From Neisseria arctica (GTDB lineage: Bacteria > Pseudomonadota > Gammaproteobacteria > Burkholderiales > Neisseriaceae), in contig NZ_CP091510.1 of the NCBI RefSeq assembly GCF_022870905.1, positions 310,001 through 374,000 of the forward strand: a stretch of DNA of 64,000 bases. The letters run 5' to 3'. Each line of letters begins with the position of its first letter. The stretch's first letter is position 1. The notes below the pieces were generated by a model. It did no database searches. It was not told where the DNA came from and saw only the letters and a program-made list of their open reading frames with translations. The translations under genes were made by a program, and so were the position numbers. Below, piece by piece: positions 1 to 64,000 of this stretch.

Positions 1-1
1 T

Positions 2-241
2 AATCCGAACGGCTATCCGGCCGATTTTGCTACCGTACTTACAGCGGTGGCGGCTTTGGCAATGGTCTTTTTGGGCTATTTGTTTTGCCGTTTTTCACTG
101 ATGAGACGTCAAAAGGAAAGCGAACGTTTGGCCTTGTTGCAGCATGAGAATATCCGCCCCGTATTGCAGCCGGCTGCCGATGCGCCGCACTTAATCGATA
201 TCGCTATCCAGCCACGGAAAGGGAGCGGCTTATGCCGTTAA
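2..241 (+). CDS. C-terminal fragment of an unknown membrane-anchored protein (5' end outside window)
   Basis: The reading frame is open from the window edge and stops at 241, giving the last 79 residues of a protein whose start is not visible. One hydrophobic segment (about residues 11-32 of the fragment) is followed by an Arg/Lys-rich stretch, so the tail is probably cytoplasmic after a single membrane pass. Composition is ordinary for this genome, in contrast to the AT-rich DNA that begins a few bases after the stop. The last residues (QPRKGSGLCR) may not be the original C-terminus, because the stop lies exactly where composition changes. I do not recognise the family. Confidence 0.45.
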   Translation, partial: NPNGYPADFATVLTAVAALAMVFLGYLFCRFSLMRRQKESERLALLQHENIRPVLQPAADAPHLIDIAIQPRKGSGLCR

Positions 242-245
242 ACTG

Positions 246-706
246 AGCATAGAAAGTGAGATTCTTGATTTGGTCGAATTTGATTTAGAGAGTAAATATA
301 GTGAGAGTGTTGATTGTATTTTTGTTTTTTGTCAGAGTGAAAGTTAAATTGATGAATTGGAAATAAAGATTCCAAAAGAAAAAATTATTGCTTTTAAATT
401 AGATGATTAATCAATACCGCAATGTGCTGAAATAATAAATACTATGCTGGAGTTAATTTTAGAGCAAGGAATAATTAATGTGGATTTTGCAGATATTAGT
501 AGTATGTTTTTAGGCAGAAAGTGGATCAAATATTACCGTTTTTCTATTAAAAAAGATTGGATTTTAATTTTCCTAATGATGCTTGGTTAAAGTCCAACAA
601 AGAAATTATTCTAGTTAATTTTTCTTCAGCTAATGATTTAGAATTTCCATATGGATCTGATATAGTTATGGAGTATATTGAAGAGCGTTTAGGGGTGAAA
701 CACTAA
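246..706 (+). pseudogene. Decayed FtsZ/tubulin-like gene, 5'-truncated
   Basis: Reading from 246 gives about 100 codons interrupted by TAA at 345 and TAA at 408. After a frame change near 545-560 the reading continues from 560 to a stop at 704-706. The stretch ending in GIINVDFADISSMF matches the FtsZ core segment usually written GLINVDFADV+TVM, with an appropriate helix before it (CAEIINTMLELI). The second frame contains EIILVNFSSANDLEF and a following helix, like the FtsZ C-terminal-domain strand (GVLVNI...DL). The N-terminal GTP-binding half with the GGGTGTG loop is absent. It directly precedes the PP2C gene in equally AT-rich DNA, so it was probably the first gene of that operon. The assignment comes from reading motifs by eye; no alignment was run. 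Confidence 0.6.
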
Positions 707-822
707 ATATAGGTTTAGGGAGGTCCATAAGCGTGAATAGAGACTTAGGCGAAGAGGTTATTATTAGTATTTTTGCTTATTAAGCTATTTAATATGACCT
801 ATTTTAATAAAATTGTGTATAT

Positions 823-1569
823 ATGTATAGTATTACCTTTACCCAAATGGCGTGTCCTAATAGACGAAATCAAGATGCCTTATTTAATGGCGTTGAAACA
901 TATCAATTTAAAAATAAAAAAGTTGAAGATTTTCAATTAAATCAAGATGGTTTTATTTTAGGAGTAATGGATGGTGTTTCAAGCAGCCCACAAGGGTACT
1001 TGGCAAGTTATTTCTGGGCAGAGCAATTAAAAACAAGTCAAGAATTATCAAAATCATGGCTAAAAGAGACACACTCACAATTTTGTGATCTCTTTGTTCG
1101 GTCAGCTTATGGAGCAAGTACAACATTTGTTGCTTGTCAGGTTTTTTCTTCAGGAAAAACAGTGATTTTAAATGTTGGAGATAGCCGAGCGTATAAAATT
1201 ACTGAAGCAGGATACTGGCAACAATTAAGTTATGATCATATTTTATTAAACGAATTAGTTGAGTCTGAAAATTGTGAATCGAAAGACTATGCTGGTATGT
1301 ATTATGGTTTAACAGATTGTTTAATCGCTGATTATGCTGAAAATGATTTTAATATATTTCAAACCGAGACAGTTCTAAAATCAGGGGAAACCTTATTACT
1401 GTGTTCTGATGGGTTAACAAATTATATTTCAGCCGAAAAGCGAGAAGCGATTTGGAGGAAGTATTCAACACATACTGAGCGGTTATTTGCATTGAAATGT
1501 GAAGTTAAGAGAGAGGCGTTTAGAGATGATTTCTCTGTTGTAACCTGTCAAAAGCTAGATGAATGTTGA
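823..1569 (+). CDS. PP2C-family serine/threonine protein phosphatase
   Basis: A 248-residue stand-alone PP2C phosphatase. The metal-binding and core motifs appear in order: RNQDALF near residue 15, GVMDGVSSS near 50, GASTTFVA near 95, NVGDSRAY near 125, LCSDGLTNYI near 195 and RDDFSVV near 237. The four acidic positions expected to bind Mn/Mg are present. There is no signal peptide or membrane segment, so it should act in the cytoplasm on phosphoSer/Thr. No partner kinase is visible in the window. No good ribosome binding site precedes the ATG. The gene is AT-rich like its neighbours and ends 20 bases before the start of the next gene, consistent with one operon. Its target is unknown; the decayed FtsZ-like protein or the downstream protein are candidates. 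Confidence 0.85.
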   Translation: MYSITFTQMACPNRRNQDALFNGVETYQFKNKKVEDFQLNQDGFILGVMDGVSSSPQGYLASYFWAEQLKTSQELSKSWLKETHSQFCDLFVRSAYGASTTFVACQVFSSGKTVILNVGDSRAYKITEAGYWQQLSYDHILLNELVESENCESKDYAGMYYGLTDCLIADYAENDFNIFQTETVLKSGETLLLCSDGLTNYISAEKREAIWRKYSTHTERLFALKCEVKREAFRDDFSVVTCQKLDEC

Positions 1570-1588
1570 AATAATTTTAAGGAGTAAA

Positions 1589-2326
1589 ATGGAGTCTTTA
1601 AATCAAGAACTTGCGAAAGAGTACCTTAGAATTTTAAAAGAATTTGAAAGTGAAAATACAGAATTTTTAAAAAATACTGAAAATTATTTCAGTCAAGTTC
1701 ATTTAGGATTTGTCCCTGATGGATTTAGAAAAGAAAATTTTAATGTCTTGATTCTTGGGCGTGAAACGCGTGGATGGGATGGCTTGGAAGGTGACTATAA
1801 TGAAAAATACATAGAGAATTCGATGGAAAAATCCAAATCATGGTCGGAGAAAATGTATGCAGAAAAAATATTGAATAAAAAAACTGGGAAAGGTTGTTCT
1901 TTTTTTAGATTTTTTAGCAATGTGGCAAAAAATATTGGTAGAGAAAAAGTTCTTTGGGGTAACCTTTATGCTTTCTCATATAAAAAAAGTCATCCGAAAG
2001 AGAGTGAGTACTTTAGGGAAATTGAAGAGGTATCAAAAAAACTCTTAGTTGCGCAAATTAAAGTGTTGCAGCCAAAATTAATTATTATTGCGTGTGGGGT
2101 AGATAAGGTAACAAGAAAAACTCGTGATGAATGCCTCAATGTTCAGTTTTCTGGACTCGCAGTTGATGGGGCGGATTTGCATAAAAGATATTTAGAAAGT
2201 TGTAAGATATTTATAGATGGCTGTGACGAAATAAAAGGCTATCGTATTCAGCATCCTAGTTCAATAAATTATGAAAGTCGAAAAGCAAGAGAATACTTAT
2301 TAACGGCTTTGAAAAATTTTGCCTAG
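1589..2326 (+). CDS. Uracil-DNA-glycosylase-fold-like protein of unknown function
   Basis: 245 residues if started at the ATG at 1589, which has AAGGAG at 1579-1584. A longer reading from 1559 overlaps the PP2C gene and lacks such a site. Residues about 52-63 read NVLILGRETRGW, a hydrophobic strand followed by the position where UDG-family enzymes carry GQDPYH or GEAPG-type loops. Near residue 162 LIIIACG forms another strand, and HPSS at about 222-225 sits where UDGs have HPSP. This layout suggests a divergent UDG-superfamily fold, but the loops are changed, so glycosylase activity cannot be assumed. No membrane segments. Same strand and same AT-rich composition as the phosphatase. Fold assignment is inference; a structure prediction would decide it. 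Confidence 0.6.
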   Translation: MESLNQELAKEYLRILKEFESENTEFLKNTENYFSQVHLGFVPDGFRKENFNVLILGRETRGWDGLEGDYNEKYIENSMEKSKSWSEKMYAEKILNKKTGKGCSFFRFFSNVAKNIGREKVLWGNLYAFSYKKSHPKESEYFREIEEVSKKLLVAQIKVLQPKLIIIACGVDKVTRKTRDECLNVQFSGLAVDGADLHKRYLESCKIFIDGCDEIKGYRIQHPSSINYESRKAREYLLTALKNFA

Positions 2327-2388
2327 CTTGCGCATACATATTGATTAAATCTATACGAATCTTTTTAAGCTGAGCTATGGCAGCTTAA

Positions 2389-2438
2389 CTTTAAACAATT
2401 CAAAGAGAGTTTGATAACTCTCTTTGAATTGTTTAAAG
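2389..2438 (+). terminator. Perfect 23-bp stem with TGAT loop
   Basis: Arms at 2389-2411 and 2416-2438 are exact reverse complements around a 4-base loop. It follows the last island gene by about 60 bases. There is no long T-tract, but the stem itself ends in A/T-rich sequence, so it could terminate in both directions. It contains no uptake sequence, unlike most hairpins in this window. Confidence 0.65.
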
Positions 2439-2497
2439 TGAAAATTTTATATCTAATCTATAACTATTAAAGCATAGCCGGTACTGCTGCTGCCGAT

Positions 2498-2785
2498 GTG
2501 TTGAGCGAGAGTGTAAAACCTTTGACGGCTTTTTCAGACGGCCTCGATATGTTGGCGGCAGGGGAAACGTACGGTAGTGTGTTTGCGGCTTTCGATACGT
2601 TGGCTTCCCGCTCTGCACCGGCACCTGTTAACGGTATCGTCAAAATAGTCGCACACTACAAAGATGCTTTGGGCTTGGATTGTGCAAGTGAAAGCACATT
2701 GGATATTGCCGTTTTGGGCGCGCTTCAAGCGAAACCGGCGAGTATCGGAACTGCTGTTAAACCGCGTAAGAAACTTTTATATTAA
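2498..2785 (+). CDS. Possible remnant of a truncated gene, 95 residues
   Basis: The frame is open from 2471 and could begin at the GTG at 2498. It encodes a soluble, Ala-rich peptide of unrecognised family with no obvious ribosome binding site. Composition is that of the host genome, and an uptake sequence (complement TTCAGACGGCCT, 2533-2544) lies inside the frame and is read as SDGL. Its position immediately downstream of the AT-rich island, together with the stop just before the frame, suggests the 3' part of an older gene that lost its 5' end when the island arrived. It may not be expressed. Confidence 0.3.
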   Translation: MLSESVKPLTAFSDGLDMLAAGETYGSVFAAFDTLASRSAPAPVNGIVKIVAHYKDALGLDCASESTLDIAVLGALQAKPASIGTAVKPRKKLLY

Positions 2786-3010
2786 AAATTTCAGACGGCC
2801 TTTTGAATTGTCGGGCTTTTTGAAACCGGAAATCTGTAACCGATAAGCCAGCCTATGTTGTCTTTGATGGATTTAAAGGTTGGCGGTGTATGTTGCAGAG
2901 TGGGTAACAATAACAATAGTTGGCAAATCGGAAAAGCCTGTTACGGCAAAACAAGCCGGTGCGGCAGGATTCTTAACTTTGCATCTAAACATCACTAGGA
3001 AGTACCTGAA

Positions 3011-3436
3011 ATGATTTCACTGACCACGCTGATTATCGCCGCTGTTTTTACCATAGTTTTGCTACTGGTGAGTTTGGCATTGCCCAACCCGATTACTTGG
3101 CTGATGACCATTGCGATGGGGGCATTACTGTATTTCGTGTTGTGGCCGAAGTATGACGGCCAGCAACAGGCTGCGCAATACGGCGTGAAGATACAAGCCG
3201 CGGTACAAGAGGTAAGACATTGGAACCAAAAGCGTAGCGAAACGGTGGTTGACCGCTATGAAATCATTGCCGTTGCACCTAATCCAAACACCGGTAAAAT
3301 CCAGCAGTTCGTCAGCCCGCCTATGGGGGAAGATCCCGCGCCATATCTGGCCGACAGCGTGCAGGTAACGGTGGATTGGCAAAACCCGAAAGCCTATATT
3401 ATGGATTTATCCTTTCTGCCTTTTAAAGTTGAATAA
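3011..3436 (+). CDS. Small inner-membrane protein, DUF3592-like
   Basis: 141 residues. Two membrane segments (about residues 5-23 and 29-46) are followed by a soluble domain that begins with a polar helix and continues with beta-rich sequence (DRYEIIAVAP, DSVQVTVDW). This resembles the DUF3592 arrangement of membrane helices plus a small beta domain, though I would not insist on the family. It stands alone on the plus strand, closed by an uptake-sequence hairpin at 3460-3488. Function unknown. Confidence 0.7.
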   Translation: MISLTTLIIAAVFTIVLLLVSLALPNPITWLMTIAMGALLYFVLWPKYDGQQQAAQYGVKIQAAVQEVRHWNQKRSETVVDRYEIIAVAPNPNTGKIQQFVSPPMGEDPAPYLADSVQVTVDWQNPKAYIMDLSFLPFKVE

Positions 3437-3459
3437 GCACTATCAACCAGGGTTACTGA

Positions 3460-3488
3460 ATGCCGTCTGAAAGCTTTTCAGGCGGCAT
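3460..3488 (+). terminator. Uptake-sequence inverted repeat
   Basis: ATGCCGTCTGAA faces a nearly exact complement (TTCAGGCGGCAT, one mismatch) across AGCT, 23 bases after the preceding stop codon. Such head-to-head uptake sequences commonly serve as Neisseria terminators. Confidence 0.7.
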
Positions 3489-3551
3489 TTGGTTTGAAAA
3501 AATGTTGATATAATTACGTGTAAATTTTTTCATCATAAATTAAGCGTGAAT

Positions 3552-4781
3552 ATGTCTGAATCTATTAGAAAACATCTTGATTTTCTCCGGTCGGTTTACA
3601 AGGCATTGCAAGAGCAGCGGAGAGAAGCACGGAAAACGGAATTGCATGATGCTTACCGATTTAATCCGTTCCACTTTTTCACTACTAATGAAAACGGTTT
3701 GTCGGCAGTATTGGCTTTTTTATTGGATCCGAAGGAAAGCCATGGCCAAGGCGATTTGCTGTTGAATGCTTTTTTGAAAAGAATGAAGCTGTATTCGTTT
3801 TTAGGCTATGAAAGTGTTGGGGTTTCGTTGGAAAAAACCATAGGAAGCAAGCGGCGGCACGATATTTTTATCGAAGGATTTATCGGTTCGAAGAGTGTTT
3901 GGGCTTTATCGATAGAAAATAAATTACGCGATGCGGCAGATCAGCCACAGCAAATACAAGATTATATTGAGGATTTGAAGAGCAAATCTAAAGATCAGTA
4001 TTGCCTGGTTTATTTGCCTTCTTTGGAGCGCATCCCGTCCGAGCACTCCATTAGTAAAGAAAATTTTGGGTTAGTATCCACGAACGGCCATTTAAAGGTG
4101 TTGGATGCGGGCGGCTTGATAGGTTGGCTTCAAGAGGCACCGATAATCGCACCCAAGATACGCCAGTTTGTTGAGTACTTTATACAATTTTTAAAGGAAG
4201 ATGTAATGGGAGAAACCGTAGATACCAATGAGCTGGTAGAACATATTGTCGGTGATGAGAAAAATCTGGAGTCTGCATTAGAAGTTATTGCGGCGGAGCA
4301 GCAAATCCGCAAGTATTTGTGGCAGCGGCTTTGTGAGCAATTGGGTTGTAAGTGCCGTGAGCGTTATCCGTGTTTGGTAGCGGCAGGGTGGAGTATCGGA
4401 TCGGGATCGGATTTTAAGCCGTATTCAAGATATATGTGGCTTGGGTTTTATCTGAAAAATGATAAGGATGTGGTCGCGGGAGTCGGGATTGAGTTTAGCG
4501 GTACTTATTATCATAGTTGTTGTTATGGTGTTTGGATGAAGCAAGCATATCTAAGTGATGAGGTTTTATCACAAAAAATTGAGGAATTAAGAGTTTCTAC
4601 CAATGGATCAAAAAGCTCGAGTTGGCCTTTTTATGAGTGGCTTAGCGGTGATTTAAAAAACTGGGAACCTTCTACTTGGTTGCGTATTCCATCAGGTCGG
4701 TTGGCAGATGAGTTGTTTGAAAAATGGCAGCCTCTTTTGGATATTTTCGAAGAAATCCGTAAACGGCCTGTCAGCCAATAA
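3552..4781 (+). CDS. PD-(D/E)XK nuclease superfamily protein (PDDEXK_4-like)
   Basis: 409 residues from the ATG at 3552; a GTG two codons upstream is an alternative, and neither has a strong ribosome binding site. The N-terminal motif ENGLSAVLAFLLDP (about 47-60) followed by HGQGDLLLNAFL is characteristic of this nuclease group. The catalytic set looks complete: Asp about 104 in HDIFIEG, and Glu122-x-Lys124 in ALSIENK, followed by a Gln-rich helix (QPQQIQDY). The C-terminal 250 residues are a separate domain of unknown role. It stands alone, without a methylase or helicase beside it, so it does not form a recognisable restriction system here. Members are often found in defence or mobile contexts, which would fit this accessory region; function is unproven. 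Confidence 0.75.
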   Translation: MSESIRKHLDFLRSVYKALQEQRREARKTELHDAYRFNPFHFFTTNENGLSAVLAFLLDPKESHGQGDLLLNAFLKRMKLYSFLGYESVGVSLEKTIGSKRRHDIFIEGFIGSKSVWALSIENKLRDAADQPQQIQDYIEDLKSKSKDQYCLVYLPSLERIPSEHSISKENFGLVSTNGHLKVLDAGGLIGWLQEAPIIAPKIRQFVEYFIQFLKEDVMGETVDTNELVEHIVGDEKNLESALEVIAAEQQIRKYLWQRLCEQLGCKCRERYPCLVAAGWSIGSGSDFKPYSRYMWLGFYLKNDKDVVAGVGIEFSGTYYHSCCYGVWMKQAYLSDEVLSQKIEELRVSTNGSKSSSWPFYEWLSGDLKNWEPSTWLRIPSGRLADELFEKWQPLLDIFEEIRKRPVSQ

Positions 4782-4809
4782 TCATAAATTAGGCAGCACG
4801 AAAATCAGA

Positions 4810-4838
4810 ATGCCGTCTGAAAAATTTTCAGACGGCAT
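4810..4838 (+). terminator. Uptake-sequence inverted repeat
   Basis: ATGCCGTCTGAAAA pairs perfectly with its complement and is followed by a T-run, between the convergent nuclease gene and the minus-strand membrane protein. It could serve both. Confidence 0.8.
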
Positions 4839-4863
4839 TTTTTATTGTCCGGGTATGTATAAC

Positions 4864-5370
4864 TTATATATCGGCGGTGGTTTGAGTAGCCATAGCTGCA
4901 GGCTGTTTGTGTAAGCGGTACCAACCTGCAAGCCGCCAGAGGCACAGCAGGGCAATGAGTGGTTGGCAGAATGCAGTGATGAGGTAACGGGGATTGTTAA
5001 AGGCAATGGTACTGCTGCCGCCTGCGAAATGCAGCAAGGCCCAAAACCATTCCCATAAAGAAGGCAGACTGAATGCCATTACCGCCAATAGGCCTAGGGT
5101 GCGGAAAATACCGATAGGCAGAATAGTACCGCGCAATACTGTGCGGTTAAGTTGCAACAGTACCAGCAGACCGAAGCCGATAATGACGATCATCCCGCCG
5201 TTGGCTACAACCTGTAAGCCGCTGAAAGCAATATCGGGCGATACGGGCAGGCCGTCTTTGGGCAGTTGGGCTTCCGAAAGATTTAAGCTTTGGAGAATGT
5301 TTAGTACGAAGCCGTAAGCCATGTCGGCCAATACGATCCAAACCGGCAGGGAAGTGAATATCCGTTTCAT
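4864..5370 (-). CDS. Unknown four-helix inner-membrane protein
   Basis: 168 residues with about four hydrophobic segments (near residues 8-26, 54-74, 87-107 and 128-148) and short polar loops. No catalytic motif is visible. I do not recognise the family. It is transcribed alone on the minus strand and shares the hairpin at 4810-4838 with the nuclease gene. The start is the ATG at 5370. Confidence 0.65.
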   Translation of the reverse strand: MKRIFTSLPVWIVLADMAYGFVLNILQSLNLSEAQLPKDGLPVSPDIAFSGLQVVANGGMIVIIGFGLLVLLQLNRTVLRGTILPIGIFRTLGLLAVMAFSLPSLWEWFWALLHFAGGSSTIAFNNPRYLITAFCQPLIALLCLWRLAGWYRLHKQPAAMATQTTADI

Positions 5371-5656
5371 AAAGCAAGCGGGCAGTTATAGTGCAAAGCA
5401 TTTAGTGTAGCGGTAAAAGGGTTGGTTGGCTATTGTGTTGTGCAGTTGAAATCAACCTTTGGACGAGTTGCGGTAATGCCGGGTTGTATCGGACGAAGCA
5501 GGTGGGTTTGTCTGTGGATATGGTTGCAGCCAAGTTGTTTGTTATTTGTAGCGGCGTACCTATGAACGGTAAATAATAATCATATGCTACGTTACCTATA
5601 TTTGGATGCGCTGCTCTAAAATAGTATCTGCTAACTGGTTGACACAAATAAAATTA
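5371..5656. other. Intergenic region between divergent genes
   Basis: About 290 bases with no convincing gene. A minus-strand frame at 5402-5647 exists but lacks a ribosome binding site and any recognisable feature. The right end probably carries the promoter of the TetR gene. Confidence 0.5.
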
Positions 5657-5678
5657 AAACGTATGTTTCAATCAAACA
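5657..5678 (+). promoter_or_regulatory. Candidate operator for the TetR regulator (PsrA-like site)
   Basis: AAAC-GTAT-GTTT at 5657-5668 is immediately joined by TGTTT-CAATC-AAACA at 5664-5678, so two overlapping inverted repeats share one GTTT half. The first fits the general form of PsrA-type fatty-acid-sensor sites, AAAC N2-4 GTTT. It lies about 35-50 bases upstream of the regulator start, suggesting autoregulation. A similar site precedes fadL. Confidence 0.45.
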
Positions 5679-5708
5679 GCTGATTTAATTTTTTTGAATG
5701 ATTTGCGT

Positions 5709-6353
5709 ATGAACTCTAACGGAGACTGCCAAACGATCGGGCGTATCCTAAGCGCTGCAGAGTCCCACTTCGCTTTGCACGGATTTTTTGCATCTTCGCT
5801 GCGGCAGATTATGCGGGATGCAAAAGTGAACGTGGCGGCTGCGCATTATCATTTCGGTTCGAAAGAGGCTTTGTTTTTAGCTGTCCTCAACCGCCGTATT
5901 GCTCCGTTTTTGGAAGACTTGCTGACTATGCTGCAAGAAGCCGAAGCACAGCAGCAGGTTTTGACTCCCGAAGATTTGATCGACAGTTTTATCGCGGCTT
6001 GCTTGAAATTAGTGAATGAGCAGGGCGAGTTGGCAGGAACGGCGGCAAAGTTGGTGTCACGGTTGATGTTGGATGAATACAAGATTTTCCGTGAAGAACT
6101 GGCCAAACAGTTTTCGGAAATGGCGGATCGTCTTCATGCTGCTTTCGGACGGGCGTTGCCGCATTTGCCGCCGGAAATGCTGCGTTGGCGTATGCATTTG
6201 GCGCTCAGTACGCTCTTTAATGCTTTCGCAGGCAATGATGTCTTGAAGGCCTTGGCTCCGGCCAGCGTAGTAAGTGCGAAAAATGTCCAGCAGGTGGCGC
6301 ATTATGTACGTCCATTTGTCATTGCAGGCTTGAAAGCGCCTGCCGATAGCTAG
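5709..6353 (+). CDS. TetR-family regulator, probably of fatty-acid oxidation
   Basis: 214 residues from the ATG at 5709; a TTG at 5694 in the same frame is a weaker choice. The N-terminal helix-turn-helix is clear (SSLRQIMRDAKVNVAAAHYHF, about residues 29-49, then GSKEALF), followed by an all-helical ligand-binding domain. It lies 80 bases upstream of fadE on the same strand, and paired AAAC/GTTT sites occur before its own gene and before fadL. By analogy with PsrA and FadR-like TetR proteins it probably represses beta-oxidation genes until long-chain acyl-CoA binds. That role is inference from context. Confidence 0.8.
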   Translation: MNSNGDCQTIGRILSAAESHFALHGFFASSLRQIMRDAKVNVAAAHYHFGSKEALFLAVLNRRIAPFLEDLLTMLQEAEAQQQVLTPEDLIDSFIAACLKLVNEQGELAGTAAKLVSRLMLDEYKIFREELAKQFSEMADRLHAAFGRALPHLPPEMLRWRMHLALSTLFNAFAGNDVLKALAPASVVSAKNVQQVAHYVRPFVIAGLKAPADS

Positions 6354-6398
6354 GTGGTTCGCTGCCAGTAGTTTTGAAGCGGTGTGATAAGGATTTTC

Positions 6399-6413
6399 CC
6401 GGACAATGTCCGG
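6399..6413 (+). promoter_or_regulatory. Short hairpin in the fadE leader
   Basis: CCGGAC-AAT-GTCCGG is a perfect 6-bp stem ending four bases before a very strong Shine-Dalgarno sequence (AAGGAGGAG, 6418-6426). It could influence fadE translation or mark a processing point. No T-tract follows, so it is not a simple terminator. Confidence 0.4.
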
Positions 6414-6433
6414 TAATAAGGAGGAGTAAAAAG

Positions 6434-8872
6434 ATGTTGGCTTTAATTTTGTTATTGGTATTTGTCGGCGCGGCGGCGTATTTCCGCAGTCCGGCCTGGG
6501 TGATGGCGCTGGCCTCCATTGCAGGCCTGTTGCTCGGCGGTGCCGCGTGGTGGGCATATATTCCGGTATTGCTCATTGCCGCCTTATGCTGCGTGCCCCC
6601 TGTGCGCGATATGATTTTGGAACGGATTTTTACGGTTTATAAGAAAATCACACCGGCTATGTCGGAAACCGAAGCCGAGGCCATCAATGCCGGTACGGTT
6701 TGGTGGGACGGCGAGCTGTTTTCGGGCAAACCCGATTTCAAAAAACTGCAAAACTTCAATACTCCCCAGCTGACTGCCGAGGAGCAAGCCTTTATCGACG
6801 GCCCGGTGGAAGAGTTATGCAAAATGCTGGATGATTGGAAAATTCTACACGAAACCAAAGATTTGCCGCCTGAAGCTTGGCAGTTCATCAAAGACAGCGG
6901 CATGCTCGGCATGATTATCAAAAAACAATACGGCGGTTTGGAATTTTCCAACTATGCCCATGCAAAAGTAGTGATGAAGATTGCTACCCGTGCAGGCAGC
7001 GCCGCTGTAACCGTGATGGTACCGAACTCTCTCGGCCCGGGTGAATTGCTCCAACATTATGGTACTCAGGCGCAGAAAGATTATTATTTGCCGCGCTTGG
7101 CCAAAGGCTTGGAAATCCCTTGTTTTGCTCTGACCAGTCCGCATGCAGGCTCAGATGCAGGCAGTATTCCTGATTTCGGCATCGTGTGCCGCGGCAACTA
7201 TACCGATCCGATCACCGGCGAAGCGCATGAAGACGTATTGGGTATCCGTATTTCTTGGGAAAAACGTTGGATTACTTTGGCGCCTGTCGCTACCGTATTG
7301 GGTATGGCGTTCAAAATGTACGACCCCGACGGCTTGCTAGGGGATAAAAAAGATATCGGTATTACTTGTGCTCTGATTCCGACCAATCACGAAGGCGTAC
7401 AAATCGGCCGCCGCCATTTCCCCGGGGGCAGCGCGTTTATGAACGGCCCGACTTGGGGTAAAGATGTCTTTATTCCTTTGGATTGGATTATCGGTGGTGT
7501 CGATTATGCCGGTAAAGGCTGGCAGATGCTGGTGGAATGCCTGTCAGTAGGCCGCTGTATTTCGCTGCCTGCCAATTCGGTAGCTGCCGGTAAAGTAGCC
7601 AGCTATACCACTTCGCTGTATGCCCGTATCCGTGATCAGTTCGGCTTGCCGATCGGTAAGTTCGAAGGCGTGGACGAAGCATTGTCCCGCATCGGTATGT
7701 ATACCTACCAAATGGAAGCGGCACAAGATCTGGCGTTAACCGCATTAGACAGCGGCGAGAAGCCAAGCGTGATTTCGGCAATTTTGAAATACCACAATAC
7801 CGAGCGCATGCGTAAAACTTTGAATGACGCGATGGATGTGCATGGCGGCCGCGCAGTTGTTTTGGGCCCGCGCAACTATCTCGCGTCCGCTTACCAGGCC
7901 GTGCCGGTTGCGATTACCGTAGAAGGTGCGAATATCCTGACCCGCAGCATGATTATCTTCGGACAAGGTGCAATCCGTTGCCATCCGTATGTATTGAAAG
8001 AAATGCGTGCGGCTATGGATAACGATGCTAAAGGCTTCAAACAGGCTTTCGGCTCACATCTGCATTTTGCCTTTACCAATGCTTTCCGCAGTTTCTGGCT
8101 TTCGCTGACCAACGGCGCATTTGTTAAGGCACCGCAGGGCAGCTATCCGGCCACTGCCGCTTACTACCGCCGTATGACGCGCGTGGCGGCCAACTTTGCC
8201 TTTGTTGCAGATATGGCCATGTTCAGCTTAGGCGGCAGCTTGAAATTCAAAGAAAAAATCTCGGCACGGCTGGGTGATATGTTGTCAAACCTGTTTATTG
8301 CCAGTGCCGTACTGAAACGCTTTGAAAGCCAAGGCGGCCTGAAAGAGGATGAAGCAATCATGCGCTATGCGGCCGAACAGGCTTTGTTTGATGCCCAAAC
8401 CGCACTTGACGGCTTATTGCGCAACCTGCCTATGCGTCCGTTGGCTTGGTCGTTGCGTGTTCTGACTATGCCTTTAGGTCACAATATCAAGGCGCCGTCG
8501 GATAAATTGGCTAGTCAAGTAGCCGGTGAGTTGATGAAAAACGAAGGTATGTTGGCGCGTTTGACTAAGGGTATGTTTGTTCCGGCAAATGAAGAAGAAC
8601 CTGTCGGCCTTCTGCCTGTTGCCCATGCGGCGGTTTTGGCAGCCGAGCCGGTAGAGAAAAAATTGCGCAACCTTACCCGCGAAGGCCGGTTGCATGCACC
8701 TTCCCCGGCTTTGCGTTTGCAGGAAGCTTTGGATAACGGCGTGATTACCCAAGAAGAGTTTGATCTCGTTACCCGAGGCCGGCAGCTCAAACGTAATGTC
8801 ATCATGGTAGATGATTTCGATATGAAACTCGAAAAACATGATGAGAATTTGTTGAAACGCTACATTTTCTAG
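6434..8872 (+). CDS. fadE: Acyl-CoA dehydrogenase FadE
   Basis: 812 residues from the ATG at 6434, which follows AAGGAGGAG at 6418-6426; an upstream in-frame ATG at 6374 lacks this. The length matches the large FadE type (about 814 in E. coli). Two hydrophobic segments in the first 55 residues anchor it to the inner membrane, then come the acyl-CoA dehydrogenase N-terminal helical domain, the middle beta domain (CFALTSPHAGSDAGSIPD) and the C-terminal FAD-binding helical domain (DVHGGRAVVLGP), then the DUF1974 extension typical of FadE. It catalyses the first, FAD-linked oxidation of acyl-CoA to trans-2-enoyl-CoA. It lies downstream of the TetR gene and is closed by a GC-rich hairpin. Confidence 0.95.
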   Translation: MLALILLLVFVGAAAYFRSPAWVMALASIAGLLLGGAAWWAYIPVLLIAALCCVPPVRDMILERIFTVYKKITPAMSETEAEAINAGTVWWDGELFSGKPDFKKLQNFNTPQLTAEEQAFIDGPVEELCKMLDDWKILHETKDLPPEAWQFIKDSGMLGMIIKKQYGGLEFSNYAHAKVVMKIATRAGSAAVTVMVPNSLGPGELLQHYGTQAQKDYYLPRLAKGLEIPCFALTSPHAGSDAGSIPDFGIVCRGNYTDPITGEAHEDVLGIRISWEKRWITLAPVATVLGMAFKMYDPDGLLGDKKDIGITCALIPTNHEGVQIGRRHFPGGSAFMNGPTWGKDVFIPLDWIIGGVDYAGKGWQMLVECLSVGRCISLPANSVAAGKVASYTTSLYARIRDQFGLPIGKFEGVDEALSRIGMYTYQMEAAQDLALTALDSGEKPSVISAILKYHNTERMRKTLNDAMDVHGGRAVVLGPRNYLASAYQAVPVAITVEGANILTRSMIIFGQGAIRCHPYVLKEMRAAMDNDAKGFKQAFGSHLHFAFTNAFRSFWLSLTNGAFVKAPQGSYPATAAYYRRMTRVAANFAFVADMAMFSLGGSLKFKEKISARLGDMLSNLFIASAVLKRFESQGGLKEDEAIMRYAAEQALFDAQTALDGLLRNLPMRPLAWSLRVLTMPLGHNIKAPSDKLASQVAGELMKNEGMLARLTKGMFVPANEEEPVGLLPVAHAAVLAAEPVEKKLRNLTREGRLHAPSPALRLQEALDNGVITQEEFDLVTRGRQLKRNVIMVDDFDMKLEKHDENLLKRYIF

Positions 8873-8946
8873 GAATCATAAACACAATCTTGCGGCTAGA
8901 AAACCTTGCTAATCAAGGCTGTCTGAAAGCAGATTGGTAAAACAAG

Positions 8947-8967
8947 CCCGGGGCGCAAAGCCCCGGG
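8947..8967 (+). terminator. GC-rich hairpin after fadE
   Basis: CCCGGGGC and GCCCCGGG form a perfect 8-bp stem around GCAAA, followed by an A/T-rich but not T-only tail. A variant uptake sequence (AGGCTGTCTGAA, 8916-8927) lies just before it. Confidence 0.7.
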
Positions 8968-9042
8968 TCAATAAAATTAAAGTAATGATTCCATAAACGG
9001 AGAAATTGTTTTATAACGTTACCTTTGTCGCATTTTGCGCAA

Positions 9043-9053
9043 AAACTTGTTTG
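9043..9053 (+). promoter_or_regulatory. Candidate fatty-acid regulator site upstream of fadL
   Basis: AAAC-TT-GTTTG, 31 bases before the fadL start codon, has the same half-sites as the site before the TetR gene, with a 2-base rather than 4-base spacer. Both spacings are allowed in the PsrA-type consensus. Binding is inferred only. Confidence 0.4.
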
Positions 9054-9083
9054 AAAACGTCATAAAACCTCAGGAGAAATCTC

Positions 9084-10811
9084 ATGAAAAGCATGCAAAT
9101 CCGCCGCATCAAGCAAAGCGTATTAATTATCGGCAGCGCATTATTGGCACAATCGGTATTCGCGTCGGGCTACCATTTCGGTACGCAGTCTGTCAGCAGC
9201 CAATCTACTGCCAACTCGTCGGCAGCCGAAGCAGCAGATCCTTCTACCATTTTCTACAACCCGGCTGGTTTGAGCAAACTGGAGGGTACTCAGGCGACCA
9301 TCAACTTGAATATTGTAGCGCCTAACGTGAAATATAACGATGCCGAAGCAAAGTATCCTGAGGTACAACTGCCCAACGGCGGTACTTATCCGCAAGAGAA
9401 TGTTTCAGGCCAAACCAGCGGCAAGATTACCGACGATATCGCATTTGCTCCCCATTTGTATGCTTCGCATAAATTAAACGATCAAGTAACACTCGGCTTG
9501 GGCGCATATGTACCGTTCGGTTCGGGAACTGAATACGACCACAATTCCGTATTGCGTTACAACCTGAATGAATTGGGTTTGCAAACCTTGGCGATTCAGC
9601 CGACTGTTGCTTATAAATTAAACGATCAACATTCTTTTGCCGTTGGTTTGGTGGCACAGCATACGAAGGCAAGTTTGCGCCAATATGCCAACTTCGGCCC
9701 CGCAGTAGTAGGTTCGTTGGGGACTACCGCATCACAAATCGGTAGCGGTTTAAGCCAAATTAATAACGGCCTGGCTCAAGTTAATGCCGGTATCAGCCAA
9801 GTGGAGGCCGGTATTGCGGCTACCCAGGCTGCCGGTGGAGATGCGACCGCATTACAAACCCAGCTTGCGGGTTTGAAAGCCCAGCAGGCCGGATTATTGC
9901 AAAAGCAAACTGTTTTAACGCAACAGCAAGCAGCAGTCGGCAGCGCTTTAAGCAATGCCACGGCAACCAGCCCCGTAGGTAACGGTGCGGCAGACGGCTA
10001 TGCCGAAGTGAAGGGTGACGATTGGGGTTTCGGTTATAACCTGGCTTGGTTATGGGATATCAACGAGCGCGCCCGCGTAGGTGTGAACTACCGTTCTAAA
10101 ATCAGCCACACCCTGAAAGGCGATGGTGAATGGCATTTGGTAGGGCAAGCCTTTAATGATCCTGCTTTGGGCAATACGATCCAACAAGGTATCCGCGACC
10201 GTGGTTATGCAGCCAAAGAAGATGCTTCGGTAAAAATCACCACGCCTGAATCGCTGTCTGTACACGGTATGTATCAAGTCAATCCGAAGTGGAACGTATT
10301 CGGTGACGTAACATGGACGCGCCATTCACGCTTCAATACCGTCAACCTTTACTGGGGTAATGAAAAAACGGTATTGCCGTCAGCAAGCGGCGATACCAAT
10401 CCCGACAAGGCCGGTATGCAGTCTAACGTTACCAGACTGACACCCAATTGGCGTAACACTTATAAAGTAGCCTTGGGCGCATCATACCAATACAGCGACC
10501 CCCTGCAACTGCGTTTCGGTGTGGCTTACGACCAGTCTCCGGTTAAAAATGCCAATTACCGTATGAGCACATTGCCCGATAACGACCGTATTTGGTTATC
10601 GCTTGGTGCGAAATACGATATCAGTAAGCAACACAGTATCAATGTGGCTTACAGCCATCTGTTCATTAAAAACGCTAAAGCCAATGTAAACGGCTATTGC
10701 GGCGGGGAAAGTGCTGCCTCTACCGGTTGCGTATCCAGCAAAACCAATGGCAGTGCCAGCTTCAAGAGCAGTGCCGATATCTTAGGCCTGCAATACACGT
10801 ATAAGTTTTAA
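9084..10811 (+). CDS. fadL: Outer-membrane long-chain fatty acid transporter FadL with inserted helical hairpin
   Basis: 575 residues. A signal peptide ends near AQSVFASG (about 28), followed by the conserved N-terminal hatch sequence with NPAGL (about 59-63) and then alternating beta strands to the C-terminal Phe typical of outer-membrane barrels (YTYKF). It imports long-chain fatty acids for the oxidation genes beside it. Most FadL proteins are about 430-480 residues. The extra length is largely a segment at about 213-292 made of seven-residue steps (GLSQINN, GLAQVNA, GISQVEA) then a Gly-rich turn and a second Gln/Leu-rich helix, placed where FadL has external loop L3. Starts at ATG 9084 after AGGAG. 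Confidence 0.93.
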   Translation: MKSMQIRRIKQSVLIIGSALLAQSVFASGYHFGTQSVSSQSTANSSAAEAADPSTIFYNPAGLSKLEGTQATINLNIVAPNVKYNDAEAKYPEVQLPNGGTYPQENVSGQTSGKITDDIAFAPHLYASHKLNDQVTLGLGAYVPFGSGTEYDHNSVLRYNLNELGLQTLAIQPTVAYKLNDQHSFAVGLVAQHTKASLRQYANFGPAVVGSLGTTASQIGSGLSQINNGLAQVNAGISQVEAGIAATQAAGGDATALQTQLAGLKAQQAGLLQKQTVLTQQQAAVGSALSNATATSPVGNGAADGYAEVKGDDWGFGYNLAWLWDINERARVGVNYRSKISHTLKGDGEWHLVGQAFNDPALGNTIQQGIRDRGYAAKEDASVKITTPESLSVHGMYQVNPKWNVFGDVTWTRHSRFNTVNLYWGNEKTVLPSASGDTNPDKAGMQSNVTRLTPNWRNTYKVALGASYQYSDPLQLRFGVAYDQSPVKNANYRMSTLPDNDRIWLSLGAKYDISKQHSINVAYSHLFIKNAKANVNGYCGGESAASTGCVSSKTNGSASFKSSADILGLQYTYKF

Positions 10812-10888
10812 CCCGGTATTTTCAGACGGCCCCGGTTGAAAGCGGGGTCGTTTGGATACCGATCATTTTGAGATAGAGAGGTAACATT

Positions 10889-13255
10889 ATGACCGCAAAA
10901 AACTTCGTCATCCGCAAAGCCGCCGTACTCGGCGCCGGCGTGATGGGGGCGCAAATCGCCGCACATTTGGCTAATGCCAAAGTGCCGGTGGTTTTGTTCG
11001 ACCTGCCGGCTAAAGAAGGTTCCAAAAACGGTATCGTAGAAAAAGCCATTGCAGCTTTGCAAAAACAAAATCCCGCTCCGCTGGCTACTAAAGAAGCAGT
11101 AGCTTATATCAGTGCAGCCAACTACGATGACGATTTAGACAAATTAAGCGATTGCGATCTGGTGATTGAAGCGGTTGCGGAACGCCTCGATATCAAAGAA
11201 AGCTTATATGGCAAAGTAGCACCGCATTTGGGCGAACATACTATTTTTGCAACCAATACTTCGGGTTTGTCGATTGAAACCCTCAGCAGTAAATTTCCCG
11301 CCGAGCTCAAGCACCGCTTCTGCGGCGTACATTTCTTCAACCCGCCGCGTTATATGCACTTGGTAGAGCTGATTCCGACAGCCGCTACCGATCCCCAATA
11401 CCTCGACAATCTTGAGCGCTTCTTGGTGAGCATATTGGGTAAAGGCGTGGTTCGAGCCAAAGATACCCCTAACTTTATCGGTAACCGCATCGGCGTATTC
11501 TCGATGCTGGCTACCATTTACAACACCGAAAAATTCGGTTTGCGTTTCGACGTGGTGGACGACTTGACCGGCAAGCGTTTGGGGCGTGCCAAATCGGCGA
11601 CTTACCGTACGGCAGACGTAGTAGGCCTGGATACTTTCGCCCATGTTGCCAAAACCATGGAAGATAATTTGCCGCAAGATCCGTGGCACGGTTTTTTCAG
11701 CAGCCCCGAATGGCTGAAAAAGCTGATTGCAGACGGCGCATTGGGTGCCAAAACCAAAGCCGGTATTTTCAAAAAAGAAGGCAAACGCATCATGATGTTC
11801 AGCCCCGAAACGGGCGAATATGTGGCTTCCAACCAAAAAGCCGACAGCGAAGTAACCGATATTCTGAAAGAAAAAGACTGGGGCAAAAAATTGGCGGCAC
11901 TGCGCGCCAGTGAGAATCCGCAAGCGCAATTCCTGTGGGGAATTTTCCGCGATTCTTTCCACTACATCGCATACCATGCCGAACAAATCGCTACCACAGC
12001 CCGTGATATCGATTTTGCCATCCGCTGGGGTTACGGATGGGAGCAAGGTCCGTTGGAAATCTGGCAGGCGGCAGGCGTACAACAGGTAGCCGCATGGATT
12101 CAGGAAGATATCGATGCAGGCAAAACCATGAGCAATGCACCGTTACCGGCATGGCTCAAAGGTGTGGAAGCCTTCCATACCAACGAAGGCAGCCTGAACT
12201 TTGCTACCGGCAAATACGATCCGCGTTCTTCTTTGGATGTATACAAACGCCAACACCGCCCTGCGCCTTTATTGGGCGAAAACTTGCCTCCATTGGGCGA
12301 AACCGTTTACGAAACAGACGTTATCCGAGCCTACACCCTTGACGGTGAAATCCTGATTGTTGAAAACAACAACAAAATGCGTGCCATCAGCCGTGCGGTT
12401 TTGGAAGGTATCAACGAATCTATCCGCATTGCCGAAGAGCGTTTCAAAGCCTTGGTATTGTATGCGCCTGAAGCACCATTCTCTGTGGGTGCCGATTTGA
12501 AATCAATGATGCCGGAATTTGCCACGGGTGATTTTGCTGCTATCGAAAGCATGGTGAAACTGTTCCAAGACACCTCTATGAACCTGCGTTACAGCCAGAT
12601 TCCGGTTGTTGCGGCGGCACAAGGTTTTGCGTTCGGCGGCGGTTGTGAATTTTTAATGCACTGTAACAAAGTAGTGGCCGCATTGGAGAGCTATATCGGT
12701 TTGGTGGAAGTAGGCGTCGGTCTGATTCCGGCGGGCGGCGGTACCAAAGACTTCGCCTTGCAAGCCGCACGCGCCAGCCAAGGCGACTTGTTAGCAGCTT
12801 TGAAAGACCGTTATATGAATCTTGCGATGGCGAAGGTCGCCACCAGTGCTATCGAAGCTAAAGAAATGGGCTTCCTACGCCCGAGTGATGTGGTGGTGTT
12901 CAACAGCTATGAACTCTTGCATGTCGCACTGAACGAAGCGCGTACCATGGCCGACAGCGGCTTCCGCCCTGACGTACCTGCTACTTTCCAAGTAGCCGGC
13001 CGTAGCGGCGCAGCTTCGATTAAAGGCCAGCTGTTGAACATGAAAGAGGGCGGCTTTATCAGTGAATACGATATGCATATCGGCAGCCAGATTGCCTGGG
13101 TGATGACCGGCGGTGATGTTGATGCCGGTACGGTAGTAGACGAACAATGGATTCTCGACCTTGAGCGTAAAGTGTTTGTCGATCTGCTCAAAAACGAGAA
13201 AACGCTGGAGCGTATCGAGAATATGCTCTCTACCGGCAAACCGCTGCGCAACTAA
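10889..13255 (+). CDS. fadB: 3-hydroxyacyl-CoA dehydrogenase / enoyl-CoA hydratase fusion (FadN type)
   Basis: 788 residues. The NAD-binding dehydrogenase comes first (AAVLGAGVMGAQIAAHLAN at about 12-30, then HFFNPPRYMHLVE) and the enoyl-CoA hydratase/crotonase domain comes last (APFSVGADLKS with FAFGGGCEFLMHC). This order is the reverse of E. coli FadB and matches Bacillus FadN. One protein therefore hydrates trans-2-enoyl-CoA and oxidises the 3-hydroxyacyl-CoA with NAD. It follows fadL after 77 bases and precedes fadA after 83, so the three may be partly co-transcribed, although uptake-sequence hairpins lie between. The start ATG is preceded by GAGAGG. Confidence 0.92.
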   Translation: MTAKNFVIRKAAVLGAGVMGAQIAAHLANAKVPVVLFDLPAKEGSKNGIVEKAIAALQKQNPAPLATKEAVAYISAANYDDDLDKLSDCDLVIEAVAERLDIKESLYGKVAPHLGEHTIFATNTSGLSIETLSSKFPAELKHRFCGVHFFNPPRYMHLVELIPTAATDPQYLDNLERFLVSILGKGVVRAKDTPNFIGNRIGVFSMLATIYNTEKFGLRFDVVDDLTGKRLGRAKSATYRTADVVGLDTFAHVAKTMEDNLPQDPWHGFFSSPEWLKKLIADGALGAKTKAGIFKKEGKRIMMFSPETGEYVASNQKADSEVTDILKEKDWGKKLAALRASENPQAQFLWGIFRDSFHYIAYHAEQIATTARDIDFAIRWGYGWEQGPLEIWQAAGVQQVAAWIQEDIDAGKTMSNAPLPAWLKGVEAFHTNEGSLNFATGKYDPRSSLDVYKRQHRPAPLLGENLPPLGETVYETDVIRAYTLDGEILIVENNNKMRAISRAVLEGINESIRIAEERFKALVLYAPEAPFSVGADLKSMMPEFATGDFAAIESMVKLFQDTSMNLRYSQIPVVAAAQGFAFGGGCEFLMHCNKVVAALESYIGLVEVGVGLIPAGGGTKDFALQAARASQGDLLAALKDRYMNLAMAKVATSAIEAKEMGFLRPSDVVVFNSYELLHVALNEARTMADSGFRPDVPATFQVAGRSGAASIKGQLLNMKEGGFISEYDMHIGSQIAWVMTGGDVDAGTVVDEQWILDLERKVFVDLLKNEKTLERIENMLSTGKPLRN

Positions 13256-13285
13256 ACCGCGCCCATATCCATTCAAATGCATATC

Positions 13286-13320
13286 GGGTCGTCTGAAGCC
13301 TGGATTTTTCAGACGGCCCC
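13286..13320 (+). terminator. Imperfect uptake-sequence hairpin between fadB and fadA
   Basis: GGGTCGTCTGAA (one base different from the usual core) faces TTCAGACGGCCC. It overlaps the region just before the fadA ribosome binding site, so any termination is probably partial. Confidence 0.5.
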
Positions 13321-13338
13321 AAGCAATAGGAGAACACT

Positions 13339-14538
13339 GTGAAACAATTAAGAGACGCCTACATTGTAGCCGCTACCCGTACCCCCATCGGCAAAGCCCC
13401 CCGCGGCATGTTGAGAACCACCCGTCCCGACGATATGCTGGCACACGTTATCCGTGCCGTCGTTGCCCAAGCTCCGGGTTTGGATCCCCGCGAAATCAAT
13501 GATGTTGTGGCAGGATGTGCCTTCCCTGAGGCTGAATCAGGCTTAAACTTCGCCCGTATCGGTGCTTTGTTGGCAGGGCTGCCCAACACCGTGGGCGGTA
13601 TTACTATCAACCGTTATTGCTCTTCGGGCATCAATGCACTGCAAATTGCTGCCGACCGCATCCGTACGGGTGAAGCCGAAGCGGTAATCGCCGCCGGTAG
13701 CGAGAGCATGTCGATGATTCCGATGATGGGTAACAAAGTATCACTCAACCCTGAAATTTTCGCTAAAGAAGAAAACTACGGCATTGCCTACGGTATGGGT
13801 TTGACTGCCGAGAAAGTTGCCGAGCAGTGGAATGTAAGCCGTGAAGATCAAGACGCCTTCGCTTATGAAAGCCACAAGCGGGCTTTGGCTGCCATTGAAG
13901 CCGGTAAGTTTAAAGCCGAAATCACCCCGATTGAAGCCGTTTACCGCAGTGCTGATTTGAATAGCCGCGAAGTAAAAGAAGTACGCCGCTTGTGCGATAC
14001 TGACGAAGGCCCGCGTGCCGATACTTCGCTTGAAGGTTTGGCCAAGCTGAAACCCGTATTCGCTGCAAAAGGCAGTGTAACCGCCGGTAACTCATCGCAA
14101 ATGTCGGACGGTGCCGGTGCATTGCTGGTGGTAAGCGAAGAGGTGTTGAAACGCTACAATCTTACCCCGATTGCTCGCTACGAAGGTTTCGCCGTGCGCG
14201 GGGTTGCGCCTGAAATTATGGGTATCGGTCCGAAAGAGGCGATTCCTGCTGTGTTGAAGTCATCCGGCGTGGCGTTGAACGACGTAAAATGGATTGAGCT
14301 GAACGAAGCGTTTGCCGCCCAATCTCTAGCCGTTATCCGCGATTTGGATTTGAACACTGAAGTGGTGAATCCTAACGGTGGCGCAATCGCCCTCGGCCAC
14401 CCCTTGGGTGCAACCGGTGCAATTCGTGCTGCCACCGCTATCCACGGTATGCGCCTGCGTGGTGAAAAAGGCTATGCCATGGTAACGATGTGTATCGGTA
14501 CAGGTATGGGTGCGGCAGGCCTGATTGAGGTTTTGTAA
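13339..14538 (+). CDS. fadA: Acetyl-CoA C-acyltransferase (3-ketoacyl-CoA thiolase) FadA
   Basis: 399 residues, starting at GTG with AGGAG at 13328-13332. Thiolase signatures are present: the acyl-accepting Cys in NRYCSSGINAL (about residue 94), NGGAIALGHPLGATGA near 345-360 with the catalytic His, and CIGTGMGAAG near 385 with the second Cys. It cleaves 3-ketoacyl-CoA to acetyl-CoA and a shortened acyl-CoA, completing the cycle begun by FadE and the FadN-type fusion upstream. It is the last gene of the block and is followed by a good intrinsic terminator. Confidence 0.95.
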   Translation: MKQLRDAYIVAATRTPIGKAPRGMLRTTRPDDMLAHVIRAVVAQAPGLDPREINDVVAGCAFPEAESGLNFARIGALLAGLPNTVGGITINRYCSSGINALQIAADRIRTGEAEAVIAAGSESMSMIPMMGNKVSLNPEIFAKEENYGIAYGMGLTAEKVAEQWNVSREDQDAFAYESHKRALAAIEAGKFKAEITPIEAVYRSADLNSREVKEVRRLCDTDEGPRADTSLEGLAKLKPVFAAKGSVTAGNSSQMSDGAGALLVVSEEVLKRYNLTPIARYEGFAVRGVAPEIMGIGPKEAIPAVLKSSGVALNDVKWIELNEAFAAQSLAVIRDLDLNTEVVNPNGGAIALGHPLGATGAIRAATAIHGMRLRGEKGYAMVTMCIGTGMGAAGLIEVL

Positions 14539-14645
14539 ACTAAAAAAGCGCGGTCGGGAAAAAACTGTTTCAGTATCTCGGCTTTTCTGACTGATAGAAA
14601 AAGGCCGTCTGAAAAATATCAGATATTTAGGCGGTTTGATTTTCC

Positions 14646-14680
14646 AGCCGGATTTCGTTATCAACGGAATCCGGCTTTTT
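14646..14680 (+). terminator. Intrinsic terminator after the fad block
   Basis: AGCCGGATT and AATCCGGCT form the main stem, with an interrupted extension, around a short loop. TTTTT follows immediately. It is about 110 bases after fadA, and a damaged uptake-sequence hairpin lies between. Confidence 0.8.
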
Positions 14681-14768
14681 ATATGCTATAAATACACTAT
14701 GAACAAATTTTCAGACGGCTTAGATATTAAAATCGGTTTTATCCGATTTAGATGTGGATTTTATGATA

Positions 14769-14799
14769 TGCCGTCTGAAAGCTGATTTTTCAGACGGCA
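14769..14799 (+). repeat. Uptake-sequence inverted repeat
   Basis: TGCCGTCTGAAA and TTTCAGACGGCA face each other across GCTGATT. A half copy (complement orientation) lies about 55 bases upstream. It may terminate any readthrough before the DUF1345 gene. Confidence 0.6.
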
Positions 14800-14908
14800 C
14801 GAGAACGGTATGGCTTCGGGTTGGAGAATTGTACAGTATTCGGTCTGTTCGGTTCGGTAGATTTTTCCGAAGAGTGGTGGTTGTGACTTGTAGAAGGTTG
14901 GATACGGG

Positions 14909-15577
14909 ATGTATTTTTCGCTTCATTCAATATGGCGGCAACATCGTCGCCTTGTTACGGGAATAGTTTGCGGGCTATTGTGTTATGTGTTGCTTGGTAG
15001 GTTTGAAAATTTACATACGGTGAGCAGGTATGTGTTGGCATTTGATATGGGCATGCTTGTTTATCTAGTGCTGATGGTGAGGCTGATTACGCAAGCAGAT
15101 TCGCATGCCGCAATGCGGCGGGTACAGCAAGAATACGAAGGCGGCCGTACGATTTTAATATTGGCTATCGCAGCGGCTGGTATTTCGTTATTGGCTATTG
15201 CTAAGGAATTGGGGCTTGGCATACATTTGCAAGGGCAAGAGAAATGGCCGCATGTATGGCTGACAATCGTTACGATTATTTTATCGTGGCTTTTCACCCA
15301 TATGATGTTTGCGATGCATTATGCCCATATGTATTATCGCGATATGGCATTGGGTAAGCCGCCATGTCTGATTTTTCCGGGGCAGGAAGAGCCGGACTAT
15401 GCCGATTTTGTGTATTTTGCCTATATTATCGGTACATCCGGGCAAACAGCCGATGTTTCTTTTGGCGGTGCCAAAGTACGGCGGGTAGGTACGGTGCATT
15501 GTGTGCTGGCTTTTTTCTACAATGCGGCGGTATTGGCGCTGATGATTAATATCGCATCCGGTTTAATCGGGTCTTAA
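14909..15577 (+). CDS. DUF1345 family inner-membrane protein
   Basis: 222 residues with about five hydrophobic segments. The C-terminal signature (FVYFAYIIGTSGQTADVSF, then a Arg-Arg pair and a final helix with FFYNAAVLAL) is typical of DUF1345, a family of integral membrane proteins without known activity. It stands alone on the plus strand and converges with a tiny minus-strand lipoprotein gene. No binding or catalytic motif is apparent. Confidence 0.8.
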   Translation: MYFSLHSIWRQHRRLVTGIVCGLLCYVLLGRFENLHTVSRYVLAFDMGMLVYLVLMVRLITQADSHAAMRRVQQEYEGGRTILILAIAAAGISLLAIAKELGLGIHLQGQEKWPHVWLTIVTIILSWLFTHMMFAMHYAHMYYRDMALGKPPCLIFPGQEEPDYADFVYFAYIIGTSGQTADVSFGGAKVRRVGTVHCVLAFFYNAAVLALMINIASGLIGS

Positions 15578-15598
15578 TGCCGTAGTTTAACGGTATCC

Positions 15599-15727
15599 TC
15601 AACGTTTGGTATGAGAGGTTTCGATACCGCCTTTGATTTCTCCGTATATCTGGTTGTACGCACCGCCGCCGGCCGTGCAAGCGGAAAGTAACAAAGAGAA
15701 TAAGATAATGCTTAAAGCTGTTTTCAT
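15599..15727 (-). CDS. 42-residue lipoprotein
   Basis: The ATG at 15727 opens a 42-codon frame on the minus strand. Its first 17 residues form a signal peptide with the lipobox LLSAC, so Cys17 would be lipidated, leaving a mature peptide of only about 26 residues (starting CTAGGGAYNQIYGEIKGGIE). Small entericidin-like lipoproteins have this design, though I cannot match a specific family. No strong ribosome binding site is visible. A Lys at position 2 and the complete lipobox make chance unlikely. Confidence 0.65.
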   Translation of the reverse strand: MKTALSIILFSLLLSACTAGGGAYNQIYGEIKGGIETSHTKR

Positions 15728-15809
15728 GATGGGATATAGCCTCATAGTGGAATAAAATATTTTAAGCGAGCTTTATTGAAACTGTTGCTTGTATATTGCA
15801 GTTTATCAG

Positions 15810-15834
15810 GCCGTCTGAAAAGTTTTCAGACGGC
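15810..15834. terminator. Uptake-sequence inverted repeat
   Basis: GCCGTCTGAAAA pairs exactly with TTTTCAGACGGC across one base. It lies about 80 bases upstream (minus-strand sense) of the small lipoprotein start and beyond the peroxiredoxin terminator, so it could stop readthrough from either. Confidence 0.6.
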
Positions 15835-15887
15835 ATCTTTCATATCGCAGTGTGTGATAAGGGCGTATTTATTGGATATATGGAAAA

Positions 15888-15906
15888 GCCCGCCTTTGCG
15901 GCGGGC
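15888..15906 (-). terminator. Intrinsic terminator of the peroxiredoxin gene
   Basis: On the minus strand GCCCGCC and GGCGGGC form a 7-bp stem followed by TTTT, 14 bases after the peroxiredoxin stop codon. Confidence 0.85.
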
Positions 15907-15920
15907 AGTTATACCGTCTA

Positions 15921-16538
15921 TTACAGTTTTTCGGCTGAAGTAGACAGATAAGAGGCAACGCCTTCGGGGCTGGCCTGCATGCCTTTGTCACCTTTGTTCC
16001 AACCGGCAGGGCAAACTTCACCGTTTTCTTCGAAGAATTGAAGAGCGTCAACCATACGCAGCATTTCGTCTACATTACGGCCTAACGGCAGGTTGTTCAC
16101 GGTTTGGTGTTGCACAATACCGTCTTTGTCGATTAGAAAAGAACCGCGGAATGCCACGCCGTCGGCACTTTCTACATCATAGGCTTTCATCAGTTCATGT
16201 TTTACATCGGCAACCATCGTGAATTTCACAGGGCCGATACCGCCTTCATTGATGGGGGTGTTGCGCCATGCATTGTGGGTAAACTGGCTGTCGATAGAAA
16301 CCGAAATTACTTCCACATTGCGTTGGCGGAAGGCTTCTACGCGGTGGTCGTGGGCGATGATTTCGGAAGGACACACGAAAGTAAAATCCAGCGGATAGAA
16401 AAATACCACTGCATATTTTCCGCGTGTAGCTTCGGCAAAATTGAAATTATCTACGATGCTGCCATCGCCGAGCACAGCAGAGAAAGCTTTTTCGTTGTCG
16501 TGGAAAAAAGGGGCGGGTTTGCCAACTAATACGGCCAT
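15921..16538 (-). CDS. Typical 2-Cys peroxiredoxin (AhpC/Prx family)
   Basis: 205 residues. The peroxidatic Cys lies in FYPLDFTFVCPSE (about residue 56) and the resolving Cys in GEVCPAGW (about 176), the pattern of typical 2-Cys enzymes that work as dimers or decamers. It reduces hydrogen peroxide and organic peroxides in the cytoplasm. No AhpF is adjacent, so reduction probably depends on thioredoxin or another system. The start ATG has AAGGAG in front. Together with katA at 60 kb it forms part of the peroxide defence seen in this window. Confidence 0.93.
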   Translation of the reverse strand: MAVLVGKPAPFFHDNEKAFSAVLGDGSIVDNFNFAEATRGKYAVVFFYPLDFTFVCPSEIIAHDHRVEAFRQRNVEVISVSIDSQFTHNAWRNTPINEGGIGPVKFTMVADVKHELMKAYDVESADGVAFRGSFLIDKDGIVQHQTVNNLPLGRNVDEMLRMVDALQFFEENGEVCPAGWNKGDKGMQASPEGVASYLSTSAEKL

Positions 16539-16590
16539 ATGGTACTCCTTGAGTGGTGGGTAATTTGTATTCGGTTTGAATTCAGAATGA

Positions 16591-16615
16591 ATCCGATACT
16601 ATTTTAGTATCGGAT
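16591..16615. promoter_or_regulatory. Strong 11-bp hairpin between fxsA and peroxiredoxin
   Basis: ATCCGATACTA and TAGTATCGGAT are exact complements around TTT. It sits 53 bases upstream of the peroxiredoxin start and 36 bases after the fxsA stop (minus strand). Without a T-tract on the minus strand it could be a terminator lacking the tail, or an operator for the peroxide-responsive gene. Confidence 0.5.
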
Positions 16616-16650
16616 AAGGGCTTTGCCAAATCTATTTTAAGGTGATGATT

Positions 16651-17133
16651 TTATTTGAAATCATTGTTTTTATGCTCAATGTGCGGGTGGTTTGTGCGGT
16701 TGTTGCCGTCTACCGTATATTCGCCTTCGATAATGTCTTCGTCGTCCGGGCGGCGGGGGCGTTGGAAGGGATTCTGTGTATTTGTGAATATTGTACCGTT
16801 CATTTGTGCAATCGGTTGTCCCTTAATAGGTAACAATAAAATCAGGGCAATTAGCAGAGAAACGAAACCGGGGCTCATCAACAACACGGCGGCAACAGTA
16901 TAACGGATAGGCCACAGCAGTTGGTAGAGCGAAACATCGCCGCCGCTGCGTATGGCAGAACCGGCCATTAGTATGCCGGACACGCCGGTATTTCTCAGCA
17001 TAAAGATACCTGCAAAAAAACTGGCAATCATCAGCAGCAGGGTTAATCCGCCGCCCAGCCAGTCTGCCACCCAAACGATAGACATGATTTCTAAAAAAAT
17101 CAGCACCAAAAAGCCGATACCGAAAAAGCGCAT
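16651..17133 (-). CDS. fxsA: FxsA family membrane protein
   Basis: 160 residues. Three to four membrane segments occupy the first 105 residues, with the FxsA-type N-terminus (MRFFGIGFLVLIFLEIMSIV) and LLLMIASFFAGIFMLR. A polar acidic tail ends in a His/Asn-rich stretch. FxsA of E. coli suppresses F-plasmid exclusion of phage T7; its ordinary cell function is unknown. Start preceded by AAGGAA. It is divergent from nlpD. Confidence 0.85.
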   Translation of the reverse strand: MRFFGIGFLVLIFLEIMSIVWVADWLGGGLTLLLMIASFFAGIFMLRNTGVSGILMAGSAIRSGGDVSLYQLLWPIRYTVAAVLLMSPGFVSLLIALILLLPIKGQPIAQMNGTIFTNTQNPFQRPRRPDDEDIIEGEYTVDGNNRTNHPHIEHKNNDFK

Positions 17134-17452
17134 GAATGTGTTTCCTTAATCAGAAATGATGGTTAACGGCTTTAACATAAGGCCGCTTTTGCCAAGTTGC
17201 AAGTTTTATTGTTGTGAAAACGGGTAAAACAACGGTTTGCCAACTTTTTGAGGTAACTAAATACAGCCCGGCTGTTTCAGACGGCTTAATTATCATCATT
17301 ATAAGATGATACATATTCATATGAAGCGGATAGATGAGGCATGCAGACAGAGTGCTTGAAGAGTATCGGTTAAAGTAAAAAAAAGTTAAAGCTGCTGTTG
17401 CTTGTGCTTTTTGTGTGTCGTAAGCAGGTGTCTGTTTGATATTCTACGTTTT
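17134..17452. other. Divergent promoter region of fxsA and nlpD
   Basis: About 320 bases with a single uptake-sequence complement near 17277 and AT-rich stretches. No gene or clear operator is seen. A longer nlpD reading from 17402 is less likely because it would bury the signal peptide. Confidence 0.5.
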
Positions 17453-18112
17453 ATGAAAAATTCTTTGTTATCTGTTTTGAAGAGCGGTTTATCAACCGCT
17501 CTTATCATCGTTACTGCGGCTTGCGCCAGTGGTACTTCTTCAGGCCCTGTTCCTGAAGGGTATTATCGGGTTCAATCGGGCGATACGCTTTACCGTATCG
17601 GTCAGAGGTTTGGGCAAAGTGTTAATACGCTTAGTGCTTGGAACAATTTACGCAACCCTTCGCAAATCGAAGTGGGGCAGGTTTTACGTGTGCGTGCCAA
17701 AGTAGGGGCAGGAGCCGCCCGTACGCTAGAGCCAGTGAACCGCTTGCGTTTGCAATGGCCAGTTGACGGAGGAAGCAGCAATATTCTCAGCCGTTACAAT
17801 GGTTCGACCAATAAGGGCATCGATATCGGCGGCAGTCTTGGTACACCGGTGAAAGCGGCGGCAGAAGGTAAGGTCCTGTATGCCGGAGAAGGTGTGCGCG
17901 GATATGGTAAGTTGATTCTGATTACGCATAACAGCAATACGCTGACGGCGTATGCCCACAACGATAGATTGAATGTGCAAAAAGACCAAACGGTACGCGC
18001 CGGACAAATAATTGCGCGTATGGGCAGTAGTGACAGTGATCGGGTGAAACTGCATTTCGAAGTAAGAATTAAGGGCAAGGCGGTTGATCCTATGCCTTAT
18101 TTAAACCGTTAA
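17453..18112 (+). CDS. nlpD: NlpD-like lipoprotein with LysM and degenerate LytM domains
   Basis: 219 residues from the ATG at 17453, which places a lipoprotein signal peptide at the N-terminus (lipobox TAAC, Cys about 24). A LysM domain follows (YYRVQSGDTLYRIGQRFG, about 37-54, to about 82) for peptidoglycan binding. The C-terminal M23/LytM domain is degenerate: the usual metal ligand in HxGxD is replaced (TNKGIDIG) and the final HxH becomes KLHFEV. Inactive LytM proteins of this kind activate the cell-division amidase AmiC rather than cutting wall themselves. It therefore probably works in daughter-cell separation at the outer membrane. Confidence 0.88.
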   Translation: MKNSLLSVLKSGLSTALIIVTAACASGTSSGPVPEGYYRVQSGDTLYRIGQRFGQSVNTLSAWNNLRNPSQIEVGQVLRVRAKVGAGAARTLEPVNRLRLQWPVDGGSSNILSRYNGSTNKGIDIGGSLGTPVKAAAEGKVLYAGEGVRGYGKLILITHNSNTLTAYAHNDRLNVQKDQTVRAGQIIARMGSSDSDRVKLHFEVRIKGKAVDPMPYLNR

Positions 18113-18155
18113 AGTTGCAAAGCAGCTATGCTGAGTTGGTTGAAATTTAGAGATG

Positions 18156-18193
18156 GCCGGGAAGATAACGCCTATCAGGCGGATTTTTCCGGC
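18156..18193 (+). terminator. Long interrupted hairpin after nlpD
   Basis: An outer stem GCCGG(G)AA / TTCCGGC and an inner CGCCT/AGGCG stem stack into one long hairpin. The tail is AT-rich but not a pure T-run, so termination strength is uncertain. Confidence 0.5.
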
Positions 18194-18328
18194 TCTTAAT
18201 TATGAGTATTTATATACCCTGCGGAAAAATACGGTTGGAACCGGATTATTTTGTCGGCTATTGAGGTATCGATTACTCTTGCTTAAGCCGGGTTTCGATT
18301 GGATTCGGTTGCATGATGGAGATAATAA

Positions 18329-19660
18329 ATGCGTTCTGTGAAGTTTAATTTAGTAATTTTTTACGGTATTTTGACAGCCTTATGGCTATTGACCGGAGAC
18401 TTGTTTTCGGTAAAACCTGAATTTAGGGCTTGGCGTGAGCTGTTGATGCAGCTTACCGGGATATGGGCGATGGGTGCTATGGCAGGATGTATGTATTTGG
18501 CAGTCCGCCCTGTCTGGCCGGAGAAGTATTTCAATGGTTTGGATAAGATGTACCGTTTTCATAAATGGTTGGGTATTACTGCATTAGTCGGCAGTGTGCT
18601 GCATTGGATGGTGAAGGAAAGTCCGGGTTGGTTGGTGGGTTTGGGGTTGTTGCAGATGGGGCCGCGTCCCCGGCGCCCCGAAGGAGTGGAAAACCAGATT
18701 CTCACCTTGAAAGATTGGCTGGGTTCGCAACGGCATTTGGCTGAAACAGTGGGAGAGTGGGCTTTTTATGCTGCAGTAGTTTTATTGGTGGTGGCTTTAA
18801 TCAAGAGGATTCCTTACCGTTGGTTTGTCAAATTTCATCAATTGTTGGCGGTTTTGTTTTTGGGATTGGCTTTCCATTTTTTGGTTTTGTTTAAATATGA
18901 GAATTGGTCGAAACCGATCGGTTGGCTGATGATTTGCGTAGTAGCCGCAGGGGTGGCGGGTGCCTTATGGGTATTACTCGGGAAAACGGGAAAATCGCGT
19001 CAGTATCGTGGTGAAATTGTTTCTATGGATTATGATGCTTCCTGCCAAACTCATACTGTAGGTATTGAGCTGAGGCAGGCTTGGCCCGGACATGAGGCGG
19101 GACAGTTTGTATTTGTCAAGGCCAGTGATAAAGAGCCGCCGCATCCTTTTACCTTAAGCAGTGCATGGCGTGACGACAACCGTTTGCAGGTGATGGTGAA
19201 AGCTTTAGGCGATTATACCAATCATATAGGCAGGAACTGGCAGCGCGGTACAGCTATGCGTATAGAAGGACCTTACGGCAAATTTGATTTTCAAGACGGT
19301 AAGCGACAGCTGTGGGTCAGTGCCGGTATCGGCAGAACACCGTTTTTGGCCCGTTTGGAGCAGATTGAGCCGTACGGGCAAGATGTGGTTTGGTATCACT
19401 GTGTTTCGGACAGCAGCGAGCAGTATATCGGCGAAATGGTCAAGGCTGCCGAAATAAAAGGTATTCGTTTGCAGATTGTCGACAGCAAATTAAGAGGCCG
19501 ATTAAATGGTGAAATATTGCGCGCAGAGGTGGCTGATTGGCGGCAGCGAAGTGTGTGGTTTTGCGGCCCTACGGAATTTGGCAAAACATTGTTTGCTGAT
19601 TTGCGCCGAAATGGTTTGGAAAAGGGTGATTTTCACCAAGAATTGTTTGAAATGCGTTAA
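18329..19660 (+). CDS. Ferric-reductase-like transmembrane flavoprotein
   Basis: 443 residues. The N-terminal half holds about six membrane segments with paired His residues placed to bind haem (RFHKWLG, LHWMVK, KFHQLL, AFHFLVL). The C-terminal half is an FAD/NAD(P)H oxidoreductase domain: HPFTLSSAW is the FAD-binding signature and GPYGKFDF and a later FCGP motif belong to the nucleotide domain. This is the layout of ferric reductase and NADPH oxidase-like enzymes that pass electrons from cytoplasmic NAD(P)H across the membrane. The usual GxGxG loop reads SAGIGRTPF, an ordinary variant. The acceptor (iron or other) is not evident. It converges with acnD across a perfect hairpin. Confidence 0.85.
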   Translation: MRSVKFNLVIFYGILTALWLLTGDLFSVKPEFRAWRELLMQLTGIWAMGAMAGCMYLAVRPVWPEKYFNGLDKMYRFHKWLGITALVGSVLHWMVKESPGWLVGLGLLQMGPRPRRPEGVENQILTLKDWLGSQRHLAETVGEWAFYAAVVLLVVALIKRIPYRWFVKFHQLLAVLFLGLAFHFLVLFKYENWSKPIGWLMICVVAAGVAGALWVLLGKTGKSRQYRGEIVSMDYDASCQTHTVGIELRQAWPGHEAGQFVFVKASDKEPPHPFTLSSAWRDDNRLQVMVKALGDYTNHIGRNWQRGTAMRIEGPYGKFDFQDGKRQLWVSAGIGRTPFLARLEQIEPYGQDVVWYHCVSDSSEQYIGEMVKAAEIKGIRLQIVDSKLRGRLNGEILRAEVADWRQRSVWFCGPTEFGKTLFADLRRNGLEKGDFHQELFEMR

Positions 19661-19696
19661 CTGCTGCTGTTTCGGGAGCAATAGCGTGTAATGGAG

Positions 19697-19727
19697 GAGG
19701 CCGTCTGAAATTTTTTCAGACGGCCTC
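19697..19727. terminator. Bidirectional uptake-sequence terminator
   Basis: GAGGCCGTCTGAAA and its complement form a perfect 14-bp stem with a TTT loop between the convergent ferric-reductase-like gene and acnD. Confidence 0.8.
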
Positions 19728-19791
19728 TAATGTTGCATGAATCCAAATGGCAATATCTGGGGTATTTTTTGCCATTTACCGTACTGATTAA

Positions 19792-22395
19792 TTATGTGTT
19801 GGTAGCCAGAAAGTCCTGTGCAAAACGTTGTAATACGCCGCCGGCTTCGTAAATCGATACCTCTTCGGCAGTATCCAACCGGCTGGTTACGGGTACTTCA
19901 AGCGTTTCTCCGTTTTGGCGGTGGACAACCAAAGTCAGCTCGCCACGAGGGGTGCGTTCACCGATAACATCGTAGGTTTCAGTGCCGTCCAGCTCCAGTG
20001 TATGGCGGTTGGTGCCTGCTTTGAACTGTAACGGCAGTACGCCCATGCCGATCAGGTTGGTACGGTGGATACGCTCGAAACCTTCGGCCACGATTGCTTC
20101 TACACCTGCCAAGCGAACGCCTTTGGCCGCCCAGTCGCGGCTGGAACCTTGGCCGTAATCTGCGCCGGCGATGATAATCAGCGGCTGTTTGCGGTTCATA
20201 TAGGTTTCGATGGCTTCCCACATCCGCATCACTTCGCCTTCCGGTTCTACGCGGGCGAGCGAGCCTTGCCGTACCGTGCCGTCTGCATTTTTCACCATTT
20301 CGTTAAACAGCTTTGGATTGGCAAAAGTTGCGCGCTGGGCGGTGAGGTGGTCGCCGCGGTGGGTGGCGTAGCTGTTGAAATCCTCTTCGGGCAAGCCCAT
20401 TTTCGCCAGATATTCGCCTGCGGCACTGTCGGGCAGGATGGCATTGGATGGGGAGAGGTGGTCGGTGGTGATGTTGTCGGGCAGAATCGCCAGCGGGCGC
20501 ATGCCTTTGAGGGTACGTTCACCTGCTAATGCACCCTCCCAATACGGCGGGCGGCGGATATAGGTTGACATCGGGCGCCAGTCGTACAGCGGGCTGGCGG
20601 CTTTTTCGGCGGTTCCGGTATCGAACATAGGAATATAAATATCGCGGAACTGCTGCGGTTTGACATATTCGGCCACGATAGCATCGATTTCTTCATCAGA
20701 GGGCCAAATATCTTTCAGGCGGATTTCGCGCCCGTTTACCGTACCCAATACATCGTTTTCGATATCGAAACGGATGCTGCCCGCAATCGCATAGGCCACT
20801 ACCAAAGGCGGTGAGGCGAGGAAGGCTTGTTTGGCGTAGGGGTGGATGCGGCCGTCGAAGTTGCGGTTGCCTGATAAAACGGCGGTGGCATACAAGTCAC
20901 GGTCGATAATTTCTTGCTGGATTTCCGGATCGAGCGCGCCGGACATACCGTTGCAGGTGGTACAGGCGAAAGCGACGATGCCGAAGCCGAGTTTTTCCAA
21001 TTCGGGTAGAAGGCCGGCTTCTTTCAGGTAAATTTCCGCCACTTTAGAACCTGGAGCGAATGAAGATTTGACCCACGGTTTGCGGGTTAAGCCCAATTCA
21101 TTGGCTTTTTTGGCCAACAGCGCGGCGGCCACGACGTTACGCGGATTGCTGGTATTGGTACAAGAGGTAATGGCGGCGATGATGACTGCGCCGTCTGGCA
21201 TGCTGCCATCTGCCGGTTGCTCATAAGGTGCGGCAATGCCTTTGGCTGCCAAATCGGCGGTAGCGACACGGGCATGCGGATTGGATGGGCCGGCCATATT
21301 GCGGGTAACGGCAGATAAATCAAATTTCAATACGCGCGGATAAACGGCGGTTTTTAAAGCATCTGCCCATAAGCCGGTGGTTTTGGCATAGGTTTCCACC
21401 AGTTTGACTTGGCTTTCTTCGCGGCCTGTGAGTTTCAGATAATCCAGTGTTTGTTGGTCGATGGCGAACATACCGGCGGTGGCGCCATATTCGGGTGTCA
21501 TGTTGGCGATAGTGGCGCGGTCACCAATTGATAAGCTGGCTGCTCCCTCGCCGAAAAATTCGACAAACGCGCCTACAACGCGTTCTTTGCGCAGAAATTC
21601 GGTCAGTGCCAATACGATATCGGTGGCGGTGATGCCGGGCTGGCGGCGGCCTGTGAGTTCGACGCCGACGATATCGGGTAGGCGCATCATTGAGGCGCGT
21701 CCGAGCATGACGGTTTCTGCTTCCAAACCGCCCACGCCTACGGAAATCACCCCCAAAGCATCTACATGCGGGGTATGGCTGTCGGTGCCGACACAGGTAT
21801 CGGGAAAGGCAATGCCGTTTTTCACTTGAACCACGGGCGACATTTTTTCCAAGTTGATTTGATGCATGATACCGTTGCCTGCGGGAATCACGTCTACATT
21901 TTCAAAAGCGGTTTTTGTCCAGTTGATGAAGTGGAAACGGTCTTCGTTGCGCCTCTCTTCAATGGAACGGTTTTTGGAGAATGCTTCGGGATCGTCTCCG
22001 CCGCATTCTACGGCCAGCGAATGGTCGACAATCAGTTGAGTTTGCACTACGGGATTAACTTTTGCAGGGTCGCCGCCTTTTTCGGCAATCGCATCACGCA
22101 AGCCCGCCAAATCCACCAAAGCCGTTTGCCCTAAGATATCGTGGCACACCACGCGCGCGGGGAACCACGGAAAGTCGATTTCCTGTTTGCGGTCGAGCAG
22201 TTGCAGCAGCCATGAATCCAACGTTTCTTGATCAACGTTTTCCGCACGGTTGACTAAGTTTTCAGCCAAAATGCGGCTGGTGTAAGGCAGGGTATCGTAT
22301 GCGCCCGGGCGGATTGCTTCGCAGGCTGCGCGGGCGTCGTAATATTGCAAATCAGTGCCGGGCAGAGGTTTCAGATAGCGGGTATTGGTTGTCAT
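19792..22395 (-). CDS. acnD: Fe/S-dependent 2-methylisocitrate dehydratase AcnD
   Basis: 867 residues, the length usual for AcnD rather than the somewhat longer AcnA. Aconitase signatures are present: GTDSHTPH near 210, the iron-sulfur Cys residues in SCTNTSNPRN (near 410) and CTTCNG (near 475), and GADYGQGSSRDWAAKG in the swivel domain. In the methylcitrate cycle it converts 2-methylcitrate to 2-methylaconitate. Identification as AcnD rests mainly on prpC and prpB upstream on the same strand. The usual partner, the isomerase PrpF, is not next to it: the gene is followed directly by a terminator. AAAGGA precedes the ATG. Confidence 0.9.
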   Translation of the reverse strand: MTTNTRYLKPLPGTDLQYYDARAACEAIRPGAYDTLPYTSRILAENLVNRAENVDQETLDSWLLQLLDRKQEIDFPWFPARVVCHDILGQTALVDLAGLRDAIAEKGGDPAKVNPVVQTQLIVDHSLAVECGGDDPEAFSKNRSIEERRNEDRFHFINWTKTAFENVDVIPAGNGIMHQINLEKMSPVVQVKNGIAFPDTCVGTDSHTPHVDALGVISVGVGGLEAETVMLGRASMMRLPDIVGVELTGRRQPGITATDIVLALTEFLRKERVVGAFVEFFGEGAASLSIGDRATIANMTPEYGATAGMFAIDQQTLDYLKLTGREESQVKLVETYAKTTGLWADALKTAVYPRVLKFDLSAVTRNMAGPSNPHARVATADLAAKGIAAPYEQPADGSMPDGAVIIAAITSCTNTSNPRNVVAAALLAKKANELGLTRKPWVKSSFAPGSKVAEIYLKEAGLLPELEKLGFGIVAFACTTCNGMSGALDPEIQQEIIDRDLYATAVLSGNRNFDGRIHPYAKQAFLASPPLVVAYAIAGSIRFDIENDVLGTVNGREIRLKDIWPSDEEIDAIVAEYVKPQQFRDIYIPMFDTGTAEKAASPLYDWRPMSTYIRRPPYWEGALAGERTLKGMRPLAILPDNITTDHLSPSNAILPDSAAGEYLAKMGLPEEDFNSYATHRGDHLTAQRATFANPKLFNEMVKNADGTVRQGSLARVEPEGEVMRMWEAIETYMNRKQPLIIIAGADYGQGSSRDWAAKGVRLAGVEAIVAEGFERIHRTNLIGMGVLPLQFKAGTNRHTLELDGTETYDVIGERTPRGELTLVVHRQNGETLEVPVTSRLDTAEEVSIYEAGGVLQRFAQDFLATNT

Positions 22396-23109
22396 AGCGG
22401 TTCCTTTGCAGTTGTTTTTATCATTTGTTTTCAGACGGCCTCAATTGTTTTAGCCGTCTGAAAAATTTTGTTTATTAAAAATAGGGATGACTTTTTGTTT
22501 ACAAATACAATTTATTATTTGTTATGTTCATCCGTTTCGGCTGTTATACGGCATGCTTGTAAAAGGCAGTTGATGCCGATAAATCAATAATCTACCGGGA
22601 GCAGTAATATGCTTTTTCTCGCTTCAGAGCCGGTTCGGATGGTTTGGCAAACGTTGCTGTCTGCGTACAGCCGTTATGACGGCTATGCGATAAGAATCGT
22701 ATGGCCATTATCGTCAGCTGGACTCCTTTGGGAATTGAGGCTCCGGCGCGGACGGTGTTGGAGAAAAAATATGCCGGTAAAAAATAATGGTTTTAGGATT
22801 GGTAACGGTAATTTCAAAGCAGAGGTGTTTTAGTGGGATCGGGGAATCGCGGATTAAAGTGCCAAAAACGCGGTGGGTCTCACCAGTAGATGCAAACAGG
22901 GATAAGTTAGGGTGAAATGCCCCGAGGGTTCCGCAATATCAAAAATACCGTTGCTAATCGTAAAACCTTTATTTCTTAAAATTTTGTATCGTCTTTTGTA
23001 TTACTAGCTGCAGCGGGATTAAGAAGAGCCGCATGAACAGGCCGGATACGAAAAGGGTTTAAGGAATGTTAAATAGTTTTCCATTTAAATCATTATTTTA
23101 TTGGAGCTG
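22396..23109. other. Long spacer between prpC and acnD with possible decayed coding sequence
   Basis: About 710 bases without a convincing gene. Hairpin arms of an uptake sequence lie at 22428-22439 and 22453-22464. A plus-strand frame from 22609 and, after a change of frame near 22695, a short continuation ending KYAGKK at about 22788 look like two pieces of a damaged gene, but neither is recognisable. Neisseria methylcitrate clusters, as far as I recall, often carry a small extra gene here. Confidence 0.4.
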
Positions 23110-23146
23110 TTCAGACGGCCTTTTGTGTTGCGAAAGGCCGTCTGAA
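23110..23146 (-). terminator. Uptake-sequence terminator after prpC
   Basis: TTCAGACGGCCTTT and AAAGGCCGTCTGAA form a perfect stem six bases beyond the prpC stop codon, suggesting that acnD is at least partly transcribed separately. Confidence 0.75.
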
Positions 23147-23151
23147 ACTGC

Positions 23152-24309
23152 TTAGCGTTTGTCTAAGGGAACAAACTTCAAATCATCCGGGCCGGTATAG
23201 TTGGCACTTGGGCGGATGATTTTGCCGTCTTCGCGCTGCTCGATAATGTGGGCACTCCAGCCTGTGGTACGCGAAATAACAAACAGCGGGGTAAACATGG
23301 CGGTAGGTACGCCCATTTTTTGGTATGAAACGGCACTGAACCAATCGAGGTTGGGGAACATTTTTTTCTCGTTCCACATCAGGGTTTCCAAACGCTCGGC
23401 CACATCAAACAGCAACATGTCGCCGCTTTCTTTGCTCAAATCGCGCGCTACTTCTTTAATAACGACGTTGCGCGGATCAGAGATGGTGTAAACGGGATGA
23501 CCGAATCCGATCACGATTTCTTTGCGGCCGATGCGCTCGCGGATATCCGCTTCGGCTTCGTCGGCACTGCGGTAACGTTTTTGGATGTCGTAGGCAACCT
23601 CGTTGGCTCCGCCGTGTTTCGGGCCTTTCAAGGCGCCGATCGCACCTGAAATGGCAGAGTACATATCGGAACCTGTACCCGCAATCACGCGTGAGGTGAA
23701 GGTAGAGGCGTTAAACTCGTGTTCCGCATAGAGAATCAGCGAAATATGCATGGCTTTCACATGTTCTTTGCTTGGGCGTTTGCCGTGCAAGAGGTGTAGG
23801 AAGTGGCCGCCGATGCTGTCTTCTTTACTGTCGAGGCTGATAACTTTGCCGTTATGCGCGTATTGATACCAATACAGCAGCATGCTGCCTAATGAGGCGA
23901 TGAGTTTGTCGGCAATGTCTTTCGCTTCGCTGGCTGGGTGACCTTCGCGTTCGGGCGTAGTACAGCCTAAAGCGGATACGCCGGTGCGCATCACGTCCAT
24001 CGGGTGGGCATTGGCCGGAATGTTTTCCAAAACGCTCAATACATTGCTGGGCAGGTTGCGCAGCGATTGGAGTTTTTTCTTGTAGGCGGCCAGCTCGTGT
24101 TTGTTAGGCAGATGGCCGTGAATCAGCAGGTGGGCGACTTCTTCGAATTCGCAATGCTTGGCCAAATCAAGAATGTCGTAGCCGCGGTAGCTCAAATCGT
24201 TACCTGTACGGCCTACGGTACACAAAGCAGTGTTACCGGCGGCAACGCCTGACAGGGCGACCGATTTTTTCGGCTTCGGGGTTACGGGGGTTTCGGTAGT
24301 GGTAGTCAT
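23152..24309 (-). CDS. prpC: 2-methylcitrate synthase PrpC
   Basis: 385 residues, the size of the short dimeric PrpC/citrate synthase type. Citrate-synthase signatures are visible: [10 protein letters not shown] region as [16 protein letters not shown] (near 200), GPKHGGANE (near 240) and [13 protein letters not shown] (near 275) with the catalytic His and Asp residues. It condenses propionyl-CoA with oxaloacetate. Position between prpB and acnD supports methylcitrate rather than citrate synthase. AAGGAG precedes the ATG. An uptake-sequence hairpin separates it from prpB. Confidence 0.92.
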
Positions 24310-24345
24310 ACGGTTCTCCTTTGCAGACTTTTTATAATTGATATC

Positions 24346-24392
24346 TCAGACGGCCTTATGGCTCTTGAACGGCTGTTATAAAGGCCGTCTGA
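24346..24392 (-). terminator. Uptake-sequence hairpin between prpB and prpC
   Basis: Arms TCAGACGGCCTTA and a near-exact complement enclose about 20 bases in the 137-base gap. It may reduce readthrough from prpB into prpC. Confidence 0.5.
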
Positions 24393-24446
24393 AAGGGGTT
24401 ACCCGCCCGTGCGGCAAGAGAAGCCGCCACACGGAAAGGGTGTGGA

Positions 24447-25328
24447 TCAGGCGTTTTCGCTGAATAGTTTGTCCAGCTTTTGCTCGTAATCGTGATAGCC
24501 GAGAAAATCGTACAGCTCCATACGGGTTTGCATGGTGTCGACAACGTTTTGCTGGTGTCCGTCTCGGCGGATAGCCTGATAAACGTCGAGTGCGGCTTTA
24601 CTGGCGGCACGGAAGGCCGAAAGGGGATAGAGCACCAGCGATACGCCGTTTTCACCTAATTCTTGCTGGCTGTACAGCGGTGTGGCACCGAATTCGGTAA
24701 TGTTGGCCAATACCGGTACTTGAACGGCATCGGCAAATTGGCGGTACATACCCAGCTCGGTCATCGCTTCGGGGAAAATCATATCAGCGCCGGCTTCTAC
24801 ACATGCTTGGGCGCGTTCGATTGCGGATTGCAAGCCTTCGACTGCCAGTGCATCGGTACGCGCCATAATGACAAAGTTGCTGTCGGTGCGGGCATCAACG
24901 GCGGCTTTGATACGGTCAACCATTTCAGATTGGGAAACAATGGCCTTGTTGGGACGGTGGCCGCAGCGTTTTTGTGCTACTTGGTCTTCGATGTGTACGG
25001 CTGCAACGCCGGCTTTTTCGAAAGCCTTGATTGTACGGGCGATATTGAATGCGCCGCCCCAACCTGTGTCAATGTCGACCAGAAGCGGCGTATCGACATT
25101 ATCGGTAATACGGCGGGCATCGGTTAGTACATCTTCCATGCTGGTGATCCCCAAATCGGGAATACCGCATGAGCAAGCCGCTACGCCGCCTCCGGAAAGA
25201 TACAGGGCTTTGAAGCCGCTTTGGGTGGCAAGGCGTGCGAAATAGGCGTTGATGCAGCCGACAACGGCTAAGGGATGTTCTTCTTGGACGGCTTGGCGGA
25301 AACGCGCACCGGCAGATAGGGTAGTCAT
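24447..25328 (-). CDS. prpB: 2-methylisocitrate lyase PrpB
   Basis: 293 residues, the usual PrpB length. The isocitrate-lyase-type barrel shows DIDTGWGG (near 87), [15 protein letters not shown] (about 117-131) containing the KRCGH catalytic motif with the active Cys, and a metal-binding Asp/Glu pattern. It splits 2-methylisocitrate to pyruvate and succinate, the last step of propionate breakdown. First gene of the prp cluster on the minus strand; TAGGAG precedes the ATG. The AT-rich region upstream presumably holds the promoter. Confidence 0.95.
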
Positions 25329-25580
25329 TTTGGGTTCTCCTAGAGTGTTTTTCTTATTGGGTTGAATTTAGTTTTTTTTGAAAAAAGTGTAAAACTTTAA
25401 ATTTTGATGGCAGCCATTAGTAAAAATGATGAATCGGCGGCAAAGCATGATGGAATAAGGATGTTAGATTTTTTTATTTTGATTTTGGATGAAAGGTAAA
25501 GATAATATATGTTTGATTTGAATGATTTTGAAGAAAGTAAGTTGTTATAAAAGGCATTTTATTTTATTTTTATGTAAATA
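25329..25580. other. AT-rich region upstream of prpB
   Basis: About 250 bases with no gene. Runs of A/T near 25366-25400 and 25465-25560 could hold the prpB promoter. I see no clear operator, and no prpR-type regulator is adjacent. Confidence 0.45.
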
Positions 25581-25607
25581 ATGCCGTCTGAAACTTTCGG
25601 ACGGCAT
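25581..25607. repeat. Uptake-sequence inverted repeat
   Basis: ATGCCGTCTGAAA faces a copy with one change (TTTCGGACGGCAT). It lies between the start of prpB and the end of pyrD. Confidence 0.55.
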
Positions 25608-25656
25608 TGGTCGGTATGGCTTATCTGGCGAGTAGCTGATAGCAAGATTAATTAAA

Positions 25657-25688
25657 AAAAGCATACTGCCAGGGGGGAGTATGCTTTT
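25657..25688 (-). terminator. Intrinsic terminator of pyrD
   Basis: On the minus strand AAAAGCATACT and AGTATGCTTTT form an 11-bp stem, with further T residues following. It is about 30 bases after the pyrD stop. Confidence 0.85.
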
Positions 25689-25716
25689 GGGATGTATCCG
25701 ATCGGGTTGGTGGATT

Positions 25717-26733
25717 TTATGGTTGTCCGGTGCAAAATTTCAAACATTCCCGTACTAATGCAGGGCCTCTGTAGATTAAGCCGCTGTAAATTTGTACGGC
25801 AGAAGCACCGAGGTTCAATTTTTCACGGGCGTCATGCCCGCTCATGATGCCTCCCACACCGATAACCGGCGTACGGCAGCCCAATTCGGATACCAAGTCT
25901 TTTAAAACTTTATTGCTGGCACGGTATACGGGAGAGCCGCTTAAGCCACCTTGTTCATTTGCAAGCGGATGGTTGCCTAAAGATGATTTATCAATAGTGG
26001 TATTGGTTGCAATCACACCGTCTATCTCGGTTTGTCGGATAACGTGGGCGATATCGGTAATTTGGGCTTCTTCCAAATCTGGAGCGATCTTAACGGCTAG
26101 GGGAACATACCGGCCATGTGCTGCAGATAAATGAGCCTGTTTGTCTTTAAGGGCGGTTAGAAGCGCGCTGAGTTCGTCACCACCTTGTAGGGCACGAAGG
26201 TTTTTGGTGTTTGGGGAAGAAATATTAACGGTGATATAGCTGGCATGGGCATAGGCTTTTTCTAAGCAGATCAGGTAGTCTTGCGCAGCCTGCTCAATCG
26301 GCGTGGTGGCATTTTTACCGATATTAATGCCCAAAATACCGTTGTAACGGCTGGTTTCGATATTTTTGATCATGATATCGATGCCGTAATTATTAAATCC
26401 CATACGGTTGATGATGCCGCCGTGTTCGGGAACGCGGAACAGGCGGGGCTTGGGGTTGCCTTCTTGCGGGCGCGGCGTAACAGTGCCGACTTCGATAAAA
26501 CCGAAGCCTAGGGCGGCCAGTGCATCAATATATTCGCCGTTTTTATCCAATCCTGCAGCCAATCCGACCGGGTTGGGCAAATCCAAGCCCATTAGGCGGG
26601 TAGGATTGGTGTGGCATAAACCTGCATCCGGCATCAGCCACGGATGGGCATGCTTAATTAATTCAAGTGTAAAGTGATGGGCTTTTTCGGCGTCTAAACG
26701 AAAGAGTAGCGGGCGGATAATGGATGAATACAT
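25717..26733 (-). CDS. pyrD: Dihydroorotate dehydrogenase (quinone) PyrD
   Basis: 338 residues, class 2 type. The N-terminal amphipathic helices ([21 protein letters not shown]) attach it to the inner membrane; [14 protein letters not shown] (about 55-68) and the FMN-binding [19 protein letters not shown] segment near 293-311 are characteristic. The catalytic Ser is in [11 protein letters not shown] (about 170-180). It oxidises dihydroorotate to orotate in pyrimidine synthesis, passing electrons to quinone. Transcribed alone and divergent from glpQ. An uptake sequence lies just upstream of the start. Confidence 0.96.
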
Positions 26734-26896
26734 GATGATAGGCCGTCTGAAAACAATGGGTGTTACCGATTTTACCTGAAGAGAGGGAGATAAGGGGAAT
26801 AAAAGGCAGGTATATGCTGTTATCTTTTTGTCATCATGCTGCTATACAATCGCTTTGTTCACCGTATGGTATTTATTCAGGAAAGGATGCATCGGT

Positions 26897-27943
26897 ATGA
26901 AAAAATGGATGTTGGCGGTATGTTTCGCCGCTTTTGGCGTACAAGCTATAGCGGCAGAGAAATTAATTATCGCCCATCGCGGCGCAAGCGGATATTTGCC
27001 GGAGCATACGCTGGAGAGTAAAGCGTTGGCATTCGGACAAAAGGCGGATTATCTCGAACAAGATTTGGTGATGACCAAAGACAACCATTTGGTTGTGATT
27101 CATGACCATTTTTTAGACGGGCTGACCGATGTGGCCGAAAAGTTTCCCGGGCGGGCTCGTGCCGACGGTAAGTTTTATGTGCCGGATTTTACTTTGGCCG
27201 AAATACGCAGTTTGCGGATGACGGAAAATTTTAAAACGGAAAACGGCAAACAGATTGCTGTTTATCCTAAACGGTTTCCTTTGTGGCAGGGTAATTTCAG
27301 AATCCACACTTTCGAAGAAGAATTGCAGTTTATACGCGGTTTGGAAAAGGCCAGTGGTAAAAAAATCGGCATCTATCCTGAAATCAAGGCACCGTGGCTG
27401 CATCATCAGGAGGGTAAGGATATCGCCCGTGCGACTTTGGAATTATTGAAGAAATACGGTTATACCGGAAAGAATGATCCGGTTTACCTACAAACTTTTG
27501 ATTTTAATGAACTCAAACGCATTAAAACCGATTTGATGCCGAAAATGGGTATGGATATCAAGTTGGTTCAATTGGTTGCTTATACCGATTGGAACGAAAC
27601 ACAGGAGCGTAAAGGTAGCAGTTGGGTAAATTACAGCTATGATTGGATGTTCCGTCCGGGAGCAATGAAGGAGATTGCCCGTTATGCCGATGGTGTAGGA
27701 CCGGCTTGGTATATGCTTTTAGACGGTAAAAAATCGGTTAAAGGGAAAGTAGTGGCAACTCCGATGGTAGACGATATCAAATCCAACGGTTTGGAGCTTC
27801 ATCCTTATACCGTTCGCCAAGAAACATTGCCGGAATATGTGGGTGATATTGATGAGATGTATGCGGTTTTATTTGATAAGGCTAAAGCCGATGGTATTTT
27901 TACCGATTTTCCGGATACGTTGGCAAATTATTTAAAACGTTAA
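26897..27943 (+). CDS. glpQ: Periplasmic glycerophosphodiester phosphodiesterase GlpQ
   Basis: 348 residues from the ATG at 26897, which gives a clean signal peptide (MKKWMLAVCFAAFGVQAIAA, cleavage near 20); the longer frame from 26828 would hide it. Family motifs follow: IAHRGASGYLPEHT with the catalytic His and Glu, EQDLVMTKDNHLVVIHDH with metal ligands and the second catalytic His, and the C-terminal GIFTDFPD. It hydrolyses glycerophosphodiesters to glycerol-3-phosphate and an alcohol. No glpT or glpK is adjacent. It ends at an uptake-sequence terminator shared with wzc. Confidence 0.93.
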   Translation: MKKWMLAVCFAAFGVQAIAAEKLIIAHRGASGYLPEHTLESKALAFGQKADYLEQDLVMTKDNHLVVIHDHFLDGLTDVAEKFPGRARADGKFYVPDFTLAEIRSLRMTENFKTENGKQIAVYPKRFPLWQGNFRIHTFEEELQFIRGLEKASGKKIGIYPEIKAPWLHHQEGKDIARATLELLKKYGYTGKNDPVYLQTFDFNELKRIKTDLMPKMGMDIKLVQLVAYTDWNETQERKGSSWVNYSYDWMFRPGAMKEIARYADGVGPAWYMLLDGKKSVKGKVVATPMVDDIKSNGLELHPYTVRQETLPEYVGDIDEMYAVLFDKAKADGIFTDFPDTLANYLKR

Positions 27944-27966
27944 AATATTGTTTATTTCAAAATAAT

Positions 27967-27999
27967 AAGGCCGTCTGAAAATAATTTTCAGACGGCCTT
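27967..27999. terminator. Uptake-sequence terminator between glpQ and wzc
   Basis: AAGGCCGTCTGAAAAT pairs with its near-exact complement ahead of a T-rich tail. It separates convergent glpQ and the end of the polysaccharide operon and can serve both strands. Confidence 0.8.
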
Positions 28000-28013
28000 T
28001 GGCTGTATATCAA

Positions 28014-30164
28014 TTATTTTTTCGCATATTTGGCGTAAGCATAATAGCTGTGACCGTTTTGCGCGCTACGGGATAGTCCATTGAAAATCACGCCTTTTAC
28101 GGAAATGCTGTTTTGGGCAAAGCGTTGCATACTGATTTCCAATTCTCGCGGCGTAGTGCGGTTATGATGGGCAACCAGCATGGTATTGCCGGCAAATTGC
28201 CCGATAACGGCAGCATCGGTTACGGCCAAAATCGGCGGTGTATCCACGATTACATAGTCATAGCGTTGTTTGGCCCATTCTAGAACGGCATACAGGCGGT
28301 TGCTCATCAAAAGTTCGGACGGATGATCCGGCAGTTTGCCGTGGCTGATAACATCTAGGTTGTCGATTTTAGTGGTTTGCGCGGCCTGCATCGGATTGGT
28401 GTCGCCGGCTAATACTTCTGCTAAACCGATTTCTTCGTTTAGACCGAATATACGGTGCAGATAGCCTTTGCGCATATCGGCGTCAATTAGTAGTGTTTTT
28501 TTGCCGGATTGCGCCATAACGGTTGCCAAGTTAGCAGAGATGAAGGATTTTCCGACCTCGGGGGTAGCACCGGAGATCATCAATACTTTGTTTTTGGTAT
28601 TCATCATGGCAAAGTGAATACCGGTACGCAAAGAACGGATGGCTTCTACGGCAATATCTGAGGAATCTTCTGCTGCCAAGAGGAATGAAGAAGGTGTTTT
28701 TTTACGGCTCAGACGCTTGCTTTGCGCATCACGTTTTTTCTGGGTTTCAGATAGTGGAATGACAGCGGCCACTTCCAAACCGAGCATCTCGATTTCTTCA
28801 GGAGAGGTAACGGTACGGCGGAAGCTGGATCTTAATAAAAACCAAGCCGAAGCGGCTAAACCGGCGGTGAGGGCGCTCATTAAGATAATCATGCCTTTGC
28901 GCGGCTTAATGGGTTGTTCGGCAGTAACGGCTTGGTCAACTACACGGACATTACCTTGGGCACTGGCGCGCAGGATGTTCAGCTCTTGTTGTTTGTTCAA
29001 AAGCTGCATATAGGTGGCTTGGTTTGTATCAACATCACGCGTTAACCGGATGACTTCTTGTTGGGTATTGGGCAAGACCGCAATTTGGCGGTTGATTTTG
29101 TTTTTGGCCTGCTCTAATACCGAAAGTTTGTCGAGTACGGACTTCAGAGCAGGGTGCTCTTTGGTATAGAGCTCTGCCAGACCGGCCTCTTCGGTTTTTA
29201 ATGTGGTGATTTGTGCCTCGATACTGGCCAAGCTTTCTAATGCGCTTTTGGCTTCGATCGGGATATCTAAAGAGCCGCTTTTCATGCGGTATTCGTTCAG
29301 GCGGTTTTCAGCGTCTTGCAGGGCTTCGCGCAAACGAGGCAGCTCTTCACTGATGAAAGCCAAGCCGTTGGCTGCTACTTGCACATCACGGTCTTTATTT
29401 TGGCTCACATAGTTGTTAATAATGCTGTTTAGAATATTTTCGATTTGTTTGGGGTCGCTGCCGACATAGCCTAGGTTCAGAATAGGGCTGGTTTTGCCTT
29501 TACTGATGACCGAGAAGTTTTGATTTATTTGGTTGATGGTATTGAGGCGTGAAAACTTGGTCAGGGTAAATTGCTGGCCGGCATTAGCCAAAATCTGGTT
29601 AATTTGCAACACCAAGCGGTTGTCGACTTTTAAAGGTTGGCCTACGCGGCCCTCGGATACCGAACCATCGGGAAGTTTGATACTGTAATGTTGGTTATCG
29701 GCAGCCGTAAGGATGATAGGCTTGTTGTGCCATTCTTCGGATACGGTGAAGGCTTGTATTTTTAATTCAGGATCGGTATCGCTGCTGAGATTGTGTGCCA
29801 ACTGCCCGAATACAGGGAAGTATTTGGGAGTAACACTTTGATCCAGTTGTAAATCTTCAACGGTTTTGCCGATAACCAGGCGCGATTGGATAAGCTCGAT
29901 TTCGGCTTCGGAAGGAGAGGGTTCGCTACTAAATAAGCTGTTAATTTCATTCAAAATTTGGTTTTGCTTAGTTTGCAGCTCAAGCATGGCGTCCGCACGG
30001 TAGACGGGTGATGCGGAAAAACTATAGAGACCTCCGGCCAGTGCACCTAATAATATTGCCAAGCCGATGGCTTTTTTGTGTTCCAACAGGTGATGCAGCT
30101 GTTTGCTTACATCAATTTCATTGTCTTTTTCTGAGGGTGGATAGTTTGAATAGGGTTGGTTCAT
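28014..30164 (-). CDS. wzc: Wzc-type polysaccharide co-polymerase and tyrosine autokinase
   Basis: 716 residues. Domains in order: a Wzz domain with a first membrane segment (about 33-52), a long periplasmic coiled-coil region (about 60-420), a second membrane segment (about 425-445), and a cytoplasmic BY-kinase domain with Walker A near ISGATPEVGKSF, an A' motif TLLIDADMR, and a Tyr-rich tail (SYYAYAKY). It controls chain length and export of the polymer together with Wza, cycling between phosphorylated and dephosphorylated forms through Wzb, encoded just upstream. Last gene of the 17-kb minus-strand operon. Confidence 0.93.
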   Translation of the reverse strand: MNQPYSNYPPSEKDNEIDVSKQLHHLLEHKKAIGLAILLGALAGGLYSFSASPVYRADAMLELQTKQNQILNEINSLFSSEPSPSEAEIELIQSRLVIGKTVEDLQLDQSVTPKYFPVFGQLAHNLSSDTDPELKIQAFTVSEEWHNKPIILTAADNQHYSIKLPDGSVSEGRVGQPLKVDNRLVLQINQILANAGQQFTLTKFSRLNTINQINQNFSVISKGKTSPILNLGYVGSDPKQIENILNSIINNYVSQNKDRDVQVAANGLAFISEELPRLREALQDAENRLNEYRMKSGSLDIPIEAKSALESLASIEAQITTLKTEEAGLAELYTKEHPALKSVLDKLSVLEQAKNKINRQIAVLPNTQQEVIRLTRDVDTNQATYMQLLNKQQELNILRASAQGNVRVVDQAVTAEQPIKPRKGMIILMSALTAGLAASAWFLLRSSFRRTVTSPEEIEMLGLEVAAVIPLSETQKKRDAQSKRLSRKKTPSSFLLAAEDSSDIAVEAIRSLRTGIHFAMMNTKNKVLMISGATPEVGKSFISANLATVMAQSGKKTLLIDADMRKGYLHRIFGLNEEIGLAEVLAGDTNPMQAAQTTKIDNLDVISHGKLPDHPSELLMSNRLYAVLEWAKQRYDYVIVDTPPILAVTDAAVIGQFAGNTMLVAHHNRTTPRELEISMQRFAQNSISVKGVIFNGLSRSAQNGHSYYAYAKYAKK

Positions 30165-30206
30165 AATGAGCCTTTAAATAGGATTTATATGTCGTTGGGG
30201 CATCAC

Positions 30207-30656
30207 TTACCGAGTGCCTGAATCCGCCTTGAGTTTTTGTGCCCAGCTGGTTGCCGCCTCTTCGATATGCTGATAAACCGATTCAAACATTTCGTCACTT
30301 TGGCGAAACGGATCGGGAATACTTTTGCGCGGCAGCCATTGCGCAAACAGCATGGTTTTGCTGCGGGCGGATGGCAGAATATCTGTAACGGCCTCGATAT
30401 GCGCCGGTTCCATTACCAGTATCAGATCGGCTTTTTCACACAGTGCGGCGGTTAGTTGCTGTGCCGCATGGCCGGCAACGATTACACCGCGTTTTAATGC
30501 CGTTTTAATCGCTTGAAAGTCTGCATCTGCACCGACAACCGCACGGATACCTGCAGATTCGATGTGGTGGGTAGGCAGCATTTTTTGTAATACGCGCTCG
30601 GCAGTGGGAGAGCGGCATATGTTACCTACGCAAACGATCAAGATATTTTGATACAT
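30207..30656 (-). CDS. wzb: Low-molecular-weight protein tyrosine phosphatase Wzb
   Basis: 149 residues. The active-site loop VCVGNICRSP lies near residues 9-18, and the general acid Asp is in SIPDPFRQS (near 115). It dephosphorylates the tyrosine tail of Wzc. It sits between wza and wzc with short gaps (42 bases to wzc, 13 to wza), as in Wzy-dependent capsule operons of enteric bacteria and Acinetobacter. Confidence 0.94.
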   Translation of the reverse strand: MYQNILIVCVGNICRSPTAERVLQKMLPTHHIESAGIRAVVGADADFQAIKTALKRGVIVAGHAAQQLTAALCEKADLILVMEPAHIEAVTDILPSARSKTMLFAQWLPRKSIPDPFRQSDEMFESVYQHIEEAATSWAQKLKADSGTR

Positions 30657-30669
30657 AAAAGGCCGGCCT

Positions 30670-31806
30670 TTACTTAAATGTACTGTCCAAATTGTAGAGG
30701 TTGGAAACCGAATTGGTCAGCAAAGACATTACGCGGTTCCAGCGGGACAACGGTGCGGCGGTTACGAATACTACGTCATTGGCGCGCAATTTAAATTCGT
30801 TGCCTAAGGCATAAGCCGTGGCGTCTTTCAGATTCAACTGATAGATATGGATTGGTTTTTCAACATCATGCGGTGCATTACGCACAACGAAAACACCGGT
30901 TGCGTCTGCCAACGCCTGATTCATACCCTTGGCTTCTCCTAAAGCTTGAGTAAGCGATAGGCCGTGACTACCGATCGGTAACGAGGTTTGTTGGTTAACC
31001 TCACCCATTACGTATACTTTGCTGTTTTCGGTAGTGGGAACATAAACGATATCACCGTGTTTGAGCAGTTGGTTTTGTGAGAGGTCGCCGTATTGTAGGA
31101 TTTCCTGAAGCGAAATAGTCCGATCCACACCGTTATGGGTGAGTTTCACGTTTTGTGTATCGGCATTGGCTGCCAAACCTCCGGCCTGGTCAATCGCATC
31201 GAGCAGGGTAACCGGAATATTGGTAATCGGAAGCTGGCCGGGTTGTCCGACAGCTCCCGCTATCGATATACGCTGTGAGCGGAATTCGGTAACGTTTACC
31301 GAAACCTGCGGGGTTTTGATGTAGCGTTTCAGACGGCCTTCCAGCATATTTTGGATCTCGGGCAGGGTTTTTCCCTGTACATACAATTTCCCTGCCAGAG
31401 GGTAAGAAAGATGGCCCGTTTCATCTACCCATGCGCCGCTGCTGACCTGTTTGCTTTGCGGATTCATGCTGCTTGGAACGGGAGAGTTCAAATCGGGGTG
31501 ATGCCATACCATGATATTCAGTACGTCACCCGGGCCGACACGGTAGCGGTAAGCGGATTTCTGCTGGTTTAATGCTTGATTATGCTGCGCAGTGCGCGGA
31601 GGCTGCCGCATACTCTGAATCAGATTAAGGGTAATCGGATAAACGTTTACACGGCTATCAAGCGTATCTTCGCCTCTTGTATCGTTTTCGTTATATACCC
31701 AAGTTTTGTTTTTGGTGGGCAGGCTTGAGCCGGGTATCACTGTGCAGCCGCCGGTTGTCAGTGCCAGCAGCGAAAAACCGATAATGGTCAGTCGTTTGAG
31801 TTTCAC
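30670..31806 (-). CDS. wza: Outer-membrane polysaccharide export lipoprotein Wza
   Basis: 378 residues, starting at GTG 31806 after AAAAGGATT. A lipoprotein signal peptide ends with the lipobox TGGC (Cys21). A Poly_export domain (YRVGPGDVLNIMVW, about 91-104) and two SLBB domains follow (RISIAGAVGQPGQLP and KVYVMGEVNQQ). The C-terminal region with the final amphipathic helix (about 340-375) would form the outer-membrane pore of the octamer. It exports the polymer assembled by the Wzx/Wzy system. Confidence 0.94.
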   Translation of the reverse strand: MKLKRLTIIGFSLLALTTGGCTVIPGSSLPTKNKTWVYNENDTRGEDTLDSRVNVYPITLNLIQSMRQPPRTAQHNQALNQQKSAYRYRVGPGDVLNIMVWHHPDLNSPVPSSMNPQSKQVSSGAWVDETGHLSYPLAGKLYVQGKTLPEIQNMLEGRLKRYIKTPQVSVNVTEFRSQRISIAGAVGQPGQLPITNIPVTLLDAIDQAGGLAANADTQNVKLTHNGVDRTISLQEILQYGDLSQNQLLKHGDIVYVPTTENSKVYVMGEVNQQTSLPIGSHGLSLTQALGEAKGMNQALADATGVFVVRNAPHDVEKPIHIYQLNLKDATAYALGNEFKLRANDVVFVTAAPLSRWNRVMSLLTNSVSNLYNLDSTFK

Positions 31807-31850
31807 AATAATCCTTTTTATTTAAACATGAGGCCGTCTGAAAAAATGAT

Positions 31851-33749
31851 TCAGGCGGCATGGTTTTGTTGCCATACCAAGTCGCAAATACCGTCTTTAG
31901 GGACAAATCCGGTGGGTGCCTCAAGCAGTAATGCGCGCAGATTCTGTTGGTCAGACTGTCTGCAGGCGTTATCCATACGCTCAAGTATGTCGGAAAGCTT
32001 CTGCCAAGGCAGCATTATTTCATTGGCGGTCATAATGCGGGGATGAGTGGTTTCTTGTACTTCATCGCCGATTAGCAGCTCTTCGTAAAGCTTTTCACCC
32101 GGGCGCAATCCCGTAACTTCTATGGATATATCGCCGTCGGGATTGTTTTCATCTTTAACTTCCAAACCGCTGAGACGGATCATTTGGCGTGCCAAATCAA
32201 TGATTTTTACCGACTCGCCCATATCCAGAACGAATACATCACCGCCTTGTCCCATCGCACCGGCTTGGATCACTAATTGAGCCGCTTCGGGTATGGTCAT
32301 GAAATAGCGTGTGATATCGGTATGCGTTAATGTAACCGGTCCGCCTGATGCGATTTGTTTCTCAAATACAGGCACTACCGAACCGGAAGAACCTAATACA
32401 TTGCCGAAGCGTACCATACAAAAGCGCGTGGTTTGGTTTGGTTCTGCCGCCAAAGCCTGTAATACCAGCTCCGCCATACGTTTGCTGGCACCCATGGTAT
32501 TGGTGGGGCGTACGGCTTTATCGGTTGAAATCAGCACGAAGGTTTCAACTGAGGCATCAATCGCGGCACGGGCACAGAAAAGTGTTCCGTAAACATTATT
32601 GCGGATACCTTCGATGGTGTTGAATTCGACCATGGGAACGTGCTTATAGGCAGCTGCATGGTAAACGGTTTGTACGCCGAAAGTCTTCATAACGCTGTAC
32701 AAGCGTTTTTCATGCTGAACCGAACCCAAAAGCGGAATGGTTTCTATTTGTAAGCCGAGCTCTTTTTGGAGTTCGGTCAGTTCTTTGTCGATACTGTATA
32801 GGGAAAATTCCGACAGCTCGAACAAAATCAGCTTGGCAGGGCTTTGACGGATAATCTGGCGGCATAGTTCCGAACCGATTGAGCCGCCGGCACCGGTTAC
32901 CATAACAACTTTGCCCCGAATATCTTTAGCCATTAGCTCCGGACGGGGGGCAACGGGGTCACGGCCGAGTAAATCGACGACCGATATTTTTTTTAGGGAG
33001 CTGACACTGATTTTCCCGTCTACCAAGTCCCGCATACCCGGAATAGTTAGAACTTCGCAAGGGTAAGGTTCTAGTGAGCGGATAATGGCTTTGCGTTCAT
33101 CACCGCTCACACTCGGAATGGCCAATAGGATTTTTTTGATCCCATAGCGCTGGATCAGACTGCTGATTTCAGCAGGGCTGTATACCGTTAAATCATAGAT
33201 AATCGAACGTTGGATTTTTTCGTTGTCGTCTATGAAGGCGATTGCGTTATATTCATGTACCTGTTTGATGGCTTCCAACAGCTGCCGGCCTGATTGACCC
33301 GCACCGTAAATCAAGACGGGTATCATTTGCTTATTGCTGCGATTAGTGAGGATGGTTCGCAGCATCAAACGGCTGCCGGCAATCAGTACGACCAGCGTCA
33401 GGAAATAAGCAACGGGAAGAGCCAATCTCATGCGTTGTTCAAACATTAAAATGCTGATAAAAAATACAACGGATGAAATGGCACTGCCCATAACGGCGGT
33501 AGTCAGTACTTTTGTGCTGACGAAACGCGTTACGGCCCGATAAAGCCCCAGGCGCGAGAAGACAACAATCGTGATGATTGCGGTTACGCCGAAAGAAAGC
33601 CAGTTAGCCGTATTGAGCCACTCTTCAGAATAGTTCATCTTCAGACTTTGGATAAACCAGAATGTGGCAAAAAGAACCGCCAAGTCGTGCAGCACAAAAA
33701 AAGCTTTTTTTACGTTGCGTGGTAAAGTAAGTAAAGATTCCAAAAGCAT
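31851..33749 (-). CDS. pglD: Membrane-bound UDP-GlcNAc 4,6-dehydratase (PglD/WbpM/CapD family)
   Basis: 632 residues. Four N-terminal membrane segments (about 15-35, 48-68, 80-105, 110-130), a first nucleotide-binding-like domain (IYGAGQSGRQLL) and a catalytic SDR domain with VTGAGGSIGSELCRQI at about 288-303. In the usual YxxxK motif the Tyr is replaced by Met (TNTMGASKRMAE), a normal feature of these large dehydratases. It makes UDP-2-acetamido-2,6-dideoxy-4-hexulose, the precursor for aminated trideoxy sugars. The adjacent aminotransferase and phosphoglycosyltransferase give the set known from Neisseria protein glycosylation. Confidence 0.92.
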   Translation of the reverse strand: MLLESLLTLPRNVKKAFFVLHDLAVLFATFWFIQSLKMNYSEEWLNTANWLSFGVTAIITIVVFSRLGLYRAVTRFVSTKVLTTAVMGSAISSVVFFISILMFEQRMRLALPVAYFLTLVVLIAGSRLMLRTILTNRSNKQMIPVLIYGAGQSGRQLLEAIKQVHEYNAIAFIDDNEKIQRSIIYDLTVYSPAEISSLIQRYGIKKILLAIPSVSGDERKAIIRSLEPYPCEVLTIPGMRDLVDGKISVSSLKKISVVDLLGRDPVAPRPELMAKDIRGKVVMVTGAGGSIGSELCRQIIRQSPAKLILFELSEFSLYSIDKELTELQKELGLQIETIPLLGSVQHEKRLYSVMKTFGVQTVYHAAAYKHVPMVEFNTIEGIRNNVYGTLFCARAAIDASVETFVLISTDKAVRPTNTMGASKRMAELVLQALAAEPNQTTRFCMVRFGNVLGSSGSVVPVFEKQIASGGPVTLTHTDITRYFMTIPEAAQLVIQAGAMGQGGDVFVLDMGESVKIIDLARQMIRLSGLEVKDENNPDGDISIEVTGLRPGEKLYEELLIGDEVQETTHPRIMTANEIMLPWQKLSDILERMDNACRQSDQQNLRALLLEAPTGFVPKDGICDLVWQQNHAA

Positions 33750-33763
33750 AATTGGTATCCGGT

Positions 33764-34939
33764 TTAGATACAGGCTTGTTGTAATACGGCTTCGATATGG
33801 CGGCAGCAGAACGATATTTCTTCATCGCTCAATGTCGGGTGTACTAAAAACATCAGGCTGGTATCACCTAGTTCGACAGCATTTTTCAACCGCTCTTTCG
33901 GGCGCCATGGCGTATTGTCGAAAGCTTTTTCCAAATAAACTTCCGAGCAGCTGCCCTGATAGCAGGGTACTTTCAGTGCGGTCAGCTCGTTAACGATGCG
34001 GTCACGGTTCCATTCGGGCTTGAGTTTTTCCGGCTTAACGAAAGCGTAGAATTTGTATTGGGCGTGATCGATATAGCCGGGTACTTCCACCAGGCGGATA
34101 CAACCAAACTGGGATAGGCTTTGCGACAAACGAGCCGCATTTGCTTGGCGTTTGGCGGTCCATTCAGGCATCCGTTTAAGCTGGATGCGGCCAATAACGG
34201 CTTGCATTTCCATCATGCGCCAGTTTGTACCGAAACTTTCATGTAACCAGCGGAAACCGGGGGGATGTTGGCGGTTATATACGGCATCAAAGCTTTTGCC
34301 ATGATCTTTATATGACCACATTTTCGACCATAGCTCTTTGTCGTTTGTCGTCACCATGCCGCCTTCACCGCCGGTCGTCATGATTTTGTCTTGGCAGAAC
34401 GACCATGCGCCGACATGGCCGATGGAGCCTACGGATTTCCCTTTATATTTGGCACCGTGAGCTTGGGCGCAATCCTCAATTACCCAAAGATTTTTTTCTT
34501 CGGCCAGAGCCATAATGTCGTCCATTTCTGCAGGCATGCCGGCAAGATGGACAACGATAATGGCTTTAGTTGCAGGAGTGAGGATGGTGCGGATGGTTTC
34601 GGCAGTAATGTTTTGGCTGTTTAAATCTACGTCTGCGAACACCGGATTTGCGCCTGCGGTTACGATCGCAGAGGCAGAGGCCAAAAAAGTACGCGAAGTT
34701 ACGATAACATCATCGCCGGCACCTATGTTCATGGCCTTGAGGGCTACATCCAAAGCCAAGGTGCCGTTACCTAATGCAATTGCATATTCGGTATCGGCAA
34801 AGGTTGCAAATTCTTTTTCAAATTCACGGCATTCGTTGCCTGTCCAATAGTTGACTTTATTTGACAGTAAAACTTTGGATACGGCATCGGCTTCTTCTTG
34901 GGTGAAGCTTGGCCAGGGAGACAGGGCGGTATTTAACAT
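33764..34939 (-). CDS. pglC: PLP-dependent sugar aminotransferase (DegT/DnrJ/EryC1 family, PglC-like)
   Basis: 391 residues from the ATG at 34939, preceded by AAAGGAA; a longer frame to 34975 overlaps the upstream HAD gene further and is less likely. The lysine that binds PLP is in SFCQDKIMTTGGEGGM (about 183-198). It would transfer an amino group from glutamate to the 4-keto sugar made by the dehydratase encoded next, giving UDP-2-acetamido-4-amino-2,4,6-trideoxyhexose. It overlaps the HAD gene by 7 bases, indicating translational coupling. Confidence 0.9.
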   Translation of the reverse strand: MLNTALSPWPSFTQEEADAVSKVLLSNKVNYWTGNECREFEKEFATFADTEYAIALGNGTLALDVALKAMNIGAGDDVIVTSRTFLASASAIVTAGANPVFADVDLNSQNITAETIRTILTPATKAIIVVHLAGMPAEMDDIMALAEEKNLWVIEDCAQAHGAKYKGKSVGSIGHVGAWSFCQDKIMTTGGEGGMVTTNDKELWSKMWSYKDHGKSFDAVYNRQHPPGFRWLHESFGTNWRMMEMQAVIGRIQLKRMPEWTAKRQANAARLSQSLSQFGCIRLVEVPGYIDHAQYKFYAFVKPEKLKPEWNRDRIVNELTALKVPCYQGSCSEVYLEKAFDNTPWRPKERLKNAVELGDTSLMFLVHPTLSDEEISFCCRHIEAVLQQACI

Positions 34940-35607
34940 ATAAATTCCTTTATTTGATTGATATGACGAATCCAATAGTGCGGTTGGTGATTGTCGGAAA
35001 AGCTTTCTGGCGGGTATCGGTGTATATTTTTTTCAGAAGGCTTTAATCCGATGGTCAGCCAGCCCATTTGTTTTGGGGTAATAAAGTCTTTTTTAATGTT
35101 GTCACCAACGTAGATATAAGTTTTTCCGGGATACTGTTCCATAATGAAGTCAAAACGTTCCGGATTTGGTTTTTCCGAATGCCATGCTTCGGAAATCAAA
35201 ATATGCTCGAAATGGTGTAGCAATCCCAGTCCGTGAAGTTTTAATCGCTGGCTCAAACTACGGCCGTCTGAAATGATGGCGCTACCGCAAAATCTGTTGA
35301 GTAATGCTTTAAGTTCGTTTGCACAAACATACGGCTGTATCTCAGGGTTATGCAGACGGTATACCCAAAGTAGGGAGTTTTTCTCAGCGGCGTTTAAATT
35401 GCAAAAACTTGCCAACTTGTTTAACCAGTCGGAGCTATCCGGATCTATTTGGTTCAACAATATCTCTTCGTTATATTCGGGATATAGTCGGGCCAACAGA
35501 CTACAAACTTTTTTAATTCCGGAAAGCTTGTAGTCAAACTCGGCGTAAAGAGTGTCATCAAGATCCAGAACCAAAACGCTCTCGGCAGGGTTGATCGTTA
35601 TTGTCAT
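34933..35607 (-). CDS. HAD-family phosphatase of the glycan operon
   Basis: 224 residues from the ATG at 35607, whose ATGA overlaps the stop codon of the upstream fusion gene. HAD motifs are in place: LVLDLDDTLY (about 12-21), IISDG (motif II), the Lys in SEKPNPERF, and VGDNIKKDF (motif IV). The cap is small and helical. Coupling to the ATP-grasp fusion suggests it supplies or recycles the acyl group that the fusion attaches, for example by dephosphorylating a phosphoglycerate-like donor, but this is inference. A general sugar-phosphate phosphatase is the alternative. Confidence 0.82.
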   Translation of the reverse strand: MTITINPAESVLVLDLDDTLYAEFDYKLSGIKKVCSLLARLYPEYNEEILLNQIDPDSSDWLNKLASFCNLNAAEKNSLLWVYRLHNPEIQPYVCANELKALLNRFCGSAIISDGRSLSQRLKLHGLGLLHHFEHILISEAWHSEKPNPERFDFIMEQYPGKTYIYVGDNIKKDFITPKQMGWLTIGLKPSEKNIHRYPPESFSDNHQPHYWIRHINQIKEFIC

Positions 35608-37172
35608 TCTTTCACCAATATTTTTGCATCGTATCGCAGCATAATAAGGTTGGGTTCCCATTTGTCATAAAATGGAATTTCTTTACCGTATAAATACTCT
35701 TGAATCAACCAAGACGGATAATTTCCTCCGGCTGCATACGATAGGGGGAAGCCGCCGCCGAATCTCGGATTAATTTCTACGCCGTAGAGGCTGTTGTTTT
35801 CAGGGTTATAGAAAAATTGGGCGGTGATACAGCCGCGAGCACCTTTGAGGGTAGCCATGTTTTCGACTAGGAAATCATATAGCCAATTTTTGCGTGTTAC
35901 ACCTTTGCTGACTTCACCTGAGCGCACCTCGATACGCTCGCGCGGAATAGCGCATTTCAATTCGCCGTTTTGGGTGTAATACATATCGACGGTAAATTCA
36001 CGATAGGTATTTTTGATGTCGATAAGTTCGCAAAACATCATTTTGGGATCCTGTTTCAAATCATCCGTTAGGTCTTGAGGAGATTTCAGGGCTTGGGCGC
36101 CGATTGCACGGCTACCGTCATACGGTTTGACAAAACACGGGAATACAATGTCTCCCAGCTGATAAATCTTGGGCGCTTTGATATTGTATTGTTGGAAAAG
36201 GTCAACGCTTTTACGCTTATCGCGGCAGTATTGCAAGAGTTCGCTGTCGGATACGATCAAATGGATATTTGCGGCGGCAAAACGATCCCGTTCTTTTGCC
36301 AGCTTCATCAATTCAGTGTCAATTGTCGGTATGATTAAGCCGATTCCTTTGGCAACGGCCAGCTCGAAAATAGCATCCGTGTAATGGCTGTCACTGATAC
36401 GGGGAACAGCAAATGCTTCATCCGCAACATGGCAGGCAGAGGACAGCTTGGGGTTCAAATCTGTACAATACACCCGAATATTTCCAGAAAATTTCGCCGC
36501 TTCGGTTTTGAAGCTTTCAACCAGTTCGACGCGTCGTCCGGCCGATAAAATTAGGATATTGTTAGGGGTATTGGTATTTCCTTCGAAAAACGGCATAGTC
36601 GCATCTCCTTGGGCAGAAATTCCTTCGCGGATAAATACTTTTTTAATGGTTAGAAAGAGTATTTTTATATCTAATAATAGGTTTTGGTTTTCTACATACC
36701 ATACGTCGTGTTGGAATTTTTCATCCCAAGAAATCGCATTTCTACCGTTTACCTGTGCCCAACCGGTGATGCCGGGTTTGACCTCGTTGCGGCGGCGTTG
36801 GAAATCATTGTAGAGCGGGAGATACTGCATCAGTAGGGGGCGGGGTCCCACTAAGCTCATTTCCCCTTTTAAAACATTCCAAAGTTCGGGCAGTTCATCT
36901 AAGCTGGTAGCACGCAGCTTTTTGCCGAAAGGAGTGAGCCGTTCGCTATCTGGTAATGGTTTGCCTGATGCATCAACGGCATCTCGCATCGAACGGAATT
37001 TAATCATCTTAAACGGCTTGCCGTCTTTACCTGGGCGGGTTTGGGTAAAAAAGACAGGAGAACCCAAATTTTTCCGGATCAAATAAATAAGCAGCAGGAA
37101 TACGGGTGAGAGCAGAATCAGCCCGGCGGCGGCACCAACTATATCCAATAAACGTTTGAGCAGATTATTCAT
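35604..37172 (-). CDS. pglB2: Phosphoglycosyltransferase–ATP-grasp fusion (PglB2-like)
   Basis: 522 residues from the ATG at 37172. Residues 1 to about 200 are a monotopic phosphoglycosyltransferase: one re-entrant membrane helix (about 10-32), then KMIKFRSMRD and the catalytic Asp-Glu in ATSLDELPELWNVL, followed by LVGPRP and KPGITGWAQV. It would move a sugar phosphate to undecaprenyl phosphate. Residues about 205-522 form a carbamoyl-phosphate-synthase-like ATP-grasp domain (LILSAGRRVELVES, CFVKPYDGSRAIG, and ITAQFFYN...VEINPRFGGG). The pair resembles the meningococcal PglB2 form linked to glyceramido-acetamido-trideoxyhexose; symbol given on that basis. Overlaps both neighbours by a few bases. 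Confidence 0.85.
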   Translation of the reverse strand: MNNLLKRLLDIVGAAAGLILLSPVFLLLIYLIRKNLGSPVFFTQTRPGKDGKPFKMIKFRSMRDAVDASGKPLPDSERLTPFGKKLRATSLDELPELWNVLKGEMSLVGPRPLLMQYLPLYNDFQRRRNEVKPGITGWAQVNGRNAISWDEKFQHDVWYVENQNLLLDIKILFLTIKKVFIREGISAQGDATMPFFEGNTNTPNNILILSAGRRVELVESFKTEAAKFSGNIRVYCTDLNPKLSSACHVADEAFAVPRISDSHYTDAIFELAVAKGIGLIIPTIDTELMKLAKERDRFAAANIHLIVSDSELLQYCRDKRKSVDLFQQYNIKAPKIYQLGDIVFPCFVKPYDGSRAIGAQALKSPQDLTDDLKQDPKMMFCELIDIKNTYREFTVDMYYTQNGELKCAIPRERIEVRSGEVSKGVTRKNWLYDFLVENMATLKGARGCITAQFFYNPENNSLYGVEINPRFGGGFPLSYAAGGNYPSWLIQEYLYGKEIPFYDKWEPNLIMLRYDAKILVKE

Positions 37173-38337
37173 GTGCAAGCTTCTCAATCATGTTAACAAT
37201 TTTTTGGTAAGCCACATCACGTTTGAAGCGGTGTACGATCTCATCCGACTGCACAGGATCATTTTTGTGTTGCAAAATACGGCGGGCCGCGCCGATAAAG
37301 CTATTTACATCTCCTGAGGTATAGTTTGCATGCGGAAGCAGAGTAAGTACTTGGGACACTTCATCATTAACTTGGCTGTTTAAAATGGGCTTTTGCAGGG
37401 CCATGTAGTCCGACAGTTTGTTGGTGATGGATTGCATGGCGTAGGAATGGATGGGGTTCACCGAAATATCACAACCTTTGGCAATCGACATCATTTCCGC
37501 ATAAGGCAGATAGCCGTAGAAAATAATTGATTCGTTGGCGTAAGCCTTTAATTTTTCTAAATCCGGGCCGCCACCCATAATGTGCAGCTCAACTTCCTCT
37601 CCTGCATCCAAGAGGGCTTGGATACCTTTGCAGACTGTTTCTACGTCGTAACTGAAGCTCAGAGTGCCTAGATAAAAAAAGCGTGTCGTGCCGGTGGCGA
37701 AGGCTTTGGCTTCAACGGAATCTAAAGTGTTGAAGTCGGCACCGATATAAACGACTTCGCCGGGTACTTTAGGATTGGCTTCTTTGGCACGGTCGAGATA
37801 GGTTTGCGACACTGCCACTAGGCCGTCCGCAGCCGCATAGGCAGTATTCGCACGGTATGCGAACGGCAGTAGGTTGTGAGGTATTTTTTTCAAAACGGGC
37901 ACGACGGATGAAAATGATTCCGGCCATACGTCTTGTACATCAATAATCAGTTTGTAGCCTAAGCGTTGTTTATGTTTGCCCAGCAATAGGTTGGTTGCTA
38001 TAAGGGGATAGGCCGAAAAAACGATATCTTGATCGCCCGGGCGGCAGCTTTGCAGCCATTGTTCGAAATTTTTGACAAAAACATGATGGCTTTGAACACG
38101 CTGTAACGAAACGTTTTTCTGATATCCGCTTTCGGCCAGCAGTTTGACTCGCAATCTGCCCTTGGAGGCATTTTCCGCATCTTCAGGCCGTCTGAAAGAT
38201 TTGTCATAATGTTTGAAATTGCTGGTTAGCAATAAAACATCATGTTTTTGGCTTAATAATTCTGCTAAATACCAAAAGCGGTTGAAATGCGGTTCGCTAG
38301 GTAGGGAGCAATACGGGGCGACAATAGTAATTTTCAT
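37165..38337 (-). CDS. GT4-family glycosyltransferase
   Basis: 390 residues with the two Rossmann-like domains of GT-B enzymes. The N-terminus (KITIVAPYCSLPSEPHFNRF) is the acceptor domain; the donor domain includes FFYLGTLSFSYDVE, LHIMGGGPDLEKL and NKLSDYMALQKPIL, similar to WcaI/PglH-type transferases. It would add a sugar to the undecaprenyl-linked intermediate at the cytoplasmic face. Donor and linkage cannot be read from sequence. Its stop overlaps the start of the fusion gene by 8 bases. Confidence 0.85.
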   Translation of the reverse strand: MKITIVAPYCSLPSEPHFNRFWYLAELLSQKHDVLLLTSNFKHYDKSFRRPEDAENASKGRLRVKLLAESGYQKNVSLQRVQSHHVFVKNFEQWLQSCRPGDQDIVFSAYPLIATNLLLGKHKQRLGYKLIIDVQDVWPESFSSVVPVLKKIPHNLLPFAYRANTAYAAADGLVAVSQTYLDRAKEANPKVPGEVVYIGADFNTLDSVEAKAFATGTTRFFYLGTLSFSYDVETVCKGIQALLDAGEEVELHIMGGGPDLEKLKAYANESIIFYGYLPYAEMMSIAKGCDISVNPIHSYAMQSITNKLSDYMALQKPILNSQVNDEVSQVLTLLPHANYTSGDVNSFIGAARRILQHKNDPVQSDEIVHRFKRDVAYQKIVNMIEKLAHE

Positions 38338-38345
38338 GTTCTACC

Positions 38346-39416
38346 TTACATATTGTATGCAGCAATAGTGGTACGGTAAATTTCATCGTCCGAGCACAAG
38401 GTTTCGACATGTTTGTGCAGAGCTTGGCCTAATTGACGGCGTAAGTCTTTGTTGTGCACCAATTCAGTAACGGCATCGGCAAACTCTTCGGCATTGCCCA
38501 GAGGAATGCAGTAGCCGGTTTGTCCGTTGATCACCATCTCCGAGATACCCGCCATGTTGTAGGTTACTACCGGAGTATCATACAGGCCTGCTTCGAGAAT
38601 ATTATTACCAACGCCGGCTCCGTGATCTCCCGCGCAATTGGGCGTATTTACCAAAATATCCACATCTTTGAAGTAAGCGGTTAAATCGCGTACACCGCCT
38701 AAGAAGGTAACTTTATCGGCAATACCCAAATCATATGCCTGTGCCTTGAGATTATTCATTTCTTCACCGATACCTGCGATCGAAAGACGCACAGGCAGGC
38801 CGCGATCTACCAGGGTTTTAAAAATAGGCAGCATCAGATGTACGGCACGCACTTTATCTAGGCGAGATAAGGTGCCGAGCATAATGTAGTCTTTTTCAGT
38901 TTTTTCCGGAACATAGTCGGGTTTGTGCAAGGCATTATAGGTGTATGTAATACGGTTGGCGGGAAAGCCGTAGCGGATCAGTTTTTCTTGTTCGTGTTTA
39001 CAGTTGCCGATAATGTAAACGCCTAGCATTTTGAATAATTTGGCAATTTTAGGGTAGGTTTCCGGATCCAAGCCGCGGGCGTGATAAAAAACTTTAGTTT
39101 TGGGAGAAGCGATTTTTGCCGCCAAAGCACATGCAGGCACAATGCGTGCCATTTGGCAGTGGATAATGTCGGGTTTTTCCTCTTTCAGCATTTTTGTATA
39201 TGCAGCCATACCTTTCAGATAACCCGCTAAGCCGCCTTGGTAGAAATTTATTTCATACCAGCGGATACCTAATTCTTGTGCCTCTGCAATAAGTGGGCCG
39301 TCTGAAGATGCCAAAACGATATCATGCCCCCGGCTTTTCAGGAGGCGGCTTAAGCGAAAGGTTGCATTTTCAGTGCCGCCGAGGCCGCTCATAGAGGTAG
39401 TTAGTACAATTTTCAT
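38346..39416 (-). CDS. GT4-family glycosyltransferase
   Basis: 356 residues. GT-B fold with an N-terminal GGTENATFRLSRLLKSRGHDIVLAS-type motif (about 14-37) and a donor domain containing LGTLSRLDKVRAVHLML, RLSIAGIGEE and ILEAGLYDTPVV, with the EX7E-like region of GT4 enzymes. Second of three transferases in the operon; sugar specificity unknown. Its start overlaps the stop of the polymerase gene by four bases, so translation is probably coupled. Confidence 0.86.
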   Translation of the reverse strand: MKIVLTTSMSGLGGTENATFRLSRLLKSRGHDIVLASSDGPLIAEAQELGIRWYEINFYQGGLAGYLKGMAAYTKMLKEEKPDIIHCQMARIVPACALAAKIASPKTKVFYHARGLDPETYPKIAKLFKMLGVYIIGNCKHEQEKLIRYGFPANRITYTYNALHKPDYVPEKTEKDYIMLGTLSRLDKVRAVHLMLPIFKTLVDRGLPVRLSIAGIGEEMNNLKAQAYDLGIADKVTFLGGVRDLTAYFKDVDILVNTPNCAGDHGAGVGNNILEAGLYDTPVVTYNMAGISEMVINGQTGYCIPLGNAEEFADAVTELVHNKDLRRQLGQALHKHVETLCSDDEIYRTTIAAYNM

Positions 39417-40696
39417 AATGTATAGCCTCGCTTGGTTTGTAAGTGTTTGTTTTTCAAATTAGCTGCTAAATAGATGAAAATGAAGAAGCAGGGCAGCCAA
39501 ATGAAAGGTAATCGCAAAATAGTAGAAGGAATGAATCCGGCAATTAGGAAAATACCCATGCAGGCCAGGCCAAACACACGTTGTTTGGAAACCAAGCCGG
39601 CAGTCGTGAGAATAACTTTTGCATAGCGCAGTAAATAAGCCAAAAAGCCCAATAGAGAAGCCATACCGAAGCCTAGGTACAATTCAATGATAAAACTGTG
39701 CGGATTGGCAAAACCGAGGCTGTCGCTTAAGTGCCCGCCGAAGTATTCTTGGAAGTTTTTAGGCCCATATCCCAAATATAAAAACGGAGGGTTGTTCCAA
39801 AAGTAATTGTAGATTTCCTGACGGTACGAAATGGAGTTGTCGCTTTGAAAATCATATAAGAACAGATACAGCCTGGATGAAAAACGTTCCAAAAACTCAT
39901 TGCCGTTTAGAGAAAGGAGAAAATCTTTAATCCATTGGTCAGGAATCATCATTAATACGCAGACGGCAGTGGCAATCGCTATTAAGGTGGTTAGGCCGTT
40001 GTTGCGGTAGATGAGATTGAGTGCGAGCAATAGCAGATAGCAGGCGATAGCGGTACGCGAAGCACTGGCGAAGATAACTGCGCCCAATAGGATAAACAGC
40101 AGCCAGCCGCGCAACATATCTTTACGGCTTTGGGCAAGCAGGTTGAAGAAAATGAGAATAGCAGGCGCGGTACATAATGCCGTAGCAGCCAAGTTGTTCG
40201 GATTAAAGAACAAGCCTTTCAAACTACCGCTGTCCAGAGACAGGGTTTCATCTGAAGCGACGAATTGAAAGCCCAGAATCAGTTCGAGAAATGGGGGCAC
40301 CGCTATAAAAAGAGCAAAAATTGTTAAAAATTTACGGATGAACTGCAGCGGATCGCGATGGCGGGAAAGTATCAGATATAGAGCATAAAACAGCGGAGGG
40401 AGCACCATAAAAAACATGATGTCCATAAATTGCGTCGGTGTGAGCGGAGAAAATAGGAGATGCATCAAACTCCAGCCGCTCATAACAGTAATGGCAAGCA
40501 AAGCTATAAGGATATCCCGTGGAATCCGCTTACTTTCAAAGATAGCGGCCATCCCCATCGCGGCGATAAATAATACCGTTAAAGGATTATCGATTCGCGG
40601 AATGCCGGCTACATAGGCAAGTGTAGGCCCCAGCATGTAGGCACAAATGATGCTGTAAAATAAAAAAATGTATAGTTTCTGAGAGTTGATTTTCAC
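39413..40696 (-). CDS. wzy: Wzy-type O-antigen/capsule polymerase
   Basis: 427 residues with about eleven membrane segments and one large periplasmic loop near residues 265-320 containing SRLYLFLYDFQSD and LGYGPKNFQEYF, the usual place for Wzy_C/O-antigen ligase family residues. It would join flipped repeat units into a polymer at the periplasmic face. The presence of Wza/Wzb/Wzc and a flippase in the same operon makes polymerase more likely than a WaaL-type ligase or an oligosaccharyltransferase, but PglL-like ligases share this fold. Confidence 0.75.
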   Translation of the reverse strand: MKINSQKLYIFLFYSIICAYMLGPTLAYVAGIPRIDNPLTVLFIAAMGMAAIFESKRIPRDILIALLAITVMSGWSLMHLLFSPLTPTQFMDIMFFMVLPPLFYALYLILSRHRDPLQFIRKFLTIFALFIAVPPFLELILGFQFVASDETLSLDSGSLKGLFFNPNNLAATALCTAPAILIFFNLLAQSRKDMLRGWLLFILLGAVIFASASRTAIACYLLLLALNLIYRNNGLTTLIAIATAVCVLMMIPDQWIKDFLLSLNGNEFLERFSSRLYLFLYDFQSDNSISYRQEIYNYFWNNPPFLYLGYGPKNFQEYFGGHLSDSLGFANPHSFIIELYLGFGMASLLGFLAYLLRYAKVILTTAGLVSKQRVFGLACMGIFLIAGFIPSTILRLPFIWLPCFFIFIYLAANLKNKHLQTKRGYTL

Positions 40697-40775
40697 AATT
40701 TTCCCAAGTTTTTATTAGTTTTCTTGCATTAGGTTCGTATCTGATTAACCTGATGGTTTGGTGCAGGTTTTAAAA

Positions 40776-41942
40776 TCAGTTTCGACCGGTTACTTGCCGG
40801 TAAATTGCTTGTAGTTGTCCGACGATGCTCTTTTCACCAAATTCGGCCAAGCAGTTTTTGCGCAAAACTTCGGGGACGTAATTGCCGCTGTTGACAGCCA
40901 TATCCAGTAAGGCGGTAGTCAGTGCTGCTTGATCTTCAGTATCGACCAAGATACCGTTTTCATTTGTGACGATACTTTCGGGGCCTCCGCATCGGGTAGC
41001 AATAACGGGCAGTCCTTGGGATAAGGCTTCAATAAATACTACGCCGAAGGTTTCGACCCTGCTGGCTAAAACAAAAGCATCGCTGGTGTACATCAGATTT
41101 AATACTTCTTCATTTTTTAAGCCGCCCAAGAATTCCACTTTATTGCCTAGATTTAATGAGGCTGCCAGTTGGTGAAACTGAGCTTCGTCGGGGCCTGTGC
41201 CGCCGATTTTTAACTTCATATTCGGGTTGGTTTTTAGAGCATCGGCAAAAGCGGGTAATAAAATATCAAAGCCTTTATTCAACCGCAGGTGCGCCACCGA
41301 ACAGAATGTAAACTCTGGGTTTCCCTGTTTATTTTGTAAGTTGACGGGCGCTTCGAATTTGTTAGACAAGATATTTGGTAAATATTTCCACTCCAAACCT
41401 TGATATTCTTTTTTCAACAGATCGCAAAAATCATGGCTGACGGCAAGGCGCGCCGCACAATGCTCGGCGGCCGGCTGCATAGCGGGTCGTTGCCAGTCAT
41501 GAATTAGCTTTCGTGCATAGGTAGAACTGTGCTCTGTGATAACGTAGGGGATGCCTGTTTCTTGATAAATAGCATATGCTAAAAGGCCGCCGTAATTCAT
41601 GCAATGCGCATGTATGAGGTCTGGTTTGCCATGTTTTGTGACATAGCGCATGAAAAGCTTTTTTCCTGCTTTGAGCCAACGGCTACGGTCAAGCTGAAGG
41701 CGAGGGAAGAAATACATGGTTTGATAAACGAATGTCGGTATGCCCTGTTCGACATAATCTTTGTAACCGTACATCTTTGAAAAGATTGTATCCGGGCGTC
41801 CGCGTAGAGAGCGAAACTGGGGAGCGATAACGCCTACAGTTACCCCCGCTCTTTGCAGCGCCTGTGCCTGTTGTCGGAAAAAGATACCGTCAACATCATC
41901 GGGAGTTTCTGGATACCAAGATGGTAGGATTAATACATGCAT
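40776..41942 (-). CDS. GT4-family glycosyltransferase
   Basis: 388 residues. N-terminal acceptor domain (LILPSWYPETPDDVDGIF), donor domain with FCSVAHLRLNKGFDILLPA, LKIGGTGPDEAQ and the EX7E motif in FVLASRVETFGVVFIEALSQG. This is the most typical GT4 enzyme of the three in the operon. Third transferase, so the repeat unit probably has at least four sugars including the first one placed by the fusion enzyme; that count is an inference. Confidence 0.9.
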   Translation of the reverse strand: MHVLILPSWYPETPDDVDGIFFRQQAQALQRAGVTVGVIAPQFRSLRGRPDTIFSKMYGYKDYVEQGIPTFVYQTMYFFPRLQLDRSRWLKAGKKLFMRYVTKHGKPDLIHAHCMNYGGLLAYAIYQETGIPYVITEHSSTYARKLIHDWQRPAMQPAAEHCAARLAVSHDFCDLLKKEYQGLEWKYLPNILSNKFEAPVNLQNKQGNPEFTFCSVAHLRLNKGFDILLPAFADALKTNPNMKLKIGGTGPDEAQFHQLAASLNLGNKVEFLGGLKNEEVLNLMYTSDAFVLASRVETFGVVFIEALSQGLPVIATRCGGPESIVTNENGILVDTEDQAALTTALLDMAVNSGNYVPEVLRKNCLAEFGEKSIVGQLQAIYRQVTGRN

Positions 41943-41966
41943 AACTATTATGTTTTCCCTTGGCCA

Positions 41967-43388
41967 TTAATTGCTTTTCAGACGGCCTCTAATCATTAAT
42001 ATCATAGTGTGCAGTTGGTGCTTGTGCCGGAGATACAAGCCGATTGTCACGAGCAGCCAAAACGCCGCAAAAATAAAATAGTTTGTCGGATTACCCCAGC
42101 AGGTATAAGCAATACACGATATTAAGCATGCCAAGGTAGTGCCATACAGCTTCTTACGCGGTAGCGGCTGCCAAAGACGTATCGAACATTCGGTTTTCAT
42201 AACGAAAAACAACCAAAATGAAGTTGCTGTAGCAACTGCCGCGCCTCTGGCTCCAAAAAGCCGGATTAACCAATATAACAACGCCAAGTTGCAAACTAAG
42301 GCGATCAGGGAAATAACTGTAATCAGCCATGTTTGCTTACTCACATTAATACCGATGCCGGTTACTTCTGTTAGGGTATACAGCAAAGGAAACAAAATGC
42401 TCGAGAGTAGTATAAATTGCACAGGTGCATAATTTGCCGGCAAAATCATCGGAACCAACGGTGAGAATAGTCCGATGACACATAAAATCATGACGATCAA
42501 ACTCAGCATCGAATCAACAATGGTGCCGATTTTTTTAAAATTTTCCTGCTCACCTTCTATCCATTTAAATACCATCGGTGCCCAAATGGTAGAAAAAATA
42601 CTTTGAAAGATTAAAGCAATAGCCCCAAAGCTGACTGCCATGGAATAGACGCCCAACTCAGAGAGGCCGGCTAGTTTTTTTAAAGCAAACCTATCTATTG
42701 AAGAAAGTCCCCAGTAGGCTAATCCGGCGGCTGCCAGAGGGATGCCATAACGTAGTGTCTCTTTCAGTTGCTTAGTGTTTCTCTCGGCTTTCGCAGCGGC
42801 CAGCAATTCGTGCCGCGTTTGCCACATTAAAATGACTGCGCAACACCATTGGGCTACGGTATAGGCAGCAATCAAATAAAATGTGGTTTTAGGTGCTTGT
42901 ACGGCTATGTATAGTAAAACGAAAAATAAAATTAAAACCTTGGGTGTAAATTGGCTAAGGGAGAACGCAAACGCCCTTTCTTGCATACGCAGTATCAAAG
43001 AAAGGTAACGGGGTAGTAAGATGCCTCCGAAAAACAATAAACACCACAAACCTAATGTTGCATCGTCGAGTGCCAGTATTTGTATTGATAGCCACTCCGG
43101 ATACCAAAATACGGCAAACATACCGGCAAATGCAAGAATCATAGGTGGTACTACAATAGTTTTAAACAGTTGTGCCTTATCGGGCGCACTGTAATACTCG
43201 CGTATATATGCTTGATCCAAACCTAAGCCAAGTACCAATAATGTCAGGCTCGATACTGCTTGCAGCAGCACGATCCGCCCAATATCATCAGCACTGAAAT
43301 ACCAAGAGATCAGCGGCAAAGATAATGCGCTTGCGGCGGCACTACCTAGGGGGCCTAGGGCGTAACCAAATAATTTTTTTGCATTCAT
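41967..43388 (-). CDS. wzx: Wzx-type flippase (polysaccharide biosynthesis protein)
   Basis: 473 residues with about twelve to fourteen membrane helices and few soluble loops; the N-terminus (LGPLGSAAASALSLPLISWYFSADDIGRI) is typical of the MOP-superfamily oligosaccharide flippases. It would move the undecaprenyl-linked repeat unit to the periplasmic face for the Wzy polymerase encoded two genes downstream. In the Neisseria pgl system the equivalent role is played by PglF. Confidence 0.88.
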   Translation of the reverse strand: MNAKKLFGYALGPLGSAAASALSLPLISWYFSADDIGRIVLLQAVSSLTLLVLGLGLDQAYIREYYSAPDKAQLFKTIVVPPMILAFAGMFAVFWYPEWLSIQILALDDATLGLWCLLFFGGILLPRYLSLILRMQERAFAFSLSQFTPKVLILFFVLLYIAVQAPKTTFYLIAAYTVAQWCCAVILMWQTRHELLAAAKAERNTKQLKETLRYGIPLAAAGLAYWGLSSIDRFALKKLAGLSELGVYSMAVSFGAIALIFQSIFSTIWAPMVFKWIEGEQENFKKIGTIVDSMLSLIVMILCVIGLFSPLVPMILPANYAPVQFILLSSILFPLLYTLTEVTGIGINVSKQTWLITVISLIALVCNLALLYWLIRLFGARGAAVATATSFWLFFVMKTECSIRLWQPLPRKKLYGTTLACLISCIAYTCWGNPTNYFIFAAFWLLVTIGLYLRHKHQLHTMILMIRGRLKSN

Positions 43389-43487
43389 GCTGCTGTATAT
43401 AGGGGATGGCAGATTTTGCGATAAAGCATTTTATCGATTTAATCAGCCATACCCCGGGTTATACCGGGATACGGCTGTCGTTCAATA

Positions 43488-44795
43488 TCAGGCTTTTACT
43501 ACATTGTCTGCTTTGCCCGGGAAGCGTCCGCGGGTATCTACGATCAATTTGGCATGTTTTTTCAACAATTCATAATCAAATTTATCGTGATCTGTAGTCA
43601 CTACGATGCAATCAAAATTAGCAATATTTTCAGCTGTTAGGTTTTCACTCTTCAGATCAAAGTAACTATGGCCGGGAATGTGCGGGAATACCGGAACATG
43701 AGGATCGGAATAGGCAATCTTCGCACCCAGTTTGTGTAAGCGCTCCAATACTTCGACAGACGGGCTTTCACGCATATCGTCAACATTTTTCTTATAGGCG
43801 ATACCCAGTACCAAAACTTTGCTGTCTTTGATAGATAGGTTGCGTTCGTTGAGAGCCAAGCTGATTTTGCTGATTACATAATCAGGCATGGCAGAGTTTA
43901 CTTCGCCGGCCAATTCTATGAAGCGGGTATTCACACCATATTCACGAGCCTTCCAAGTCAGATAGAATGGATCGATCGGAATGCAGTGGCCGCCTAAGCC
44001 AGGACCCGGGTAGTAGGCGACAAAGCCGAAAGGTTTGGTAGCTGCGGCACCAATCACTTCGTGAATATCGATATCCATTTTATCTGCCACGATTTTCATT
44101 TCGTTTACCAGGCCGATATTAACTGCACGGTGAATATTTTCCAGCAGTTTGGTTAATTCGGCGGCTCGGGTGGAACTCACCGGTACAACGGTATCGATTG
44201 CAGGTTGGTAGAGGGCGATACCCACTTCCAAACATGCGGGAGTGTGGCCGCCGATTACTTTGGGAATGGTCCGGGTTTCAAAATTGGGGTTACCCGGATC
44301 TTCGCGTTCGGGTGAGTACACCAAGAAAATGTCTTTACCGACTTTCAAACCACCTTCTTCGGCGCGCGGCAATAACTCCTCTTCGGTTGTGCCAGGGTAG
44401 GTGGTTGATTCAAGTGATAATACTTGACCGGCGCGCAGATATGGTTTTACTGCATCGGTAGTATCGATCACATAGCTCATGTCCGGCTCGCGATATTTAT
44501 TTAGAGGAGTAGGTACGCACAAAATAATGGCTTCTACTTCGCCGATACGGGAAAAATCGGTAGTTGCTTCAAACAAACTGTTTCGAGCCGCAGCAATTTT
44601 TTCGCTGGGGATGTGTTCGATATAGCTTTTACCTTCGTTAAGGCTGGCAACCTTACCCTCGTCAATGTCAAAACCCAATACTTGATAGCCTATGTCAACA
44701 TAGCGCAGCATAAGGGGCAGGCCAACATAGCCTAAGCCGACGATGCCGATCTTGGCAGTTTTATCGGCAAATTTTTGAATGGTAATATTTTTCAT
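43488..44795 (-). CDS. wbpA: UDP-GlcNAc/GalNAc 6-dehydrogenase (WbpA/TviB family)
   Basis: 435 residues. NAD-binding [12 protein letters not shown] (about 17-28), [12 protein letters not shown], the catalytic Cys in [16 protein letters not shown] (near 265), and a C-terminal [21 protein letters not shown] motif mark a UDP-N-acetyl-hexosamine dehydrogenase rather than UDP-glucose dehydrogenase. It would make a UDP-HexNAc-uronic acid, so the polymer probably contains an acidic sugar. First gene of the minus-strand operon; no epimerase such as TviC accompanies it. Symbol assigned by family only. Confidence 0.87.
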
Positions 44796-45157
44796 GACAG
44801 TTCTCTGTGGGGTAAGTTAACAAAATAATGATTGTGAAGCTATTGCCGATCTTTGAAAGGCCGGCAATGTAAATAATTTTTCTTATGTTAAAAATAGTTA
44901 TTTAAGTAATTAGATTTATTACTCAATTTCATATAATAATATACGCAGGAAGTGTACGAGACAATAGAGATGTTGTTCGGTAGAGAAAAGGTACTTACTT
45001 AATGGTTGCATAGGAACTGATGAAATAATTAATGAGTTTATTTTTATTTGTTAAGATTATTTTTAAAGTTTTCGGTTTGAAGAGGGAGTGATTTTTGTTC
45101 TCTAAGCAATTAGTATCGGTGGGATAGTCGGAGTACATATGTTCATAGGGCCAAAGG
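44796..45157 (-). promoter_or_regulatory. AT-rich upstream region of the polysaccharide operon
   Basis: About 360 bases without a gene, unusually AT-rich at 44860-44945 and 45000-45080, and lacking uptake sequences. As the only sizeable gap upstream of thirteen closely spaced minus-strand genes it very likely holds the operon promoter. I see no JUMPstart/ops element and no homopolymer tract suitable for phase variation. Confidence 0.6.
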
Positions 45158-46270
45158 TTATTGACGTAGTATCCAACGGATATCGCATCCTATCGTAGTG
45201 ACCCCTATGGTTTGCCAATTGCTTTTCTGAGTTAATACTTGCGGTCGTTCGGAAAGTATGAACAGACCTCTGCCAGCTCCTCCTAATATCTTAGGCGACT
45301 GATAGACTACAATTTCGTCTAAAAGTTCCTCTTCTAGAAAAGCACCTGCCAAAGTAGCACCTGCTTCCACCATGACTTCGCCGAAACCGAGATCGGCTAA
45401 TTTTCCGAGTAGTTTGGGGAGATCGATCCTGCCGTTTTTTTCGTTTGCGGCGATCACAGATACATGGGGATGATGCAGATATGGTTGGAGTTTTTCGGTT
45501 TCCGTTACTAAAGTAGCGATAATAGTGGGAGCGGTGCCGTTTTGGATCAGGTTGCTGTTAAGAGGAGTTTGCAGACGGCTGTCTAAAACTATGCGCGTAG
45601 GTTGGCGTAGCGTAGGGAAGTCCCGAACATTTAATTGCGGGTTGTCGGCTAATACTGTGCCGATGCCGGTGATTACGGCGCAACTTTCCGCACGTAGAAT
45701 TTGTACGTCAGCCCGTGCTTGCTCGCCTGTAATCCATTGGCTTTGGCCGTTTGCAAGTGCGGTTTTTCCGTCTAGGCTGGCGGCACATTTAAGACGCACA
45801 AACGGCCTGGCTCTTTCGATGCGGGATAAAAAGCCACGATTAAGTTCTCTGGCCTCGTTCTCCAAGAGGCCGCAACTCACTGCGATACCTGCTTTTTGCA
45901 GCATTTCCAGTCCTTTGCCGCCCACAAGGGGATTAGGGTCGCGCATAGCGGCGACAACACGAGATACGCCTGCCTCGATCAGGCTTTGGGCGCATGGAGG
46001 CGTGCGCCCGTAGTGGCTGCACGGCTCCAGAGTAACGTAGGCAGCCGAACCTTGAGCCAAGCTGCCGGCTTGTCTAAGGGCATGCACTTCGGCATGCGGC
46101 CCCCCGGCCATGATATGAAAACCTTCTCCTACAATTTGGCTGCCTTTGGCCAATACACAACCGACCCGAGGATTCGGAGAGGTTGAAAAACGCCCTTGTC
46201 GTGCAAGGACAAGGGCGCGGTACATCATTTGGCTGTCGAGTTCGCCAAATGTATCAGCATGTTTATGCAT
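45158..46270 (-). CDS. ribD: Bifunctional riboflavin biosynthesis protein RibD
   Basis: 370 residues from the ATG at 46270. An N-terminal deaminase domain carries the zinc motif HAEVHAL with PCSHYGRTPPC (near 55-95), followed by the reductase domain (KCAASLDGKTALANGQSQWITG near 165-186). It performs the second and third steps of riboflavin synthesis on the pyrimidine precursor. The start choice rests on the gap to the upstream lipoprotein gene, which consists exactly of an uptake sequence; an ATG pair slightly downstream (MMYRALVLA) is an alternative. No other rib genes are nearby. Confidence 0.93.
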   Translation of the reverse strand: MHKHADTFGELDSQMMYRALVLARQGRFSTSPNPRVGCVLAKGSQIVGEGFHIMAGGPHAEVHALRQAGSLAQGSAAYVTLEPCSHYGRTPPCAQSLIEAGVSRVVAAMRDPNPLVGGKGLEMLQKAGIAVSCGLLENEARELNRGFLSRIERARPFVRLKCAASLDGKTALANGQSQWITGEQARADVQILRAESCAVITGIGTVLADNPQLNVRDFPTLRQPTRIVLDSRLQTPLNSNLIQNGTAPTIIATLVTETEKLQPYLHHPHVSVIAANEKNGRIDLPKLLGKLADLGFGEVMVEAGATLAGAFLEEELLDEIVVYQSPKILGGAGRGLFILSERPQVLTQKSNWQTIGVTTIGCDIRWILRQ

Positions 46271-46281
46271 TTCAGACGGCC
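46271..46281 (-). repeat. Uptake sequence forming the entire lipoprotein–ribD spacer
   Basis: On the minus strand the junction reads TAAGGCCGTCTGAAATG: stop codon, eleven bases of uptake sequence, start codon. AAGG, formed by the stop codon and the repeat, may act as a weak ribosome binding site for ribD. Confidence 0.75.
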
Positions 46282-46860
46282 TTATTTGATCAGGTTGACA
46301 TCTTTCAATACGCCGGCCAACTGTTCTTGCGTTGCACTTTGGCTGTTGGCGCATACATTGAACAAATTGTTGCTCTCGATGATGGCGATGCAGTTTTCTC
46401 GTAGCTCGTCACCATCTTCGGCAGCTTGACTGAAGCGGTAGTTCATGCGGTTTTCAGTGGCGGCTCCGACTTGTACGTTGCTGATTCCCTCGGCTTTATT
46501 CAAGGCTTCTTTGAGGTCGTTAAAATAGGTTTTGCCATTATTTTTAACTGTGCCCAGGTTGGTTACATAGATTGTGATGTCGGATGTTGTATCACGTTGG
46601 AGTAAGGTTAATTCTTCTTTGCCGACTCCGTCCGGGCGTGCGGATTCATCGTTGCTAATATCGGTGAACTGTCCGCCTTGGATCACGATGCGGATTCTGT
46701 TGTCGCTGCTGTCGAGTGTTTGGACGGTATTGGCCGCTTGTTGTGGGGTTTGTGTCGTAGATGCGGCATTTTCGGAAGTAACTGAAGTTTCGGCTTGTTG
46801 TTTACAGGCGCTCAGTCCGAGTACGGCGACGGTAATGAGGGTGAGTGCTTTCAATTTCAT
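46282..46860 (-). CDS. Lipoprotein of unknown function
   Basis: 192 residues. A lipoprotein signal peptide ends with LSAC (Cys19), followed by a Thr/Ala/Gln-rich linker to about 50 and a compact domain with mixed strands and helices (IRIVIQGGQFTDIS, DITIYVTNLG). Two further Cys residues (ENCIAI and NVCANS, about 155 and 168) could form a disulfide. I do not recognise the family. It is immediately followed by ribD, probably in one transcript with weak coupling. Confidence 0.8.
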   Translation of the reverse strand: MKLKALTLITVAVLGLSACKQQAETSVTSENAASTTQTPQQAANTVQTLDSSDNRIRIVIQGGQFTDISNDESARPDGVGKEELTLLQRDTTSDITIYVTNLGTVKNNGKTYFNDLKEALNKAEGISNVQVGAATENRMNYRFSQAAEDGDELRENCIAIIESNNLFNVCANSQSATQEQLAGVLKDVNLIK

Positions 46861-46934
46861 AATTATTGTCCGTGCAGTGGAGAAATAGCTTGGATAAAAA
46901 TCAAAAGTATAGCTGTTTTGATAAAACCTTTTAC

Positions 46935-46964
46935 CCTATGCGGGCAGCTTGGGTGCTGCATAGG
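46935..46964. terminator. Hairpin with T-run between nrdR and the lipoprotein gene
   Basis: CCTAT...GCAGC and GCTGCATAGG form an interrupted stem, followed on the plus strand by TTTTTTT. No plus-strand gene ends here, so it may act on nrdR from the other side or on antisense transcription. Confidence 0.5.
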
Positions 46965-47015
46965 CTTTTTTTGTCAACTTAACTTTCCAAGAAGCCTCAG
47001 TATAGCAAAATAAGC

Positions 47016-47489
47016 TTATGCTTGGGGCGGATTATTCGATACAAGAGGTAATGTGGCGATGGCTTGCGTAAATTCGGAAACATCGTTAAAGCTTTTGTAC
47101 ACGGAGGCAAAACGTACATAGGCAACTTGGTCGAGTGCGGCCAGAGCCTCCATCGCCATTTCGCCGATCAGCCTTGAGCTGACTTCTTTTTGGCCCAAAC
47201 GGTAAAGGCGTAATTCGATTAGTGCGACCGTATCATCTATTTGTTCGTCATCTATGGGGCGCTTATGTAAGGCGCGTGCCAAGCTGGTTCTCAGTTTGTG
47301 GGGATTGAAGGCGACTTTGATTCCAGTACTTTTCACAATTTGGGGCATCCGCATTTCTACCGTTTCAAAAGTGCTGAAACGTTGGCCGCATGTCGAGCAG
47401 CGCCTTCTGCGGCGAATGCTGTTGGTTTCTTCCAGTAAGCGCGAGTCGGTTACTTGGGTGTTGGAATTTTGGCAGAAGGGGCATTTCAT
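47016..47489 (-). CDS. nrdR: Transcriptional repressor NrdR
   Basis: 157 residues. An N-terminal zinc ribbon (MKCPFCQNSNTQV with CSTCGQRF) is followed by an ATP-cone domain (about 49-139). NrdR senses ATP/dATP and represses ribonucleotide reductase genes; none lie in this window. The start at 47489 gives the invariant MxCPFC N-terminus. Confidence 0.96.
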   Translation of the reverse strand: MKCPFCQNSNTQVTDSRLLEETNSIRRRRRCSTCGQRFSTFETVEMRMPQIVKSTGIKVAFNPHKLRTSLARALHKRPIDDEQIDDTVALIELRLYRLGQKEVSSRLIGEMAMEALAALDQVAYVRFASVYKSFNDVSEFTQAIATLPLVSNNPPQA

Positions 47490-47670
47490 AGAAGGTCGGG
47501 TTGCATATGTGAAGCATTATATTGTAACGCAAAGGCTGTTTTTCTGTCAGCCGCCCGCATAACGGGCAGGGAACTGCCGTCGCGGAAGGATAATTATGCT
47601 GAAAACATACTGTGCTTGCGTAGCTGCTTGGTTTCAGACGGCCTTGTTTGCTTAGCGCTTGGATGGCTTG

Positions 47671-48513
47671 CTAAACCGATACACCTGCCGCCCGGGCGAT
47701 GGCAAGCCCCTCTTCAATACTTAAATAACGCGGAGAAGAGGGAATATCACGGCGGATAATGTCGCCTTGCCGGAACATCACCAATTCATTTTCGGCTAAT
47801 TGTGTCCAATGTTCATTGACAGTCAGCGGCAGGGTGGCAATGACGGCGACTTTATCGTTGGGTGTGGTAACAGCAGAAAAGTCGATGGCGACATCATCAT
47901 CCAACAATTTCGCTTCGCCGAAAGGCGCTTTTCGAACTATATAGTGCAGCAGGGTGCTGGCATGCGCCATCATAAATTCGCCGTTGGATACGACGAAATT
48001 AAATAAGCCGTGGTTGCGTATTTCGTGGGTAAGCGATGCGATTGTTTCAAATAAGGTTTCTTCGTCGGGTTTGTGGCGGAAGCGTTGGCGCAATTGTTCC
48101 AAAATATAGCAAAACGCGCGTTCGGAATCGGTATTGCCAACCGGGCGGTAATATTCTCCGGCTTCGGGGTAGAAGTTTTTCAGATGGCCGTTGTGGGCAA
48201 ACAGCCAGTATTCGCCCCATATTTCACGCATAAACGGATGCGTATTGGCCAAAGAGGTTTGGCCTTGGGTGGCTTTGCGGATATGCGCTACCACATTTTC
48301 GGATTTGATTTGATAGGCGCGTATCAAATCGGCTACGGGGGAGTGTGCGCTCGGTTTGTCGTCATGAAATAGGCGGACGCCTTTGCCTTCGAAAAAGCCG
48401 ATGCCGAATCCGTCGGCGTGGTGGTCGGTGAGGCCGCCACGCAGGCGGAAGCCTTCAAAGGAAAAAATAATGTCGGTAGGTGTGTTGCAATTCATGCCCA
48501 AAAGCTGGCACAT
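47671..48513 (-). CDS. Class II glutamine amidotransferase (YafJ-like)
   Basis: 280 residues beginning MCQLLGM, so Cys2 becomes the N-terminal nucleophile after Met removal. GGLTDHHADGFGIGFF (about 26-41) and FAHNGHL (about 110) are the usual Ntn-hydrolase glutaminase motifs. No synthase domain is attached, and the partner of stand-alone YafJ-type proteins is unknown. It is divergent from hslO and has no operon partner. Confidence 0.88.
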   Translation of the reverse strand: MCQLLGMNCNTPTDIIFSFEGFRLRGGLTDHHADGFGIGFFEGKGVRLFHDDKPSAHSPVADLIRAYQIKSENVVAHIRKATQGQTSLANTHPFMREIWGEYWLFAHNGHLKNFYPEAGEYYRPVGNTDSERAFCYILEQLRQRFRHKPDEETLFETIASLTHEIRNHGLFNFVVSNGEFMMAHASTLLHYIVRKAPFGEAKLLDDDVAIDFSAVTTPNDKVAVIATLPLTVNEHWTQLAENELVMFRQGDIIRRDIPSSPRYLSIEEGLAIARAAGVSV

Positions 48514-48856
48514 GGTGTTCCTTATTATCTAAAAATAGTGTGATTGGGGCGGTACGGTTAAAAATGATAAAACTACCCCGATTGCATCAGATAGTCAAAT
48601 ACCGCCGAGAAGATTTCACTTGATAATCGGTTTTATTCAAAACGACGAAAATATAGAAAAAGGCGGCGGTTGCAAAAGGTGAGGATAACCGGCAGGCCGT
48701 CTGAAAAAACAGCGGATCGGCGGTGGCTTTATATTTGCCGAATCGTCGGTGGAAGAATATATAGGTTTTCAACCATACGGATCGGACTCTTGATTTTCAA
48801 CGGTATGCAACCATATTCGGAGTCAATCGAATGAATTATACACAGAAAGAAATCCT
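48514..48856. other. Divergent promoter region of the amidotransferase and hslO
   Basis: About 340 bases. One uptake sequence (GGCCGTCTGAAAA) lies near 48692. A minus-strand frame at 48587-48772 has no recognisable features. Nothing else is apparent. Confidence 0.45.
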
Positions 48857-49774
48857 ATGACTGCAAAGACTCCTGCAGCTGCCGTCAACCACGCCGACTG
48901 CCGCACGCGTTTTATTTTTGACGATATGCCCGTGCGCGGCTTGCATGTTCGTTTGGAAGACGTTTGGCAGCATATTGTCAGCCGCAAGCATTACCCTGTT
49001 GCTATCCGTAAAGCGTTGGGCGAATTGTTGGCGGCAGGCGCACTGCTTTCTAGCAATCTGAAAATAGACGGCACGTTGACAGTGCAAGTGCAAGGGCAAG
49101 GCCGTTTGAAAATGCTGGTTGTGGAAGCGACTTCGGAGCAAACCTGCCGCGCGACCGCCCGCTGGGATGAACAGGCTGAAATCGGTGATGAAGAAAGCTT
49201 GTCCGAATTATTGGGCGAGAACGGCGTATTCGTGATGACTTTGCAGCCGCAAGACGGCGAACCTTGGCAGGGTGTGGTGCCTCTGGAAGGCGGTATTATA
49301 GCCGAATTGCTGATGAATTACATGAAACGCTCCGAGCAGCTGGATACGCATATCACTTTGGCCGCTTCGAATGAAGTGGTAGGCGGTTTGTTGTTGCAGC
49401 GTTTGCCTGAAAAAGAAATAGACGCCGAGGCGTGGAATCATGTAGAAACATTGGCTCAAACGGTCACTGCCCCGGAGTTAACTTCCTTGGACGCGCAGCA
49501 TTTGTTGTACCGTTTGTTCCATGAAACCCCGCCGCGTGTTTTTGAGCCCGAAAGTTTGGAATTTGCTTGTACTTGTTCGCGTGGAAAAGTCAGCGATATG
49601 CTCTTGATGCTGGGAGGTCAGGAAGTAGGTGAAGTTGTGGCCGACCAGGGAAGCGTAGAAGTGGACTGCGATTTTTGTAACGAAAAATATGTATTTGACG
49701 AAACAGATGTTAACGCACTGTTTGGTACGGATGTGGTAAGCGCGGCTCGTTCAGAAAGACAGCGTTTGCAATAA
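48857..49774 (+). CDS. hslO: Redox-regulated chaperone Hsp33 (HslO)
   Basis: 305 residues. The C-terminal zinc centre is intact: CTCS (about 233-236) and CDFC (about 272-275), four Cys that hold zinc when reduced and form disulfides on oxidation, unfolding the linker to activate holdase function. The N-terminal core begins TRFIFDDMPVRGLHVRL. It protects proteins during combined heat and oxidative stress. Single gene ending at an uptake-sequence terminator. Confidence 0.95.
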   Translation: MTAKTPAAAVNHADCRTRFIFDDMPVRGLHVRLEDVWQHIVSRKHYPVAIRKALGELLAAGALLSSNLKIDGTLTVQVQGQGRLKMLVVEATSEQTCRATARWDEQAEIGDEESLSELLGENGVFVMTLQPQDGEPWQGVVPLEGGIIAELLMNYMKRSEQLDTHITLAASNEVVGGLLLQRLPEKEIDAEAWNHVETLAQTVTAPELTSLDAQHLLYRLFHETPPRVFEPESLEFACTCSRGKVSDMLLMLGGQEVGEVVADQGSVEVDCDFCNEKYVFDETDVNALFGTDVVSAARSERQRLQ

Positions 49775-49830
49775 TCCGTGGGTAAGGCTGTTCATCGGCC
49801 AAATAAAAGCTGTTTTGATATTTTATGAAA

Positions 49831-49859
49831 AATGCCGTCTGAAAAATTCAGACGGCATT
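49831..49859. terminator. Uptake-sequence terminator between hslO and the nitroreductase
   Basis: AATGCCGTCTGAA and TTCAGACGGCATT pair perfectly, with TTTT following on the plus strand. Convergent genes on both sides. Confidence 0.8.
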
Positions 49860-49884
49860 TTTTCAGGCGGCCTTTGATAGCCGT

Positions 49885-50616
49885 TTATTTTTTAGCAAGA
49901 CCTTGTTTTTGTAAAAACGGCAGGATGTCGGGGCGGACTTCGCGACAGAGCGTATCACGTACTTGTGCCGACCAATCCAAATCCAGATTGCTGCGACGTT
50001 GGTAGTAATCGTATACTACCTCGTCGTAGGCTTCCAGCGTTTCACTATCGAGCGGTTTGTAACAGTTTTCAGAAACGATGGTATCCAGAGGCAGACGCGG
50101 ACGGTAGAGGGGATCTTGGGCTGGATGACCGAGACACATGCCAAACAGCGGTACGACATATTCTGGCAGGTTGAGCAGCTCGGCGACACGGTTGACATCG
50201 TTACGCAGGCTGCCGATATATACGCCGCCTAAACCCAGTGATTCGGCGGCCAGCAAAATATTTTGCGCCATGATGCCGGCGTCTACGGTACCGATGAGGG
50301 TAACTTCAGTCCAATCGGTTTGTACCCCGGAATCCACTTTTTTATGCTTGGCGAAGTCCATACAGAAAACCAGAAATTCGGCACAGTTTTCGATATAACG
50401 TTGATCTGAACCGACAGCCCGCAAGCCTTTGCGTAATTCGTGATCGGTAACGCGGACGATATGTACGACTTGTAAAAAGCTTGAAGAAGACGCTGCACGG
50501 CCGGCTTCTAAGACTGCATTAAGCATCTCGGGTGAAATTGCTTCATCGGTGAATTTACGGATAGAGCGGTGGGCGAGGGCGGTTTCTAATACGGGTTTGC
50601 TGGGTAAAGTAGTCAT
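49885..50616 (-). CDS. NfsA/Frp-type flavin nitroreductase
   Basis: 243 residues from the ATG at 50616, preceded by GAGGA; a longer frame to 50658 has no such site. The FMN-binding N-terminus AHRSIRKFTDEAI (about 15-27) and the central LGLGGVYIGSLRNDV (near 130) identify the oxygen-insensitive NfsA/FRP group of nitroreductases, which use NAD(P)H to reduce nitro compounds, quinones or flavins. Physiological substrate unknown. On the same strand as the WrbA gene 116 bases upstream, another quinone reductase. Confidence 0.88.
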   Translation of the reverse strand: MTTLPSKPVLETALAHRSIRKFTDEAISPEMLNAVLEAGRAASSSSFLQVVHIVRVTDHELRKGLRAVGSDQRYIENCAEFLVFCMDFAKHKKVDSGVQTDWTEVTLIGTVDAGIMAQNILLAAESLGLGGVYIGSLRNDVNRVAELLNLPEYVVPLFGMCLGHPAQDPLYRPRLPLDTIVSENCYKPLDSETLEAYDEVVYDYYQRRSNLDLDWSAQVRDTLCREVRPDILPFLQKQGLAKK

Positions 50617-50732
50617 TAAAGTATCCTCTTCGGTGTGGGTAGGTGTTTCAGACGGCATGCAATCACAACAAATCAGGTATGGCAGGGGTATATTGCCCGT
50701 CTTACGGATGGTCGGTATAGGCCGTCTGAAAA

Positions 50733-51362
<630 letters not shown>

Positions 51363-51385
51363 TCAGTTTGATAAGAGGAAAGAGT

Positions 51386-52639
51386 ATGCTGAATTTGGAA
51401 CGCTGGCAAGCCCTACTTGACTCGAAGCCGGTCGGGTTTGCACGGTTTTTGTTGCGGCGGTTTGTGGAGGTACGCGTACCTCAGGTATCGGCCAGTCTCA
51501 CGTTTACCACGTTGTTGGCATTGGTGCCGGTTTTAACGGTCACACTGGTGGTGGTCTCGGCATTTCCGATGTTTGATACATTGTCGGAATCATTCGTACA
51601 GTTCATCAACCAAACTCTGGTACCGCAAGGCGCCGGCACGATTTTCAGTTATATCGACCAATTCAAAGGTAAGGCCAGCAATCTGACGGCAATCGGTATA
51701 TTGATGTTGCTGGTGACTTCGTTACTGTTGATTCAAACCATAGATCAAACATTTAACCGTATTTGGCATGTGAAGGCACAGCGTCCTTTGTGGATGCAGT
51801 TTTTGGTATATTGGGCATTGTTGACTTTCGGGCCGTTGGCATTGGGTATCAGTGCGACCGCATGGGCGCTGGTGTTGAAAGAAAGCCGCCTTGATATATT
51901 GTTTCCGGTGTTGGCCGAGGTGATGAAGGTTGTCACATCAGTATTATTCAGTACGGTTATCCTGTGGTTGTTATACCGTTTGGTGCCGAACCGTTTTGTA
52001 CCGGCCAAGCATGCTTTATTGGGTGCGGCGGTTACGGCGGTATTATTGGAGGTAGCCCGTGCCGGTTTTGCCTGGTATGTGAGTACGTTTAACGGCTATA
52101 CCTTGATATACGGTGCTTTCGCGGCTATTCCGGTATTTCTGTTGTGGCTGAATTTATTGTGGATGCTGGTGTTGTCGGGTGCGGTGTTGACTGCGGCTTT
52201 GTCTTATTGGCAGGGAGATGCTTTCCGCCGGGGTTTCGATTCGGCGGGTAGGTTTGATGATGTGTTGAAAATTTTATTGCTGTTGGACGATGCTCAGCAG
52301 GAAGGCAAAGCATTACCGGTACAGGCGTTTCGCAGCCATATCAATATGGGCTACGATGAATTGGGTGATTTATTGGAAAAATTGGCACGGCACGGCTATG
52401 TTTATCAGGGTAAACAGGGTTGGGTGTTGAAAACCAATGCCGATAGTATTGAAGTGGACGAGTTGTTTAAACTGTTTGTATACCGACCGGCCAGATTAAG
52501 CCAAGATCATGTGAACGATTCGGTAGAGCAAATTATGCAGCCTTGTTTGGCAGCGATGGATATTTCGCTAGCTGAGTTCAGCTGTCATGCCCAGGCAAAT
52601 AAGCGTAAGCGTTTGCAGGGGGAGCATCAACAATTATAG
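51386..52639 (+). CDS. YihY/BrkB family inner-membrane protein
   Basis: 417 residues from the ATG at 51386 (AAGAGGAAAG in front); the longer frame from 51323 would overlap the wrbA start. Six membrane segments lie in the first 270 residues, with the family hallmark PQVSASLTFTTLLALVPVLTV near 32-52 and a YGAFAAIPVFLLWLNLLW motif near 233-250. The C-terminal 140 residues are soluble and include a winged-helix-like part (YDELGDLLEKLARHGYVYQG). Despite older names, the family is not RNase BN. Function is unknown. Confidence 0.88.
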   Translation: MLNLERWQALLDSKPVGFARFLLRRFVEVRVPQVSASLTFTTLLALVPVLTVTLVVVSAFPMFDTLSESFVQFINQTLVPQGAGTIFSYIDQFKGKASNLTAIGILMLLVTSLLLIQTIDQTFNRIWHVKAQRPLWMQFLVYWALLTFGPLALGISATAWALVLKESRLDILFPVLAEVMKVVTSVLFSTVILWLLYRLVPNRFVPAKHALLGAAVTAVLLEVARAGFAWYVSTFNGYTLIYGAFAAIPVFLLWLNLLWMLVLSGAVLTAALSYWQGDAFRRGFDSAGRFDDVLKILLLLDDAQQEGKALPVQAFRSHINMGYDELGDLLEKLARHGYVYQGKQGWVLKTNADSIEVDELFKLFVYRPARLSQDHVNDSVEQIMQPCLAAMDISLAEFSCHAQANKRKRLQGEHQQL

Positions 52640-52671
52640 AGTTGTGTTTGATTGTTATGTACGAAGAATTG

Positions 52672-52699
52672 AAGCCGTCTGAAATTTTACAGGCGGCTT
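52672..52699 (+). terminator. Imperfect uptake-sequence hairpin after the YihY gene
   Basis: AAGCCGTCTG faces CAGGCGGCTT, followed by TT. Thirty-two bases after the stop codon. Confidence 0.65.
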
Positions 52700-52773
52700 T
52701 TGATAACGTTGGAGTGTGAAATACAAGTTAGCATTGTTATTTTTAGTATTGGTATTTTGTTATTACCTGATGA

Positions 52774-52809
52774 AAACATGCCGTCTGAAAAGTTTCAGAC
52801 GGCATGTTT
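52774..52809 (-). terminator. Uptake-sequence terminator of the OmpA-like lipoprotein gene
   Basis: CATGCCGTCTGAAA pairs exactly with its complement, extended by AAA/TTT on the outside. It lies about 35 bases beyond the stop codon on the minus strand. Confidence 0.8.
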
Positions 52810-52843
52810 GATTATCGGTTAAATAAGCCGATTAATAACATTT

Positions 52844-53515
52844 TTATTGTTGTTGTGCAGCGCGTACGGCGTTGTGATCAGGATTGATCAGGATTTCAAC
52901 ACGGCGGTTTTGTGCGCGGCCTTCGGCGGTAGCGTTAGAGGCAACCGGTTGGCGTGAACCATAACCCACTGTACTCAAGCGAGCAGTAGCTACACCGCGT
53001 TGGTTCAAGTAGCCTGCTACCGCTTGTGCGCGGCGTTGAGACAATGGCTCGTTGATCGCATCGCTACCGGTATTATCGGTATGGCCGGCTACGGTCAAAG
53101 TGGTATCGGGGTATTGAACCAAAGTTTGAGCGGCTTTGGTCAATGCATCTTGTGCAGAGGTGCTTAATGATGCGCTATTGGTAGCGAATGTTACGCTCTC
53201 AGGCATCACCAGTTTGATTTGGTCGCCTTGGCGGCTTACTTCCACGCCTGTGTTAGCCAGGCTCTCACGCAGTTTTTTCTCTTGGTAATCCATATAACCG
53301 CCAACACCGGCTCCGATAGCGCCACAAGCTAAAGCGGAATTACGCGCGCCTTTGCCGCCGTGAGTGAGTGCGCCTACGATGCCGCATACTGCCGCACCGC
53401 CTAAGCCGTAGGCGGCGGTTTTACTGATTTGTTGTTGTCCGGCAGAGTTGGTAACGCAGCCAGCCAAAGCAACGGAAGCCATAGCGGCAAGAGCAACGGG
53501 TTTCAAAATTTTCAT
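52844..53515 (-). CDS. OmpA-family outer-membrane lipoprotein (YiaD-like)
   Basis: 223 residues. The lipobox LAGC places the lipidated Cys at 20. A glycine-zipper segment (GLGGAAVCGIVGALTHGGKG and GAIGAGVGGYMDY, about 37-82) may insert into the membrane. The C-terminal OmpA domain (about 105-212) contains TLTVAGHTDNTGSD and LSQRRAQAVAGYL, which bind peptidoglycan through Asp and Arg. It therefore tethers the outer membrane to the wall. Strong ribosome binding site (AAAGGAAA). The Gln-rich C-terminal tail is short. Confidence 0.9.
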   Translation of the reverse strand: MKILKPVALAAMASVALAGCVTNSAGQQQISKTAAYGLGGAAVCGIVGALTHGGKGARNSALACGAIGAGVGGYMDYQEKKLRESLANTGVEVSRQGDQIKLVMPESVTFATNSASLSTSAQDALTKAAQTLVQYPDTTLTVAGHTDNTGSDAINEPLSQRRAQAVAGYLNQRGVATARLSTVGYGSRQPVASNATAEGRAQNRRVEILINPDHNAVRAAQQQ

Positions 53516-53720
53516 AGTTTTCCTTTCGGTTAGGTGCGGGCGGCTGTTGATATGTAAGCCGCGCTTGCTTGTTTGTAATGGTATGTTCAGATACCGTTGG
53601 TTTCACTATAGTCCACAATTTGGGCAAATTGAAGCGGTCTTAACTTGATATTACGCGACACTACTTTGCCTTTACGGCAGATGCCGCTTATCTGTTTTTT
53701 ATGAGGACAAGTGGCAAAAA

Positions 53721-53749
53721 AAGCGTACCGTAAACGATACAGTACGCTT
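53721..53749 (-). terminator. Intrinsic terminator of pepN
   Basis: On the minus strand AAGCGTACTGTA and its near-complement are followed by a run of T. The hairpin starts about 30 bases after the pepN stop codon. Confidence 0.85.
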
Positions 53750-53781
53750 GATTTCGACAGTTGGTGTAAAAATGAAGTTCC

Positions 53782-56481
53782 TCAGGAAAGTATTTTTCCG
53801 ACGATTTCGGCTACATCTTTGGACAGACCTTCTTTATTACGGATACGTGACAGTTCTTTTTGCATTAATGCACGACGGTTGGACTCGAGTTTGTTGCAGA
53901 TGTTGAAAGCCTGCACCAGACGGGCAGCTACCTGCGGGTTGAAACTGTCGATTTCTATAACTTTGTCAGCAATAAAAGTATAACCGCTGCCGTCTTCGGT
54001 ATGGAAATGGGGAACGTTGCGGCTGAAACTACCTAAAAGCGCGCGCGCTTTATTGGGGTTTTCTAAACTGAATTTAGGGTGATTAAGTGCGGCTTGGGTT
54101 TGAACCAAGGTGTCCGACCGCCAGCTTGAACCGATCAGCATAAAATATTTGTCCATAACCAGTGCGTCATCGGCATAGCGTTCGGCGAAGCGGTTGAGCA
54201 GTAAATCACGGCCTTCTTCATTTAGGTGGTTGACGGTGTGGAGGATGCTCATTTCATGTGTCATGTTGGGGGTGAGCTGCTCATATCGCGTGATGTAGTC
54301 TTGCAGTCGTGCACATACGGTTTTTTGGTGTGCCGCGTTTTGTTCGTCCGAGTAGGCGGCAATGTTCATCATGCCGTGCTGCTCTTCGCGGATGGTGTAA
54401 AGACGTACGGCAGCCAGCAGTGAACGTATACCCGCCAACTGAGGGTGATATTCGTAAGGAGCTTTGATACCGCTGAGTGCTTCTTGTTCCAATGCCCATG
54501 TACGGATATAGACGAGGCTTTCCAAACATTGTTTGGCGATCTCATCGAGTAAGGCTTCTCGAGCCTGATGGTAGTGTATGGGATTGATGTTTTCCGAACC
54601 TTCCCATAATTCAGAGGCGGAAGGCATTTGCAGCAAGACTGCTTTGAAAGCCGGATCGATTTCTTGTTTGAGCATATGTTTGAATGCCTCAATCAAACCG
54701 TTGTGGGCAGGCAGTGGGGTGCCTTCCTCAATGGCGGCAAGATTGGCGGATACGGCGCGGCGGTAGAGTGTTTGCATAGCTTCCCAACGGGCGAACGCAT
54801 CGGTATCGTGCGCGGCCAGTAAGTTGAGTTCGTTCTCGCTATACGGATATTCGAGATATACGGGAGCGGAAAAGCCGCGTAGGAGCGATGGAACGGGCTC
54901 TTCAGGAATTCTGTATAGTACGAATTCTTGTTCGGCTTGGGTTAAAACCAATACGGTTTCGGTTTGCGAAGGAGCATCCGCCTGATCGGAAAGCGTAAAT
55001 GGCAATGCCTTGCCTTGCCGGTCAAGCAGGCCGATTTTCACGGGAATCAACATCGGCTGTTTATCCGACATATCCGGTGTGGCGGGGATAGTTTGGCGGA
55101 TGTTGAAAGTAAGGGTTTGGCGTTGGCTGTCGTAACGGCTGCTCACTTCAAGTTTGGGCGTGCCTGCCTGGCTGTACCATAGAGCGAATTGGCTGAGATC
55201 GGTTTCGTTGGCATCAGCCATCGCGGCGAGAAAATCATCGCAGGTAACGGCTTGGCCGTCATGGCGTTTGAAGTACAGCCGCATGCCTTTTTGAAAGCCC
55301 TCTTCGCCTAAAAGCGTGTGATACATGCGCACGACTTCGGCGCCTTTCTCATACACGGTCATGGTGTAGAAATTATTCATTTCTTCGTATGAGGCTGGAC
55401 GTACGGGATGTGCCATCGGCCCGGCATCTTCGGCAAACTGAAGCTGGCGCAGCAGGCTGACATTCTCGATACGGCGTACGGCACGGCTTGCCCGGTCGCC
55501 TGAAAATTCTTGGTCGCGGAAAACGGTCAGACCTTCTTTGAGGGAAAGTTGGAACCAATCTCGGCAGGTTACGCGGTTGCCTGTCCAGTTGTGGAAATAT
55601 TCATGGCCGATAACAGATTCGATGCCTTCGAAGTCTGCATCGGTGGCGGTACGGCTGTCGGCTAAAACGTATTTGGTGTTGAAAATATTGAGGCCTTTGT
55701 TTTCCATAGCGCCCATATTGAAGTCGCCGACGGCAACAACCATGTAAATATCCAAATCGTATTCGAGGCCGAAGCGCTCTTCATCCCAACGCATGGCATT
55801 TTTCAGTGATTCTACGGCAAAGCCGGCCTTGGATTTGTCGGCTTCGCTGGTGTAGAACTCGATAGCAACTTCACGTCCGCCGCGGGTGGTAAAAGTTGAT
55901 TGGGTAAGTGCCAATGTGCCGGCTACCAATGCGAACAAATAGCTGGGCTTGGCAAAAGGGTCGATCCATTTTACCCAATGTCGGCCGCCTTCGAGATCGC
56001 CGCTATCGATTTTATTGCCGTTGGAGAGTAAAACAGGATAGCGTTTTTTGTCGGCAACAATGGTTGTGGTGAATTTCGACATTACATCGGGGCGGTCGAT
56101 GTAATAAGTGATTTTGCGGAAACCTTCGGGTTCGCATTGGGTATAAAGGTTGCCGTTTGAGCCGTACAGCCCCATTAGTGATTTGTTTTCGTAGGGGCGG
56201 ATACGGGTTTCTACTTCCAATACGAAACTTTCAGACGGCGCGTCGGGTATGGTAAGCGTATCGTCCGCAAGGCTGTAATGATTGATGGTTTCGCCGTCGA
56301 TTTTCAGAGAGACCAGCTCTGCCGAACCGTTCAAGACAAGCGGGGCGGAGGTTTTCGGAATGACAATCATGCGAGCTTGAACAGTGGTTTCGGTTTCGCC
56401 TATATCAAATCGTAAATCGGTTTGCCGGATAGTATGGGCCGGTGCTTGGTAATCTTTTAAGTAGTGGACGGTTTGCGCCAT
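53782..56481 (-). CDS. pepN: Aminopeptidase N
   Basis: 899 residues. M1 metallopeptidase signatures are complete: [12 protein letters not shown] (about 255-266) for substrate N-terminus binding, and [12 protein letters not shown] with the second zinc Glu in [12 protein letters not shown] (about 292-320). The C-terminal half is the helical PepN domain. It removes N-terminal amino acids from peptides in the cytoplasm. Slightly longer than E. coli PepN (870). It is a single gene with its own terminator; a copy of the uptake sequence in variant form (AGGTCGTCTGAA, 56539-56550) lies upstream. Confidence 0.96.
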
Positions 56482-56644
56482 GTTTCGCTCTTTTCTCTGT
56501 GTGTGACAAGATTAAATGACGCATCTTAGATGATTTTCAGGTCGTCTGAAAGCTTTGTAAACAACCGCCCGTATCTTGATAAGAAAGGGCGGTTGCCGGG
56601 TATTGTTACGCTTAAAACCGTAAATAGAATGGAGGGGTTAATTA

Positions 56645-56839
56645 TTACAAATTTTTTTTGCAGGTATTAATGCCCAACAGGGTATATAAGCCGCACCATC
56701 CCAACAGGCCGGTAGCCAAAGGTATCAGGCCTAGCCATCCCCAGAGGGTTTGCGGGCCGACAAATACCAAACTGATGAGGATAATGCCGATAACGATACG
56801 GATGATCCGGTCGGAACTGCCTATATTTTTACAAGCCAT
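56645..56839 (-). CDS. DUF2892 (YgaP-like) small membrane protein
   Basis: 64 residues. Begins with a polar MACKNIGSSDRIIRIVIG motif, then two membrane helices separated by GPQTLWGWLGLIPLATGLLG, ending WCGLYTLLGINTCKK: the DUF2892 pattern also found at the C-terminus of the rhodanese YgaP. Three Cys residues are present. It is divergent from an ArsR-family regulator resembling YgaV/BigR, so it may belong to a sulfide/persulfide response. AAGGAG precedes the ATG. Confidence 0.88.
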   Translation of the reverse strand: MACKNIGSSDRIIRIVIGIILISLVFVGPQTLWGWLGLIPLATGLLGWCGLYTLLGINTCKKNL

Positions 56840-56955
56840 ATTGATTCTCCTTGATGACTGTTGCCGCCTGCTTTCAGACGGCTATTGGTGGAAATAGTGT
56901 TCAAACGGCAGGCCGCTTGGTTTGGGTAGTGGTATTTGATGCCTAAATGAAAATT

Positions 56956-56984
56956 TTTAAAAACATAATAACATGATTTTTAAA
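56956..56984. promoter_or_regulatory. Candidate operator between DUF2892 and ArsR genes
   Basis: TTTAAAAACAT and ATGATTTTTAAA form an inverted repeat with one unpaired base around AATAAC, in the shared promoter region of the divergent pair. AT-rich symmetric sites are normal for BigR/YgaV-type repressors. Confidence 0.4.
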
Positions 56985-57026
56985 TATCACAAAGAGAGAT
57001 TGCCGTATTGGTAATAAAATTTTAAA

Positions 57027-57353
57027 ATGACATTCTCTCAATTCGTCGGATGGAATACGATCATGCAAGATATGCTGCACAATACGACTAAAGCCGCCGC
57101 TTTGCTAAAGCTGATTGCCCATCCTCACCGGTTGTTGATTCTCTGTCTGCTGCTGGAAAGTGAAAAAAACGTAACGGAATTGGTAGAGGCGATCGGAATC
57201 AATCAAACAGCGGTTTCCAATCATTTGGCCAAGCTTCGAAGTGAAGGTGTAGTGGAGTACACCCGTTATCATCGGGTTTTGCAATACCGTTTAACTTCAC
57301 CGGAAATCGAAGCGATAATCGCAACATTGCATAAGATTTATTGTTCCGATTGA
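57027..57353 (+). CDS. ArsR-family regulator resembling BigR/YgaV/SqrR persulfide sensors
   Basis: 108 residues from 57027, or 96 from the ATG at 57063, which may be the true start as family members begin near it. AHPHRLLILCLLLES and the recognition helix NQTAVSNHLAKLRSEGVVEYTR are typical of the winged-helix ArsR family. Two Cys are kept: in LILC (residue 40 of the long form) and in IYCSD at the C-terminus (106), the positions used by BigR/SqrR to sense sulfane sulfur. The metal-binding ELCVCD motif of arsenic and cadmium sensors is missing. Divergent DUF2892 gene is the probable target. Confidence 0.8.
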   Translation: MTFSQFVGWNTIMQDMLHNTTKAAALLKLIAHPHRLLILCLLLESEKNVTELVEAIGINQTAVSNHLAKLRSEGVVEYTRYHRVLQYRLTSPEIEAIIATLHKIYCSD

Positions 57354-57426
57354 TTTTTCCCACCTGTCGCTCAAGGCCGTCTGAAACTGTTATCATGCGG
57401 CCTGTTTTATTTTTGTCGGAAAACTT

Positions 57427-58197
57427 ATGAAAATCGCTACCTGGAATGTGAATTCGTTGAACGTGCGCCTGCCTCAGGTGCAGGAGTGGTTGCAACTGCA
57501 CCAACCCGATGTTTTGGCTTTGCAGGAATTAAAGCTGGATCAGGACAAATATCCGGCGGCTGTTTTTCAGATGGCCGGTTGGCATACGGTGTGGAGCGGT
57601 CAAAAAACGTATAACGGCGTGGCATTAATCAGCAAGCATCCGATTGAAGACGTGCATATCGGACTGCCTGAATTGCCTGATGATCCGCAACGTCGGGTCA
57701 TTGCTGCTACGATCAACGGCATGCGTGTGATTAATGTTTATTGTGTAAATGGCGAAGCGCTTGATAGCCCCAAGTTTCTTTATAAAGAACAGTGGTTTGC
57801 GGCTTTGAATAAATTTGTACGCGGCGAGTTGGAAAAATACCCGCAATTGGTACTACTTGGTGACTTTAATATTGCTCCTACAGATGCCGATTGCTACGAT
57901 CCTGAGAAGTGGTTTGAAAAAATTCATTGCTCGAGTGTCGAACGCAGTTGGTTTAAAGATTTGCTGGCACTGGGATTAACCGACAGTTTGCGCCAAGTGC
58001 ATCCGGAAGGAGCGTTTTACACTTGGTGGGATTATCGTGGCGCTATGTTCCAGCGTAAGCAAGGATTGCGTATCGACCATTTGCTGGTGTCTCCGGCGTT
58101 GGCAGCCAAACTGCAAGATGTACAAGTGGACTTGCAAGCACGCGGGTGGGAGCGTCCTAGCGATCATGCGCCGGTATGGGCATCCTTTGCCGATTAA
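57427..58197 (+). CDS. xthA: Exonuclease III family DNA repair enzyme, NExo type
   Basis: 256 residues. Catalytic motifs: NVNSLNVRL (N7/N9 region), LQELKLD with the metal-binding Glu34, LLGDFNIAP (Asp145, Asn147) and the terminal PSDHAPV with Asp/His. The sequence follows the meningococcal NExo form rather than NApe. His167 (in KIHCSS) is at the position that, as I recall from the structural work, blocks abasic-site binding in NExo and leaves a 3'-phosphodiesterase/exonuclease. Ordinary ribosome binding site not visible. Single gene between an uptake sequence and a hairpin. Confidence 0.9.
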   Translation: MKIATWNVNSLNVRLPQVQEWLQLHQPDVLALQELKLDQDKYPAAVFQMAGWHTVWSGQKTYNGVALISKHPIEDVHIGLPELPDDPQRRVIAATINGMRVINVYCVNGEALDSPKFLYKEQWFAALNKFVRGELEKYPQLVLLGDFNIAPTDADCYDPEKWFEKIHCSSVERSWFKDLLALGLTDSLRQVHPEGAFYTWWDYRGAMFQRKQGLRIDHLLVSPALAAKLQDVQVDLQARGWERPSDHAPVWASFAD

Positions 58198-58296
58198 GGT
58201 TCTGCCTTTGGGAATAGTTGAATGGGCATAGGTTTCGGATGTTTTGAACTGTTTTACCAAACCTTTGATTTTTAATTTGAACAAGCCTATATAGAA

Positions 58297-58324
58297 ATGC
58301 CGTCTGAAAGTTTTCAGACGGCAT
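58297..58324. terminator. Uptake-sequence terminator between xthA and the MFS gene
   Basis: ATGCCGTCTGAAA faces its exact complement across one or two bases. It lies between convergent genes, ten bases from the MFS stop. Confidence 0.8.
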
Positions 58325-58332
58325 AATTATTT

Positions 58333-59658
58333 TTAAGCACTGATATCTTCGAGTTTACGTCCTTTGGTTTCTTCTCCGAGTACCATAATGACCGCAGCCA
58401 CCAACAGCATCACTGCAGTAAACATAATAAATATTTTATTGAAGCCTCCGGGTAGTCCGATCATGGAGGCGACGACCATCGGTGCCAAAATACCGCCGAT
58501 ACGGCCAACCGCACCTGCCCAGCCTGCCCCAAACGCTCTGAAGTGCACGGGATAAAGCTCGGGAGTGTAGGTATATAAAACTCCCCAAGCACCTAAGTTG
58601 AAAAACGACATCATGCAACCCCAGAAAACCACTGCCGAAATGCTGCCGCCTTGTCCGAAGAAATAAGCACACACGGCACAGGCGGCTAAAAAGCCGGCTA
58701 GTGTGGCTTTTCGGCCGATTTTCTCAACCAAAACCGCTGCGGCGAAGTAGCCCGGAAGTTGGGCCAAAATCATCACCAATACATATTCGAAAGTTTTGAC
58801 GACCGTATAGCCTTGTTCTACCAATAATTTCGGCAGCCAGGTAAAGATGCCGTAATAGGAAAATACAATGCCGAACCATACTAACCAGAGCATTAAAGTG
58901 CGCTTGGCGAAGGGGTGTTGCCAAAGCTGGCCGAATTTTGTCGGTTTTTTTGTTATTGCTTCAGCAACTACCGCTTCAGACGCTACCGGCAGGCCGGCTT
59001 CTGCTTCCAAGCGGCAGACAAGGGCGTGTGCTTCTTGTATCCGTCCTTTATTAATCAGATAGGGTACAGATTCGGGTACATATTTCCAAATTACCCAAGC
59101 ATAAAATACGGGTACGGCACCGATTAAGAATGCACTGTGCCAACCGTATCGGGGGATAAAAAAATAGGAAATCAGTGCTGCGGCAAGCCAACCCAAGCCC
59201 CAAAAACTTTCCAGCAAAACAATAAAGCGGCCGCGCACTTCAGCCGGAACGTATTCGCTTACTAATGTGACGGCAACCGGTAACTGTGCGCCCAAGCCGA
59301 TACCGACTAAAAAACGAAATAACAACAGCCATTCCAGATTAGGTGCCAATGCGCACAAACCAGTGGCGATACAGTAAATCACCAAAGTGGCTGCCAAAAC
59401 AGTTTTCCTACCGATTTTGTCTGCCGCTTTACCGCCGAAAACAGCACCGATAGCCATGCCTATAAATCCGGTACTGACTACCCAGCCCAGTTCTTTGGGC
59501 GTAAGCGCCCATTCTTTTCCAAGAGTTGCCAATACAAAAGAGACTAAGCCCGTATCCATAGCATCGAACAACCACCCTAGTCCCACCAGCACCAAAAGCT
59601 TGTAATGAAATTTACCGACCGGCAGATTTTGCAGGCGGGAAACGATATCGATATTCAT
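58333..59658 (-). CDS. MFS transporter, aromatic-acid/nicotinate porter-like
   Basis: 441 residues from the ATG at 59658, with AAGGAAA upstream; the longer frame to 59730 adds a non-hydrophobic tail and is unlikely. Twelve membrane segments in two halves separated by a cytoplasmic loop (about 205-245). The signature loop GGKAADKIGRKTVLA (about 76-90) and its second copy VEKIGRKATLAG near 325 mark the major facilitator superfamily, and LGWLFDAMDTGLVSFVL near 27-43 resembles the NiaP/aromatic acid:proton symporter group. Substrate cannot be told. No catabolic genes are adjacent. Confidence 0.85.
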   Translation of the reverse strand: MNIDIVSRLQNLPVGKFHYKLLVLVGLGWLFDAMDTGLVSFVLATLGKEWALTPKELGWVVSTGFIGMAIGAVFGGKAADKIGRKTVLAATLVIYCIATGLCALAPNLEWLLLFRFLVGIGLGAQLPVAVTLVSEYVPAEVRGRFIVLLESFWGLGWLAAALISYFFIPRYGWHSAFLIGAVPVFYAWVIWKYVPESVPYLINKGRIQEAHALVCRLEAEAGLPVASEAVVAEAITKKPTKFGQLWQHPFAKRTLMLWLVWFGIVFSYYGIFTWLPKLLVEQGYTVVKTFEYVLVMILAQLPGYFAAAVLVEKIGRKATLAGFLAACAVCAYFFGQGGSISAVVFWGCMMSFFNLGAWGVLYTYTPELYPVHFRAFGAGWAGAVGRIGGILAPMVVASMIGLPGGFNKIFIMFTAVMLLVAAVIMVLGEETKGRKLEDISA

Positions 59659-59968
59659 ATTATGTGAATTTCCTTGTATCAGGTGTGTGCGGCATGATTG
59701 AAAACATAGTGTTAAAAAAGGTAAGCGCAAAATATAGAGATAGTGCGGATTGAAGAATACAGTATTTTTTTGATTTTACAAGAATATATAGGTGGAAGGA
59801 GCTTTTAGGCTTTCAGACGGCCATTAAATTAAAGGGAAGTTCCATCGTGATATTTTTCGAAGGGATTTACTGTCTGTTTACAATAAACCCGTTATGTTGC
59901 TGTTACTATCGCTATGAGTAATTTACCGTAATAGATTTGGTTTGGTATGGATAACTCCCATCAAGTTT
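59659..59968. other. Divergent promoter region of the MFS transporter and katA, left part
   Basis: About 310 bases of AT-rich sequence with one uptake-sequence complement near 59812 and no gene. Confidence 0.5.
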
Positions 59969-59982
59969 TTGATTAATATCAA
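59969..59982. promoter_or_regulatory. Perfect FNR-consensus site upstream of katA
   Basis: TTGAT-TAAT-ATCAA matches the FNR consensus TTGATnnnnATCAA at every fixed position. It lies about 250 bases upstream of the katA start and 310 from the divergent MFS start, so either gene or a longer leader could be its target. The match is exact; binding is untested. Confidence 0.6.
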
Positions 59983-60129
59983 TATATTATTTAATCCTAC
60001 ATCTATTGCGGCATCTATTGTGATTAATGCTTGCTATTATAAAAACAAATCGAATTTATAGTTTTAATAGCTAAAAGTTTTATGTATAGTGTGTTTCATC
60101 AAAGAATAACCTTCTTACAGGAATCAAAA

Positions 60130-60198
60130 ATGTACCAGTATGAAAACACTTTGCAAGATACCTGCTATACCTATGCTTACCAACAAATAGCTGTTTAA
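60130..60198 (+). CDS. Possible 22-residue upstream ORF in the katA leader
   Basis: ATG at 60130 follows ACAGGAATC and opens 22 codons ending at TAA 60196-60198, 35 bases before katA. The peptide (starting [15 protein letters not shown]) contains five Tyr. It could be a leader peptide that couples to or regulates katA, a small protein, or chance. The plausible ribosome binding site and tight placement are the only support. Confidence 0.4.
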
Positions 60199-60233
60199 AC
60201 GATTTTTACCCAAGGCGAAAAAGGAGCCAAATT

Positions 60234-61742
60234 ATGTCTAAATGCCCAGCAACCCACTTAACCACCAATGGCGGAGCCCCCGTAGTTGATAATCAAAACA
60301 GCCTGACTGCCGGCCCTCGTGGCCCTTTGTTGGCTCAAGATTTATGGCTTAATGAAAAGTTAGCCAATTTTGTACGCGAAGTTATTCCCGAGCGCAGAAT
60401 GCATGCTAAAGGTTCGGGAGCGTTCGGTACTTTTACCGTTACCAATGACATCACCCGTTATACTCGCGCAGCGATTTTCAGCCAAGTTGGTAAAAAAACG
60501 GAAATGTTCGCGCGTTTTACTACTGTAGCTGGTGAACGCGGTGCAGCCGATGCCGAACGCGATATCCGCGGTTTTGCCTTGAAGTTTTACACCGAAGAAG
60601 GCAACTGGGACATGGTCGGCAACAACACACCCGTATTCTTTTTGCGAGACCCGCGTAAGTTCCCCGATTTGAACAAGGCGGTTAAGCGCGATCCGCGTAC
60701 CAATATGCGCAGTGCTACCAATAACTGGGATTTTTGGACACTGCTGCCTGAAGCTCTGCATCAAGTTACCATTGTGATGAGTGACCGCGGTATTCCTGCC
60801 AGCTACCGCCATATGCATGGTTTCGGCTCGCATACCTACAGCTTTATCAATGCACAAAATGAACGTTTTTGGGTGAAATTCCACTTCATTACGCAGCAAG
60901 GCATTAAAAACCTGAGCAACGCCGAAGCGGAAGCCTTAATCGGTCAAGACCGTGAAAGCCATCAGAAAGATTTATACGAAGCCATTGAGCGCGGAGAGTT
61001 TCCGAAATGGAAAATGTGTGTGCAAATTATGCCCGAAGCTGATGCGGAAAAAGTACCTTACCATCCGTTTGATCTGACCAAAGTATGGCCTAAAGGTGAT
61101 TATCCGCTGATTGAAGTCGGTGAGTTCGAGTTAAACCGTAATCCGGAAAACTTCTTCTTAGATGTCGAACAATCTGCCTTTGCTCCAAGCAATCTGGTTC
61201 CTGGTATCAGCGTATCGCCTGACCGCATGTTGCAAGCACGTCTGTTCAACTATGCAGATGCGCAACGCTATCGATTGGGTGTAAACCACCATCAAACCCC
61301 GGTAAATGCAGCCCGTTGCCCCGTGCACAGCAACCACCGCGACGGTATGGGTCGTGTCGATGCCAACTACGGCAGCGCCCCGCATTACGAACCCAACAGC
61401 TTCGGCCAGTGGCAGGAACAACCTCAATACAAAGAACCGCCGCTGAAAATCAACGGTGATGCCGACTTCTGGAACTACCGTGAAGACGATGCCGACTACT
61501 TCAGCCAACCCCGCGCCTTGTTCAAATTAATGAACGATAAGCAAAAGCAAGCTTTGTTTGATAATACCGCTGCTGCAATGGGCGATGCTCTAGACTTTAT
61601 CAAATACCGTCATATCCGTAACTGCTATGCTTGCGATCCGGCTTACGGCGAAGGTGTGGCTAAAGCACTAGGCATGACGGTAGCTGATGCTCAGGCGGCT
61701 CGCGAAAGTGACCCGGCGTTAGGGCAACCGGGTTTGCTGTAA
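60234..61742 (+). CDS. katA: Catalase KatA
   Basis: 502 residues, small-subunit monofunctional haem catalase. Catalytic His57 lies in [12 protein letters not shown], the distal Asn in [12 protein letters not shown] (about 129-140), and the proximal haem-binding Tyr in [23 protein letters not shown] (near 340). It destroys hydrogen peroxide in the cytoplasm. AAGGAG precedes the ATG. In gonococci katA is controlled by OxyR; here a perfect FNR site lies upstream. Followed by a tiny ORF and a terminator. Confidence 0.97.
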
Positions 61743-61781
61743 ACGGATGAATTTCGTTATCGGGAAATGTAAAGGAGTTTG

Positions 61782-61862
61782 ATGATGAGTATGTGGAGTG
61801 ATATCGGTGAGTTATTACTGGAAAATCTCCGCCATTATTGGCCTGATACAGAGTCTCGATAA
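61782..61862 (+). CDS. Possible 26-residue peptide downstream of katA
   Basis: ATGATG at 61782-61787 follows AAAGGAG at an ideal distance and opens 26 codons (MMSMWSDIGELLLENLRH...). The peptide looks like one amphipathic helix. It begins 40 bases after the katA stop, so it could be translated from the same transcript. It may be a real small protein or the first codons of a lost gene; no match is known to me. Confidence 0.45.
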   Translation: MMSMWSDIGELLLENLRHYWPDTESR

Positions 61863-61953
61863 GCGGACTTCTAAAGTCGGCTGGCTGATTATAGAAGTAG
61901 TCTTTACAAGCATTGTTGAAACCATAGATTAGTTGATTGTCTAATGCTGTTAT

Positions 61954-61980
61954 CGCCTGTAAACGTAAGGTTTACAGGCG
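61954..61980 (+). terminator. Intrinsic terminator after katA
   Basis: CGCCTGTAAAC and GTTTACAGGCG form a perfect 11-bp stem with a 5-base loop, followed by ATTTTATT. It is the end of the katA transcript and contains no uptake sequence. Confidence 0.85.
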
Positions 61981-62088
61981 ATTTTATTGATTTTTGTTGA
62001 AAGATATTTGTCAAGACCGTGTTACATATTTGATACATTTTTTCAAAAATATAAAAATATTTACATTTGAAATTTATATAAAAATCAG

Positions 62089-62110
62089 TACTATAATTTA
62101 AATTATAGTA
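62089..62110. promoter_or_regulatory. Perfect 22-bp palindrome upstream of the beta-helix protein gene
   Basis: TACTATAATTT and AAATTATAGTA are exact complements with no spacer, in an extremely AT-rich region 74 bases before the start codon. It could be an operator overlapping the promoter; a second imperfect AT-rich repeat (TAATGATAATT ... AATTACATTA) follows at about 62118-62142 and partly resembles a Fur site. Confidence 0.5.
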
Positions 62111-62183
62111 ACAAAAGTAATGATAATTAAAATTACATTATATAATCCACACTCCTAACACATTAGAGATCGTGGAGTTTGTA

Positions 62184-64000
62184 ATGGCTAACAACATTAA
62201 TATTATTCGTCAGCAGTCTCCGGAAAACGCGCTTAATAATTCGGAGATGCTTCAAGAGAACCTGCCGATTGATGATGCAGGTAATGAAATTTTGGGTGTT
62301 GAAAAAGTTGGATTTGCGGATAAAGAATCCATTGTGTTGGGGAATTTATCTGTAGAGGAAAAAACATATCAACAATCTTCTGCTTCTTATCCGAAAACAG
62401 TTTTTACAAATCAGGATGTTATTGTAAATGTTGAAGATGCACCTCAGGTGAAAACACAATTGGCGGAAGAAGTGGTGAAAACCTCAGGTGCTGTAGCTTC
62501 ATCAGGCTTGAAACCAATGCATTTGTTATTCGGTTTGCTGGGGGCGTCTGCCGTTGGTGCTGCAGCTGGAGGTGGTAGCGGAGGAGGTTCTGAATCTGGT
62601 TCGGCTAAACAAGATAAGACGGTAGAAACTACAGTAGTCGAAGCGAAAAAAAATACCAATATTTCTTCTTCGGCAACATCTATTACTTTATCACCTGTTA
62701 AGAGCGTATCGGCAGATGAGCAGGTTTTAGCTGTTAACGCTAAAGATGTAGAAAAAAATGTATCTGAGTCGGTATTGGTAGATAAAGCCAAAGCAGAGGC
62801 AGCCTCTAGTTCGCTTGAGGCTGAGAAATCTCCTGCTCCGCAGAATAATGCTGCCAAACCTGTGGTTAATGAAACTGTGGAGAAATCTGTTGGTGAGCAG
62901 CAGGAAGTAGTTGTTTCTAAGGTTGCCCAATCCTCTGTTGGCGTTACTCAAAATAAGGAAATTCCAACGTCTACTTTATCACCTGTTAAGAGTGCATCTG
63001 CAGGTGAACAGGTTTTAGCTGTTAACACTAAAAATGTAGAAAAAAATATATCTGAGCCGGTATTGGTAGAAAAAGCTAAAGTAGAGGCAGTTTCCAGTTC
63101 ACTTGAGGCTGAGAAATCTCCTGCTTTGCAGAATAATGCTGCCCAACCCGCTGTCGAAACTATTCAAAACCAACCGTTACCGGTAGAGAGTAAAACAACA
63201 GAAATCGTAAAAGAAAATGTTGCGGCTAATGAGGCCGTAGCGATTGACGCAAAACCCCTCCAAACAACTACTCCGATGCCTGTTGAATTTGCGAATCTCA
63301 AAACAGATACCGCGTCAGTTGGTTCAGAAAATTTAGTGACTGCTAAAGATGTATCGTTACAAACATCCGGTAATAATATTTCAGACGGCCTTGCTACCAT
63401 AGAGAAAACTGATACGGCAGTATTTGGGGTTATTGGCGGCTACAAAGTGTATACGCATACTTCGTATGGAAAATACGTGGATGCCCGTGATTTCGGTAGT
63501 GACCCCAGTGGCAAACAAGACAGCTATGCCGCAATTAAAGCTGCATTAGCTGCTGCACACCAAGTCGGGGCCGGTGTATATCTGCATGGAAAACTGTATA
63601 TTTCCGAGCAGTTGGTAATTGATAAAAATACCAGCGGAGTTACCTCGCTGTTTGGTGACGGCATGGGTAAAACGGTTATTTCTTTTGATAAAGCCCAAGT
63701 AGGTGTATTTAATCCCAATAGTAACGATACCGAGATTCGTAAAGATGCGGGTATTTTGATTGATGGGCAAAACGGTAAAACAATAGCCGATTTATCGGTG
63801 CAATACACCAATAAAGATTTCTACCGCCCAGGGGAAAGCTATTTTGGCAAAGTATGCGGGATATTAGTTAATGATGCCAGCAATACGCTGATCAGTAAGG
63901 TAGAGGTTTCGGGCGCCAACCGTGCCGGCATTATGTTCTCATCTACGGCGGCATTAACTGTTGATCCAAGCGGCAAAGGGAAAACTTATAAAGCCCGTTT
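62184..64000 (+). CDS. Large secreted beta-helix protein, N-terminal part (continues past window)
   Basis: Open from the ATG at 62184 (GGAG upstream) to the window edge, at least 605 residues. There is no classical signal peptide. Residues 1-110 are acidic and polar; 112-138 form a hydrophobic then glycine-rich segment (LFGLLGASAVGAAAGGG) like that near the start of large type I secreted adhesins. Residues about 140-420 are a low-complexity Lys/Glu/Val/Ser linker containing two copies of a 60-residue unit. From about 431 (YVDARDFGSDPSGKQDS...GAGVYLHG...LFGDGMGKTVI) comes a Pectate_lyase_3-type right-handed beta-helix, similar to that of mannuronan epimerases and phage depolymerases. Type I secretion is inferred; the C-terminus is outside. 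Confidence 0.7.
   Translation, partial: MANNINIIRQQSPENALNNSEMLQENLPIDDAGNEILGVEKVGFADKESIVLGNLSVEEKTYQQSSASYPKTVFTNQDVIVNVEDAPQVKTQLAEEVVKTSGAVASSGLKPMHLLFGLLGASAVGAAAGGGSGGGSESGSAKQDKTVETTVVEAKKNTNISSSATSITLSPVKSVSADEQVLAVNAKDVEKNVSESVLVDKAKAEAASSSLEAEKSPAPQNNAAKPVVNETVEKSVGEQQEVVVSKVAQSSVGVTQNKEIPTSTLSPVKSASAGEQVLAVNTKNVEKNISEPVLVEKAKVEAVSSSLEAEKSPALQNNAAQPAVETIQNQPLPVESKTTEIVKENVAANEAVAIDAKPLQTTTPMPVEFANLKTDTASVGSENLVTAKDVSLQTSGNNISDGLATIEKTDTAVFGVIGGYKVYTHTSYGKYVDARDFGSDPSGKQDSYAAIKAALAAAHQVGAGVYLHGKLYISEQLVIDKNTSGVTSLFGDGMGKTVISFDKAQVGVFNPNSNDTEIRKDAGILIDGQNGKTIADLSVQYTNKDFYRPGESYFGKVCGILVNDASNTLISKVEVSGANRAGIMFSSTAALTVDPSGKGKTYKAR
62685..63151 (+). repeat. Two-copy 179-bp coding repeat in the linker
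   Basis: Units at 62685-62863 and 62973-63151 (offset 288 bases, 96 codons) encode closely similar stretches starting TLSPVKS and ending near QNNAA. The differences are mostly conservative, indicating duplication inside the gene and possible length variation between strains. Confidence 0.8.

Follow-up and report, generated by a model that had tools for sequence, protein, structure and literature searches.

A relic of an FtsZ-derived gene without its GTP-binding motif lies beside PP2C and UDG-fold genes in a small AT-rich island of Neisseria arctica

The window analysed here, a stretch of 64,000 nucleotides of Neisseria arctica (contig NZ_CP091510.1, positions 310,001 to 374,000), contains a small AT-rich island of 2.2 kb (approximately 253-2477). 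The locus is best explained as an island with three accessory modules, each standing alone and each of a type common in defence-type islands of Pasteurellaceae, namely the relic of an FtsZ-like gene, a PP2C-type phosphatase and a UDG-fold protein. As judged from its letters, the relic is best explained as a pseudo-FtsZ that lost the GTP-binding motif and kept the synergy (T7) loop and the activation domain, which form the bottom face of the FtsZ subunit. The new point is an FtsZ mimic that retains only the T7 face; a description of such an FtsZ-derived protein was not found in the open-licence PMC literature.

Results

A small AT-rich island splits a membrane-protein gene

The features of the locus are listed in Table 1. 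In two genomes of the same genus (G042 and G046) the site is empty, the flanks are contiguous and they form a single membrane-protein gene. We therefore conclude that the island disrupted a resident gene. The initial annotation had described the three island genes as sharing low GC, as closed by a perfect hairpin and as devoid of uptake sequences. Low GC and hairpin were confirmed, and the hairpin was not called as a terminator. The 10-base neisserial uptake word, which we take to be a mark of Neisseria, occurs in 48 copies in the window, but its absence from the island is not significant, so a foreign origin argued from the missing word was rejected. Blastn of the island against plasmids gave no match.

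One gene further on lies a PDDEXK_4 nuclease gene (3546-4781; PADLOC PDC-S26, E 4.3e-32) that clusters with neighbours of Pasteurellaceae PP2C genes. The two relatives used to align the flanks (L258 and L259) share the gene preceding it, and no such nuclease frame was seen behind that gene in either. The nuclease gene may represent a second insertion.

Table 1. Features of the island and its insertion site (positions in the window)
Feature	Position	Strand	Remarks
Membrane-protein gene, upstream remainder	2..252	+	Out of frame near its own end compared with relatives
AGCATAG 7-base repeats flanking the island	246-252 and 2471-2477
AT-rich island	253..2477	.	31.2% GC (window 46.9% GC); splits the membrane-protein gene
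FtsZ-like gene relic	253..706	+	Split over two frames, with two in-frame stops; start of relic not defined
PP2C-type phosphatase, intact, 248 aa	823..1569	+	PF13672 33.6 bits (cut-off 24)
UDG-fold protein, intact, 245 aa	1589..2326	+	Profile match E 3.3e-5 and medium-quality model
Perfect hairpin	2388..2439	.	24-bp stem and 4-base loop, near the right end of the island
Membrane-protein gene, downstream remainder	2478..2785	+	Joined flanks aligned with L258 and L259

The FtsZ-like relic groups with non-canonical FtsZ proteins

Three-frame translation of 201-820 yielded no intact frame for the first gene. The piece 411-587 contains the T7 loop with the motif INVDFAD, and the piece 551-703, collinear with it, contains a stretch resembling the activation domain. 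We ranked all 1922 six-frame pieces of at least 20 residues in the window against a profile of canonical FtsZ (35 sequences) and a profile of non-canonical FtsZ-like proteins (11 proteins, window rows excluded). With the canonical profile, 411-587 ranked first (E 0.004) and 551-703 second (E 0.47). With the non-canonical profile, 411-587 reached E 3.6e-7, the next best piece had an E of 1.6, and 551-703 was missing from the match list. The better fit to the non-canonical profile groups the T7 piece with the mimic family and not with FtsZ proper, while 551-703 speaks for descent from FtsZ only through its rank and its order. The NCBIfam ftsZ model matched 444-587, which overlaps the T7 piece, at profile positions 203-224 (E 0.0082, far under the cut-off), and Pfam gave no match on the two relic pieces. 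The initial annotation had called the first gene a decayed member of the tubulin superfamily. The profile match of 411-587, the INVDFAD motif and the broken frames bear this out, and pieces translated from within 246-706 did match FtsZ, so the outcome that would have spoken against the annotation did not arise.

We also considered whether the relic is a broken-off part of the genome's resident FtsZ. This was rejected: 411-587 scored 26.7 bits with the mimic profile versus 13.1 with canonical FtsZ, 9.7 with Neisseria FtsZ (5 sequences) and 10.7 with Pasteurellaceae FtsZ (22). The genome has a separate FtsZ-type match of 398 aa at 2107503. Its top match to a profile containing the relic pieces is circular and was excluded from the evidence.

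Intact mimics keep the T7 face of FtsZ

The mimic family consists of short FtsZ-derived Pasteurellaceae proteins of half the size of FtsZ, encoded in accessory islands besides a normal ftsZ. In the aligned intact mimics and relic pieces, the G-loop GGGTG(S/T)G (T4) is absent and both aspartates of the T7 loop are invariant (11 aligned rows, mostly 15-25% identical to the first row). These aspartates complete the GTPase site of FtsZ. The C-terminal half of the mimic superposes on FtsZ, and the model of P0123, an intact mimic of the G139 type, is poor outside this half. Compared to FtsZ (PF00091 plus PF12327), the mimic has the T7 loop, H7 and activation domain in common but lacks the GTP-binding motif. 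PF12327 was over the cut-off in four of the nine intact mimics scanned (L132, L136, L197 and L200), under it in L198, L199, L202 and L140, and without a match in L144.

The mimics lie nearer to Pasteurellaceae FtsZ than to other FtsZ, within a lopsided set of 29 Pasteurellaceae, 5 Neisseria and 1 other sequence; in the FtsZ tree, 12 of 21 inner branches are open and long branches meet. The dN/dS ratio was 0.13 for the GTP-pocket protein FtsZ-a, 0.28-0.48 for FtsZ-b, which carries the T7 loop, 0.68 for a second type and 0.12-0.19 for PP2C. Selection on the mimic is therefore weak, a finding compatible with an arms race or with decay.

At L132, two adjoining FtsZ-derived genes (6328-7113 and 5456-6307, minus strand) show complementary losses; L134 has the same pair and in L195 it is broken. 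One gene of the pair encodes a GTP-binding half that lacks T7; its neighbour has T7 and the activation domain but no G-loop. FtsZ-a of L132 and L134 is the only protein in which the G-loop is present, as GGGNGTG. Against FtsZ from the PDB, L132 FtsZ-a reached E 5.5e-22 and FtsZ-b E 3.5e-14.

Fusions were seen as well. L202 (4045-6183) encodes a 712-aa protein joining an FtsK motor (227 bits), FtsK_gamma (61 bits) and an FtsZ-like domain (23.5 bits, under the cut-off), and in L198 a gamma-like domain (28.4 bits, just under the cut-off) is fused to an FtsZ-like domain. At L130, beside PP2C, FtsK_gamma is joined to leucine-rich repeats, for which reason gamma seems to be an address for varied heads. 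In L201, an FtsZ-like fragment (6580-6885, minus strand) adjoins what, by inspection, look like a broken WYL-type gene and a 1055-aa Cas9-like gene.

The initial annotation had pointed to the FtsZl families. As described by Makarova and Koonin (2010), FtsZl1 keeps the G-loop, has a coiled coil and shows no recognisable T6-H7, and FtsZl2 keeps T1, T4, T6 and T7 and carries a C-terminal extension of ~300 aa (PMC2875224). Like the mimic, both are FtsZ-like proteins outside cell division that exist alongside a normal FtsZ. Identity with FtsZl1 was rejected because the mimic has the opposite pattern, G-loop lost and T7 kept, and identity with FtsZl2 because T4 is lost and the proteins end at the activation domain. 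Thus, neither family accounts for the relic, as both keep the GTP-binding loop that is lost here.

Mimic genes recur beside PP2C in defence-type islands

At least 13 of 140 Pasteurellaceae genomes carry a mimic (G084, G088, G089, G090, G113, G117, G124, G133, G139, G152, G169, G205 as a fragment and G208 as a fusion), a count that does not include a piece of canonical ftsZ from G084 whose frame is broken. PP2C was present in 37 of these 140 genomes and the UDG-like gene in 5 (two weak matches). PP2C and the FtsZ-like gene occurred together in 7 genomes (Fisher p 0.026) and lay at most 2 kb apart in 6 of them. The genes of G088, G089 and G090 are near-identical, which reduces this to approximately 4 independent adjacent cases of 5. 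Such adjacency goes far beyond what random placement predicts, a null that ignores the pile-up of such genes in islands, which counts against our explanation of the locus. As in the window, the FtsZ-like gene of G113 and G139 immediately precedes PP2C, with both on one strand. The two genes are separated by a WYL gene in G124, and they are convergent in G088, G089 and G090. Six of the 13 mimic genomes lack PP2C. The UDG-like gene met the FtsZ-like gene in 1 of 140 genomes and was not enriched with PP2C (Fisher p 0.12). In that one genome, G089 (L203), all three window families fit into 3.2 kb and the FtsZ-like gene is intact. The families of the island do therefore recur with an intact FtsZ-like gene, as the initial annotation had anticipated: FtsZ-like plus PP2C in six Pasteurellaceae genomes, and all three in one.

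In the window's genus (46 genomes), the remaining FtsZ-profile matches, among those listed, had full FtsZ length. In the wider order (394 genomes), a search at E 1e-12, a threshold that would miss the most diverged mimics, gave one short protein among the matches listed (G152, Pasteurellaceae), and 22 further genomes with two matches had frames of 347-447 aa, again full FtsZ length. No FtsZ-like match was obtained in viral collections.

We read the 8-kb surroundings of 24 hand-chosen Pasteurellaceae PP2C loci (23 genomes; 24 of 41 match rows). Using labels taken from one reference protein each, most of them confirmed by Pfam, we counted Sir2/CobB at 19 loci, WYL at 10, GmrSD-like and NT5C at 9 each, FtsK-gamma and AAA ATPase at 8 each, RhuM at 6, FtsZ-like at 5 and PDDEXK_4 at 4. 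A Pfam tally covered 99 of 133 listed neighbours, the 34 omitted being mostly housekeeping-looking, and gave SIR2 27, GmrSD_N 16, WYL 7, RhuM 5, NT5C 5, PDDEXK_4 4, Mrr 3 and Fic 3. No kinase was among the 25 listed of 51 Pfam families. With PADLOC, the families with the largest numbers of matching members, among the 25 listed of 119, were HEC-06, Orf5 and SspE. The surroundings of PP2C in Pasteurellaceae thus look like defence-type islands.

The PP2C phosphatase

Four aspartates (D18, D50, D196 and D235), presumably the metal-binding acidic residues of PP2C, are invariant in 26 rows. The tree partner of the island's PP2C comes from Pasteurellaceae (support 90/88; the branches of the two are long), and other Neisseriaceae PP2Cs take two other places. 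This scattered placement suggests repeated transfer, and the island's PP2C gene, at least, probably derives from Pasteurellaceae. Of 83 Neisseriaceae genomes, 8 have PP2C, the window's own among them. A profile search found no FtsZ-like frame in five other Neisseriaceae PP2C loci fetched at length (L150-L154). We found no Hanks-type kinase near PP2C: the sole protein kinase match (PF00069) over the cut-off in the window's genome is what we take to be a UbiB-type protein 20 kb off.

Searches of wider collections with PP2C gave 23 plasmid records by tblastn (all below 60% identity), 2 distant matches in a viral scan and, with P0004, 10 distant phage records by tblastn. A profile scan of genome contigs (A1) confirmed 428 loci; the 80 kept came mostly from Gram-positive groups, and L020 was read from among them. 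Scans of genome and viral collections with PP2C and the UDG-like protein as single-protein queries were weak or led no further.

The KKP (kinase-kinase-phosphatase) system likewise uses a PP2C phosphatase of PF13672 against phages (PMC11341870). The KKP module has two Ser/Thr kinase genes beside the phosphatase; we rejected this assignment because no kinase genes were found near.

The UDG-fold protein

Profile match and predicted structure place the third protein in the UDG superfamily by fold. Family-4 UDGs have four conserved cysteines and an Fe-S cluster. Membership in this family was rejected, as no cysteine falls into the invariant or nearly invariant columns of the UDG-like family (16 rows).

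The UDG-like gene was present in 5 of 83 Neisseriaceae genomes, one being the window's. In the other four (L155-L158) it occupies an interval of a cell-wall cluster between genes that we take to be murE and murF, and no PP2C or FtsZ-like gene was seen beside it there. Its distance to PP2C was 0.8 kb in G089 and ~6.5 kb in G160. Ten plasmid records carry the gene, 5 of which cover at least 80% of the query. L245 (5001-5744) encodes a relative with 36% identity to the window protein amid tail genes of a contig assigned by inspection to a Mu-like prophage. These murE-murF, plasmid and prophage sites indicate a pattern of stand-alone cargo. Near PP2C, L143 (5387-6106, minus strand) and L145 (1574-2290) encode related 240-aa proteins with a WFCGLEW motif that align loosely with the UDG-like family and have no meaningful Pfam match.

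Brig1, a UDG-superfamily enzyme, is reported to remove a modified base from T4 DNA (PMC11078745); excision of glucosyl-hmC is a defining trait of Brig1. Brig1 and the window protein are alike in standing alone in defence islands and in having a family-4 UDG of S. tokodaii as nearest solved structure. Brig1 is the nearest functional precedent for the UDG-fold protein.

Discussion

The homologies are shown, as are the parts lost and kept by the mimic, the island with its empty site and the recurrence beside PP2C; from these we infer each functional step that follows. We tentatively prefer, at somewhat less than even probability, that the mimic is a bait, with inhibitors of division binding its retained FtsZ face. 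On the strength of a predicted complex together with mutant and binding data, T7 Gp0.4 is reported to bind FtsZ at its synergy-loop face, as SulA and MciZ do, and the Gp0.4-FtsZ complex to switch on CapRel-Ebc (PMC13423816). The preference rests on the mimic keeping this very face. CapRel-Ebc resembles the proposal in that the synergy-loop face of FtsZ is the phage target that the defence monitors. It differs in using a toxin-antitoxin fusion together with the FtsZ of the cell itself, and not an FtsZ mimic. Among conflict-system effectors, Kaur et al. (2020) list MinD/ParA and FtsK domains that are inactive as well as rare FtsZ/tubulin domains, and mention decoys (PMC7159879). Their systems are centred on MoxR-vWA or GTPases, core genes none of which we saw here. 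CapRel-Ebc, these decoys and the FtsK-gamma fusions led us to favour a bait or sensor over a cap or poison.

According to this proposal, phage or SOS-type division inhibitors would bind the mimic in place of host FtsZ. Binding would either spare host FtsZ, the mimic acting as a sponge, or signal infection, the mimic acting as a sensor whose output could in some genomes run through the fused FtsK-gamma DNA-binding domain. PP2C would most likely remove phosphates from host or island proteins, and the UDG-fold protein would most likely act on modified phage DNA, as Brig1 does. A fuller version seems rather doubtful to us. In it, pseudo-FtsZ proteins without GTP half, possibly captured from host FtsZ more than once, are carried in defence-type islands of Pasteurellaceae and, through transfer, in a Neisseria-like bacterium. 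They would form an FtsZ decoy system that soaks up or reports phage division inhibitors, with variants wired to FtsK-gamma or split into GTP-half and T7-half partners. Several observations weigh against the bait. The retained face would equally serve a cap, selection on the mimic is weak compared with PP2C, nearly half of the mimic genomes have no PP2C, the UDG-like gene is not enriched with PP2C, the mimics may or may not share an ancestor in the FtsZ tree with its open inner branches, and the P0123 model is poor in the part noted above.

The main rival, which we regard as unlikely, is that the mimic caps or poisons FtsZ. Its synergy-loop face would dock onto the nucleotide face of host FtsZ, cap the filament and complete the GTPase site. 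Division would be stopped, for example in abortive infection, and PP2C or expression control would hold the mimic off. The invariant T7 aspartates, an activation domain kept while the nucleotide site is lost, and the mimic gene directly upstream of PP2C in G113 and G139 are what this idea predicts; the mimic genomes without PP2C and the lack of a constant cognate partner gene are not, and a fusion to FtsK motor and gamma is not needed for it.

Drifting fragments of duplicated ftsZ genes, carried in islands without function, would account for the fast evolution (dN/dS up to 0.68) and for copies that are broken or truncated (window, L195 and L201). We consider this quite improbable, because the T7 aspartates are kept across such dissimilar rows, the frames are open in most genomes found, and PP2C adjacency and FtsK-domain fusions recur. 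A shade less probable still is a split tubulin, in which the GTP pocket of FtsZ-a and the T7 loop of FtsZ-b make a two-part GTPase or filament and the lone mimics are remnants. L132 and L134 do encode both halves side by side, and FtsZ-a is conserved; however, no FtsZ-a was seen beside the FtsZ-b of G089 or in the neighbourhoods read of L136, L140, L144, L197, L199 and L200. The dedicated three-part, phosphorylation-controlled cytoskeletal system that the initial annotation had suggested is very improbable: the three families do meet in G089 and the window, and FtsZ-like and PP2C genes associate, but the UDG-like gene shares a genome with the mimic only once, UDG-like and PP2C genes mostly occur without it, and no kinase lies nearby. 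The best reading is that the parts of the island behave as independently mobile, defence-type modules.

Phages target FtsZ, and one known immune protein recognises FtsZ in complex with an inhibitor. A family retaining no more than the face to which such inhibitors bind would be a natural decoy, as in the bait that we prefer, or a natural FtsZ cap, and either would be a small tool for FtsZ assembly. The complementary loss in FtsZ-a and FtsZ-b is a natural experiment on a tubulin active site shared between subunits. As intact copies of the mimic exist, the question is testable in laboratory E. coli.
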